Shown here: one piece after another, positions 1-40,729 of the stretch | How the letters are laid out: every line of letters starts with the position of its first letter | How positions within the stretch are numbered: the first letter of the stretch is position 1 | Source of the DNA: a virus | Virus record (IMG/VR): IMGVR_UViG_3300025590_000017 | Location: 1 to 40,729 of that record | Length of the DNA: 40,729 nucleotides | Direction: 5' to 3' (one strand) | Notes under the pieces: model-generated | Databases searched by the model: none | What the model was told of the DNA's origin: nothing | The model's input: only the letters and a program-made list of their open reading frames with translations | Position numbers and translations under genes: made by a program

Positions 1-378
1 CTCAAGAGCATTAAGCGCGATTTGGAGTTCAGCCTTGTTGGTGTTGACCAAGCAGCTGTCGCTGGTTCGTCTTCCGTAGCTCGTAAAATGGCATCACTGA
101 TCAACCAGATCTCTACTGGTATTGACGCCGGTGCCAACGCAACGGACGCCCTCACAGAGGCCAAGTTGCTTGAAGCTGGTCAAACAGCGTTCAACAATGG
201 CTCTGATCCGTCAGTGTTCATGATCAAACCAGCTGACGCCCAAATCGTCGCCGGTTTCTCAGCCTCTGCGGGTCGCAACCGTGAAGTCGCCCAGGGTAAG
301 ACCCTTGTGAATGTGATCGACCTCTATGTCTCGCCCTATGGCGAATATAAAGTGGTTCTTAACAGACACTTAGAGACT
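1..378. repeat. Terminal redundancy, left copy
   Basis: Bases 1-378 correspond to 40108-40436 joined to 40681-40729, that is, the right end without its intron. I count 13 differences in the 329 bases 5' of the intron site and 9 in the 49 bases 3' of it. The overlap shows that the contig closes on itself, but the copies are not identical, so the closure joins two alleles. Confidence 0.85.
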
Positions 379-549
379 TCACACGCCCTGTTGATCGACC
401 CGTCCATGTTCAAAACATGCGTACTGCGTCCGTTCACACGCACACTCCTAGCCAAGCAAGGCGACTCAGATCGCCATATGGTGGTCGGCGAATATTCCTG
501 TAAACACAGTAACTTCGCGGACAGTGTGAAGATCACCGGCCTTTCCTAA
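1..549 (+). CDS. Major capsid protein, C-terminal part, intronless copy
   Basis: The reading frame is open from base 1 and ends at TAA 547-549, giving the last 182 residues of a capsid protein of about 294 residues. The first 120 bases are identical to 40108-40227 in the capsid gene at the other window end, which supplies the missing N-terminus. The sequence (GVDQAAVAGSS, KPADAQIVAGFSASAGRN, then DLYVSPYGEYKVVLNRH) looks like the SU10/DUF5309 class of HK97-fold capsid proteins rather than T7 gp10; this family call is from memory of the family. The codon for Val before Ser-Pro-Tyr-Gly is uninterrupted here, whereas the other copy has a 244-nt intron inside that codon. Since the window is circularly redundant, this is either a second allele from the same population or a second gene copy. 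Confidence 0.88.
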   Translation, partial: LKSIKRDLEFSLVGVDQAAVAGSSSVARKMASLINQISTGIDAGANATDALTEAKLLEAGQTAFNNGSDPSVFMIKPADAQIVAGFSASAGRNREVAQGKTLVNVIDLYVSPYGEYKVVLNRHLETSHALLIDPSMFKTCVLRPFTRTLLAKQGDSDRHMVVGEYSCKHSNFADSVKITGLS

Positions 550-558
550 GGCCCGTGC

Positions 559-617
559 GAGGACGCCCTAACTCCCAGGACTTTTGCTCTCCTTTTCCTG
601 GGGACCTGGGCGTCCTC
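559..617 (+). terminator. Long two-part hairpin after the capsid gene
   Basis: GAGGACGCCC (559-568) pairs perfectly with GGGCGTCCTC (608-617), and inside it CCCAGG (574-579) pairs with CCTGGG (597-602). There is no trailing T run. By position it matches the T7 late terminator that follows the capsid gene, but it could instead be an RNA processing or stability element for abundant capsid mRNA. Confidence 0.6.
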
Positions 618-646
618 ACCTAACCTCCCAAGGATACCCCCCCTAA

Positions 647-949
647 ATGACTAAAGAGACCAAACTGCACGGTGTGCAGACTGAATTCCTGACTCAAGGC
701 TTTGACCTGGTCAAGAAACACACCCAGAACATTTCCCAGGCTTTTCTAGATGACCTGAAGGATGCCCGTAATGAAAGCACCACTCGGCTCGAGGGTGACT
801 ATATGCGTGTGGCGTCAATACCAACCGTAGTTGCAGAGCAATGGTTACGCGAAGGTTTCAATATCTACGAAGAGACCGGCGCAGCGATCGTCAAGCGTCT
901 CCAGGAACAAGATCTGACTGCATTCATGACGACCGATAAGAGGATATAG
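647..949 (+). CDS. Small conserved virion-region protein
   Basis: A 100-residue protein lies between the capsid gene and the head-tail adaptor. It is largely helical and charged, with a distinctive middle part reading ASIPTVVAEQWLREGFNIYEE. I recall similar short proteins at this position in marine podoviruses, always next to the capsid gene, but no function is known to me. The start ATG at 647 follows an AAGGAT-like ribosome site about 12 bases upstream, and the gene ends 4 bases before the adaptor start, so the two are likely translated together. A minor head or head-completion role is plausible by position only. Confidence 0.75.
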   Translation: MTKETKLHGVQTEFLTQGFDLVKKHTQNISQAFLDDLKDARNESTTRLEGDYMRVASIPTVVAEQWLREGFNIYEETGAAIVKRLQEQDLTAFMTTDKRI

Positions 950-953
950 CAGA

Positions 954-1568
954 ATGAACAAAGGCCAAATCCGGGCACACTTTATTGCTCTTTTGAACCG
1001 TAGCGACTGCACTGATGCTTTGGCCGATACCTTCATTGACCAGGCTATGACCAGGATACAGCGTTTACTCCGCATACCATCTATGGAGAAGCAACAGTCC
1101 TACTCAATCACCTCTGGTGTTGCAGTCAGTCAGATTGTCATACCCTCAAACCTCCTGGAGATTATAGACCTCCAATACGCAGGCCGCGCCTTGGTTCGCA
1201 TACCTATGCATGAGATGGCACAGCTGCAATCTACAGGTCAGGGCGGGAACCCCATCTACTTCACCAGGGAACGTGAGGTGATCAAGCTGTTCCCTATGCC
1301 TTCGTCAGGCCAGGTTTATCTGAACTATTACGCCGAATTTGATGAGCTCGCTACTGACGTTAGCACAAATGTAATAACTAAAATTGCTTCAGATCTACTG
1401 ACATACACAGCACTCTCATATGCTTCCGACTATTTCCTCGATGAACGTGGTCCGTTGTTTGAAAGTAAATCTGGCAACTTCTTGTCCGAGATCCAGGGGC
1501 AAGCCGACACTGGTGAGACATCTGGGATGGCCTCAACAATGCGCCCAACATCTAATTTCGAGGACTGA
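954..1568 (+). CDS. Head-tail adaptor (tail tubular protein A-like)
   Basis: The 204-residue protein has the length and pattern of podovirus adaptor proteins (T7 gp11 / P22 gp4-like): an N-terminal helical part (residues 1-45, with DQAMTRIQRLLRIPSME), a beta-rich middle (ISGV-type strands and PSNLLEIIDLQYAGRALVRIPMHE), the motif GGNPIYFTRE followed by the strand-rich PSSGQVYLNYYAEF, and a helical C-terminus. Such adaptors form a dodecameric ring that joins the portal to the tail nozzle. It sits between the capsid-linked small gene and the fibre gene, with AAGAGGA upstream as the ribosome site. Assignment rests on pattern and position. Confidence 0.8.
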   Translation: MNKGQIRAHFIALLNRSDCTDALADTFIDQAMTRIQRLLRIPSMEKQQSYSITSGVAVSQIVIPSNLLEIIDLQYAGRALVRIPMHEMAQLQSTGQGGNPIYFTREREVIKLFPMPSSGQVYLNYYAEFDELATDVSTNVITKIASDLLTYTALSYASDYFLDERGPLFESKSGNFLSEIQGQADTGETSGMASTMRPTSNFED

Positions 1569-1576
1569 GGTAACTA

Positions 1577-4500
1577 ATGGCATCATCATCTTTCTACAGC
1601 GGCACTGGTGTAACTCCTGACAACACAGATGTTGATCCAGTAGCCCCTAGCAACATAACTGCAATCGAAGACAGTAAGAACGCAGCGGCCCTCTCTGAGG
1701 CTGCTGCTGCTGCCTCTGCTGCTGCCTCTGCAACATCAGCATCATCTGGCGCAGCCTCTGCGTCCACAGCCACCACAAAGGCTTCTGAAGGCGCAGCTAG
1801 TGCCACAGCAAGCTCCAACTCTGCCGCTGCCTCACAGGCATCCAGAGTTGCATCTGAGGCCGCTAAGGTCGCCGCAGAAACAGCCAAGACCTCAGCTGAG
1901 ACTGCCCGTGACGCAGCCAGTGCATCTGAGGTAGCTTCTGGCGCCGCAGAGGTTGCTGCGGAAACAGCAGAGACCAATGCTGCCGCCAGCGCAGCCGCTG
2001 CTTTATCCTCCGAGAATGCTGCGGCCACTAGCGCCGACACAGCTGCCACAGAGGCATCCAATAGTGCAACCAGTGCTTCTGCATCGGAAGCGTCTAACGT
2101 GGCCTCTGGTGTGGCTAAGGTCGCTGCTGAAACTGCTGAGACCAACGCTGCTGCTAGTGAATCTGCTGCATCTACGAGCGCCTCTAATGCTTCAACTAGC
2201 GAAACCAACTCTGCAACCTCTGAAGGTGTGGCAACAACACAGGCTGGTATTTCGACAACTAAAGCTGCGGAGAGTGCTGCAAGTGCCGCTGCTGCCCTAG
2301 CCAGCCAGAACGCTGCTGCATCTAGCGAGACCAATAGCGCAACCAGCGAAGCCAATAGCGCAACTAGCGCCACAGCCAGTGAGGCTTCTCGTGTCGCCAG
2401 TGTGGCCGCACAGGTTGCTGCTGAAACTGCTGAGACCAATGCTGATACGTCTGAGACCAATGCTGCTTCAAGTTCGTCTGCTGCATCTACAAGCGCGTCC
2501 AATGCTTTAACTAGCGAAACCAATGCCGCAGCCTCGCAAGGTGTGGCAACAACTCAAGCTGGCATCTCTACGACTAAAGCGGCAGAGAGTGCTGCTAGTG
2601 CCGCTGCTGCTCTAGCCAGTGAAAATGCTGCGGCAACCAGCGAGGCCAACAGCGCAAATAGCGAAGGCAATGCTGCAACCAGCGCGACAGCTAGTGAGAC
2701 CTCTCGCATTGCTAGTGTGGCCGCACAGGGTGCTTCAGAAACCGCGAAGACTGCTAGTCAAACTGCACAAGCTGCTAGTGAAGCTGCTAGGGACGCAGCC
2801 TCGACTTCAGAAGCCGCTGCGGCGACCAGTGAGGCAAACGCTGCGACCAGCGAGACTAATGCTTCCACAAGCGCCGCGACATCAACAACGCAAGCTGGCA
2901 TAGCGACAACCAAAGCTGCTGAAAGCGCTGCTAGTGCCGCTGCTGCTTTAGCCAGTAAAAACGCTGCTGCAACCAGCGAGGCCAATGCCTCAACCAGTGA
3001 GTCAAATGCTTCTAATAGCGCCACATTAAGTGAAGCCTCGCGCATTGCTAGTGTTGCTGCGCAGGCTGCTGCGGAAACTGCTGAGACCAACGCTGAAACA
3101 GCACAGACTGCGGCTGAAACTGCGGAGACTAATGCTGCTGCATCTGAGACTGCTGCTGCAACCAGCGAAACCAACGCATCGACATCGGCTGCAACGGCGA
3201 CAACGCAGGCTGGCATATCCACGACTAAAGCTGGGGAAGCTGCCACATCGGCAACGTCTGCTGCATCATCTGCATCATCTGCTCAGGCGTCTAAGGATGC
3301 GGCCCTTGCTGCCTTGGATAGCTTCGATGACCGCTACCTCGGACAGAAGACTTCTGATCCTTCGGTCGATAATGATGGTGATGCCCTTGTATCCGGCTCG
3401 CTCTATTTTAACACGACCACAGACAGCATGATGGTGTATGAAGGAAGTGCATGGGTTGCAGCTTATGCGTCCTTGTCAGGTGCCCTGCTCCAAGCCAGCA
3501 ACCTGTCTGACGTGTCCGATGCAGCCACCGCACGCACAAACCTTGGACTGGCTATCGGGACTAACGTGCAAGCATATTCCGCTGTGCTGGCGGCAACTAC
3601 GGCGTCTTATACGACTGCCGAGGAGACAAAGCTGGCGGGTATTGAGGCTAGTGCAGATGTTACTGACACGGCGAATGTAGCCACGGCAATCACCGGGTTT
3701 GCAACAGGGGCTGATGCCACGTCTTCAGACCTAATCCCTGTGTATGATGTCTCTGCTGGTGCATGGGAAAAGCAGACTATTGCTAACGCCGCGTTGCAGG
3801 GGCCTCAAGGTATTCAAGGTATTCAAGGAGCAGACGGAGCAGACGGAAGCATTGGTGTTGACGGCGCAGACGGTCCTCAAGGACCCCAAGGACCCCAAGG
3901 AAATACGGGTCCTGCTGGAGCAGATAGCACCGTTCCTGGTCCACAAGGTCCAGCTGGAGCAGATAGTACCGTCCCTGGCCCACAAGGCCCTGCTGGGGCA
4001 GATAGCACCGTTGCTGGCCCACAAGGTCCGATTGGCAGCACTGGCCCACAAGGTCCGATTGGTAACACTGGGCCTCAAGGAAATAGTGTTACGGGTCCGC
4101 AAGGCCCTACAGGTAATACTGGCGCTACAGGTCCAGCTGGGGCAGATAGCACCGTTCCGGGGCCGCAGGGGGCTACAGGTGCTACAGGGCCTGCCGGTCC
4201 CCAGGTAGACGCCACAACTATTCTTGAAGGAAATAGCTCTGTCACTGTCGTGGATAACGGTGCTGACGGTAAGGTTGTGGTGCGAGTTGACGGTGTAGAT
4301 GTCTCTGAGTTCCAAGACACACACATGGTTATTCCAAAAGGTACAACAGCACAACGTGACCCTAGCACATCATTAGGTTCTATTCGATATAACACTACTA
4401 CTGGCTTCTTTGAGGCCTTTACAGGCGCTGGCTGGGGTTTATTGGCTACACCACCTAGTGTCACTGGTATTACACCAGGTAACTTCAACGGTGAGGTTGG

Positions 4501-6202
4501 TAGTACGTTTACTATAAATGGTGCGTTCTTTGATACAGACACCACAGCGTTATTCAAAGGGGCAAACGGTACAGAGTATGCGGCTGCTACGGTTACCTTT
4601 GTTAATAGCACACAGATTACGGTTACCAACGCTACAAACCTTCCAGTTGCTAACGAGCCTTTCAAGGTAAAGGTTACAAACGGTACAGGTCTGTCTGTAG
4701 AGAGTACGGGTACGATTGATGCGGGTACTGTTCCTACGTTCACGACATCCGCAGGTACCCTTGCAAGCACTTCACGCTGGGACGTAGCAGTTTCTGTAAC
4801 GGTAAACGCTACGGACGCTGAGAATACTATTACAGGTTATTCTATAACTGAAGGAAACCTACCAGCGGGTCTCTCCCTAAACGCTACTACAGGTGCAATC
4901 ACAGGCACGTCTACTGCGCAAGGCGCAACAACCTATACGTTTACTGTTGGTGCTACAGACAGTGCAGGTAACACGAACACCCGTCAGTTTAGTATTCAGA
5001 TTGGCAATGCTGCGCCCGTTTGGAGTAGCCCAGCGAACGCCTCTACTCAGGGATTAGACCTAGGCCGATCCGGCTTAATTACCCTAAGTGCTTCAGACCC
5101 AGAGGGTGAGGCTGTTATTTATACGTCTGGTGTGCTGCCTACAGGTCTTTATATAGCCGGTAATGTTATTACTGGGACGCCTACCGTTAAGGCGAACACT
5201 AGCGTTGCTGTTACTGCGTCTGACGGGTTTGCTTCAAGTGTGCGGAATTTCTTTATTAACGTAATCGATCCGCATCTGTATAATTTCTTATCACATACGT
5301 TCCTCCCTGGAACTACTGGAAGATCAGGCGATGCAAGAGGTGTTTTTGCAGCTTTAACCTCTTATTCCGCCCAAGCCTTTATATCTGACGTAAGCTACTA
5401 CAACGTAGCCACACCCGGATACCAAGATTGGACTGTGCCAGCAGACGGGACATACCACATTACTTGTGCAGGAGCAGCGGGAGGCAGTTACAGTGGTACA
5501 ATTGCTAGCGGGGCATCTTTGAGTGCTACTTATAACCTAACAAAAGGATCAGCTCTGAGGTTTATTGTAGGGAAAACGGGAGCTAATGGTTCAGGTAATT
5601 ACAGCAGTGCTGGTGGCGGCGGTTCTTTTGTTCTTTACGCAAGTTCCATTTCCAACTTCCTTCAGTCGAACGCCGACGCCAGCGCAAATATTCTTATAGC
5701 CTCTGGCGGTGGCGGTGGTAGTAACTCTCGTGGGGCGGGTACAAACGCAGCCCTTAATAATACAAGTGGTACACCTTCTTCAGATGGCGCGGCTTTCTAC
5801 GGCACTAACGGTAATGGCGGTACAACACCATATGGCGCTTGGTCAGGCGGTAGTGGCGCAGGTCTGTTAAGTGGCGGCTCGCAAGTTAAAAACAGCGGCG
5901 GATTAACAGGTGGCGCACCTGGTTCATATATAAGCGGCTTTCAGGGCGGCTTTCAAGGTGGGAATTGGTCTCCTGCTCCGGGCGGCGGCTTTGGCGGCGG
6001 TGCTAACAGTAACTGGTCAGCCGGTGGCGGTGGTGGGTACTCTGGTGGGTCCGGAGATGACGCAGATGGCAGTGGTAACCAAAAACACGGCGGCGGTGGA
6101 GGCGGTAGTTATATGAATACAGGTCATAGTACTTTCATCGCTGAACAGGGTATCCGTGGACCTAACGCACTCGCAGGGTCTATTTTAGTAGAGCTTCTGT
6201 AA
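1577..6202 (+). CDS. Giant tail fibre / receptor-binding protein
   Basis: This 1541-residue protein is a mosaic adhesin. Residues 1-35 are a short non-repetitive N-terminus, probably the tail attachment part. Residues about 36-575 are almost only Ala, Ser, Thr, Glu and Asn, with a heptad-like rhythm and four copies of a TTQAGI-TTKA motif. Around 580-630 comes [18 protein letters not shown] and [22 protein letters not shown], a module common in marine phage fibres. Residues about 740-880 are collagen-like Gly-X-Y (GPQGPQGPQ). Residues about 958-1045 resemble an IPT/TIG Ig fold, and about 1053-1235 hold two putative Ig (He_PIG-like) domains with [17 protein letters not shown]. Residues about 1290-1541 are a glycine-rich tip (GGGGG runs), like poly-glycine receptor-binding tips. 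The ATG follows GAGG. Codon-level repeats make recombination here likely. Confidence 0.9.
2234..3214 (+). repeat. Four degenerate super-repeats in the fibre coiled coil
   Basis: A TTQAGI(S/A)TTKA(A/G)E motif recurs at 2234, 2549, 2885 and 3200. The spacings are 315, 336 and 315 bases, that is 105, 112 and 105 residues, all exact multiples of seven. This fits duplication of whole heptad blocks in a trimeric coiled-coil shaft. Confidence 0.75.
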
Positions 6203-6207
6203 GCATA

Positions 6208-6366
6208 ATGGAAAAACTTAAACTGTTTTGGCGGAGGTTCACGGAAGCGTGGGCCTCCTGCCTACACATCAGTCACATTCTTCACCCAGGAGTAATCGTA
6301 TGGCTAACCAAGAAAGCTGGTACATATCCAGAAGTGTCCCCGCAACTCTCCTCCTTGGCCTTATGA
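6208..6366 (+). CDS. Possible small basic protein, overlapping the next gene
   Basis: A 52-codon frame starts 5 bases after the fibre stop codon with MEKLKLFWRRFTEAWAS, a short amphipathic and basic helix, then a hydrophobic stretch (HPGVIVWLTKKAG). It overlaps the following gene in another frame for its last 67 bases. There is no clear ribosome site, so translation would rely on coupling to the fibre gene. The N-terminus looks protein-like, the C-terminal half less so. This may be a real lysis-region small gene or chance; I cannot decide from sequence alone. Confidence 0.35.
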   Translation: MEKLKLFWRRFTEAWASCLHISHILHPGVIVWLTKKAGTYPEVSPQLSSLAL

Positions 6367-6563
6367 CACAAGCAGCTGCTATAGTATGGACAGTCAGCAT
6401 GATGATGGCAGACATCCAGCAGAACACTGAGAAGCTGATAGCTTTCTCTGAGCGTGTGAACAAAGTCGAGGTGATGGTACAAAGCCAAGCAGTCAGCATG
6501 GCCCGTATCGACGAAAACATCCAACATATCCGAGGCGCTGTCGAGAAGATGGCTGCGGATTAA
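6300..6563 (+). CDS. Membrane-anchored coiled-coil protein of the lysis region
   Basis: The 87-residue product has one N-terminal membrane segment (VPATLLLGLMTQAAAIVWTV, residues about 13-32) followed by a charged coiled coil (ADIQQNTEKLIAFSERVNKVEVM). The layout suggests a membrane protein with a soluble helical tail, as in some holin-like or spanin-like phage proteins. I chose ATG 6300 because AGGAG lies 7 bases upstream; a longer frame from 6228 is possible but has no ribosome site and would put charged residues ahead of the membrane helix. It is the first clear gene of a cluster leading to holin and endolysin. Exact role unknown. Confidence 0.75.
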   Translation: MANQESWYISRSVPATLLLGLMTQAAAIVWTVSMMMADIQQNTEKLIAFSERVNKVEVMVQSQAVSMARIDENIQHIRGAVEKMAAD

Positions 6564-6565
6564 CC

Positions 6566-6748
6566 ATGCTCTGTACATTGGTGTTCGTTGGGTACTCCCA
6601 TACGTTCATCAATAACAGAGGCAGCTGGTTCCACAAGAAGTGCTACTACGCCTGTGATGCCCCTATGAACGGTGGGTGGTACAACCGTGTCTGGGCAGTC
6701 TCCCCAAACTACACATGTAACAGGAGGATAAAGGTTAACAATGATTGA
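6566..6748 (+). CDS. Small cysteine-containing hypothetical protein
   Basis: A 60-residue protein starts 2 bases after the preceding stop, with a hydrophobic N-terminus (MLCTLVFVGYSH) and four Cys residues, including CYYACDAPMNGGWYNRVWAVSP and the C-terminal CNRRIKV. I recall short phage proteins ending in a similar Cys-x-x-x-Ile-Lys-Val pattern in lysis regions. The N-terminus could be a signal peptide or signal anchor and the cysteines could form disulfides in the periplasm; both are inference. The stop overlaps the next gene's start by 8 bases, pointing to coupled translation. Confidence 0.6.
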   Translation: MLCTLVFVGYSHTFINNRGSWFHKKCYYACDAPMNGGWYNRVWAVSPNYTCNRRIKVNND

Positions 6749-7208
6749 CCCTTTCACCGCCCTGTCCTTAGCAGCAGGAGCCGTGAGCAACGCCAAGAAA
6801 CTTATAGCAGCTGGTCGAGATGCCTCTTCCGCCCTCAGTAAGTTCGCAGGCTGTTGCGCAGACATAAATTATATTTCTGAGAAGTCTAAGACCCCAGGTC
6901 TAATTGCAACTCTAACTGGTTCTGCCGAGCAGCAAGCAATGGACGCCTTTACTGCCCACAAGAAGATGCAAGCCCTACGCAAGGAGATAGAGACCCTAAT
7001 CCTTTTCCAGCACGGGATGCAGGGTGTCGAAGAATACAAAGAGACCCTACGCAAGGTCAGGGCTCACAGGCGCAAGACTTTATACAAGCAAGCAGAACTC
7101 AAAGCAGCCCTAATCGATTGGACGATAGGCATCCTATTCACTCTGGTTGCCATAAGCATCTTTGGTGGTGTCGTCTGGTTGATCGGTAAGAAGAACGGAA
7201 ATTGGTAA
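6741..7208 (+). CDS. Helical protein with C-terminal membrane segment
   Basis: The 155-residue protein is helical over residues 1-120, with charged segments (KKMQALRKEIETLILFQHG, EEYKETLRKVRAHRRKTLYKQ), and ends with one membrane helix (IDWTIGILFTLVAISIFGGVVWLIG) and a short basic tail. A strong AGGAGG site lies upstream inside the end of the preceding gene. Proteins with this N-terminus (DPFTALSLAAGAVS) occur near lysis genes of other tailed phages in my memory. A tail-anchored role next to the holin is likely, but no specific function can be given. Confidence 0.75.
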   Translation: MIDPFTALSLAAGAVSNAKKLIAAGRDASSALSKFAGCCADINYISEKSKTPGLIATLTGSAEQQAMDAFTAHKKMQALRKEIETLILFQHGMQGVEEYKETLRKVRAHRRKTLYKQAELKAALIDWTIGILFTLVAISIFGGVVWLIGKKNGNW

Positions 7209-7209
7209 T

Positions 7210-7581
7210 ATGCTCTCACAACTAATAGGCCCAGTCACAAGTCTCCTCGACAAGTTTATTCCTGATAAAGACGCAGCCGCAGCCCTCAGTCATGAGATAG
7301 CAACGATGGCAGAACGACATGGCCAGGAGCTGGCACTCGCACAGCTGGCGGTAAACAAAGAGGAAGCTAAGGGCAACTGGTTCCAGTCCTCTTGGCGTCC
7401 CGCCACGGCTTGGGTCTGTGTGATGGGCATGGCCATTAACTTTATGATCTCACCGCTGCTGGCCCCATGGGAAATCAACGTGCCACAGGTGGACACAGCA
7501 ACCATGATGCCCGTGCTCATGGGCCTCCTTGGATTAGGCACACTGCGCACCTTTGAGCGCACTAAAGGAGTAAGCAAGTGA
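7210..7581 (+). CDS. Holin, 3TM family-like
   Basis: The 123-residue protein begins with an amphipathic stretch (LSQLIGPVTSLLDKFIPDKDAA), then a helical charged part, then GNWFQSSWRPATAWVCVMGMAINFMI and a second hydrophobic segment (MMPVLMGLLGLGTLRTFER). The Trp-Arg-Pro core before a membrane helix is the signature of the Holin_3TMs/GTA holin family (PF11351-like, assigned by eye). Holins form membrane lesions that let the endolysin reach the cell wall. It sits one base after the upstream gene and its TGA overlaps the GTG start of the endolysin, so the pair is coupled. Confidence 0.82.
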   Translation: MLSQLIGPVTSLLDKFIPDKDAAAALSHEIATMAERHGQELALAQLAVNKEEAKGNWFQSSWRPATAWVCVMGMAINFMISPLLAPWEINVPQVDTATMMPVLMGLLGLGTLRTFERTKGVSK

Positions 7582-8093
7582 AAGACAACTTCGAGCAATC
7601 CCTAAAGATGATCCTGCACCACGAAGGTGGCTATGTGAACCACCCTAGTGACCCCGGTGGACGCACGAACCTTGGTGTCACCCAAGCTGTCTATGAGAGC
7701 TGGGTAGATCGTCCAGTTACTGAGGATGAGATGCGGTCGCTGACGGTGGAAGATGTCACGCCCATATACAAACGTAACTATTGGGACCGGGTCAAAGGTG
7801 ACGACCTGCCAGCCGGTGTTGACTTTGCTGTCTTTGACTTGGCCGTCAATGGTGGCACCGGCAGAGGAGCCAAGATGCTCCAGAAGGTTGTGGGTGTCAC
7901 ACAAGATGGCGGCATTGGTCCTCAGACACTAGGCGCTGTAGGACGTATGGATCCAGTAGACATCATCGAACAGTACGCCGCCGAGCGTGAGGCCTTCTAC
8001 CGGCGCCTAAAGACCTTCGACACCTTTGGCCGTGGTTGGCTCCGGCGTAACGAAGAGACACGTCTAGCCGCCCTCAAGATGGCTGACAAATAA
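7578..8093 (+). CDS. Endolysin, glycoside hydrolase family 108-type
   Basis: The 171-residue lysozyme cleaves peptidoglycan at the end of infection. The N-terminal motif HHEGGYVNHPSDPGGRTNLG contains the catalytic Glu16 of the GH108 (ZliS-like) fold, and the C-terminal half (GGIGPQTLGAVG, DIIEQYAAEREAFYRRL, RGWLRRNEE) matches the peptidoglycan-binding part of that family. No signal peptide is visible, so release depends on the holin. The start is GTG 7578, which overlaps the holin TGA; AAAGGAG lies 8 bases upstream. Length is typical for the family. Confidence 0.92.
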   Translation: MKDNFEQSLKMILHHEGGYVNHPSDPGGRTNLGVTQAVYESWVDRPVTEDEMRSLTVEDVTPIYKRNYWDRVKGDDLPAGVDFAVFDLAVNGGTGRGAKMLQKVVGVTQDGGIGPQTLGAVGRMDPVDIIEQYAAEREAFYRRLKTFDTFGRGWLRRNEETRLAALKMADK

Positions 8094-8173
8094 CCCTGGT
8101 GGGCCAACTCCCATCAGCCGCAACGCTAGTGGGCGGCATAGGGATCCACTAGCCAACCGAAAGGAGGTCATCC

Positions 8174-8254
8174 ATGATCAGTGGAATAGGTTTCCCAATT
8201 AGCGAACTAATCATAGTTGGACTATTAGTCGTCATAATGATGCGCCAGAAGTGA
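8174..8254 (+). CDS. 26-residue membrane micropeptide
   Basis: ATG 8174 follows a near-perfect AAAGGAGG ribosome site, and the frame encodes MISGIGFPISELIIVGLLVVIMMRQK: a short N-terminus, one hydrophobic helix and a basic end. The strength of the ribosome site argues for real translation. The FPISELIIVGLLVVI part resembles the start of TatA-type proteins (Phe, then Glu-Leu at the head of the membrane helix), though it lacks the amphipathic helix that follows in TatA. It lies after the endolysin and before a terminator, so a late, lysis-related membrane role is likely. Confidence 0.6.
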   Translation: MISGIGFPISELIIVGLLVVIMMRQK

Positions 8255-8274
8255 TACCTGGTAAACTATTTTAA

Positions 8275-8310
8275 ACATCGGTCGCACATCGGAAGCGATC
8301 GGTGTTTTTT
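8275..8310 (+). terminator. Rho-independent terminator closing the lysis region
   Basis: ACATCGGTCGC (8275-8285) pairs with GCGATCGGTGT (8295-8305), with two G-U pairs and a 9-base loop, followed by TTTTTT. It would end late transcription before the lysogeny module. Confidence 0.85.
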
Positions 8311-8321
8311 CAACTGGTTAG

Positions 8322-8339
8322 CTTGGGGCCCCCTATATA
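8322..8339 (+). promoter_or_regulatory. Candidate phage RNA polymerase promoter (variant)
   Basis: CTTGGGGCCCCCTATATA matches 14 of 18 positions of the exact motif found before the RNA polymerase and SSB genes. It lies directly after a terminator and upstream of the integrase region, a place where a promoter is expected. Confidence 0.5.
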
Positions 8340-8348
8340 CGAAAGTTC

Positions 8349-8377
8349 TTGTGGTTAGGGCATCCGTTGACTATACT
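8349..8377 (+). promoter_or_regulatory. Candidate host sigma-70 promoter
   Basis: TTGTGG (8349-8354) and TATACT (8372-8377) are separated by 17 bases; the -10 box matches consensus in 5 of 6 positions, the -35 box in only 3. It could drive the integrase operon, or the first transcripts, before phage polymerase is made. Weak evidence. Confidence 0.35.
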
Positions 8378-8388
8378 TGGGACACGAT

Positions 8389-8405
8389 CGATGCTCCAGG
8401 CATCG
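8389..8405. repeat. Perfect inverted repeat beside the tRNA fragment
   Basis: CGATGC (8389-8394) and GCATCG (8400-8405) flank a 5-base spacer. It abuts the tRNA-like block exactly where homology to a normal tRNA D-arm stops, and could be an integrase core or arm site. Confidence 0.5.
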
Positions 8406-8467
8406 TTGGTTAGAGCAGCGGAATCATAATCCGCGTGTCCGGGGTTCAAGTCCCTGTGCCGCTACCA
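8405..8467 (+). other. Probable attP: 3' part of a tRNA(CAU) gene
   Basis: These 63 bases read as the D-loop onward of a tRNA: GGTTAGAGC, an anticodon stem GCGGA/TCCGC with loop ATCATAA (anticodon CAT), a TTCAAGT T-loop with stem CGGGG/CCCTG, the 3' acceptor strand TGCCGCT, discriminator A and encoded CCA. The matching 5' acceptor strand (about AGCGGCA) and normal D-stem are absent upstream, so no functional tRNA can form from this locus alone. A tRNA 3' end next to a tyrosine integrase is the usual layout of a phage attachment site: integration would rebuild the host's elongator tRNA-Met or tRNA-Ile2. Confidence 0.75.
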
Positions 8468-8520
8468 ACCCACGATGTCATCGGAACCCATCGGTCCTAA
8501 CCTAAAGTTGGAGACTGAAG

Positions 8521-8745
8521 ATGACAAAGATTACTAAAGCACAATTGAAAGCACTCGAGTTCGCAGCGGGGCACATTGCCGTCGGTAACGTCCCGGCCTT
8601 TATCCGCAGTGTCACAGCTATCTGCCGTGCCGCAAGCTCTGAGAAACAAGCAGAGGCAGTGCGCTCTGTGGCTGAGGCCATGATCCCTGGATACTCTCTT
8701 CAATTTGTCGGCCCCCTGTTTGAGACCTGGGAGGTAGCACAATGA
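8521..8745 (+). CDS. Hypothetical protein, lysogeny region
   Basis: A 74-residue protein, mostly helical (KAQLKALEFAAGHIAVGN, PAFIRSVTAICRAASSEKQAEAVRSVAEAMI), with no motif I can name. It starts 53 bases after the tRNA-derived block, with TTGGAGACT upstream as ribosome site, and its TGA overlaps the next ATG (ATGA). It is the first gene of a three-gene coupled unit ending with the integrase, so a role in lysogeny control or early takeover is possible. Not a recognisable repressor or excisionase: no clear helix-turn-helix was seen. Confidence 0.7.
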   Translation: MTKITKAQLKALEFAAGHIAVGNVPAFIRSVTAICRAASSEKQAEAVRSVAEAMIPGYSLQFVGPLFETWEVAQ

Positions 8746-8975
8746 GCAAGTATTTCACACTCGTAATTAACACCGGCGAAACCTGGGAAGACGTATATGG
8801 CGACTATAGCGCCAAGGCTTGCCGTGATGAGTTTCTCTTTAGCTACAATGAGTACACCCACCCACACTTTGACCGCACCTGGCGCACCAGTGATTCTAAG
8901 GTCGTCTGCACTGATGGTACATCGGCTGACCTGATCGCCTGCTTGGCTCACATGAACCGTGAGGTGGCATCATGA
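8742..8975 (+). CDS. Hypothetical protein, upstream of integrase
   Basis: A 77-residue protein with a beta-rich start (KYFTLVINTGETWEDVYGDYSAKACRDEFLFSY) and several aromatic residues; no known family recognised. Its start and stop both overlap neighbours by 4 bases (ATGA at 8742 and at 8972), which strongly supports translation as part of the integrase unit. It could be a small integrase accessory factor by position, but its sequence gives no direct support for DNA binding. Confidence 0.7.
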   Translation: MSKYFTLVINTGETWEDVYGDYSAKACRDEFLFSYNEYTHPHFDRTWRTSDSKVVCTDGTSADLIACLAHMNREVAS

Positions 8976-9823
8976 AGATCTCTGATTTCCTCAACACCCA
9001 CGCGCACCGCATCTGGACCGGCAAGCACCTGAAAGAGAGCCAGGCGAAGATAAACCTGTTGCTGTCCCACAGCGACAACGCCGACAAGAACCTGGAAGAC
9101 CTCCGGGCTCCTGACATCATCGAGTTTGACCACTGGCTTCAGGAGGAGCGTGGTCTGTCTAAGAACACCTGTAACCACTACAAGGCGGCCATCGGTGCCC
9201 TTTACGGGTATGCGGTGGACTATGAGGCCATCACACCTGACCAGGTCCCACGGATGAAGTTTCACAAGGTAGACAGCACCCGCATCCGTTACTTCACGGA
9301 CCTGGAGATCAAACGTGCGTATGACTTCTTTGCTGGCCATAAGCACAGCTGGGTGATGCACTTCTTCACGATCGGCCTTAACACCGGCATGCGCCTGGGC
9401 GAGATCCAGAGTGTTACACCTGAGATGTTTGTGGAGATTGACGGCGAACTGTTTGTAGCTCTTAGAGACACCAAGAATGGCGATGACCGACAGGTTGCTA
9501 TCAACGAGGCAGCCCGGTTAGCTTTTGACGCCCTAGACCGTGAGCCCTCTAAATACTTCCGCCACCGCCCGTTCTACAGCACCTGGGGAGACGTGCGCTA
9601 CACAGTCTTCAAGGGTGATGAAACAGCGGTATTCCACGTCACACGGCATACATACTGCACCACCCTGGTGAACGACCTGAACGTCAATGAGTTCATGGTT
9701 ATGAACGTCATGGGCCACCGGGACCCTAAGACCACAAAGAAGTATGTCCACATGAAGACGGGTGAGGCCTCAAGCATCAACGATCGTATAAACCACCTGT
9801 ATCAGAGGGGGATTGCAGGATGA
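8972..9823 (+). CDS. int: Tyrosine recombinase / phage integrase
   Basis: The 283-residue protein has the two-domain plan of tyrosine integrases. Residues 1-90 are the SAM-like core-binding domain (KHLKESQAKINLLLSH, DLRAPDIIEFDHWLQEERGLS). The catalytic domain carries Arg141 (TGMRLGEI), His222-x-x-Arg225 (HVTRHTYC), His249 (VMGHRDPKTT) and nucleophile Tyr258 (KKYVHM), so all key residues are present and the enzyme looks active. It would catalyse integration at a host tRNA gene using the attP-like site about 500 bases upstream. At 283 residues it is compact and lacks a long arm-binding domain. The start ATG overlaps the upstream stop. Confidence 0.93.
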   Translation: MKISDFLNTHAHRIWTGKHLKESQAKINLLLSHSDNADKNLEDLRAPDIIEFDHWLQEERGLSKNTCNHYKAAIGALYGYAVDYEAITPDQVPRMKFHKVDSTRIRYFTDLEIKRAYDFFAGHKHSWVMHFFTIGLNTGMRLGEIQSVTPEMFVEIDGELFVALRDTKNGDDRQVAINEAARLAFDALDREPSKYFRHRPFYSTWGDVRYTVFKGDETAVFHVTRHTYCTTLVNDLNVNEFMVMNVMGHRDPKTTKKYVHMKTGEASSINDRINHLYQRGIAG

Positions 9824-9921
9824 TTGATGACACTCTGGAAATCTTCTTAACTTTGATTGAAACTCTTCTTTTCAGCCTTGCAATGATACTTCTCATCATA
9901 TTTCTTGGCGTTCTTACTTGA
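9820..9921 (+). CDS. 33-residue membrane peptide after integrase
   Basis: ATG 9820 overlaps the integrase TGA (ATGA) and the frame gives MIDDTLEIFLTLIETLLFSL followed by AMILLIIFLGVLT: an acidic start and one long hydrophobic helix. GCAGG lies immediately upstream, so translation probably depends on coupling. Such micropeptides are common in phages, but no family is recognised. Real translation is likely but not certain. Confidence 0.5.
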   Translation: MIDDTLEIFLTLIETLLFSLAMILLIIFLGVLT

Positions 9922-9924
9922 AGA

Positions 9925-9970
9925 AACAGTTACTATAAGACCTTATAAATTATAATAATAATACAATGGC
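9925..9970. other. AT-rich spacer before the polymerase promoter
   Basis: This stretch is almost only A and T (TTATAAATTATAATAATAAT). It sits directly upstream of an exact phage promoter motif. In T7 an AT-rich block beside phage promoters forms the main replication origin, so this is a candidate origin by analogy; it could also hold a host -10 box (TATAAT at 9951). Confidence 0.3.
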
Positions 9971-9974
9971 TTAA

Positions 9975-9992
9975 CTTAGGGACCCCTCTAGA
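9975..9992 (+). promoter_or_regulatory. Phage RNA polymerase promoter candidate before RNAP gene
   Basis: CTTAGGGACCCCTCTAGA occurs here and, letter for letter, at 12710-12727. Here it lies 33 bases before the RNA polymerase start, suggesting the polymerase amplifies its own transcript. The GGG-x-CCC core is like the Syn5 phage promoter as I recall it (ATTGGGCACCCGTAA). Confidence 0.7.
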
Positions 9993-10025
9993 ACAACTTA
10001 GGTTAGCCAACACGGGAGCAGATAT

Positions 10026-12611
10026 ATGACAAAAGATAAACTTGAGACAGTTGTATCGGGGGTAAGACCTTCTGACTGGCCTAACAGTCAAAGAGGCCCA
10101 ACAGATGGTCAAGGCACTAAGAAACCCAGAACACCTCAAGAGGCTAGAGAAGCCCAAATGGTTACTAAGGGTCACCAAAGATACGAAGATCGACAAAAGA
10201 GACTGAGGGGCTCCCAGACAGATGCGGGTCATGATGTCATAACCAAAGCTCTCACTGACGTGGCCCAAGTTATATCCAAGCTAGTGGACTTTGAAATAAA
10301 AAGGGTCCAGTCAGGCCAGGGAAAACCTAGCACCTGGATCGAGGAGCTCAAGGAGCATGACCCACTGGTCTTAGCCTACTTAGGTTTAAACGTATGTTAC
10401 GACAGTGTCGTCACTGGTCTGACTTATGTCAGCACTTTGAACACCATAGGTGCCCGTATTGAAAACGAGAGTTTCTCTAAGGGTCTAAAAGAGTATGACC
10501 ACCAGCTACATAAACGCTTGGTCAGCCAGGTCACCAAGGCCCACTCTTCAGACCGCTACCGTTTCAAGGCAGCAAGGATAATCTCTGGCAAAGAGGGCTA
10601 TCAGCCAGAGCGTTGGTCAGGACCTGCAAAAGTGTCTATCGCCAGCCCTGTCATCAATGCCATCCTCGAAGGCTGTGATATCTTCATGATTACGCAGACG
10701 GATGTCGCTAAGTATTCTGGGAAGAAACTAGAGGTACACACCCACCGCCACCTCAGTCTGACTGATAGTGCAGCGCAGAAGATCTCTGAGAGAACCTTCG
10801 ATGCATCTTGGGCGAGTCCTATGTATGGTCCTTTGGTCATACCCCCAAAGCCTTGGACAGCTTTTGACACGGGCGTCTACCAAGACGAAACCCTTGCTTC
10901 TTTGGTCCCCTTGGTTCGGAAGTCTACAAAAGAGCAAAGGCTGGCCATAAAGCATGACTTTGAGAAAGGGACACCAGGCTATGTCAGAGCTTTAAATGCG
11001 CTACAGGCAACGCCGTTACGTCTCAATGAGGATGTCTACCATGTCATCCGTTGGTTGCAGGCTGAGAACAAAACCTATTCTGAGTTCCCGTCTTTAGCCC
11101 CACCTGAGAAAACACCTTTTCCAGATAACCCTGCGGCTTATTCTGAAGAGTACCTTTTGCAGATCAAAAAGGACCGCAAGAAGTGGCATGAGGATCGCCG
11201 TGAGGCGGTGACCAATGCTGCTGTCTTAGACGAAGATCTGCGCACTATGGAGGGCCTCAGAGGCATCGATGAGTTTTGGCTCGGATGGTCTTTTGACTTT
11301 CGTGGTCGTATGTACCCTATCGGCAACTACAACTACCACAGGGCAGACCATATCAAGGCTTCGTTCATGTTGGCTAATGGTAAACCTCTCGATGGCCCAG
11401 CGCAGGGATGGTTGATGATCCAAATTGCCAATGTTGGAGACTTTGATGGTATCTCTAAGAAGTCCCTGGATGATCGCATTGATTGGACCTTGCAGAACGA
11501 AGAGATGATCTTGGCTTGCGCTGATGATTACCAGGCTACCTTTGATGTCTGGAACCAGGCTGACAAGCCTATGCAGTTCCTGGCTGCCTGCTTTGAATAT
11601 CGGAAGTTCGTTGACCAGGGTGAAGATTATGTCTGCCACCTTCCAATCTCACTCGATGGCACCAACAGCGGCACTCAGCACTATGCCCTGGCGCTGCGCA
11701 ACTACGAGGACGGCCTTAGGACAAACCTGGTCCCCTCTGACCACTGCTTCGATGTCTACCAGATTGTGGCTGATGAAGTTCAGAAGGCTCTAGAGTTAGA
11801 CGGGAGCCCTGAGGCGCAGCATTGGTTGTCCTATGGCATCACCAGGAAGACGGTCAAACGCAATACCATGTGCTACGGCTACTCTTCTGTCCAGCGTGGG
11901 ATGGGCGACCAGATCATCGAGGATCTTATGTCTCCATTACAGCGTCAGGTGGCCTACAAGCAGATCGAGGAGCACCCGTTTGGCGACAAGGCTGACCAGG
12001 GTAGGTATGCTCGGTTCCTAGCCTCTGTGAACTACCAGGTGATCTCTCAGACACTATCGAGTGTGGCCGCTGGGATGAAGTTTCTTCAGAGCTACGCTGA
12101 TGCCCTTGCTCGGGAGCAGAAGTCGGTGCGCTGGACATCCACTTCTGGTTTCCCTTGCGTCCAAAGATACACGAAGTCGAAGGCACAACGTGTGCGGATC
12201 TTCTTGTATGACCGGGAAGCCAAGCTGCGTAAGCAGACCAGGGTCAATCTACAGACAGACACCAATGTTTATGACACCCGTAAAGCCAGGTCGGGGGTAA
12301 GCGCCAACTTTGTACACTCGCTCGATGCAGGGCATATGTCTCTATCAATCCAGATGGGTTTAAACCAGGGGATCAGTGACTACTTTCTGATCCATGACAG
12401 CTTTGGCACTAACTGTTCGGATACATGGGCTTTCTATCATTGTATCCGGGAGAGCCTGGTGGACATCTATGATGACACCTGTGTCTTTAGCCGGTTTGAG
12501 AAAGAGTGCCGCAACCGCCTGGCGGACCCTGACATGGATCTTGAGAGTGTTCCCGAGTTTGGCTCACTGGACATCTCCCAGGTGGTCAACAGCGAATACT
12601 GTTTCAGTTAA
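10026..12611 (+). CDS. Single-subunit phage RNA polymerase
   Basis: The 861-residue enzyme is a T7-type DNA-directed RNA polymerase (T7: 883). Visible motifs in order: FDFRGRMYPIGNYNYH (T/DxxGR region), motif A LPISLDGTNSGTQHY with Asp544, motif B RKTVKRNTMCYGYSS with Lys611 and Tyr619 at the places of T7 Lys631 and Tyr639, and motif C FVHSLDAGHM followed by HDSFGTN with Asp791. The last residues (EYCFS) stand where T7 has its FAFA foot. It would transcribe late phage genes from the GGGACCCC-type promoters. ATG 10026 follows GGGAG by 7 bases. N-terminal 60 residues are low in similarity to T7, as expected for the promoter-contacting domain. Confidence 0.97.
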   Translation: MTKDKLETVVSGVRPSDWPNSQRGPTDGQGTKKPRTPQEAREAQMVTKGHQRYEDRQKRLRGSQTDAGHDVITKALTDVAQVISKLVDFEIKRVQSGQGKPSTWIEELKEHDPLVLAYLGLNVCYDSVVTGLTYVSTLNTIGARIENESFSKGLKEYDHQLHKRLVSQVTKAHSSDRYRFKAARIISGKEGYQPERWSGPAKVSIASPVINAILEGCDIFMITQTDVAKYSGKKLEVHTHRHLSLTDSAAQKISERTFDASWASPMYGPLVIPPKPWTAFDTGVYQDETLASLVPLVRKSTKEQRLAIKHDFEKGTPGYVRALNALQATPLRLNEDVYHVIRWLQAENKTYSEFPSLAPPEKTPFPDNPAAYSEEYLLQIKKDRKKWHEDRREAVTNAAVLDEDLRTMEGLRGIDEFWLGWSFDFRGRMYPIGNYNYHRADHIKASFMLANGKPLDGPAQGWLMIQIANVGDFDGISKKSLDDRIDWTLQNEEMILACADDYQATFDVWNQADKPMQFLAACFEYRKFVDQGEDYVCHLPISLDGTNSGTQHYALALRNYEDGLRTNLVPSDHCFDVYQIVADEVQKALELDGSPEAQHWLSYGITRKTVKRNTMCYGYSSVQRGMGDQIIEDLMSPLQRQVAYKQIEEHPFGDKADQGRYARFLASVNYQVISQTLSSVAAGMKFLQSYADALAREQKSVRWTSTSGFPCVQRYTKSKAQRVRIFLYDREAKLRKQTRVNLQTDTNVYDTRKARSGVSANFVHSLDAGHMSLSIQMGLNQGISDYFLIHDSFGTNCSDTWAFYHCIRESLVDIYDDTCVFSRFEKECRNRLADPDMDLESVPEFGSLDISQVVNSEYCFS

Positions 12612-12613
12612 AT

Positions 12614-12650
12614 CCCAACCGCCAACTAAGTTTATCACAGTTGGGTTTTT
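12614..12650 (+). terminator. Terminator after RNA polymerase gene (first)
   Basis: CCAACT (12622-12627) pairs with AGTTGG (12639-12644), or alternatively CCCAAC (12614-12619) with GTTGGG (12640-12645), followed by TTTTT. Either stem gives an intrinsic terminator. Confidence 0.75.
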
Positions 12651-12669
12651 GACAATCGAGAAGACCATA

Positions 12670-12695
12670 AGGGCTGCCTCCGGGTGGCCCTTTTT
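12670..12695 (+). terminator. Terminator after RNA polymerase gene (second)
   Basis: AGGGCTGCC (12670-12678) pairs with GGTGGCCCT (12683-12691) around a TCCG tetraloop and runs into TTTTT. With the first hairpin it forms a tandem terminator that isolates the RNAP gene from the promoter that follows. Confidence 0.88.
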
Positions 12696-12709
12696 CTATG
12701 TGCTCGGAC

Positions 12710-12727
12710 CTTAGGGACCCCTCTAGA
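12710..12727 (+). promoter_or_regulatory. Phage RNA polymerase promoter candidate before SSB
   Basis: An exact copy of the 18-base motif CTTAGGGACCCCTCTAGA lies just after the double terminator and 45 bases before the SSB start. Placement between terminators and the first replication gene is what a promoter requires. Confidence 0.72.
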
Positions 12728-12771
12728 TACAAACCAAATCTGTATCGTTGGAAACTCTAAAGGAGAGACAA

Positions 12772-13311
12772 ATGACTAAAGTTAACTTTGTGACTAAGGC
12801 TGGCCACGCGCAATATGCTTGGCTTCAACCAGGTCGCCCTGACACCGCTTTTGATGCAGAAGGTAAGTACAAAACAAACCTGATCCTCTCTGCGCAAGAC
12901 GCCGCGCCGTTGGTTGATGCAATTAAAGCTCTACGCAAAACCAGCACTAAGTTCACACCAAAGGACAATGTCTCGTTGCCTTTCTCTGTTGATGACGAAA
13001 CCGGCGATATCACACTTAAAGTGTCCAGTAAGTTCCAACCCAAATACATGGATGCCAAGGGTAACCCGGTGCCGATCGACCAGGTTCCTCTGATGTATTC
13101 TGGGTCAACTTTGCGCCTTAGTGGTGCCATGGATGCTTGGTCCAAGGGTGCCAACCGTGGGATCGCCCTACGTCTAGGCGCTGTCCAGATCATTGACCCT
13201 GTGTCTAGCGGCGGGTCTGCCGGTCAGTTCGATGCCGTGGAGGGATATGAAGCCTCTGCTGAGACGTTCCCTGGTGGTGCTGCTGACTCTGACGACAATT
13301 ATGACTTTTGA
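12772..13311 (+). CDS. Single-stranded DNA-binding protein, T7 gp2.5-like
   Basis: The 179-residue protein coats single-stranded DNA during replication and recruits the polymerase and helicase. It has an OB-fold-like centre (KYKTNLILSAQDAAPLVDAI, ITLKVSSKFQPKYMDAKGNPV, LRLSGAMDAWSKGANRGIALRL) and a strongly acidic tail ending DSDDNYDF; a terminal acidic tail closed by Phe is the hallmark of T7 gp2.5. ATG 12772 follows AAAGGAGA by 6 bases, better than an in-frame ATG at 12748. It lies right behind a phage promoter motif and overlaps the endonuclease start by 11 bases. Confidence 0.87.
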   Translation: MTKVNFVTKAGHAQYAWLQPGRPDTAFDAEGKYKTNLILSAQDAAPLVDAIKALRKTSTKFTPKDNVSLPFSVDDETGDITLKVSSKFQPKYMDAKGNPVPIDQVPLMYSGSTLRLSGAMDAWSKGANRGIALRLGAVQIIDPVSSGGSAGQFDAVEGYEASAETFPGGAADSDDNYDF

Positions 13312-13753
13312 TGCAGTGCGTATGTCTGGCGCAAGATCTACCGCCTATCGCCTCGGGTTCCGTTCAGGGCTCGAGGAGAAGGTCGCAGATCAGATAAAGA
13401 AAGCTGGGCTACAGGTTACATATGAGACCGACACGGTGATCTACAGGATCCCGGCTCGAGATCATAAATACACGCCAGACTTCAAACTACAAAAGCCTGG
13501 TGGTGGGTTCTTTTATTGCGAGACCAAAGGGTTATGGACAGTTCAAGACAGGGCTAAGATTTTACTCTGCATAGAACAGAACCCTGGTATCGACATAAGA
13601 ATGGTATTTAGTAACCAGAACAGCAGGTTGTACAAGGGTAGCCCAACCACATACGCAATGTACTGCGAAAAGAACGGGATCAAGTATGCACACAAGTGGA
13701 TACCTGATGACTGGCTGGAGGAAGCCAGACAAGGAGAGCAGGGGGTGGCTTAG
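13301..13753 (+). CDS. Endonuclease I, T7 gp3-like Holliday junction resolvase
   Basis: The 150-residue product matches T7 endonuclease I along its length: FRSGLEEKVADQIKKAG, IPARDHKYTPDFKL, ETKGLWTVQDRAKILL, DIRMVFSNQNSRLYKGSPTTY and CEKNGIKYAHKWIP. The metal-binding triad is present: Asp in YTPDF, Glu and Lys in CETKG. It cuts branched DNA, resolving recombination intermediates and degrading host DNA. The start is uncertain: ATG 13301 overlaps the SSB end, ATG 13322 begins nearer the usual family start; neither has a clear ribosome site, so coupling to SSB is likely. The stop codon lies in the loop of a terminator. Confidence 0.93.
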   Translation: MTFDAVRMSGARSTAYRLGFRSGLEEKVADQIKKAGLQVTYETDTVIYRIPARDHKYTPDFKLQKPGGGFFYCETKGLWTVQDRAKILLCIEQNPGIDIRMVFSNQNSRLYKGSPTTYAMYCEKNGIKYAHKWIPDDWLEEARQGEQGVA

Positions 13754-13767
13754 GCTGCCCCCTTTTT
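13741..13767 (+). terminator. Intrinsic terminator overlapping the endonuclease stop
   Basis: GGGGGTGGC (13741-13749) pairs with GCTGCCCCC (13754-13762) around TTAG, followed by TTTTT. The stop codon TAG lies in the loop, so ribosomes finishing the gene would disturb the hairpin, perhaps allowing partial readthrough. Confidence 0.85.
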
Positions 13768-13787
13768 CATTTTAACGGGAGAAACAA

Positions 13788-15386
13788 ATGTCATTTGACC
13801 ATCAAACTGACAGCGAGTTTGTGAGCCACGTCCCATGCGGTGCGTGTGGCTCGAAAGATAACGCTGGACTATACAATGACGGTCACACCTTTTGTTTCGG
13901 GTGTGGTCACTGGGAGGGCGAAGGAGAGCCTCCTGTGGGGGCCAAAGACAGAGGGCCTAAGCCTGGGCTAATACAGGGTGAATATGCACCCCTGAGAGCC
14001 CGTAGGATCACTGAGGATACCTGTCGGAAGTTTGGATACACGGTTGGCAAGCACAACGGTAAGACGGTCCAGATTGCCACCTACCGCGATAAGACTGGGC
14101 GCCCTTGCGCACAGAAGCTGAGGACAGCCGACAAGAAGTTCAGCATCCTCGGTGAAGCAAAAGAGATGACCTTATTTGGGAGCCATCTGTTCTCCACAGG
14201 CAAGCTGACTATTTGCGAAGGCGAGCTCGATGCAATGTCACTCTCGCAAATGCAAAACCACCGTTGGCCCGTGACGAGCCTGCCGAATGGCTGTGCGTCA
14301 GCCAAGAAAGCAATCATGGCGAACTGGGATTATATCACCAGTTTCAAAGAGGTCATCCTGTACTTTGACAACGATGAACCTGGTCGGACAGCTGCGATCG
14401 AATGTGCTGAGTTGTTGCCTGTCGGCTTGTGTAAGATCGCATCGATGTCCGAATACAAGGACGCCAACGAGGCCCTGGTCGCCGGCAACGCTAAGGCGGC
14501 TATCTCTGCCCTTTTTGAAGCCCGTGAGCACCGGCCAGATGGCATTGTGTCAGCCCACGACCTCCGCGATGTCATTGGTGTCAGCGATGCTGTCAGCCCC
14601 ATCACATATCCCTGGGATGGTCTCAACAAGATGAGCATGGGCCTGCGCCCAGCAAGCCTGGTGACTGTCATAGCTGGCTCCGGGGTGGGTAAGTCCACCT
14701 TCATCCGGGAGATCATGTACCACATCCAGCAATCTGGCTACCACGCTGGCATGATCATGTTGGAGGAGACGACCAAAAGGACGGCCCAGGGTTTGGTTGG
14801 TCTACACATGAACAAGAACATCACTGTGGATGAAACCTTGGCCACCAAAGAAGAGATCGAGGAGGCCTACGCTGACCTGCTAACGGGTGCGCCGTTCTAT
14901 TTGTACGATCATTTCGGCTCGACCCAGCTCGATACGATAATCCAGCGCATCAGGTTTATGAACAAGGCGCTGGGCTGTCAGGTTATATGCCTCGATCACG
15001 TCTCAATCTTGGTCAGCGGCATGACGGGGAAAGTTACTGATGAGCGCCGGTTGGTTGATAGCCTGGCCACTGAGCTCCGAACTGAAGTCCAGGCCCTGGG
15101 CATCACCCTGTTGCTTGTGTCTCACCTAAAGCGCCCCTCAGGGGATCTGAGCCATGAGCAGGGGGCCAAGTTAGGCCTCAATCAGATCAGGTCGTCTCAC
15201 TCACTCGCTCAGTTAAGTGACCAGGTGATTGGCCTCGAGGTGGACCGGGACGACCCAACCAGCGGTATGCGATCGATTGTGATGCTCAAGAACCGCCAAA
15301 CTGGCTCAGTAGGCCACTGTGGGAGCCTGACTTATGACAAAGTCACGGGCCGCCTCCGTGATGCTGAGACCACATTTGCATTCTAA
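13788..15386 (+). CDS. DNA primase-helicase, T7 gp4-like
   Basis: The 532-residue bifunctional enzyme primes lagging-strand synthesis and unwinds the fork. The N-terminus is a zinc-binding domain with Cys17, Cys20, Cys36 and Cys39 (CGAC and CFGC). A TOPRIM-type primase core follows (EGELDAMSLSQM, then ILYFDNDEPGR). The RecA-like helicase domain has Walker A GSGVGKST at 297-304, ICLDHVSILVSG as Walker B and LLLVSHLKRP with a sensor His. Length is close to T7 gp4 (566). A clean GGGAGA ribosome site precedes ATG 13788. It follows a terminator with no new promoter motif, so readthrough transcription is implied. Confidence 0.96.
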   Translation: MSFDHQTDSEFVSHVPCGACGSKDNAGLYNDGHTFCFGCGHWEGEGEPPVGAKDRGPKPGLIQGEYAPLRARRITEDTCRKFGYTVGKHNGKTVQIATYRDKTGRPCAQKLRTADKKFSILGEAKEMTLFGSHLFSTGKLTICEGELDAMSLSQMQNHRWPVTSLPNGCASAKKAIMANWDYITSFKEVILYFDNDEPGRTAAIECAELLPVGLCKIASMSEYKDANEALVAGNAKAAISALFEAREHRPDGIVSAHDLRDVIGVSDAVSPITYPWDGLNKMSMGLRPASLVTVIAGSGVGKSTFIREIMYHIQQSGYHAGMIMLEETTKRTAQGLVGLHMNKNITVDETLATKEEIEEAYADLLTGAPFYLYDHFGSTQLDTIIQRIRFMNKALGCQVICLDHVSILVSGMTGKVTDERRLVDSLATELRTEVQALGITLLLVSHLKRPSGDLSHEQGAKLGLNQIRSSHSLAQLSDQVIGLEVDRDDPTSGMRSIVMLKNRQTGSVGHCGSLTYDKVTGRLRDAETTFAF

Positions 15387-15406
15387 ATTGGAAAAGGAGA
15401 GCCAAT

Positions 15407-15802
15407 ATGCTGTTTAAAGCAAAAAAGACGAACGGGAAGAAGTATATCAACATCGATACGCCTCTGACCCTGAATGAATACCAGGAACGTATGTCCGACA
15501 CGGCTATCTACAAGTGGCCAGTGATATACCCGGCACTCGGATTGGCTAACGAGGCCGGTGAGTGCCTGGGCAAGATCAAAAAGATGATCCGGGATGAAGA
15601 GGTTGCGTTTGACGGGAGTTTGTTAATTACCCCAGAGCAACGTGCTTCCCTGGGTGCAGAGCTTGGTGATGTGCTTTGGTACATTGGAGCCCTGAGCAAG
15701 GACCTTGGCCTGACCCTGGAAGACGTGGGTCAGATGAACTTAGACAAACTGGCTGACCGCAAGACCCGTGGTAAGCTCAAGGGCTCTGGCGACAACCGTT
15801 GA
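15407..15802 (+). CDS. MazG-like nucleotide pyrophosphohydrolase
   Basis: The 131-residue protein carries the MazG/all-alpha NTP pyrophosphatase signature: GLANEAGECLGKIKKMIRDE followed by GAELGDVLWYIGAL, which supplies the ExxE and ExxD metal-binding pairs. Such enzymes hydrolyse NTPs or dNTPs to monophosphates; in marine phages they are thought to clean or rebalance nucleotide pools. It sits between primase-helicase and DNA polymerase, with AAAGGAGA upstream, and its TGA overlaps the TTG start of the polymerase. Confidence 0.88.
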   Translation: MLFKAKKTNGKKYINIDTPLTLNEYQERMSDTAIYKWPVIYPALGLANEAGECLGKIKKMIRDEEVAFDGSLLITPEQRASLGAELGDVLWYIGALSKDLGLTLEDVGQMNLDKLADRKTRGKLKGSGDNR

Positions 15803-17589
15803 GCCGCTGGGTCTTTGACCTGGAAAGTGACGGACTTTTAGACACAATCACAAAGATACACTGCATCGTGCTTAGGCACATGGAGACAGACGAGGTACGC
15901 TCGTTTGGCCCAGACCAAATTGGTGAGGCATTGCAGCTATTGTCGGACGCAGAAGAGCTCTGTGGGCAAAACTTGATTGCGTATGATATACCGGCACTCC
16001 AGAAGATTTACCCTGACTTCACGGTCACGGCTAAAGTCACCGACACCCTGGTTCTATCCAGGTTGATCAAAAGTACCCTGGCTGAGGATGATTACATTCG
16101 CCACGCCAAGAACCCACACGCATTCCCAAAGAAGATGATGGGGTCTCACAGTCTGAAAGCCTGGGGACTGCGTATGTCCCTGGATAAGAACGAAGACCAC
16201 TTCAAAGGTGACTATGATGGCGGTTGGGAGAACTACAGCCAGGAAATGTTGGACTACTGCATCCTCGATACTAGTGTGACCAAAACGCTGTATGAGCATT
16301 TGATGGATCAGGGCTTCTCCCAGGAGAGCATCGATCTCGAGCACAGCCTGGCAAACATCTGTCTCCGCATTGGCAACAATGGTTGGACCTTTGATAGGGC
16401 CGCTGCTGTCGAGCTGTATGCTGAGTTGTGTCAAAAACGGGATGAACTGAGCCGGGGTTTAGACAGCCTGTTCCCACCCTGGGAAATCACTGAAGAGTTT
16501 ACGCCAGCTAGGGACAATAAGACCCTGGGTTATGTCAAAGGTGAGGTCTTCATCAAGCGTAAGACCGTTGAGTTCAACCCAGGATCCAGGCGTCACATCG
16601 AGTTCTGTCTCAAGCAGAAATATGGTTGGAAGCCTAAGAAGTTTACCCAGGGCCAAGGCCATGCCGAGATCAACGAGACGATCTTGGGTGAACTTGATTA
16701 TCCTGAGGCTCAGAAGCTGTCTGAGTTCTTCATGGTACAGAAGCGCATAGGCCAGTTGGCCGAGGGTCCAGCTGCCTGGCTCAAGAAGGTCGATGATGAC
16801 GGTAAGATCCGCCACACGATCGTCTCTGGGGGCACGATTTCGGGCCGCGCCGCGCATCGATCGCCAAATTTGGCGACAATTCCGAAAGCAGGGTTACCTT
16901 ATGGTGAGAACTGTCGGAAACTATTCACAGTTCCTGCTGGCTGGACGCTGGTGGGCGCGGATCTTTCCGGGCTCGAGTTGCGCACCTTGGCCATGTTCCT
17001 GGATGATGGCGGCGAGTACGCTCGGCAGATCCTCGAAGGTGATATTCATACATATAATCAAAACAGTGCAGGACTAAGTTCACGCAGCGAGGCCAAGAGG
17101 TTCATTTATTCGCTCCTTTTTGGGGCCGGTGATGCCCTGATTGGTAAGATTGTGGGTGGGAATGCAAAGAAAGGTAAAGAGCTCAAAGACAAGTTCAATG
17201 CCTCGATCCCCGCCTACGCAAAGCTCCAGAGCAATCTAAAGAGGGCCGCCCAGCGCGGTTATCTCAAAGGATTGGATGGGCGGTTTCTATACATCAGAGA
17301 AGAGCGAAAGTTGCTCAGTCAGCTACTCCAATCGAGCGGAGCAGTCCTCTGCAAGAAATGGGTCGAACTCATCGACACCGAAATCAACAAGGTCCACGGG
17401 CCGGACCAGGCGTACATAATGGCCTGGGTGCATGATGAAGTTCAAATCGCATGCAAAACCAAGGAGATAGCTGAAGATGTCAGACAAATCGCAATTAGAA
17501 TGGCGGGAGAGGCAGGCCGTCATTTCAAGACAGCCATCAGGATCGATGCCGATGCCGGTCTGGGCGTCACTTGGGCTGACACCCACTGA
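15799..17589 (+). CDS. DNA polymerase I-type (PolA), T7 gp5-like
   Basis: The 596-residue family A polymerase has an active-looking proofreading domain at the N-terminus (Asp7 and Glu9 in VFDLESDG; LIAYDIPAL) and a polymerase domain with motif A DLSGLELR (Asp388), motif B AKRFIYSLLFGAGD and motif C WVHDEVQ (Asp546). The residue equal to T7 Tyr526 / E. coli Phe762 is Tyr437, the form usually linked to fast, virulent replication. The protein is shorter than T7 gp5 (704). The start is a TTG at 15799 overlapping the MazG stop; the exonuclease motif begins only six residues later, so no downstream start is possible. Confidence 0.95.
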   Translation: MSRWVFDLESDGLLDTITKIHCIVLRHMETDEVRSFGPDQIGEALQLLSDAEELCGQNLIAYDIPALQKIYPDFTVTAKVTDTLVLSRLIKSTLAEDDYIRHAKNPHAFPKKMMGSHSLKAWGLRMSLDKNEDHFKGDYDGGWENYSQEMLDYCILDTSVTKTLYEHLMDQGFSQESIDLEHSLANICLRIGNNGWTFDRAAAVELYAELCQKRDELSRGLDSLFPPWEITEEFTPARDNKTLGYVKGEVFIKRKTVEFNPGSRRHIEFCLKQKYGWKPKKFTQGQGHAEINETILGELDYPEAQKLSEFFMVQKRIGQLAEGPAAWLKKVDDDGKIRHTIVSGGTISGRAAHRSPNLATIPKAGLPYGENCRKLFTVPAGWTLVGADLSGLELRTLAMFLDDGGEYARQILEGDIHTYNQNSAGLSSRSEAKRFIYSLLFGAGDALIGKIVGGNAKKGKELKDKFNASIPAYAKLQSNLKRAAQRGYLKGLDGRFLYIREERKLLSQLLQSSGAVLCKKWVELIDTEINKVHGPDQAYIMAWVHDEVQIACKTKEIAEDVRQIAIRMAGEAGRHFKTAIRIDADAGLGVTWADTH

Positions 17590-17866
17590 GGTTACCCAGG
17601 ACGTTGTCGATCTTATGGCTCTTTATATTGTCTTGGATCGCGCCTGGCGGAAGCCCTTCTCAATCAAAAGTAACTTTGCACGAAACACAGCATTCCACGT
17701 TGCCATGACTGCCTCTGAGGGCCTCATCACAATCAAGATCGATGAGGACTTCTTTGGCAATCGCTGGCTGATCACAGAGCACGGAATGGAAACTAAGGAA
17801 GCACTCGATGACCTATTTCAAGACCTTTTTGCAAGAGCCAACGGCAGGGACCACACTCTTAATTGA
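17477..17866 (+). CDS. Hypothetical protein overlapping DNA polymerase end
   Basis: A 129-residue frame overlaps the polymerase gene by 113 bases; an in-frame ATG at 17615 after the polymerase stop would give an 83-residue protein. The part after the overlap (VVDLMALYIVLDRAWRKPF, NTAFHVAMTASEGLITIKIDEDFFGNRWLITEHGME) looks like a small helical, winged-helix-like protein: helix, helix, then a beta wing. DNA binding is therefore possible, but this is an impression, not a match. The stop overlaps the exonuclease gene by 59 bases. Confidence 0.6.
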   Translation: MSDKSQLEWRERQAVISRQPSGSMPMPVWASLGLTPTEVTQDVVDLMALYIVLDRAWRKPFSIKSNFARNTAFHVAMTASEGLITIKIDEDFFGNRWLITEHGMETKEALDDLFQDLFARANGRDHTLN

Positions 17867-18575
17867 TGGAGACCTATACCTCTACCGCGCTTGTGCTGCT
17901 GCTGAAGAAGAAGTGGACTGGGGAGATGATGTCTGGTCCCTATCCACCGACCTGAAGGTGGCAAAGAAGATATTCCAGGACACAATAGACAGCGTCTGTG
18001 AGCACCTGGAGACCCCTCACTTCATCGTATGCCTGAGCGACCGTGACAACTTCCGTAAGGACGTGGACCCTAGCTACAAAGGTGGTCGTAAGAAGGTGAG
18101 AAAGCCGGTCGGCTACCCTACCATGGTCCAGTGGGTCAAAGACACCTTCCGTTGGTACTGTGAGCCTATGCTCGAGGCAGACGACATCATGGGCATCATG
18201 GGTTCAGCCCCAGGACACAGCACGATCATTGTCTCAGACGACAAAGACATGAAGTGTATCCCAGCTAGTCTCTACCGGCCAACAACAGGTGAGCTCTTGG
18301 TGACCAATGAGCGCACTGCTGACTACAACTTCCTGACCCAGGCGCTCATGGGAGATGTGACTGACGGCTATTCAGGATGCCCTAAGATTGGCTTGGTCAC
18401 GGCCAAGAAGATCCTGGACAAGAACCCCAGCTGGTCTGCGGTTGTTGCCGCTTACCAAAAGCAAAACCTCAATGAAACCTATGCGCTGACCCAAGCGCGA
18501 CTGGCTCGCATCCTCCGATATTCCGATTGGGACCTCGAGGGCCGCCAGATTAAACTGTGGGAGCCAACAAGATGA
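17808..18575 (+). CDS. 5'-3' exonuclease, T7 gp6 / FEN-like
   Basis: The 255-residue nuclease belongs to the 5' nuclease (PIN/FEN) fold. Visible acidic sites are LLIDGDLYLYRACAAAEEE (residues about 17-35), FIVCLSDRDNFRKDVDPSYKGGR with the family's D-x-x-x-x-R helix, MLEADDIMG, and TIIVSDDKDMKCIP, then GDVTDGYSGCPKIGLVTAKKIL, the H3TH-type DNA-binding part. It would remove RNA primers and digest host DNA. ATG 17808 follows AAGGAA by 7 bases inside the upstream gene. Its TGA overlaps the next ATG. Confidence 0.92.
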   Translation: MTYFKTFLQEPTAGTTLLIDGDLYLYRACAAAEEEVDWGDDVWSLSTDLKVAKKIFQDTIDSVCEHLETPHFIVCLSDRDNFRKDVDPSYKGGRKKVRKPVGYPTMVQWVKDTFRWYCEPMLEADDIMGIMGSAPGHSTIIVSDDKDMKCIPASLYRPTTGELLVTNERTADYNFLTQALMGDVTDGYSGCPKIGLVTAKKILDKNPSWSAVVAAYQKQNLNETYALTQARLARILRYSDWDLEGRQIKLWEPTR

Positions 18576-18970
18576 ACATGAGTGTCGCATTCAAATGCAG
18601 AAACCTAAACGACGAGCAGGAGTTTATGCTGGGGCAGGCCATGCTTCACCATGAGAGCCGAATAGACCGCTCGTATCTGTCTCTGGTAGACAAGAGGACG
18701 GGTGATTGGGCTACAGTCAAGAAGCCCCTCAAGAAGTCTGCCAGACGCGCAATGCTGCGGTGGTTTCACGACTACACATATGACCGTGAGTTCACCCTAG
18801 CAGCATTACTTGAGAACAACGGTAGAAACTGTGTGTACCACATGACCCGTAAGTTAGTTGCTGCCGGTGCACTTACTGAAGTCTCAGAGCATGGTGGGGG
18901 CGCTGCTGGTGCCAAGATATACATCGTATCTGACCGTCAAGTGATCGGGAGGATGTTAGCCGATGGATAA
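18572..18970 (+). CDS. Hypothetical protein, possible winged-helix
   Basis: The 132-residue protein has a basic, helical middle (KKSARRAMLRWFHDYTYDREFTLAALL), then NCVYHMTRKLVAAGALTEVSEHGGG and IYIVSDRQV. The helix-turn-helix-like part followed by a short beta pair resembles a winged-helix DNA-binding domain (MarR-like layout), but I cannot name a family. ATG 18572 overlaps the exonuclease stop (ATGA) and has GGGAG 8 bases upstream; an in-frame ATG six bases later is an alternative. It may regulate or assist replication genes. Confidence 0.7.
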   Translation: MNMSVAFKCRNLNDEQEFMLGQAMLHHESRIDRSYLSLVDKRTGDWATVKKPLKKSARRAMLRWFHDYTYDREFTLAALLENNGRNCVYHMTRKLVAAGALTEVSEHGGGAAGAKIYIVSDRQVIGRMLADG

Positions 18971-19133
18971 AGACAACGATCTGATCAAAGTGACAGAGGT
19001 GCATGAGCATGAAGATGGTAGTGCCACGCTGCAAGTAGAATGTAGCCCAGAGACTTTTGCAGCAATCTTCAATGTGGGCTTCGTGTCTCTGGTCAAAGCG
19101 GGACTGTACTGGGAGACAGCCAATGGAAACTGA
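18963..19133 (+). CDS. 56-residue conserved small phage protein
   Basis: A short frame beginning MDKDNDLIKVTEVHEHEDGS continues with ATLQVECSPETFAAIFNVGF and VSLVKAGLYWETANGN. The acidic start, Gly-Ser-Ala-x-Leu strand and terminal helix resemble short proteins I recall from many marine phages (a strand then GF-x-S-L-x-x-A), with no known role. Its ATG overlaps the upstream stop by 8 bases and its stop overlaps the next gene by 11, fitting the dense operon. It is easy to miss because of its size. Confidence 0.65.
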   Translation: MDKDNDLIKVTEVHEHEDGSATLQVECSPETFAAIFNVGFVSLVKAGLYWETANGN

Positions 19134-19368
19134 AGACATCGTCAACCGCCCGTCTCATTACACCCAGTATGCGATCGAGCCCATTACCTTCATCATGACC
19201 AACAAATTGGCGTTCCATGTTGGGAACATCATAAAATATGCGGTCAGGGCTGGCTCCAAGGCGTACCCAAACCAAACCCCAGAACAATCTGAAATCACTG
19301 ATCTGCGCAAAGCGATGCGCTACTGCGAAATGCGGATCGGCCAATTAGAAAGCCAGGACGAACTATGA
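19123..19368 (+). CDS. DUF3310 protein
   Basis: The 81-residue protein shows the DUF3310 pattern: VNRPSHYTQYAIEPITFI at the N-terminus, HVGNIIKYAVRAGSKA in the middle and DLRKAMRYCEMRI near the end. The family is common in tailed phages and often annotated as a nucleotide kinase-like protein, but its biochemical role is not established. Location directly before ribonucleotide reductase, with start-stop overlap (ATGA at 19365), is consistent with a link to nucleotide metabolism. Confidence 0.88.
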   Translation: METEDIVNRPSHYTQYAIEPITFIMTNKLAFHVGNIIKYAVRAGSKAYPNQTPEQSEITDLRKAMRYCEMRIGQLESQDEL

Positions 19369-21479
19369 ACTCTTTTGCCAACTCTGTTTCCCTTCCAACC
19401 GATTATCAATCATTTATCCACCAGTCCCGTTACAGTAAGTTCATGGACACCTTGAACCGCCGGGAGACCTTTAACGAGACTGTCGATCGCTACATTGCCA
19501 ATGTGGTCTCCCCTGTCCTCATGAAGAGCTTGGATTTCTTCCAGGCCCGTGACGTTCAGAACGAGATCCGGGAGGCTATCTTAAACCTCGAGGTCATGCC
19601 ATCGATGCGGTGCATGATGAGTGCCGGTCCTGGTCTCGATCGGTCCAACGTGGCTGGGTTCAACTGTAGCTATACTGCTGTCGATCACCCTCGGGTATTC
19701 GATGAGGTCCTGTATATACTGATGTGTGGCACCGGCGTTGGCTTCTCTGTTGAGCGTAAGAATGTAGAGCAGCTGCCCACATTGCCGGAGAAGATGACGC
19801 CAATTGACATGACCATCGTGGTCGAGGACAGCAAAGAGGGCTGGGCTGACGCCTACCGCCAGCTGATCGATGAGCTGTACCAGGGCAACGTGCCTAAGTG
19901 GGACGTGAGCAAGGTACGCGCTGCCGGTGAGCGGTTGATGACCTTTGGTGGACGTGCGTCTGGCCCAGATCCCCTGGTGGATCTCTTCCGACATACGATC
20001 GACACTTTCACGTTGGCTGAGAACTCCAAGTTGACGCCCATCGAGGTACACTCGATCATGTGTAAGATTGGCGAGGTCGTCGTCGTAGGTGGTGTACGCC
20101 GGTCAGCCATGATCAGCCTGAGTGACCTGGATGATCCAGAGCTGCGCCTGGCTAAGAGTTCTTCTTATGATGTCCAAGATTTCACTTTAACAGCTGAAAC
20201 TGACACAGCCTGGTACTACTCAATCACAATGGGTAACCAGCCTGGCGTTAACGAGGCCTATGACATCAAGCTAACCAAGGGGCCAACCAAGGATGACTTC
20301 GACCAGCACACCCTGGTTACCAAAAAGAAGATCGGTTGGTGGCAGCTGTCCCCACACTTTGCCCTGGCCAACAACAGTGTGGCCTATGAAGACACACCAG
20401 AACGTGAGCTCTTCGATGAGGAATGGGCTTCCCTGGTTGCCTCAGGCTCAGGTGAACGTGGGATCTTCAACCGTGCTGCTGTCATCTCCAAGGTGCAGCG
20501 TGAGGGACGGCGTGAGGTGTCTGACTTCGGGACCAACCCGTGTTCTGAGATCACCCTTAAATCAGCCCAGTTTTGCAACCTAACGTCTGTCGTTGCCCGT
20601 GCTAACGACACTGTAGGCAGCCTGGCTCGCAAGGTACGCATTGCGTCCATCCTGGGCACTATCCAGGCTACGCTGACCAAGTTCCCTTACCTGCGTCCTA
20701 TCTGGCAGGAGAACACAGAAGCTGAGGCCCTCTTGGGTGTAAGCATCACGGGTATCTTGGATTGCCGTCTGTTGACCCATGAGAATGCGGGATTGGATGA
20801 AACACTGAAAGGCTTGCGCCGTATCGCTGTGGATACCAACGCCACATATGCTGGCTACCTGGGCATCAATAAGTCAGCAGCTGTGACTTGCGTCAAACCT
20901 GAGGGCACTAGCAGCCAGCTGAATGATAGCTCGAGTGGGATCCACGCACGTCACAGTGCCTACTACACTCGAACTGTCCGTGCTGACACCAAAGACCCCA
21001 TCACTGAGTTCATGATTGACCAGGGCATTCCACATGAGCCTTGCGTCATGAAACCAGACACGACTGTGGTCTTCGCTTTCCCAGTGAAAGCACCAGAGGG
21101 AGCAGTGACTCGCAATGACATGACTGCAATTGAACAGTTGGAGCTATGGCTGACATACCAACGCGCCTGGTGTTGCCACAAACCATCGATCACAGTCTCA
21201 GTGGGACCAGAGGAGTGGGATGAAGTGGGTGACTGGGTCTATGCTCACTTCGATGAGATGTCTGGCGTGTCTTTCCTCCCCAGGTCAGACCACACATATG
21301 CCCAGGCACCTTACCAGGACATCTCATCTGAACAGTATGAGACAGCCATGGAGACATTCCCTAAGTCGATCGACTGGGACACACTAGCTCTCTATGAACG
21401 TGGTGATACTACTGTCGGGTCTCAGACCCTGGCTTGCACTGGTGATGTCTGTGAGATTGTAGACCTAACAGCAGCCTAA
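19365..21479 (+). CDS. nrdJ: Class II (B12-dependent) ribonucleotide reductase
   Basis: The 704-residue enzyme converts ribonucleotides to deoxyribonucleotides using adenosylcobalamin. It resembles the monomeric Lactobacillus-type enzyme: Cys101 in GFNCSY, Cys393 in NPCSEI (radical site with Glu395), Cys404 in QFCNLT, and the C-terminal redox pair Cys691/Cys696 (LACTGDVCEIVD). The 11-residue spacing of Cys393 and Cys404 and the C-x4-C pair equal those I recall for that enzyme. No partner subunit is encoded. Residues about 265-325, between ISLSDLDDPELRLAKS and SPHFALANNSVAY, look inserted compared with related phage enzymes. The host must supply or import cobalamin. The start overlaps the DUF3310 stop. 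Confidence 0.93.
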   Translation: MNSFANSVSLPTDYQSFIHQSRYSKFMDTLNRRETFNETVDRYIANVVSPVLMKSLDFFQARDVQNEIREAILNLEVMPSMRCMMSAGPGLDRSNVAGFNCSYTAVDHPRVFDEVLYILMCGTGVGFSVERKNVEQLPTLPEKMTPIDMTIVVEDSKEGWADAYRQLIDELYQGNVPKWDVSKVRAAGERLMTFGGRASGPDPLVDLFRHTIDTFTLAENSKLTPIEVHSIMCKIGEVVVVGGVRRSAMISLSDLDDPELRLAKSSSYDVQDFTLTAETDTAWYYSITMGNQPGVNEAYDIKLTKGPTKDDFDQHTLVTKKKIGWWQLSPHFALANNSVAYEDTPERELFDEEWASLVASGSGERGIFNRAAVISKVQREGRREVSDFGTNPCSEITLKSAQFCNLTSVVARANDTVGSLARKVRIASILGTIQATLTKFPYLRPIWQENTEAEALLGVSITGILDCRLLTHENAGLDETLKGLRRIAVDTNATYAGYLGINKSAAVTCVKPEGTSSQLNDSSSGIHARHSAYYTRTVRADTKDPITEFMIDQGIPHEPCVMKPDTTVVFAFPVKAPEGAVTRNDMTAIEQLELWLTYQRAWCCHKPSITVSVGPEEWDEVGDWVYAHFDEMSGVSFLPRSDHTYAQAPYQDISSEQYETAMETFPKSIDWDTLALYERGDTTVGSQTLACTGDVCEIVDLTAA

Positions 21480-21493
21480 GCTGTAAACTAAAA

Positions 21494-21550
21494 GAGGAGA
21501 CGAAGGTGTTCCACATAGCCTTGGCCACGGTCAGCTGCCTTCGTCTCCTC
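21494..21550. repeat. Perfect 13-bp inverted repeat after nrdJ
   Basis: GAGGAGACGAAGG (21494-21506) is the exact reverse complement of 21538-21550, with a 31-base loop. There is no T run. It may act as a terminator or RNA stabiliser at the end of the replication operon, or be a protein-binding site. Confidence 0.7.
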
Positions 21551-21688
21551 CCGGATCTTGCGACCCGGATACTGAATGCGCACCATAATGTCCGACATTC
21601 AAGTATTATCTAGGTCAACGGATAGTTGTTCATGCTCTGGACATATTGTGTTCTCCCTCAGTTCTACCGTTGTGACCTAACGTAACTA

Positions 21689-21706
21689 CTAAGAGACCCC
21701 TCTAGA
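21689..21706 (+). promoter_or_regulatory. Phage RNA polymerase promoter candidate
   Basis: CTAAGAGACCCCTCTAGA differs from the exact 18-base motif at two positions only. It lies about 235 bases before the DUF1127-like gene and would transcribe the structured stretch that follows. Confidence 0.62.
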
Positions 21707-21743
21707 GAGAAGACCTAAGTCTCGTACTGTGTCTAATCTCATG

Positions 21744-21831
21744 CCAGGCCTCCCGCACTCCAGAGTAGCTGTCCCCATGATGTCCTCCCGGTCATACGGG
21801 TGATACACTTAGGGGTGCGGTAGAGACCTGG
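21744..21831 (+). ncRNA. Candidate structured RNA / leader hairpin
   Basis: CCAGG (21744-21748) pairs with CCTGG (21827-21831), CCGCACTCC (21753-21761) pairs with GGGGTGCGG (21812-21820), and an inner CCCG (21787-21790) pairs with CGGG (21797-21800). The fold starts about 38 bases after a promoter motif. It could be a small RNA or a leader that controls translation; no known family recognised. Confidence 0.4.
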
Positions 21832-21854
21832 TTGTCCCTTGGTGGTGGGAGCAT

Positions 21855-21914
21855 ATGGCTCACAAACCTCCGTCAACTCAGGCTCGTAACAACATAAGAG
21901 CCACTGTTAACTAG
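21855..21914 (+). CDS. Possible 19-residue leader peptide
   Basis: ATG 21855 follows GGTGGGAG and encodes MAHKPPSTQARNNIRATVN; its stop codon overlaps the AGGAAA ribosome site of the next gene, which would allow coupling. The ribosome site is somewhat close to the ATG. Evidence is weak. Confidence 0.25.
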   Translation: MAHKPPSTQARNNIRATVN

Positions 21915-21923
21915 GAAACGCCC

Positions 21924-22145
21924 ATGTTGAGGTTCATCATCCGCAAACTCAAGCTCCTGGTCTTAACCTTGCAGGCTTATGAGATGCACTGGTTGGCCAA
22001 TAGATCAGCTGAAGTATTACGTCTGCACTCATCGTACCAACTCAAGGATCTTGGTCTTAACAAAGGTGGCATTACCCATGCCGCCCATCATAAGTGCCCC
22101 ATCTGTCATCCAAAGGTCTGGCAAGAGTGGACCAAGGATGTGTGA
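21924..22145 (+). CDS. DUF1127 (YjiS)-like small protein
   Basis: The 73-residue protein has a basic hydrophobic start (MLRFIIRKLKLLVLTLQAYEMH) and a centre reading RSAEVLRLHSSYQLKDLGLNKGGIT, which fits the DUF1127 pattern Leu-x-x-Leu-(Ser)-x-x-x-Leu-x-Asp-(Ile/Leu)-Gly-Leu-x-x-x-x-Ile. DUF1127 proteins are small, arginine-rich and abundant in alphaproteobacteria; some affect RNA turnover and phosphate or carbon metabolism. A phage copy could modulate host RNA or regulation. The C-terminus adds HHKCPICHPKVWQEW, a His/Cys-rich tail unusual for the family. AGGAAA precedes the ATG. Confidence 0.6.
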   Translation: MLRFIIRKLKLLVLTLQAYEMHWLANRSAEVLRLHSSYQLKDLGLNKGGITHAAHHKCPICHPKVWQEWTKDV

Positions 22146-22180
22146 TCGTCTGTCATCCAAGGTGTGACCAAGGTGTGTGA
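22102..22180 (+). repeat. Partial direct duplication at the DUF1127-like gene end
   Basis: TCTGTCATCCAA occurs at 22102-22113 and 22149-22160, and each copy is followed by GACCAAGG(A)TGTGTGA. The second, shorter copy (22149-22180) lies just after the stop codon and looks like a decayed tandem duplicate of the gene's 3' end. Confidence 0.6.
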
Positions 22181-22363
22181 CTTAGGTCCGTATTCTGTAC
22201 TTAAAGATCGAGCCCTTCAGCCAGACAAGAATTACAGAAGGTCAGCACTAATGACCTAATGTCTACCAAGCGTCATCAGATAAAGTATCCGTTGACCTTC
22301 AGTCATCAACGATATCAGAGGCTTAGGCTACCTGGTATCAATCAATGTCAATCAATCAATCCC

Positions 22364-22381
22364 ATTTGGGTCCCCTATCGT
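22364..22381 (+). promoter_or_regulatory. Weak phage promoter-like motif
   Basis: ATTTGGGTCCCCTATCGT matches 12 of 18 positions of the exact motif, keeping the GGG-x-CCCCT core. It lies about 135 bases before the tail appendage gene. Confidence 0.35.
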
Positions 22382-22473
22382 CATTCTGAGGCCCCGGTGG
22401 GTCAATCAATAAGACGATTTCAAAAGTGGGGACTAAAGGCCGCGTTGTTGTTGTTGTTGTCCGACCTCGTTAA

Positions 22474-22491
22474 CGTGGGGTCCCCCCTGAA
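22474..22491 (+). promoter_or_regulatory. Phage promoter candidate before the tail genes
   Basis: CGTGGGGTCCCCCCTGAA matches 12 of 18 positions, keeping GGG-x-CCCC. It lies 25 bases upstream of the next ATG, where a late promoter would be expected. Confidence 0.45.
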
Positions 22492-22516
22492 AACCAAAGT
22501 ATAAAAGGAACCCAAG

Positions 22517-23011
22517 ATGGGCCTAGAAACCGGAACCTACCTAGACGCCTTGGTCCCTACGAACCCCGCGTCCACTGACGGTCTTGCGCAAGCTGACGAC
22601 CACATCCGCCTCCTCAAGAGTGCGCTAAAGAACACTTTGCCCAACCTAAGTGGCGCTGTGAGTGCCACACAGGCTGAACTCAACGTCCTCGCTGGTATCA
22701 CCAGTTCCACCTCTGACCTCAACGTCCTCGATGGCATCACAGCCACCACAGCGCAACTCAACTTCACTGCTGGTGTCACTAGCAACATCCAGACACAGAT
22801 GAACGCTAAGGCACCCCTGGCATCTCCTACGTTCACTGGTACGCTCAACGCCCCTACAGCCAATGTCACCACAGTTGATTTAGGCGACTGGACGATCACT
22901 CAGAGTGGCGCAAACCTTTTGTTTTCTCACAACGGGACTGCTCGTTTTAAGTTGTCTAGCTCTGGTGCGCTGACTGTTGAGGGCGACATTACAGCATTTG
23001 GAGATGCGTGA
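22517..23011 (+). CDS. Tail appendage protein with phage tail repeats
   Basis: The 164-residue protein starts METGTYLDALVPTNPAST-like (MGLETGTYLDALVP), an N-terminus I associate with podovirus tail fibre attachment. Residues about 55-105 carry tail-fibre repeats (AELNVLAGIT, SDLNVLDGIT, AQLNFTAGVT), then NAKAPLASPTFTGTL and a beta-rich end. This is the shaft of a short appendage, with the tip probably supplied by the next gene. AAAAGGAA precedes ATG 22517, and the TGA overlaps the next start. Confidence 0.82.
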   Translation: MGLETGTYLDALVPTNPASTDGLAQADDHIRLLKSALKNTLPNLSGAVSATQAELNVLAGITSSTSDLNVLDGITATTAQLNFTAGVTSNIQTQMNAKAPLASPTFTGTLNAPTANVTTVDLGDWTITQSGANLLFSHNGTARFKLSSSGALTVEGDITAFGDA

Positions 23012-23760
23012 TGGGCATACCGGCATCTGGCGCAGTCTCCTTTAGTGCCCTTCAGTCTGAGTTTGGTGGTTCTAACCCTATCAGTCTGTCCGAGTACTAC
23101 CTTGATGGTTCATTTGTGACCCCCAACAATACTGGTGTCCCTAACAGTGGTGCATCCATTGCGACTGGCACCTTCCGTGGTTCTTCTAAAGCGTACACTG
23201 TCACCTATCAGGTCATAGGCGCTGGTGGTGCGGGTGGATATGGTCTAAATGGCGGCTATTCCTCGACCGTTGCCCAGTCAGGCACGTCCAGTACGCTCTC
23301 AGGCTCTGGTATTACCACTGTAACAGCCTCTGGAGGTGTGGGGGGTGTAAACGCAAACCGCAGCCCAGATCCCATTAAGTCTCCTGATGGTGAGGCTTCA
23401 GTTTATGGGGCAGGCGGTGTCAGTGGTAACAACAAGCAATCAGAGCCTCCTAATGTCGGTGGCCACGCCCCTTCGTCGTCATATGGCGCTGGAGGCGGTG
23501 CTGCTGGTGGCGACCGTTCGTCAACCTTTGACAGTTCTGGTGGTGCAGGCAGCCCCGGCAGTGCTGGGACTTACTTGACAGGCACTACGAATTACCTTGT
23601 TCCGGGGGCAACCCTAAGTGTGAGCATAGGCTCTAAGGGGCTAGGCTCTGGCGGGAACGCCCGAGGTGGTAATGGTGCAGATGGCTATGTGCGTCTCCAA
23701 GTTGGCACCAATGTGCAGGAGTTTACCTCCGGCGGTACTTACACTGTCCCATCCCAGTAA
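23011..23760 (+). CDS. Glycine-rich tail tip / receptor-binding protein
   Basis: The 249-residue protein starts MGIPASGAVSFSALQSEFGG followed by SNPISLSEYY, a conserved N-terminus in marine phage tail proteins. The rest is glycine-rich and beta-like (VIGAGGAGGYGLNGGYSS, YGAGGGAAGGD, GNARGGNGADGYVRL), as in poly-glycine tip domains that bind host receptors. Its tip chemistry is the same as the C-terminus of the giant fibre. The ATG at 23011 overlaps the upstream TGA; a GTG one codon earlier is also possible. Receptor binding is inferred from composition. Confidence 0.75.
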   Translation: MGIPASGAVSFSALQSEFGGSNPISLSEYYLDGSFVTPNNTGVPNSGASIATGTFRGSSKAYTVTYQVIGAGGAGGYGLNGGYSSTVAQSGTSSTLSGSGITTVTASGGVGGVNANRSPDPIKSPDGEASVYGAGGVSGNNKQSEPPNVGGHAPSSSYGAGGGAAGGDRSSTFDSSGGAGSPGSAGTYLTGTTNYLVPGATLSVSIGSKGLGSGGNARGGNGADGYVRLQVGTNVQEFTSGGTYTVPSQ

Positions 23761-23779
23761 AACATAAGGAAATCAGGCC

Positions 23780-25381
23780 ATGCCTAACCTACCAATCCGT
23801 GGACTAGGGTCCGTGGGCGTGGTCACTGATGTTGACCCCTACAACCTCCCTATCAACGCCTTCACTAGAGCCAAGAACGTAAGGTTCTCTGATGGTTCTG
23901 TTCAACGTGGTCCCATCATGCGTGGTGTCTCGGACATCTCCTTCGACCCTGTGTTTGCTTATGGCATCACTTCGCTCACTGGTTTTGACACAGTGTTGGT
24001 CGTAGATGATGTCTTCGATGTCCGCGAGTTCTCTAATGGGACCTTTACGACCCGGAAGACGACCTCAGGTACGGCGTCTACTATCCCAGCTGTCACAGCC
24101 ACAACCCTGGCTGATGTGCAGTACCTAAACAGGGATGATCAGACGCCTATCTCACGCACAGGATCTCAGACTAACTTTATTGATCTCCCCAATTGGCCCA
24201 CAGGGATGCGTACTACGTCTCTTAGATCTTTTGGCGACTTCTTGTTGGCGCTGGGCACCGTGGAAACCAACGTAGCCTACCCAAACCGTGTGAGGTTCTC
24301 AGACCCCGTACTGGCCAACCAGGTGCCTACTACATGGGATGAGACTGATCTTACCAACAGTGCTGGCTTTAATGACCTCGTACAGATGAAGACGCCGATC
24401 ATCGATGGTGCAACCCTTGGCCCTAACTTCCTGGTCTACTCACAGGACCAAGTGTGGATGATGGAGTTCGTAGGCGGTACGTTCATCTTTAACTTCCGCA
24501 AGGTCTTTGATGACGCTGGTGTAATTAACCAGAACTGCATCACGGAGGTCGAGGGTCGCCATTATGTCTTTGACCGCGACGATATCTACATGACTGATGG
24601 TAACACGCGCACCTCGATCTGCGATGGTCGCGTCCGTGATTACATCTTCAGTGGCATCGATAACAGTAAGCACAATGTCTGCTTTACTATGCACAATACG
24701 GATCTCGAGGAAGTATACTTCTGCTACCACTCCGGTGATGACATGGCCGTATATACGGATGGCACATCGTGCAACCGCGCCGCCGTGTACAACTACAAAG
24801 AGGACGTTTGGACCTTCCAGGATCTCCCTAATGTAATCACAGGGACTGAAGCCAACGTAAACTCGGTGTTCTCATATGCAGATGCCACGCAGACTTATGC
24901 GTCTATCGGTGGTTCCTACCATGACCAGGAGAGCCCGTATGCGAGGCACCCTATCGTAATCTCTACAGTTGGTGGGGGTGTGACCCAGAGTAAGCTCTAT
25001 GGTATTGACCTCGCGGATACAGGGTCTTTGTCTTTCTCTGTTGATACGGCTTATTCTGAGCCCTTCATCCTAGAGCGCCAGGGTATCGATCTCGATGAGC
25101 AAGGCTTGTCCCTTAGTGGATACAAGGTGATCAGTAAGATGCTACCTCAGATTTCAACGGTGAACTCTGACGGTGAGTTTAGTTTCACCTTTGGCGCAGC
25201 TGACATACCCACCGGCACCCCTAATTATGGGACCGACATCATCTTTGATAGCAACACGTCCTATAAGGTCGATACCCGGATCTCAGGCCGCTATCTGTCC
25301 TACAAGATGACAAGCGCAACCATAAAAGACTTTAACTTCTCAGGTATGGACGTTGATCTCCAAGTGACAGGTCGGAGGTAA
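23780..25381 (+). CDS. Tail stabilization / nozzle protein
   Basis: The 533-residue protein opens with NLPIRGLGSVGVVTDVDPYNLPINAFTRAKNVRF, the start typical of podovirus stabilization or nozzle proteins that replace T7 gp12 in marine phages. It is beta-rich with propeller-like repeats (FDTVLVVDDVFDVREFSNG, FLVYSQDQVWMMEFVGGTF, GRHYVFDRDDIYMTDGNTR, RAAVYNYKEDVWTFQDLP). Six copies would close the tail tube below the adaptor. It is shorter than T7 gp12 (about 794). AAGGAA precedes ATG 23780. Confidence 0.82.
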   Translation: MPNLPIRGLGSVGVVTDVDPYNLPINAFTRAKNVRFSDGSVQRGPIMRGVSDISFDPVFAYGITSLTGFDTVLVVDDVFDVREFSNGTFTTRKTTSGTASTIPAVTATTLADVQYLNRDDQTPISRTGSQTNFIDLPNWPTGMRTTSLRSFGDFLLALGTVETNVAYPNRVRFSDPVLANQVPTTWDETDLTNSAGFNDLVQMKTPIIDGATLGPNFLVYSQDQVWMMEFVGGTFIFNFRKVFDDAGVINQNCITEVEGRHYVFDRDDIYMTDGNTRTSICDGRVRDYIFSGIDNSKHNVCFTMHNTDLEEVYFCYHSGDDMAVYTDGTSCNRAAVYNYKEDVWTFQDLPNVITGTEANVNSVFSYADATQTYASIGGSYHDQESPYARHPIVISTVGGGVTQSKLYGIDLADTGSLSFSVDTAYSEPFILERQGIDLDEQGLSLSGYKVISKMLPQISTVNSDGEFSFTFGAADIPTGTPNYGTDIIFDSNTSYKVDTRISGRYLSYKMTSATIKDFNFSGMDVDLQVTGRR

Positions 25382-25384
25382 TTT

Positions 25385-25666
25385 ATGTCTCTATCAGATA
25401 AACTTAATCTCCTGGTCAACCGCTATGTCCGGCGGCAGATACCTTTGTTGGCAAAAGAGAACCTGGGCAACTACGTCCAGGAGGAATACCGCGAAATCGA
25501 GGCTGTCATCCAGTCTCTCGCGGATGCGTCAATCCAAGCTACCGACCGGCAACCCGATAACTCCAGGAAGGGCATGGTTCGCTATGCTGTATCTCCCTGG
25601 GACCCTAAAGGTGACGGATCCGAGGGTCTTGTTGTCTATAACGGCACATCTTGGGTGGCAGTATGA
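25385..25666 (+). CDS. Small tail-associated protein
   Basis: The 93-residue protein is helical at first (SDKLNLLVNRYVRRQIPLLAKENLGNYVQEEYREIEAVIQSL) and ends in a beta-hairpin-like module (KGMVRYAVSPWDPKGDGSEG then LVVYNGTSWVAV) that resembles the fibre module [12 protein letters not shown] in the giant fibre. It starts 3 bases after the nozzle gene and overlaps the next start (ATGA), so it belongs to the tail cluster. It may be a fibre-attachment or nozzle accessory protein; no certain function. Confidence 0.75.
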   Translation: MSLSDKLNLLVNRYVRRQIPLLAKENLGNYVQEEYREIEAVIQSLADASIQATDRQPDNSRKGMVRYAVSPWDPKGDGSEGLVVYNGTSWVAV

Positions 25667-26178
25667 AGCATGACCTTAACATACGATCTGACATCTCCTC
25701 TCTTCAGTATATTCTCGACCTGGGTATTGAGCGTGGAGACATCCAAGACAGACAGCTGGACGCTACTGTTGAGCATTACTTTACCCCTGTGAGCGACGAA
25801 TATGGCTGTGCCCAGTATGCACGACAGCTGTTTATGCCTGAAGGTACGGTCTGCGTAGGTAAGCTACACAAGCTGCCTCACCTAACTTTCTTGATGCAAG
25901 GCCGCGTCCTGGTTGTTTCTGAGAATGGCGGCAAACAGGACCTGGTTGCACCTGTGACCTTTGTCTCACCGGCGGGATCCAAGAGGGCCTTTCACGTCCT
26001 CGAGGATGCAATCCTAACGACCGTGCATCTAACAAAGCACAACCAAGAAGAAGATCTCTCAGACATAGAAGAAGAGGTCATAAGCCCAACTTACTCAGCA
26101 ATGGGTTTGGAGGAACCAGATCTGTCTGGCCTCGAGGACTTTATGCAAACCCACACACTGATGAGTGAAGAGGAATAA
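25663..26178 (+). CDS. Hypothetical protein, cupin-like
   Basis: The 171-residue protein has a middle part that reads like a cupin barrel: CAQYARQLFMPEGTVCVGKLHKLPHLTFLMQGRVLVV followed by GGKQDLVAPVTFVSPAGSKRAFHVLEDAILTTVHLTKH. This includes the G-x-x-x-x-H-type strands, but the metal-binding set is incomplete. Residues after 130 are acidic (HNQEEDLSDIEEEV). I recall such proteins beside tail and ejection genes of podoviruses, without known function. ATG 25663 overlaps the upstream TGA. Confidence 0.7.
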   Translation: MKHDLNIRSDISSLQYILDLGIERGDIQDRQLDATVEHYFTPVSDEYGCAQYARQLFMPEGTVCVGKLHKLPHLTFLMQGRVLVVSENGGKQDLVAPVTFVSPAGSKRAFHVLEDAILTTVHLTKHNQEEDLSDIEEEVISPTYSAMGLEEPDLSGLEDFMQTHTLMSEEE

Positions 26179-26182
26179 TAAT

Positions 26183-27229
26183 ATGGCATGGATCGCAACA
26201 ATCGCATCCGTCGGTGTAGGTCTCTACAGCGCAAACAAAAAGAGTAACGCCGCAGACGAAGCAAACCGCCAGAACATGGCTGGCTTCAACCAATACAAAC
26301 CATACACAGACAAAGCATTAGAAGGCGGCCAAGCTGCCAACGATGCCCGGTTAGCCGCAGGTTTCTACGGTGGACCCACCTATGCTGGCCCCAATGGTTA
26401 CCAGACCGGCGCAGCCACAGGTTACGGGGATGCCTCAATGGGCATCATGAACCGTGGTTTCAACATGGCTGGTGCTAATGCAGGCTTTGGCGCAAACGCC
26501 CGTGGTTTGTACGACCAGTACCAGGGTATGGCTGATGGCGTGTCTGCACAGGGACGTATGGACACTGCAAACCAGTATGCCATGGACAACATGAACCCCC
26601 TGGTTAACGCCGCAATGCGTGACGATCGCCGCAACCTGCAAGAGAACACGCTGACAGGCATCGACCTAGCAGCAAGCGGCACAAACAACATGAACTCCAG
26701 TCGCGCCGGTGTAGCTACAGCAGTAGCCAACCGTGCCTACGATGACCGCCGCGCTGATGTGTCGTCCCAAGTCCTTGATGGTCTCCGCACTCAGTCTCTG
26801 GGTGAACAGCGCCAAGCATTTGCCGATCAAGGTAACGCATTGGTGAACGCTGGTGCAGCCAATAACTCGATCGAGAATGCCTACAACTCAGGTATGAACA
26901 CGGCCAACACAGGTTACCAAATGGGCATGGGTGCCGGTGGTGCCCTCCAGGGTTATGACCAGGCTCAAATGAATGATGAACGTGTGCGCTTTGAGGGCAA
27001 CCGAGACTTCGCTTCAAATGTTTACGCGGACTACAAGAACGGGATGCTCACCCAGAATGGTCCTCAGACCGCTAACAAGTTTGCCGGCAACTATTCTGAC
27101 CCAGTAGGTGCAGCAATTTCCGGGGGCATGATGGGCTATAATTTTGCCAACACGCCTTTCAAGGAAGGTGAAGATACAACCTGGGGTCAGAAGATTAATC
27201 AGAAGGTTGGAGGATGGTTCGGATCATGA
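26183..27229 (+). CDS. Internal virion / ejection protein A
   Basis: The 348-residue protein begins MAWIATIASVGVGLYSANKKSNAADEANRQN, a hydrophobic start followed by an Ala/Gly/Asn-rich helical body (YDQYQGMADGVSAQGRMDTANQYAMDNMNPL, NSIENAYNSGMNTANTGYQMGMGAGGALQGY). This is typical of podovirus ejection proteins such as P22 gp7-type, which enter the host envelope with the DNA. I chose ATG 26183 (GAGGAATAATAT upstream); an in-frame ATG at 26165 overlaps the previous gene and adds a basic, less natural start. The stop overlaps the next ATG. Confidence 0.75.
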   Translation: MAWIATIASVGVGLYSANKKSNAADEANRQNMAGFNQYKPYTDKALEGGQAANDARLAAGFYGGPTYAGPNGYQTGAATGYGDASMGIMNRGFNMAGANAGFGANARGLYDQYQGMADGVSAQGRMDTANQYAMDNMNPLVNAAMRDDRRNLQENTLTGIDLAASGTNNMNSSRAGVATAVANRAYDDRRADVSSQVLDGLRTQSLGEQRQAFADQGNALVNAGAANNSIENAYNSGMNTANTGYQMGMGAGGALQGYDQAQMNDERVRFEGNRDFASNVYADYKNGMLTQNGPQTANKFAGNYSDPVGAAISGGMMGYNFANTPFKEGEDTTWGQKINQKVGGWFGS

Positions 27230-28041
27230 ATGCATATACTTATGGACGCCCCGCACTCACCATGGGCCAAGTTAACGGGATGCAGTATCCCCAGGGTCAG
27301 CCAGCCTTAGTAGACCCAAAGCAGCCAAACCCAAAGCCTCCAGCTCTGTCTGGTAATGCCCGAGGTTCATCGAAGGTCCCTTCTGGTCAGATAGACATGC
27401 GGTCTGAGGGTTTGATGCGTATAGGCGCCGCAGGCCTCCAATCAGCCTCAGATCCTTCAGGGGCTGGCGGTAACTGGATGGCAGCAATGGGCCAGGAATA
27501 CGGGAACATCCAAGATTACAACCGCCAGGCCGAGCAAGAAGCCTTTGCCCTCGAGGAAGCTCGGCGAGTGGAAGGCCAGAGGCGCGCGGATGCCCAGGCT
27601 GCTGCAAAAGCTAAGGCAAACAAACCTAAATCCGGTGCCGATATGATCATGGCTCAGGAAGGTGTAAATGAATTAGGCACTCTGATTTCAGCCCTTGAAC
27701 AAGGGGGGCTGACTGGCCCCATGGATGGTACAGTACAAGCGTGGTTAGATCGCTCAGGTCTGCGTGATTACTTCTATGGTAACGATGAAGGTGCTAAACG
27801 TGCCTACTACCGCCAAAGACTTGAGAACTACAGGGTTAACGAGGCATTAGCCGTAACCGCTAACACCAAGGGTGCCATCAGTGACAAAGAGATGGCACTG
27901 TTCCTGGCACCAATCCCGGCCACTGCTGATACTACAGAGGCTACCTGGCTGTTTCACCTAAGAGAGAAACTAAGGATCAATAGTAAGATCCTCGCTTTTG
28001 AACAGGGTGCCGCTTCCGGCGGCTTCTCCTTTGTAGACTAA
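27226..28041 (+). CDS. Internal virion / ejection protein B
   Basis: The 271-residue protein has a proline-rich N-terminus (QGQPALVDPKQPNPKPPALSG), a charged coiled coil (QDYNRQAEQEAFALEEARRVEGQRRADAQAAAKAK) and a helical C-terminal half (GVNELGTLISALEQGGLTGPMDG, EAL..TKGAISDKEMALFLAPIP). It lies between two ejection proteins, so a role in the internal core or DNA transfer is inferred. ATG 27226 overlaps the upstream TGA and follows GGAGGA; an in-frame ATG at 27214 sits too close to that ribosome site. Confidence 0.7.
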   Translation: MNAYTYGRPALTMGQVNGMQYPQGQPALVDPKQPNPKPPALSGNARGSSKVPSGQIDMRSEGLMRIGAAGLQSASDPSGAGGNWMAAMGQEYGNIQDYNRQAEQEAFALEEARRVEGQRRADAQAAAKAKANKPKSGADMIMAQEGVNELGTLISALEQGGLTGPMDGTVQAWLDRSGLRDYFYGNDEGAKRAYYRQRLENYRVNEALAVTANTKGAISDKEMALFLAPIPATADTTEATWLFHLREKLRINSKILAFEQGAASGGFSFVD

Positions 28042-28059
28042 CTCACTCTAGGATCTCAC

Positions 28060-31000
28060 ATGCCAGAATTTAAGATAAAGATGCCTGACGGGCAAATCAG
28101 AACCGTGCGTGGACCTGATCGTGATGGCGCGATGGCTTTTGCCATGGCAAATTACAACCCTGCAACCACTTCAGCCCCCACTACCACAAGTGCAGAACCT
28201 GAGATCAACCCGGAAGGCACTGGTTTCGACCGTGCTGTCCGCCGGGGTACTTACCAGACAATCTCTGCACTTCCGACTGCTGCTGCCATGGCTGATATGC
28301 GTACACTTGCAGAAAAAGCCAAGATACAAGCACCAGCTGGTGCTAATGCCATAAAATATGAAGAACTCATGAGGGCAGGCGTCCCCCAAGGCGCTATGGC
28401 AAGCCGGGGGGTCAATCTTGAGGATGACCAGGGCACTGCCCGTTTGATGGGGCAGTATGGTGTATCACCGCAGGCACAGGTCAACTATAGCCAGGTGGTC
28501 GCTAAACGCATCGAGAACGCAAACTCTCTGGAAACCCAAGAAGATGTCTATGCTGCGTTTGATCGTATCAAGGCAAACAGTGGTTCCGTTGCATTTTGGC
28601 GTGAGAAGGCTGCTGATCTCCCTATGTCGCCGGGCGCAGCAGCGTATGCGCAAGAATTAGCTGAGGCTCCTGATGATTTCAAAGGCTGGCTATCAACTGT
28701 AACAAATGACCCGGTTGGGTTCATGACATTCCTGGGAGAAACTGTAGCTGAGAGCGCACCCCAGATGGCTGCCGGTATTGCAACAACAGCTGCCACGGGT
28801 AACCCCGTAGCAGGCGCAGCAGTCATGTCGTTAGGCGGTTTTGGCCGTGAATATTCTAACGAGGTAAATAGTTTTCTTTCAGAGAATGGCATTGATCTAT
28901 CAGACCCTGACCAGGCTGCTACTCTTTTTAAAAACCCAGAACTTATGGAAGAAGCACAAACACGGGGTGTAGTTCGAGGCCTAGTTATTGCCGCAGCCGA
29001 CCTGGCTGGTCAGGGTTTAGTTGCCCAACAAGTTATCAAGAAAAGCATAACCAGGCAGACACTTGCTCAAGGTTCGTCTGAGGCTGCTGGGGAAAGCGCA
29101 GCAACCGCAGCTGTAGGCGATGAACAGAGCTTTAAAGAGAACATCACAGAAGGCCTCGCCGGTGGTGCATCTGCCGCTCCAGAAGCCATGGTCGCCGGTC
29201 AAGCACCTTGGCGGTCCAAGATTGAAGGTGACCCCGCATATGGTGGCGCAGCTGCTGACCTGGCCCGTACCCTCCGCGAAATATCAGAAGCTCAAGGCAA
29301 CAACCTCAAGGATGTACGCGCCGGTGGTGGAGCAAAAGCTACACTCGAGGCTGCACATGAGAAGATCTCGGGCCAGATCTCGGCAATAGCCACCCATCCA
29401 GATGTTAAAGCTCGGTTGTCTCCAAAGAATGCAGGAACTCTCGATCAGCTACTAGAAGACTACGCCGCAGCCGCCACTGCAATCCGCCAGGGTAAGAACA
29501 AAGTCAAATCTAAGGTCACAAAAGAGAATGCTGACGCTATCGTCCGCCTTCTAGGCCCTACTTCCTTAGAAGCCGGTCAGCTACAGCAGCTGTTTGACCA
29601 GGGGGATGTCCTCACAGATCTCTTCCAGGACGGCCTCAAAGGTGGCGTCAGTCAATTCACGGACTTCCTAAACCCCTTCACTGACAATTCAGGTAACTAT
29701 GACCCCAACCGCAGCCTCAGCACAATTGGTAGCCTCTATGGTGCATCTGTTGTTGGCCCACTGAAGTCCGCAGGCATTGTTGCCGCCGGTCGGGCCTTTG
29801 ATGCAGCCACGGGTCGCCGTTCCAAGGTCAACCGCTTTGTAACGAAGCTCGAGAAACTCGTTGGCCAAGATGCTCCCCAGGGTCGATCTCTAATTGCCGA
29901 TGCCCAACTCGAAAAACAGCAGGCAGAGCAAGCCAAGGCTGACGATGCAGCAGCCAAGGCAGCCCAGGAGGCAGAAGACGCCAACATCGTCAGTACACTT
30001 GCAGGCATGACAGGCAACGCCACAGATGGCAGCCCATTGGGCACTGTCGCGGTCGGCACAGGTATCCCCGCAGAAGAGATCCAAACAGTGGTCTCTGAAT
30101 TACGCTTGAAGCACCCAGCTGACAGCAAGAACCCCAATGATGTGGCGATCAACAAGGTCCTCGATGATGCCCAGGCCGGTCTTAACGGTGAGCAACGGCC
30201 TATCCGGGCTCTAACCCAGCTGGTCAACCTGGTGAACAACCACCTGGACGCCAGTCTCATGGACGGCGGTAGTAGCGTTCAGCGTACTAGCCTCCCAGAC
30301 CAGCCCCTGGCCCAAGCTCGGGCTATTCAGAGGGGCAATGTGCCCCAGATGGACGCAGCCCCTGCTGCCCAGGCGTCTCCGGCACCAAATGTTGATACAA
30401 CTGCCCCAGCGCAGCCTACGGTTAACGGCAATCAGACAACTACGTCCGAGAACTACCAGGCAGGCATCCAGGCTAACCGTGACACTGCCTTGAAACTTCA
30501 AGAGCAGGTCTTGGATACACTCGATCTCCAGAACCGCCAGGCTACGAACCGCCCCGGTGGGAACCTGACGCCTACAATGCTCGAAGATGAGGCACAGGCC
30601 CTCTATGTGGCACTTGAAGCTGTCCAGACTGAGAATATGCCAATCGAGGCCATGGAAGAGGTCCAACAGCTACTCGTTGATGAGGGTGTCTCCCAGGAGA
30701 ACGTGGACAAGTTCTATAAGCCCTATGTCGATCGCGTAAAGTTACAACAAAAGCGCAAGGCCTCGATGTTAAAGCAGGCCCAGGCTACTCAAGAGGCTAT
30801 CTCTGACGATGCCCGTGGTATACCACCCGGTCCCTTCAGGCCCGAGAAGGTAGGCTCTCTGTACAGTGAATTAAAGCCAGACCAAGTACCAACCCAGACC
30901 CGCAAGGCCTACAAGCTGATGAAGGTGCAGTCATCTCGTAATGGGGTAGTTATGCCTCTGTTTGCAAAACCTGATGGGCAGACCCAAGGCTTCTTAGCCA

Positions 31001-34000
31001 ACCGCTGGTATAAAGCCGAAGATCAACAGCCCACTATTGGTGCAAAACCACTGGCTAGGCGTCCTGGTATTCACGCAGTCAATCTACCAGTGTTTGACCA
31101 GGGTAAAGCTAATGTGAAGGGTTCTCAACGTGTTTGGGTGGAGGTTGAACTACCTGAAACAACCGCAGAAACTCAAGCTGAGAGTGACGCCTCACTAAAT
31201 AGCCAAGGTAAACTAGACGGTGTACAGGGGCGTCTTATTAATCCCAATGAAAGTTACGATTACAAGACCAATCCCAGTGCAACCAATGATGCCGGTGGTT
31301 GGCCTGTAGCGGGGTCAATGAAGGTACTTCGGATCCTAGCTGACGGCGAGGTCTCCGAAATCCTAAATGCTAATGGCCTTAGTCACCAGGTGGAAAACTC
31401 TACCACCCAGATCGACCAGGCAGCCGCAGATGTCCTCAATACAAATATGGGACTAGCAAACATTGCAGGCACACCAGGCACCCGGCCACAATCCAACGAC
31501 AGCCGTAGTATTCCTGAAGGCGCACCCCGCCAGTTTGGCGAGAAGACAGATGTCTCTTTAGAAACCAGCCTCAGTAATTCTTTCCAGGCTGCACAGGCCA
31601 AGATATATGCCAAAGGCCGTGACTTCAAACTAGACCTCCAGGCTCAGTCCCTGGCAGCCCAGGAGCGCGAGGGTATCGACCTAAACACCCTCGATGAAGC
31701 CAACATTGATCGCCTGGCTGACTTTGTGGTCGAGGATGCCACGGAAGCACTAAAAGACAACGAGAATGCCATTGGTTGGTATGGTCGTACAGTAACGCAG
31801 GCACTTGAAACTGTAGGTGAGTTACACCCTGAAGTTCTGACAGATCCTAAAGCGAAGATGCAGTTTATTTGGGCCACAGCAGTGACATCTAATGGTCTAA
31901 AGGTTGATAAGAACTTTGAGTTGGCTTTGGATGTTTATGAGACACTGAAAGAAACAGGGCGTTTCCCAACTGACGCAGGTATTGGCCAGGCAGCTGCTGC
32001 TATAAACAGTGGTCTGGCTCAGTATCATACCATGTTAGAGAAGTTCCAACGGAAGTCTAACTCAGATGAGGGCGCACATAATCTTTTGATTGAGTTTATG
32101 AACAGCAAAGTGCCCGTAAAGGAACTTGAAAAGGAATATGGCGTAAAGATATCAGGTGAAGGCAAAAACACCCTAGTGCGCGGTGCCTCAATCTTGGGTC
32201 CTAAAATTGGCAACGGGTTTTATTCTAATCTGTACGGTAACTTTGACGAACTAACTATGGACCGCTGGCTTATGCGGACAGTGGGGCGTTGGCGTGGTGG
32301 TCTGGTTAAGCTGAACAAACCTATGATTGCTCAGAAGACAAAAGAGATCCAGGGTATGATGCCTGGACTAGAGTTTCAGGCTTTTAAACCTTTATTTGCA
32401 GGTTCAGGTGTCAAACTTAGTAACAATATGTCAAATAAGGCTGTCTCTAACTTTGCCAATGCTATTGCAAAAGCATCGATGGACCCAGCCTGGAGATCTG
32501 CAATAAATGCTATCCCAGGTGGTGAAAGCCTAAGAAAAGCTGGTAATGGCCTAGCAAAGTACCTAGATGGGCAGGTAGAAGCGCCAGCCGGTGCAAAAGA
32601 ACGCACATTTATACGCGAGGTATTCCAGCGTGGGTTAAAACGCCTCCAAGATGCCCCAAGTGTACGTCAACGATCTAATGAGCCACTCACGATGAGTGAT
32701 TTACAAGCATTACTCTGGTATCCAGAGAAAAGGCTGTACGACACAGCCAAGCAGAAAGATGGAGAAAGCCGTGGCTATGAAGATGACGAAGCGCCAGACT
32801 ACGCAAACGCCGCAAGGAAATCCGTTCAAGATAGATTGGGGCAAGGAGATCGACTGGGATCTTCTGGAGCAGTTGGACCAGGAGGAGGAGGGGCAATCGA
32901 TCCCAATGCAGGACCTGGTGCCGACAACAGCATCCCCCCAGCCCTCCTCAGCCCCCCTGGGCCAGCTGGTGGACGAACACCCAGGGCCAGTGATGGCGGG
33001 GCCTCCAAAGGGCGCACTCTCGCAAGGGTAGCCCTCGCAGCGGTCAAGAAGTTTGTCCCGCCGGTGAAAGCGGCCTTCCAGGTCGGCAAGCCTGGAACCC
33101 CAGAAGAGAATGGGATCCAGTCTATCGACCAGGCTCTGAGCTTGGCACACACCCTGGGCATCACTGTCCGTCTATTTGACAGCCAGGAAGAGATGTATGC
33201 CTCGCGGCTTGCTGCATATGGATCTGGCGATCCTGCTGCGGAAGCCTCGTTCTATCGGAAGGGTCCTGAAACAGGCGGAAAAGGTGCAGAAGGCACTGTC
33301 TTTGGTCTCAACCCAGGAGCTCTGCTGAATGACGGCAGTTCCGTGAGTAACATCCAAGCTCTTTCTGATTTGCTCCATGAGATTGCCCATGGGATGACTT
33401 TGGGCCCCTTAGATCTGAATGGTTCCCAGGTTGAAGACACTCTGTTTACCAACCCCCTGACCGGGGAAAGTGACCGGGCACCCATGGGATCCTTTGCTGG
33501 TAGTGCTATGAGACCCCTATTGGAACAGACGGGTGACGCCGACATCATGGCAGAGCTAGATAATCTCCAGATGAATGTGGATACTTACACAACCAAAGAT
33601 CCTTCGCAGCGTCATGCGGTACGGGAAGTTCGTAAGTTGATGGACAATCTCAAGGATTGGAAGGGTTATTACCAGAAGCAGTTTGATGCCGGGCAAATCT
33701 CCCAAGCTGAGGTAGACACAGGCGTGGCCAACCGTGAGGAGCAGGCTGACTACTACACTAACTACATGCAGAGTGTACGCGAGTTGGCTGTTGATCCCGT
33801 GTTGGTTTACCTGATCAACCCTAAGCTGGCGAAAGCGGTTATGCCTAAGACGGCTGCCCTTATCAGGCAACAATTCAACAACGCCGGTAACAACAAGGTC
33901 AAATTCTTCAACCACCCAGCTGCTATCGTCATGGCTACGGTCATGGCTATGCTGGCCCAGGCTATGGCTGAAGAAGAGGAAGAGAAGCAGCGGATGCAGA

Positions 34001-34056
34001 TGCCTCCGGGTGCTCTAAGTCCCCCACCTCCGGGTATGGGTGCCCTTTCCGCGTAA
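28060..34056 (+). CDS. Giant ejection / polyvalent protein with metallopeptidase motif
   Basis: The 1998-residue protein is the largest in the genome and sits where podoviruses encode their long internal virion protein (T7 gp16-like position). Residues 1-45 (MPEFKIKMPDGQIRTVRGPD) form a short beta domain often seen at the start of such proteins. Residues about 220-350 are hydrophobic, Ala/Gly-rich (MAAGIATTAATGNPVAGAAV), fitting membrane passage. Helical blocks follow to about 1150. Around 1200-1400 is a conserved-looking domain (GWYGRTVTQALETVGELHPEV, QFIWATAVTSNGLKVDKNFELAL) of the kind found in large polyvalent phage proteins. Residues about 1773-1777 read HEIAH, the HExxH zinc-peptidase motif, within a C-terminal domain. 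No lysozyme-like motif was seen. A Gly/Pro-rich linker at about 1585-1665 may be frameshifted (see findings). Confidence 0.82.
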   Translation: MPEFKIKMPDGQIRTVRGPDRDGAMAFAMANYNPATTSAPTTTSAEPEINPEGTGFDRAVRRGTYQTISALPTAAAMADMRTLAEKAKIQAPAGANAIKYEELMRAGVPQGAMASRGVNLEDDQGTARLMGQYGVSPQAQVNYSQVVAKRIENANSLETQEDVYAAFDRIKANSGSVAFWREKAADLPMSPGAAAYAQELAEAPDDFKGWLSTVTNDPVGFMTFLGETVAESAPQMAAGIATTAATGNPVAGAAVMSLGGFGREYSNEVNSFLSENGIDLSDPDQAATLFKNPELMEEAQTRGVVRGLVIAAADLAGQGLVAQQVIKKSITRQTLAQGSSEAAGESAATAAVGDEQSFKENITEGLAGGASAAPEAMVAGQAPWRSKIEGDPAYGGAAADLARTLREISEAQGNNLKDVRAGGGAKATLEAAHEKISGQISAIATHPDVKARLSPKNAGTLDQLLEDYAAAATAIRQGKNKVKSKVTKENADAIVRLLGPTSLEAGQLQQLFDQGDVLTDLFQDGLKGGVSQFTDFLNPFTDNSGNYDPNRSLSTIGSLYGASVVGPLKSAGIVAAGRAFDAATGRRSKVNRFVTKLEKLVGQDAPQGRSLIADAQLEKQQAEQAKADDAAAKAAQEAEDANIVSTLAGMTGNATDGSPLGTVAVGTGIPAEEIQTVVSELRLKHPADSKNPNDVAINKVLDDAQAGLNGEQRPIRALTQLVNLVNNHLDASLMDGGSSVQRTSLPDQPLAQARAIQRGNVPQMDAAPAAQASPAPNVDTTAPAQPTVNGNQTTTSENYQAGIQANRDTALKLQEQVLDTLDLQNRQATNRPGGNLTPTMLEDEAQALYVALEAVQTENMPIEAMEEVQQLLVDEGVSQENVDKFYKPYVDRVKLQQKRKASMLKQAQATQEAISDDARGIPPGPFRPEKVGSLYSELKPDQVPTQTRKAYKLMKVQSSRNGVVMPLFAKPDGQTQGFLANRWYKAEDQQPTIGAKPLARRPGIHAVNLPVFDQGKANVKGSQRVWVEVELPETTAETQAESDASLNSQGKLDGVQGRLINPNESYDYKTNPSATNDAGGWPVAGSMKVLRILADGEVSEILNANGLSHQVENSTTQIDQAAADVLNTNMGLANIAGTPGTRPQSNDSRSIPEGAPRQFGEKTDVSLETSLSNSFQAAQAKIYAKGRDFKLDLQAQSLAAQEREGIDLNTLDEANIDRLADFVVEDATEALKDNENAIGWYGRTVTQALETVGELHPEVLTDPKAKMQFIWATAVTSNGLKVDKNFELALDVYETLKETGRFPTDAGIGQAAAAINSGLAQYHTMLEKFQRKSNSDEGAHNLLIEFMNSKVPVKELEKEYGVKISGEGKNTLVRGASILGPKIGNGFYSNLYGNFDELTMDRWLMRTVGRWRGGLVKLNKPMIAQKTKEIQGMMPGLEFQAFKPLFAGSGVKLSNNMSNKAVSNFANAIAKASMDPAWRSAINAIPGGESLRKAGNGLAKYLDGQVEAPAGAKERTFIREVFQRGLKRLQDAPSVRQRSNEPLTMSDLQALLWYPEKRLYDTAKQKDGESRGYEDDEAPDYANAARKSVQDRLGQGDRLGSSGAVGPGGGGAIDPNAGPGADNSIPPALLSPPGPAGGRTPRASDGGASKGRTLARVALAAVKKFVPPVKAAFQVGKPGTPEENGIQSIDQALSLAHTLGITVRLFDSQEEMYASRLAAYGSGDPAAEASFYRKGPETGGKGAEGTVFGLNPGALLNDGSSVSNIQALSDLLHEIAHGMTLGPLDLNGSQVEDTLFTNPLTGESDRAPMGSFAGSAMRPLLEQTGDADIMAELDNLQMNVDTYTTKDPSQRHAVREVRKLMDNLKDWKGYYQKQFDAGQISQAEVDTGVANREEQADYYTNYMQSVRELAVDPVLVYLINPKLAKAVMPKTAALIRQQFNNAGNNKVKFFNHPAAIVMATVMAMLAQAMAEEEEEKQRMQMPPGALSPPPPGMGALSA

Positions 34057-34063
34057 AACTAAT

Positions 34064-34088
34064 GAGGTCCCTTCGGGGGCCTCTTTTT
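34064..34088 (+). terminator. Intrinsic terminator after the ejection gene
   Basis: GAGGTCCC (34064-34071) pairs with GGGGCCTC (34076-34083) around a TTCG tetraloop, followed by TTTTT. It separates tail/ejection genes from the packaging and head genes. Confidence 0.9.
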
Positions 34089-34102
34089 CTTTGGAGAGCA
34101 AC

Positions 34103-34447
34103 ATGAATAAAACCGCACTGGACCTGGTTCCAATCCTACGGGCAATTGAGGATGTAAAACACTCACATCTTCTGTCTGAAGCCCAGCGCCTGGTTATCTT
34201 TGGGGAGATACGGAAGAGCGTACCTGAGCCAGTCTTTTGTCCTCAGTCTCGCCTCACGCTCTCAATCATAAACAGTATATTGGAGACGATGGATGGGAGC
34301 ACCAAACCAGCCGCGAAAGAAAGCACCAAGGCCGCCAAAGCAATCCCAAAAGGCAAGGCCGATATCAACAAACCCAATAGCAAGACAGCATCAAACACCC
34401 GAGGGACGCGAAAAGTTCCGTCAGATGCTGGCAAATCGAAAGAATAA
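34103..34447 (+). CDS. Hypothetical protein upstream of small terminase
   Basis: A 114-residue protein with a helical N-terminal domain (MNKTALDLVPILRAIEDVKHSHLLSEAQRLVIFGEIRKS) and a Lys/Ala/Thr-rich, disordered tail. ATG 34103 follows GGAGAG closely. Its last 155 bases overlap the small terminase start in another frame; the overlapping part is low complexity in both proteins. The N-terminal half looks like a real folded protein. Function unknown; position suggests a packaging accessory role. Confidence 0.65.
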   Translation: MNKTALDLVPILRAIEDVKHSHLLSEAQRLVIFGEIRKSVPEPVFCPQSRLTLSIINSILETMDGSTKPAAKESTKAAKAIPKGKADINKPNSKTASNTRGTRKVPSDAGKSKE

Positions 34448-34793
34448 AGGCGGCAGACCCAAGGGCACTCCTGATGGTTACACAGCTGCTGCAATTGAGC
34501 CTATCCGCAAGAGGGCCAAAGAAGACGCAGAGAGGATCGTAACGATCATGGCAAAAGAGAACGAAATTGATGACGTGTATGCGATCGAGGCCCTACGGGC
34601 TGCTGTAGAGATCATGCGCGAACCTGGTCAAAACCGGGACCGTCTAACAGCTGCCAGGATGGTCCTGGATTTCACTAAAACCAAACCAGCTGCGAAGAGC
34701 GAAGTCACCATTGGCAAAGCTGAAGCCTTCCTGGAGTCGCTCCTAGTAGCCACCCCAGAAGAAGAGCAAATCGAAGATGGACAAGAGACTTAA
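34293..34793 (+). CDS. Small terminase subunit
   Basis: The 166-residue protein starts with a basic disordered arm (GAPNQPRKKAPRPPKQSQK), then REKFRQMLANRKNKGGRPKG and a helical core (AERIVTIMAKENEIDDVYAIEALRAAVEIMREPGQNRDRLTAARMVLDFTKTKP), ending with an acidic tail. The basic GGRPKG start plus a helical oligomerisation core and direct contact with the large terminase gene (17-base overlap) fit a TerS that recognises phage DNA for packaging. Small terminases are poorly conserved, so the call relies partly on position. Confidence 0.75.
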   Translation: MGAPNQPRKKAPRPPKQSQKARPISTNPIARQHQTPEGREKFRQMLANRKNKGGRPKGTPDGYTAAAIEPIRKRAKEDAERIVTIMAKENEIDDVYAIEALRAAVEIMREPGQNRDRLTAARMVLDFTKTKPAAKSEVTIGKAEAFLESLLVATPEEEQIEDGQET

Positions 34794-36348
34794 ACAAGTT
34801 CGACAGAGACTATACGACGACTTTAGTTTCTATTCGGAGGCTGCACTCAAGATCCGCACCAAGGATGGTGACATCCAACCTCTAAAACTCAAGCCTGCCC
34901 AGCACATCCTCCATGAGGCTGTAGAGAAGCAGATGGCGTCTGAAGGTAAGGTGCGTATCATCATCCTGAAGGCCCGGCAGCAAGGTCTCTCGACCCACGT
35001 TGGTGGCTATCTGTATTTCAACGTGTCGCAACGCAAAGCCTGTAAAGCGATGGTCATCACGCACCACTCAGACAGCACCCGTGCGCTTTTCGATATGACC
35101 AAACGATACCATGACAACTGCCCAGAGCTCCTGAAGCCGCACACAAAGTATAGCTCCCGCCGGGAACTTACATTTGATGTCTTGGATAGTTCATTTGTTG
35201 TTGCCACCGCCGGTGGTGAGAGCATTGGTCGAGGTGAGACCCTCACGCACGTCCACGCCTCAGAGCTTGCGTTCTGGCAAAAGTCTACGGCCCTGGAGAA
35301 CTGGAATGGTATGACCCAGGCGGTCCCTAACAAGCCTGGCACTGCTATTTTCGTTGAGAGTACGGCTAACGGCGTCAGTGGTATCTTCTATGATCTATGG
35401 AAAGGTGCTGTTGATGGCACCAATGGCTATGTGCCGGTGTTTATCCCCTGGTTTCTCGACCCTGAATATAGGGAGCCTGTCCCTGAGAACTTTGAGCCAA
35501 CACCTGAAGAAGAAGAGTTGGTTGCCAAGTACGACCTAGACGATGAGCAGCTTATGTTTAGGCGACGTAAGATCGCCCAGAACGGCATAGATCTTTATCG
35601 TCAAGAATATCCCGCAGAGCCTTCAGAAGCCTTCCTGACGACCGGGCGTCCTGTCTTCAACCCAGAGGGGCTCCAGAAGAGCCTAGATGAAGCTCCTGAT
35701 CCAACACAGCGTATGGCCCTAGAGGGTGGTGAATGGATCGATAATATCCGAGGTGAGCTTACCCTATACAAGACGATCGACCCCGGTGAGAAATACACGA
35801 TCGGTGCTGATGTTGCGATGGGTGTCAGAGGGGGTGACTTCTCAGTCGCCCAGATCCTCGACAGTAAAAAGCGCCAAGTTGCGACCTATCGTGCCCAAGT
35901 TCACCCCGACTACTTTGCTGAGGTCCTCTACAAGTTAGGTGAGCTGTTTAACTTTGCTTATATAATTGTGGAGAACAACTCTCACGGCATCTTAACCTGT
36001 ACTCGCCTGGGTAAAGATATGGCCTATCCAAACTTCTTTACTGAAGTCCAGGTAGACAAGCTGACCGATCGAGAGACCATGAAATTAGGCTTCACAACAA
36101 CGTCCAAAACCAAGCCACTGATCATCGATGAACTCCGGGCAAACGTCCGCGAGGGAGAGATCGAGCTAAACGATAAGACCACAATCCGTGAGATGTTAAC
36201 CTACATTGTCACCCCTACGGGCGGCATGGAGGCGGAGGGTGGCTGCTTTGACGACACTGTCATGTCTCTTGCACTCGCTAACCACATCCATGAGGGTGCC
36301 TGGGAACCAATTGAAGCGTCTGACGCTTACTATATCGAAATGGTTTAA
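34777..36348 (+). CDS. Large terminase subunit (packaging ATPase-nuclease)
   Basis: The 523-residue motor protein pumps DNA into the prohead and cuts it. The ATPase domain has the deviant Walker A KARQQGLST (65-73) and Walker B region VHASELAFW with catalytic Glu163. The RNase H-like nuclease domain shows YTIGADVAMGVRGGDFSV with Asp345, YIIVENNSHG, and FDDTVMSLALA with Asp492/Asp493. It is shorter than T7 gp19 (586) and of the type seen in marine podoviruses outside the strict T7 group. The start overlaps the small terminase. Confidence 0.95.
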   Translation: MDKRLKQVRQRLYDDFSFYSEAALKIRTKDGDIQPLKLKPAQHILHEAVEKQMASEGKVRIIILKARQQGLSTHVGGYLYFNVSQRKACKAMVITHHSDSTRALFDMTKRYHDNCPELLKPHTKYSSRRELTFDVLDSSFVVATAGGESIGRGETLTHVHASELAFWQKSTALENWNGMTQAVPNKPGTAIFVESTANGVSGIFYDLWKGAVDGTNGYVPVFIPWFLDPEYREPVPENFEPTPEEEELVAKYDLDDEQLMFRRRKIAQNGIDLYRQEYPAEPSEAFLTTGRPVFNPEGLQKSLDEAPDPTQRMALEGGEWIDNIRGELTLYKTIDPGEKYTIGADVAMGVRGGDFSVAQILDSKKRQVATYRAQVHPDYFAEVLYKLGELFNFAYIIVENNSHGILTCTRLGKDMAYPNFFTEVQVDKLTDRETMKLGFTTTSKTKPLIIDELRANVREGEIELNDKTTIREMLTYIVTPTGGMEAEGGCFDDTVMSLALANHIHEGAWEPIEASDAYYIEMV

Positions 36349-36350
36349 TC

Positions 36351-38381
36351 ATGAATAAGAAAGATTATAAGAAACTAGAAGACGACAACATTGTTGCCCT
36401 CCTGGATGACAATATTCGCCGCAGCGTAGGCTATTACGACAGCCAGTTATCGCGTGAGCGTAAGCGCGTCATGGATTATTATAATGCAGTCCTCCCAAAG
36501 CCAGCCCACGATGGGAACTCCAAATATGTTTCGATGGATGTCTACGATACAGTAGAGAGCATGAAAGCTGCTTTGCTGGAGACATTCTCTACAGGCTTCA
36601 AGACCGTTCGATTTGCGCCTCAGAATGCAGATGACCAGCCTATTGCTGAGATAGCCACTGAGTATTGTGACTACGTTGCAAACCGTCAAAACAACCTATT
36701 CGAGATCATGCAGACAGTCATCCACGATGGCCTGATAGCTCGGGCGGGTATCGCCAAAGTCTTCTACTACTATGGTGAAGAAAGCCACATCGAGGAGGTC
36801 AGTGACCTCACTGAGGAAGAGCTAGACGAAATCCTGATCCAGGATAACGTCGAGATCGAAGAGATTACTGAGGACGTGGCAGGTCTATACTCGGGAGAGC
36901 TACGGGTGACCTCAGATGCATCGAAGATTTGCATCGAGAGTATCAGCCCAGAAGAGTTTATCATCGAGGCCCAAAGTAAGGATCTTGAAAGCGTAAACTT
37001 CTGCGCACACCGTACTAACAAAACAATCTCAGAGCTCCGTGAGATGGGGTACGATGAGAAGAAGATCGAGAACATTGGTGACCACTCAGATGTAGACCTG
37101 GACACAGACGGTGAGGTCCTTTCACGCCATGAAGAAGTAGGCACTAGCCGTGGGTTCTCAAACATCGGTTACCAGGACCAAGTACGCACTGTGACTGTCT
37201 ATGAGTGCTATATCATGATGGACCCAGAGGCCACCGGCGTTGCCGAGCTTTACCGGGTTGTCAAAGCAGGCAACGTGATCCTGGAGATGGAAGCTACAAC
37301 GATGCGCCCCTTTGTGGCCTTTGTCCCACTTCCTATTCCTCACGCATTCTTTGGTAACAACTTCGCATCGAAGGTTATCCCAATCCAGAATGCCCGGACT
37401 GTACTGACCCGGTCGATCCTCGATCACACAATGATCACCAACAACCCGCGTTATATGGTTGTCAAAGGTGGTCTTACCAACCCGCGTGAACTGATTGACA
37501 ACCGCGTTGGTGGCATTGTGAATGTGTCACGCCCAGATGCGATCATGCCTATGCCCCAGGCGTCTTTGAACCCGTTTGTGTTCCAGACGTTGGCCATGTT
37601 GGATGACGACAAAGAAGACACCACAGGCGTCTCCCGCCTTAGCCAGGGCCTTAACAAAGATGCCATCAGCAAGCAAAACTCAGCCGCAATGGTTGAACAG
37701 CTGGCAACTATGTCGCAGCAGCGGCAGAAGATTATCGCCCGGAACTTTGCCAACAACTTCCTGAAGCCTCTGTATCAGATGATCTATAAGTTGGTCATCG
37801 AGCATGAGACGGAAGAGAAGATCGTCGAGCTTGCAGGCAACTATGTCCAAATCTCCCCGGCGGAATGGGGATCAAAACGTGACGTGGTTGTTGAGATGCA
37901 CCTCGGTTATGGTGAGCAGGTTGAAGAAGCCCAGAAATACCTGGCACTACATGGTTTGATGTCACAGGACCCTGTTCTGTCCACGATGTATCAACCTCAG
38001 AACCAATATAAGTTAATGTCTCATGTCATGGAGAACAACGGCATCAAGAATGTCGCGGACTACCTGACTCCCCCTGATCAACTCCCACCACCTCAGCCTG
38101 ACCAGGCCCAGGAGATGGCGATGCAGATGCAGCAGAAACAGCTGGAACTTCAGGAGAGACAAACCCAGATTGCGGAGCTCAAGCAGCAAATGGACGCACA
38201 AATCGCACAACTCAAACTTGAACTTGAAGCGACCAAGGCTGAACGCGGCTTCGCAATACAATCTGATGCGACCGATCTGAAAGAGGCGCAGCTGGAGCAC
38301 AAGCGTATGACCGATATGGCCGAGCTTGAGATCCTAAGGAACGCTGATGATGTCAGAGGTATCGCATCACCAACCGGCTAA
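36351..38381 (+). CDS. Portal protein
   Basis: The 676-residue protein forms the dodecameric ring at the capsid vertex through which DNA enters and leaves. Evidence includes the helical start (RRSVGYYDSQLSRERKRVMDYYNAVLP), SMDVYDTVESMKAALLETFSTGFKTVRFAP, the conserved core LPIPHAFFGNNFASKVIPIQNARTVLTRSILDH, GGIVNVSRPDAIMPMP and a long glutamine-rich C-terminal coiled coil (about residues 585-660), which may be the barrel inside the head. It begins 2 bases after the terminase stop, in the usual order. Larger than T7 gp8 (536), in line with its long barrel. Confidence 0.92.
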   Translation: MNKKDYKKLEDDNIVALLDDNIRRSVGYYDSQLSRERKRVMDYYNAVLPKPAHDGNSKYVSMDVYDTVESMKAALLETFSTGFKTVRFAPQNADDQPIAEIATEYCDYVANRQNNLFEIMQTVIHDGLIARAGIAKVFYYYGEESHIEEVSDLTEEELDEILIQDNVEIEEITEDVAGLYSGELRVTSDASKICIESISPEEFIIEAQSKDLESVNFCAHRTNKTISELREMGYDEKKIENIGDHSDVDLDTDGEVLSRHEEVGTSRGFSNIGYQDQVRTVTVYECYIMMDPEATGVAELYRVVKAGNVILEMEATTMRPFVAFVPLPIPHAFFGNNFASKVIPIQNARTVLTRSILDHTMITNNPRYMVVKGGLTNPRELIDNRVGGIVNVSRPDAIMPMPQASLNPFVFQTLAMLDDDKEDTTGVSRLSQGLNKDAISKQNSAAMVEQLATMSQQRQKIIARNFANNFLKPLYQMIYKLVIEHETEEKIVELAGNYVQISPAEWGSKRDVVVEMHLGYGEQVEEAQKYLALHGLMSQDPVLSTMYQPQNQYKLMSHVMENNGIKNVADYLTPPDQLPPPQPDQAQEMAMQMQQKQLELQERQTQIAELKQQMDAQIAQLKLELEATKAERGFAIQSDATDLKEAQLEHKRMTDMAELEILRNADDVRGIASPTG

Positions 38382-38407
38382 CTTAGCCAATCTTAAAGAG
38401 AGCAACC

Positions 38408-38680
38408 ATGAACGAAGAAGAGCAACTCGTTGAAACTGGCGAGGCGGCTGAGGCCGTCTTGTCTCAACCTGCGTTCAACCAGGTAGTCAATAACCTGGTC
38501 GAGCGATCATTCCAGACTTTCGTTAACACTAAGCCCGACCAGGGCTCAGACCGAGAGTTAGCGTACAACCACTATCGCGCACTTGTGGACGTGGTTGAGA
38601 CACTGAAACAACAGGTGTCCATCAAAGATGAGATACTTGCGAAAGGCGACACCCGCCAAGAGGAGCTGGACCATGAATAA
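38408..38680 (+). CDS. Small protein between portal and scaffold
   Basis: The 90-residue protein is acidic and helical (MNEEEQLVETGEAAEAVLSQ, FNQVVNNLVERSFQTFVNT, NHYRALVDVVETLKQQVSIKDEIL). I recall small proteins with a similar plan between portal and scaffold in marine podoviruses; their role in head assembly is not known to me. AAAGAGAG precedes the ATG, and the stop overlaps the scaffold start by 8 bases. Confidence 0.72.
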   Translation: MNEEEQLVETGEAAEAVLSQPAFNQVVNNLVERSFQTFVNTKPDQGSDRELAYNHYRALVDVVETLKQQVSIKDEILAKGDTRQEELDHE

Positions 38681-39734
38681 CGTCCAAAATGAAGCTACTT
38701 CTTTCGCTGCCTACGACGATGTCGATGAAGCAGCAGAAGCCATCCTAGACCGCTGGACAGACGGCGCAAGCCCATCTGACGATGAGGAAATAGAGGCGAC
38801 AGCTGACGAACCTGTAGAAGAGACAGATGGTTCCGAAGCTGAGTATGAAGAAGATGAAAATGAAGACCAAGAGGAAGACGAAGAAACGGATGAGGACCCT
38901 GATGAAGGTGAACCAGACGATGAAGAAGTCGATGAAGACGATGATGGCGAGGCTGACGGAGCTGAACTGTCGGACGACAGTCTTGTTGACATCCAAGTCG
39001 ATGGAGAAACCAAACAGGCATCCTTGAAGGATCTGAAGCGTCTCTATGGTCAGGAAGCATCTTTAACTCGAAAGTCTCAAGACTTAGCATCCAAACGTAA
39101 AGAGGCAGACGATGCCTTACAACGGACGGATCTCAGTTATCAGAAGCTCTTAGAACGAGCAGAAACCCGATATAAGCCCTACCAGGACCTCGACATGCTC
39201 GTTGCGTCCAGGACTATGTCGGTTGAGGATTTCTCCGCACTACGCCGGGAAGCCTCAGAAGCTGAAGCGGAACTCAAGTTCCTGAAGGAGGAGTCCAACT
39301 CTTTCTACCAGGAAGTGCAACAAAAGCAGGCAGCCCAGCGCCAGGAGATGGCTCAGGAGTGTATCAAAACGCTCCAAGAGACTATCCCGGATTGGGGAAA
39401 TGCCTTGTACAATGACATCCGTGAATATGCTGTTTCTGTCGGTCTCCCAAGAGAACAGGTTGACCAATACGTTGACCCCAATGTCATCACTCTCCTTAAC
39501 AAGGCCCGTCTGTATGACCAGGGCAAAGCTGCTGCCGGTACTAAGAAGGCAAAGGCGATGCACGTCAAAACAGCTAAGGGGAAGGTCCTTCGATCGAAGA
39601 AGGCACCACCTTCTACCTCGGACATCAATGCTCGTAAGCAATCTGCTGCGGCGCAGCGTGTCCGTGAGAACAGAAGTCGGAATGGTGACATGGATGATAT
39701 CGCTGAGATGCTCCTATCACGTTGGGAAAGCTAA
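38673..39734 (+). CDS. Capsid scaffolding protein
   Basis: The 353-residue protein has an extremely acidic first third (EEYEEDENEDQEEDEETDE-like run), then DIQVDGETKQASLKDLKRLYGQEASLTRKSQDLASKRKE, a coiled coil (SALRREASEAEAELKFLKEESNSFYQEVQQKQ) and a basic C-terminus (KKAKAMHVKTAKGKVLRSKKAP). Acidic N-terminus, central coiled coil and basic capsid-binding tail are the standard plan of scaffolding proteins, and it stands between portal and capsid genes. ATG 38673 follows AGGAG; an upstream in-frame ATG (38628) lies within the previous gene. Confidence 0.9.
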   Translation: MNNVQNEATSFAAYDDVDEAAEAILDRWTDGASPSDDEEIEATADEPVEETDGSEAEYEEDENEDQEEDEETDEDPDEGEPDDEEVDEDDDGEADGAELSDDSLVDIQVDGETKQASLKDLKRLYGQEASLTRKSQDLASKRKEADDALQRTDLSYQKLLERAETRYKPYQDLDMLVASRTMSVEDFSALRREASEAEAELKFLKEESNSFYQEVQQKQAAQRQEMAQECIKTLQETIPDWGNALYNDIREYAVSVGLPREQVDQYVDPNVITLLNKARLYDQGKAAAGTKKAKAMHVKTAKGKVLRSKKAPPSTSDINARKQSAAAQRVRENRSRNGDMDDIAEMLLSRWES

Positions 39735-39771
39735 GTTGTAACTCATAGTCAAACGGCAAGGAGCCATTCAA

Positions 39772-40436
39772 ATGACTGTTTACACAACTTATTCTCAGGT
39801 CGGTAAGGCCGAGGACGTTTCCAATATCCTCTCAGATATTACTCCCACAGATACGCCTATGCTGACAATGACGAAGACTGAGAAAGTGTCCGCACGGACG
39901 TTCTCATTCCTCGAAGACAGCCTCCGCGCCGCAGCGTCTAACGCTAAGGTCGAGGGCGCAGATGCCGCAGATATCACTCTGATCGACATCGTTGAGCGTA
40001 CCAACAACACCCAGATCCTGGAAGAAACCTTCCGTATTTCTGGTTCTGCTGATGCGGTAAAAACCTATGGCCGAGCCAAGGAAACCGCACTGCAACTTGG
40101 TAAAACTCTCAAGAGCATTAAGCGCGATTTGGAGTTCAGCCTTGTTGGTGTTGACCAAGCAGCTGTCGCTGGTTCGTCTTCCGTAGCTCGTAAAATGGCA
40201 TCACTGATCAACCAGATCTCTACTGGTGTTGACGCCGGTGCCGGAGCAGCGGACGCCCTCACAGAGGCCAAATTGCTTGAAGCTGGTCAAACAGCGTTCA
40301 ACAATGGTTCTGATCCGTCAGTGTTCATGATCAAACCAGCTGACGCCCAAATCGTCGCTGGTTTCTCAGCATCTGCTGGTCGCAACCGTGAAGTCGCCCA
40401 GGGTAAGACCCTCGTGAATGTGATCGACCTGTACGT
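39772..40436 (+). CDS. Major capsid protein, exon 1
   Basis: This exon encodes the first 221 residues plus two bases of codon 222. It begins MTVYTTYSQVGKAEDVSNIL with ITPTDTPMLTMTKTEKVSARTFSFLED, a start I associate with the SU10/DUF5309 class of HK97-fold capsid proteins. Unspliced, the frame runs only six codons into the intron (Asp-Val-Ala-Ser-Val-His) and stops at 40456-40458, which would truncate the capsid protein by about 70 residues. Splicing to 40681 restores ...LYV-SPYGEYKVVLNRH..., the same sequence as the intronless copy at 322-366. AAGGAG precedes ATG 39772. Confidence 0.92.
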
Positions 40437-40680
40437 TGACGTGGCTAGCGTACATTAAATCTGGTGAACTCAGGGGAAGCCTAAGTCGAAAGATAAGGTA
40501 ATCCTGAGCCAAGCCCCAGTAATGGGGAAGGTGCAACGACTATCCCGCAAGGGAGTAGGATCAAGTGATCCGAAGCGCCAGACACTGCGAATAGCGGTGA
40601 TGATATAGTCTCATCTTATGTGAAAGCATAAGCAGCCGAAAGGCGGTCTAGTATTAACGACACTAGGCGAAGATGCCATG
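40437..40680 (+). ncRNA. Group I self-splicing intron (IA-type), no ORF
   Basis: The 244-nt insertion splits codon 222 of the capsid gene. P1 is exact: exon GTACGT pairs with the guide GCGTAC (40448-40453) with the required U-G at the splice site, and the intron ends in G (40680). Core: P3 TCTGGTG with CGCCAGA; P4 CTCAGG with CCTGAG; P5 CCT/AGG capped by GUC-GAAA-GAU; P6 GCC/GGT with CCCC/GGGG; P7 GACTA with TAGTC; P8 CACTGC with GCGGTG; P9 CATCTT with AAGATG. Two extra hairpins after the P7 5' strand (CCC-GCAA-GGG and GGATC/GATCC) are the P7.1/P7.2 mark of subgroup IA. It encodes no homing endonuclease. Confidence 0.95.
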
Positions 40681-40729
40681 TAGCCCATATGGCGAATACA
40701 AAGTTGTTCTCAACCGACACTTAGAGACT
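40681..40729 (+). CDS. Major capsid protein, exon 2 (partial)
   Basis: After the intron the frame resumes as the last base of Val222, then Ser-Pro-Tyr-Gly-Glu-Tyr-Lys-Val-Val-Leu-Asn-Arg-His-Leu-Glu-Thr. It runs off the window end and continues, by circularity, at about base 379. The encoded residues are identical to the intronless copy although 9 of 49 bases differ. Confidence 0.88.

Follow-up and report, generated by a model that had tools for sequence, protein, structure and literature searches.

Our sequence comparisons confirm that positions 40437-40680 (+ strand) of the window, by which we mean the whole stretch of 40,729 nucleotides of viral DNA that was analyzed, read as a group IA intron, complete and without an ORF, that interrupts the gene for the major capsid protein (MCP) of a marine phage. 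We consider it highly probable that this is a self-splicing intron in a single MCP gene, and that it belongs to an ORF-less lineage of capsid introns that spreads by conversion. The sampled members of this lineage reside mostly in capsid genes, with up to four introns per gene, and carry no endonuclease. The usual picture of phage introns is of elements that reside in polymerase, terminase and nucleotide-metabolism genes and are mobilized by an endonuclease of their own.

RESULTS

The MCP gene is interrupted by a 244-nt group I intron

A cmscan search identified the intron as a match to RF00028 (group I intron) at window 40410-40632 (+), covering the full model (1-253) with 98.1 bits (E 2.5e-24), compared to a gathering score of 50; this was the sole Rfam match in the whole window. 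The 5' exon of the MCP gene (39772..40436, +) begins with the ATG at 39772 and comprises 222 codons, the last split after its second base, and it matches phrog_1328 major head protein (E 2.2e-53). The 3' exon (40681..40729, +), which is truncated by the contig end, encodes S-P-Y-G-E-Y-K-V-V-L-N-R-H-L-E-T. Splice sites at 40436/40437 and 40680/40681 delimit an intron of 244 nt (40437..40680, +), with junctions that read ...GACCTGTACGU/UGACGU...GCCAUG/UAGCCCAUAUGG..., such that the 3' exon starts with UAGCCC directly after the terminal G40680. Joining the exons gives D-L-Y-V-S-P-Y-G-E-Y, and the identical residues are found in an intronless copy of the gene at window 1-549. None of the three frames is open within the 244 nt. 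The assignment thus draws on the RF00028 match and the exon joint, as well as on the covariation described below; in addition, the fold of a 276-nt region has a z of -4.3, and none of 200 shuffles was equally stable. An earlier note, made from the sequence alone, had described a complete group IA-type core with P7.1 and P7.2, located in the major capsid gene, with no ORF inside and with exact restoration of the capsid sequence on exon joining, and had named an Infernal search with RF00028 as a check; the search returned the match given above, and the description holds in each of these respects.

Covariation supports the core and extends into the exons

We drew the structure from the window sequence and then scored it on an alignment of 41 introns from the MCP family. 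Among these 41 relatives, 87.9% of the cells in the drawn structure are paired, and cells changed on both sides number 497, compared to 165 in shuffles. The covariation score is 0.445, compared to 0.097 or less with partners slid by one to three columns, a difference larger than the bias that comes from taking the structure from one of the aligned sequences.

The core has the P3-P8 and P4-P6 domains with the P7 pseudoknot, as in group I introns, with P3, P4, P6 and P7 paired in 97.6-100% of cells (all coordinates here are on the + strand). P3 (5' strand, 40461..40466; 3' strand, 40576-40581) is 97.6% paired and has three pairs changed on both sides. P4 (40470-40474/40503-40507), which encloses P5 (40479-40499) within 40470..40507, is 99% paired with four of five pairs compensatory, and P6 and P6a (40508..40532) are 97.6% and 100% paired. 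The guanosine-binding pseudoknot helix P7, formed by GACUA (40538..40542) and UAGUC (40606-40610), is 100% paired and includes two compensatory pairs, while P8 (40583..40599) is 88% paired with all six of its pairs compensatory. Two further hairpins, P7.1 (40543-40554) and P7.2 (40558-40571), together 40543..40571, are marks of subgroup IA, and their presence places the intron in that subgroup; they are 95% and 99% paired, and all nine counted pairs are compensatory. The 3' part, 40615..40666, folds into P9 (40615-40632), P9.1 (40635-40644) and P9.2 (40648-40666), which are 80%, 94% and 97% paired.

The pairings with the exons covary as well. In P1, the 5' exon side UGUACGU (40430..40436), which covaries across insertion sites, pairs with the internal guide sequence GCGUACA (40448..40454), the last U of the exon pairing with G. 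This U40436-G40448 pair and the terminal G40680 are the end signals of a group I intron, and they are likewise present in the relatives. In P10, GGCUA (40443..40447) on the intron side pairs with UAGCC (40681-40685) in the 3' exon. The pairing of P1 with its own exons has a mean of 5.6, compared to 3.6 or less with exons swapped between sites; for P10, the corresponding values are 3.1 and 1.8 or less. Moreover, compensatory variants of P10 occur at site 222, such as GACUA/UAGUC in L025, L041, L179 and L259 and ACUG/CAGU in L042 and L066. From the conserved core and the exon covariation, we infer that the RNA would be catalytic and that the capsid would be made from the spliced message.

The contig carries two alleles of the MCP gene

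Window 1..549 (+) holds an MCP allele from codon 113 to the stop, truncated by the contig start and matching phrog_1328 (E 4e-39). Since the other end of the contig is thus an intronless allele of the same gene, the population is polymorphic for the intron. The intron-plus and intronless alleles differ at 22 of 378 shared nt, and 10 of these 22 differences fall in a single 40-nt bin, the one in which the insertion site lies. The differences beside the insertion site are all synonymous, including a switch between serine codon boxes (TCG to AGC); only three amino-acid changes separate the two alleles, and all three lie upstream. One detail to correct is that the sequence at the window start does not continue the same molecule but is instead this second allele. 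Nor does every virion depend on splicing, as that note supposed, given the intronless allele on the same contig and nine near-identical intronless contigs.

Differing contig ends are not proof of two MCP genes in one genome. Two contigs from other metagenomes (L001 and L002) carry a 100% identical intron in the same gene and run downstream into sequence that matches window 1 onward. Because these intron-plus contigs lead into the sequence of window 1 onward, we rejected the possibility of a second MCP gene in one genome, and because independent contigs carry the identical intron, we also rejected an assembly artefact. The contig most likely passes from the intron-plus to the intron-minus version within a mixed population.

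We noted several further features of the phage. It is T7-like with its own RNA polymerase, and the integrase gene at window 8972-9823 suggests a temperate T7-like phage. A holin of the gene-transfer-agent type (GTA_holin_3TM) adjoins a glycosyl hydrolase 108 lysin at window 7210-8093. Relatives of the MCP are found in contigs of Novosphingobium, Microvirga and other proteobacteria.

Related introns occupy many sites in the MCP family

Relatives were obtained from MCP homologues in viral contigs and from contigs matched by two intron-core patterns. A splice-site solver placed 110 distinct introns in the MCP family, of which 81 are of ordinary length and have well-supported sites; placements that scored low or had little margin (about 29 of the 110) were excluded from the structure, tree and stop-codon analyses. 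In one case (L047), the 5' splice site was assigned by eye instead of by the solver, with the codon unchanged. The introns occupy nine or more insertion sites, which we designate by MCP codon and phase: 222.2 (17 introns), 107.1 (17), 26.0 (16), 19.2 (12), 225.1 (8), 225.0 (3), 51.2 (2) and 59.1 (2), as well as sites with a single intron each, such as 7.1, 18.0 and 48.2. Several MCP genes carry two introns, two genes carry three (L179, L274), and one carries four (L164). In L164, a 5-kb contig, the four group I introns of this one capsid gene lie within 148-1763. All well-delimited introns in the family are 222-281 nt long, which leaves no room for an endonuclease in any of them.

One relative is found in phage C72C1 (OQ984150), in which an intron with 83.5% identity over 78% of the window intron interrupts the homologous MCP gene, although it sits at MCP codon 107 rather than 222. 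In this circular record (L082, OQ984150.1), the capsid gene appears in the annotation as two separate 'major head protein' genes that flank three hypothetical genes on the reverse strand; these reverse-strand ORFs are spurious, and an unannotated group I intron lies there.

The in-frame stop UAA right after P1 (40456..40458, +) would cause unspliced mRNA to yield a truncated MCP of 228 amino acids. An in-frame stop lies within the first 30 nt of the intron in 79 of the 81 well-supported introns; since early stops are also found in 118 of 162 cases for the other two frames, which dilutes the signal, the excess of early in-frame stops is modest, and we build no strong claim on it. In the view of a review (PMC3984707), an arrested ribosome helps introns of this kind to fold, and both the UAA behind P1 and a stop within 30 nt in nearly all of these introns fit such a role.

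The capsid gene is the commonest home of the lineage in the contigs sampled

We ran an Rfam search on 66 records of the phage group (18 + 48; about 1.44 Mb), leaving out two (G051 and G052) that had been fetched for introns in other genes. It detected 30 group I introns, spread over 23 records and matching in number the MCP introns from the solver; the 43 records in which the MCP gene is uninterrupted gave none. All group I introns detected in these 66 contigs are in the MCP gene, which is oversampled, as the contigs were picked via the MCP, yet makes up only a few per cent of the searched bases.

Among 231 contigs found by the intron-core patterns, the intron lies in the MCP family in 72 and in a second homology cluster, with PHROG matches to major head proteins only, in 57 more. 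Thus, at least 129 of 231 (56%) have the intron in a capsid gene, a share that is valid for the lineage and not for phage introns generally, since the first two patterns were derived from capsid introns. Other genes that harbor the intron include those for DNA polymerase and ribonucleotide reductase. In a control set found with a different core motif, the same two criteria assigned 23 of 120 to capsid genes; this set is rich in psbA and endonuclease-associated introns. In the control contigs L393-L510, the cyanophage photosystem gene psbA is host to many introns of the second core type (16 of 86 exons scanned). Among isolates, most annotated matches fall within or next to polymerase, terminase, thymidylate synthase or reductase genes, and C72C1 is the only capsid case among the matches listed. 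We also observed eleven contigs (L289, L295, L329, L334 and seven more) in which an intron of the lineage core type adjoins a LAGLIDADG-like endonuclease gene; the exon-side ORFs of these contigs are 83-100% identical to one another.

Among the viral contigs sampled, the capsid gene is the commonest location that we found for the lineage. The earlier note had called a capsid location unusual, but it is no oddity, and there are published precedents (PMC3706429, PMC7886860).

Flanking sequences and intron relationships indicate recent mobility

The nine intronless contigs are mostly 95-100% identical to intron-plus alleles around the gene. Beside the insertion, identity to these contigs falls to 82-88% in the 50 nt after it and is 92-96% in the 50 nt before it, and the intron-plus alleles match one another in these flanks; there is a second, smaller dip about 200 nt upstream of the insertion. 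The dip could partly stem from co-adaptation of the exons to P1 and P10, and not from coconversion. Ser223 is encoded by AGY in 15 of the 17 genes with the intron; among the other serine codons, AGY accounts for 25 of 68 (P = 2e-4, an optimistic value because the sequences are related).

The introns of L001 and L184 are 98% identical, while the MCPs are 68% identical in amino-acid sequence (5' exon). On the intron tree, introns cluster by site (29 changes compared to 54 in shuffles), but the clustering is imperfect, and starred branches force several site changes. In one pair (L301:2631-2894 and L189:6100-6377), the intron bodies are 97% identical but lie 29 codons apart in closely related MCPs, and the 5' modules are unrelated, that of L189 being typical of its site. 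The site of the nearest relative was predicted by the 5' module in 62 of 66 cases, compared to 55 of 66 for the body. The arrangement in L301 and L189 may stem from transposition accompanied by a new guide, or from recombination between introns that sit at different sites. Taken together, the apparently coconverted flanks, the near-identical introns in divergent capsids and the one apparent site jump indicate recent mobility, judging from comparison of the alleles.

Intron-minus alleles and flank coconversion, the latter deduced from comparing sequences, are features of a homing intron; an endonuclease ORF of its own is absent from the window intron and from the delimited relatives (222-281 nt). 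We found no HNH_3 or GIY-YIG endonuclease in 44 intron-plus and 42 intron-minus records, and no HNH or LAGLIDADG_3 endonuclease in 23 intron-plus records; the built-in controls were positive, and the records searched are mostly fragments, although several are near full genome length (39-41 kb) and that of C72C1 is circular. This result is limited to the families searched, and other or unknown nuclease families may exist. Pfam searches of the ORFs and whole-record searches revealed no homing endonuclease gene in the window. The window does encode a T7-type endonuclease I (13193-13753); this gene is normal for T7-like phages, and we did not count it as a homing enzyme. A free-standing endonuclease of the same phage that could act as mobilizer was likewise not found in the records searched. 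The earlier note had argued that mobility needs an enzyme from elsewhere; the flanks and the L001/L184 comparison bear out the mobility, while the need for an outside enzyme is plausible but unproven, none of the searched families having been found.

DISCUSSION

We propose that the intron would fold within the late MCP transcript, in which guanosine bound in P7 would attack after U40436 and G40680 would guide exon joining via P10, restoring an MCP of 294 amino acids. The in-frame UAA behind P1 would halt the ribosome before it unfolds the core. The ORF-less lineage would persist mainly in capsid genes and spread when phages co-infect a cell, through DNA conversion of intronless alleles, with tens of bases of flanking exon carried along, which would account for the altered flanks; occasionally, an intron would change site with a new 5' P1 module. 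Conversion would probably start from a break made by another phage's endonuclease, or else through general phage recombination.

We considered several alternatives to this account. A bolder version, in which an endonuclease-free lineage has specialized on the capsid genes of tailed phages and repeatedly reaches new positions in that gene by swapping a site-specific 5' guide module on a shared catalytic body, through movement that is endonuclease-independent or RNA-guided, strikes us as rather unlikely. Somewhat less probable still is reverse splicing, in which the excised RNA would enter MCP mRNA, an abundant transcript, at short matches to the guide and a DNA copy would be recombined in. Such a route would explain why capsid genes are favored as well as how introns come to change site, and it is consistent with the targets at sites 107 and 222 both ending in CGU and with the shared body but different 5' modules in L301 and L189. 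However, it requires a reverse transcriptase, of which none is known in these phages, it does not by itself explain the change of guide sequence, and recombination between introns at different sites gives the same mosaic; moreover, direct evidence for the pathway is lacking according to a review (PMC3984707).

We attach a similarly low probability to the intron being retained for its benefit to the phage, either because it delays or tunes capsid synthesis or because it blocks cleavage of the MCP gene by an endonuclease from a rival phage. That introns recur in a single, highly expressed gene, occupying many sites across several capsid families, could be read this way, as could the early in-frame stops, which tie the yield of MCP to splicing. 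Nevertheless, near-identical genomes commonly carry intronless alleles, and the presence of between one and four introns in a gene, at sites that vary, suits an element that tolerates the gene better than a tuned switch.

Purely vertical inheritance, with intronless copies as losses and shared sites due to common descent only, appears very improbable. It would explain the grouping of introns by site on the tree, but the introns are far more alike than their host MCPs (98% compared to 68%), presence of the intron differs between near-identical genomes, flanking codons differ sharply only beside the insertion, and the starred branches force several changes of site. We therefore disfavor plain vertical descent. 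Finally, an assembly chimera or unspliced insertion, as might be suspected from a contig that is classed linear and has ends that disagree, has a negligible chance of being correct, given the identical intron in the same gene of L001 and L002, the relative in the circular C72C1 genome and the covariation that extends into the exons.

Introns in capsid genes are already known. In mycobacteriophage LittleE, a probable group I intron lies in the MCP gene, and its splicing was proven by RT-PCR and protein sequencing (PMC3706429), but that intron, a single case, is 819 bp long with a reverse-strand endonuclease ORF, whereas the window intron is 244 nt, ORF-less and from an unrelated phage. A group I intron in the capsid gene of lactococcal phage Tuc2009 is cited in PMC3706429. 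The crAss-like Delta and Zeta phages have group I introns in their MCP genes, with several per gene, and the MCP of one such phage is split into five pieces (PMC7886860). These introns were recognized via endonuclease domains in large, intron-rich genomes, in contrast to the present lineage, which is ORF-less and confined to the MCP gene in the genomes checked. Group IA2 introns of the T4 td type also differ, in that td bears an endonuclease ORF and is located in thymidylate synthase. In the open-access papers searched, we found no description of a lineage that lacks endonucleases and is concentrated in capsid genes, at numerous sites and in several capsid families, although earlier reports may exist.

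If our account is correct, capsid genes are underannotated in viral metagenomes, as illustrated by C72C1, with its capsid deposited as fragments, and the capsid supply of these phages would rest on a ribozyme. The intron-plus and intronless versions of the MCP gene would then offer a natural allele pair for testing how introns that lack an enzyme of their own spread, and why the MCP gene is preferred.
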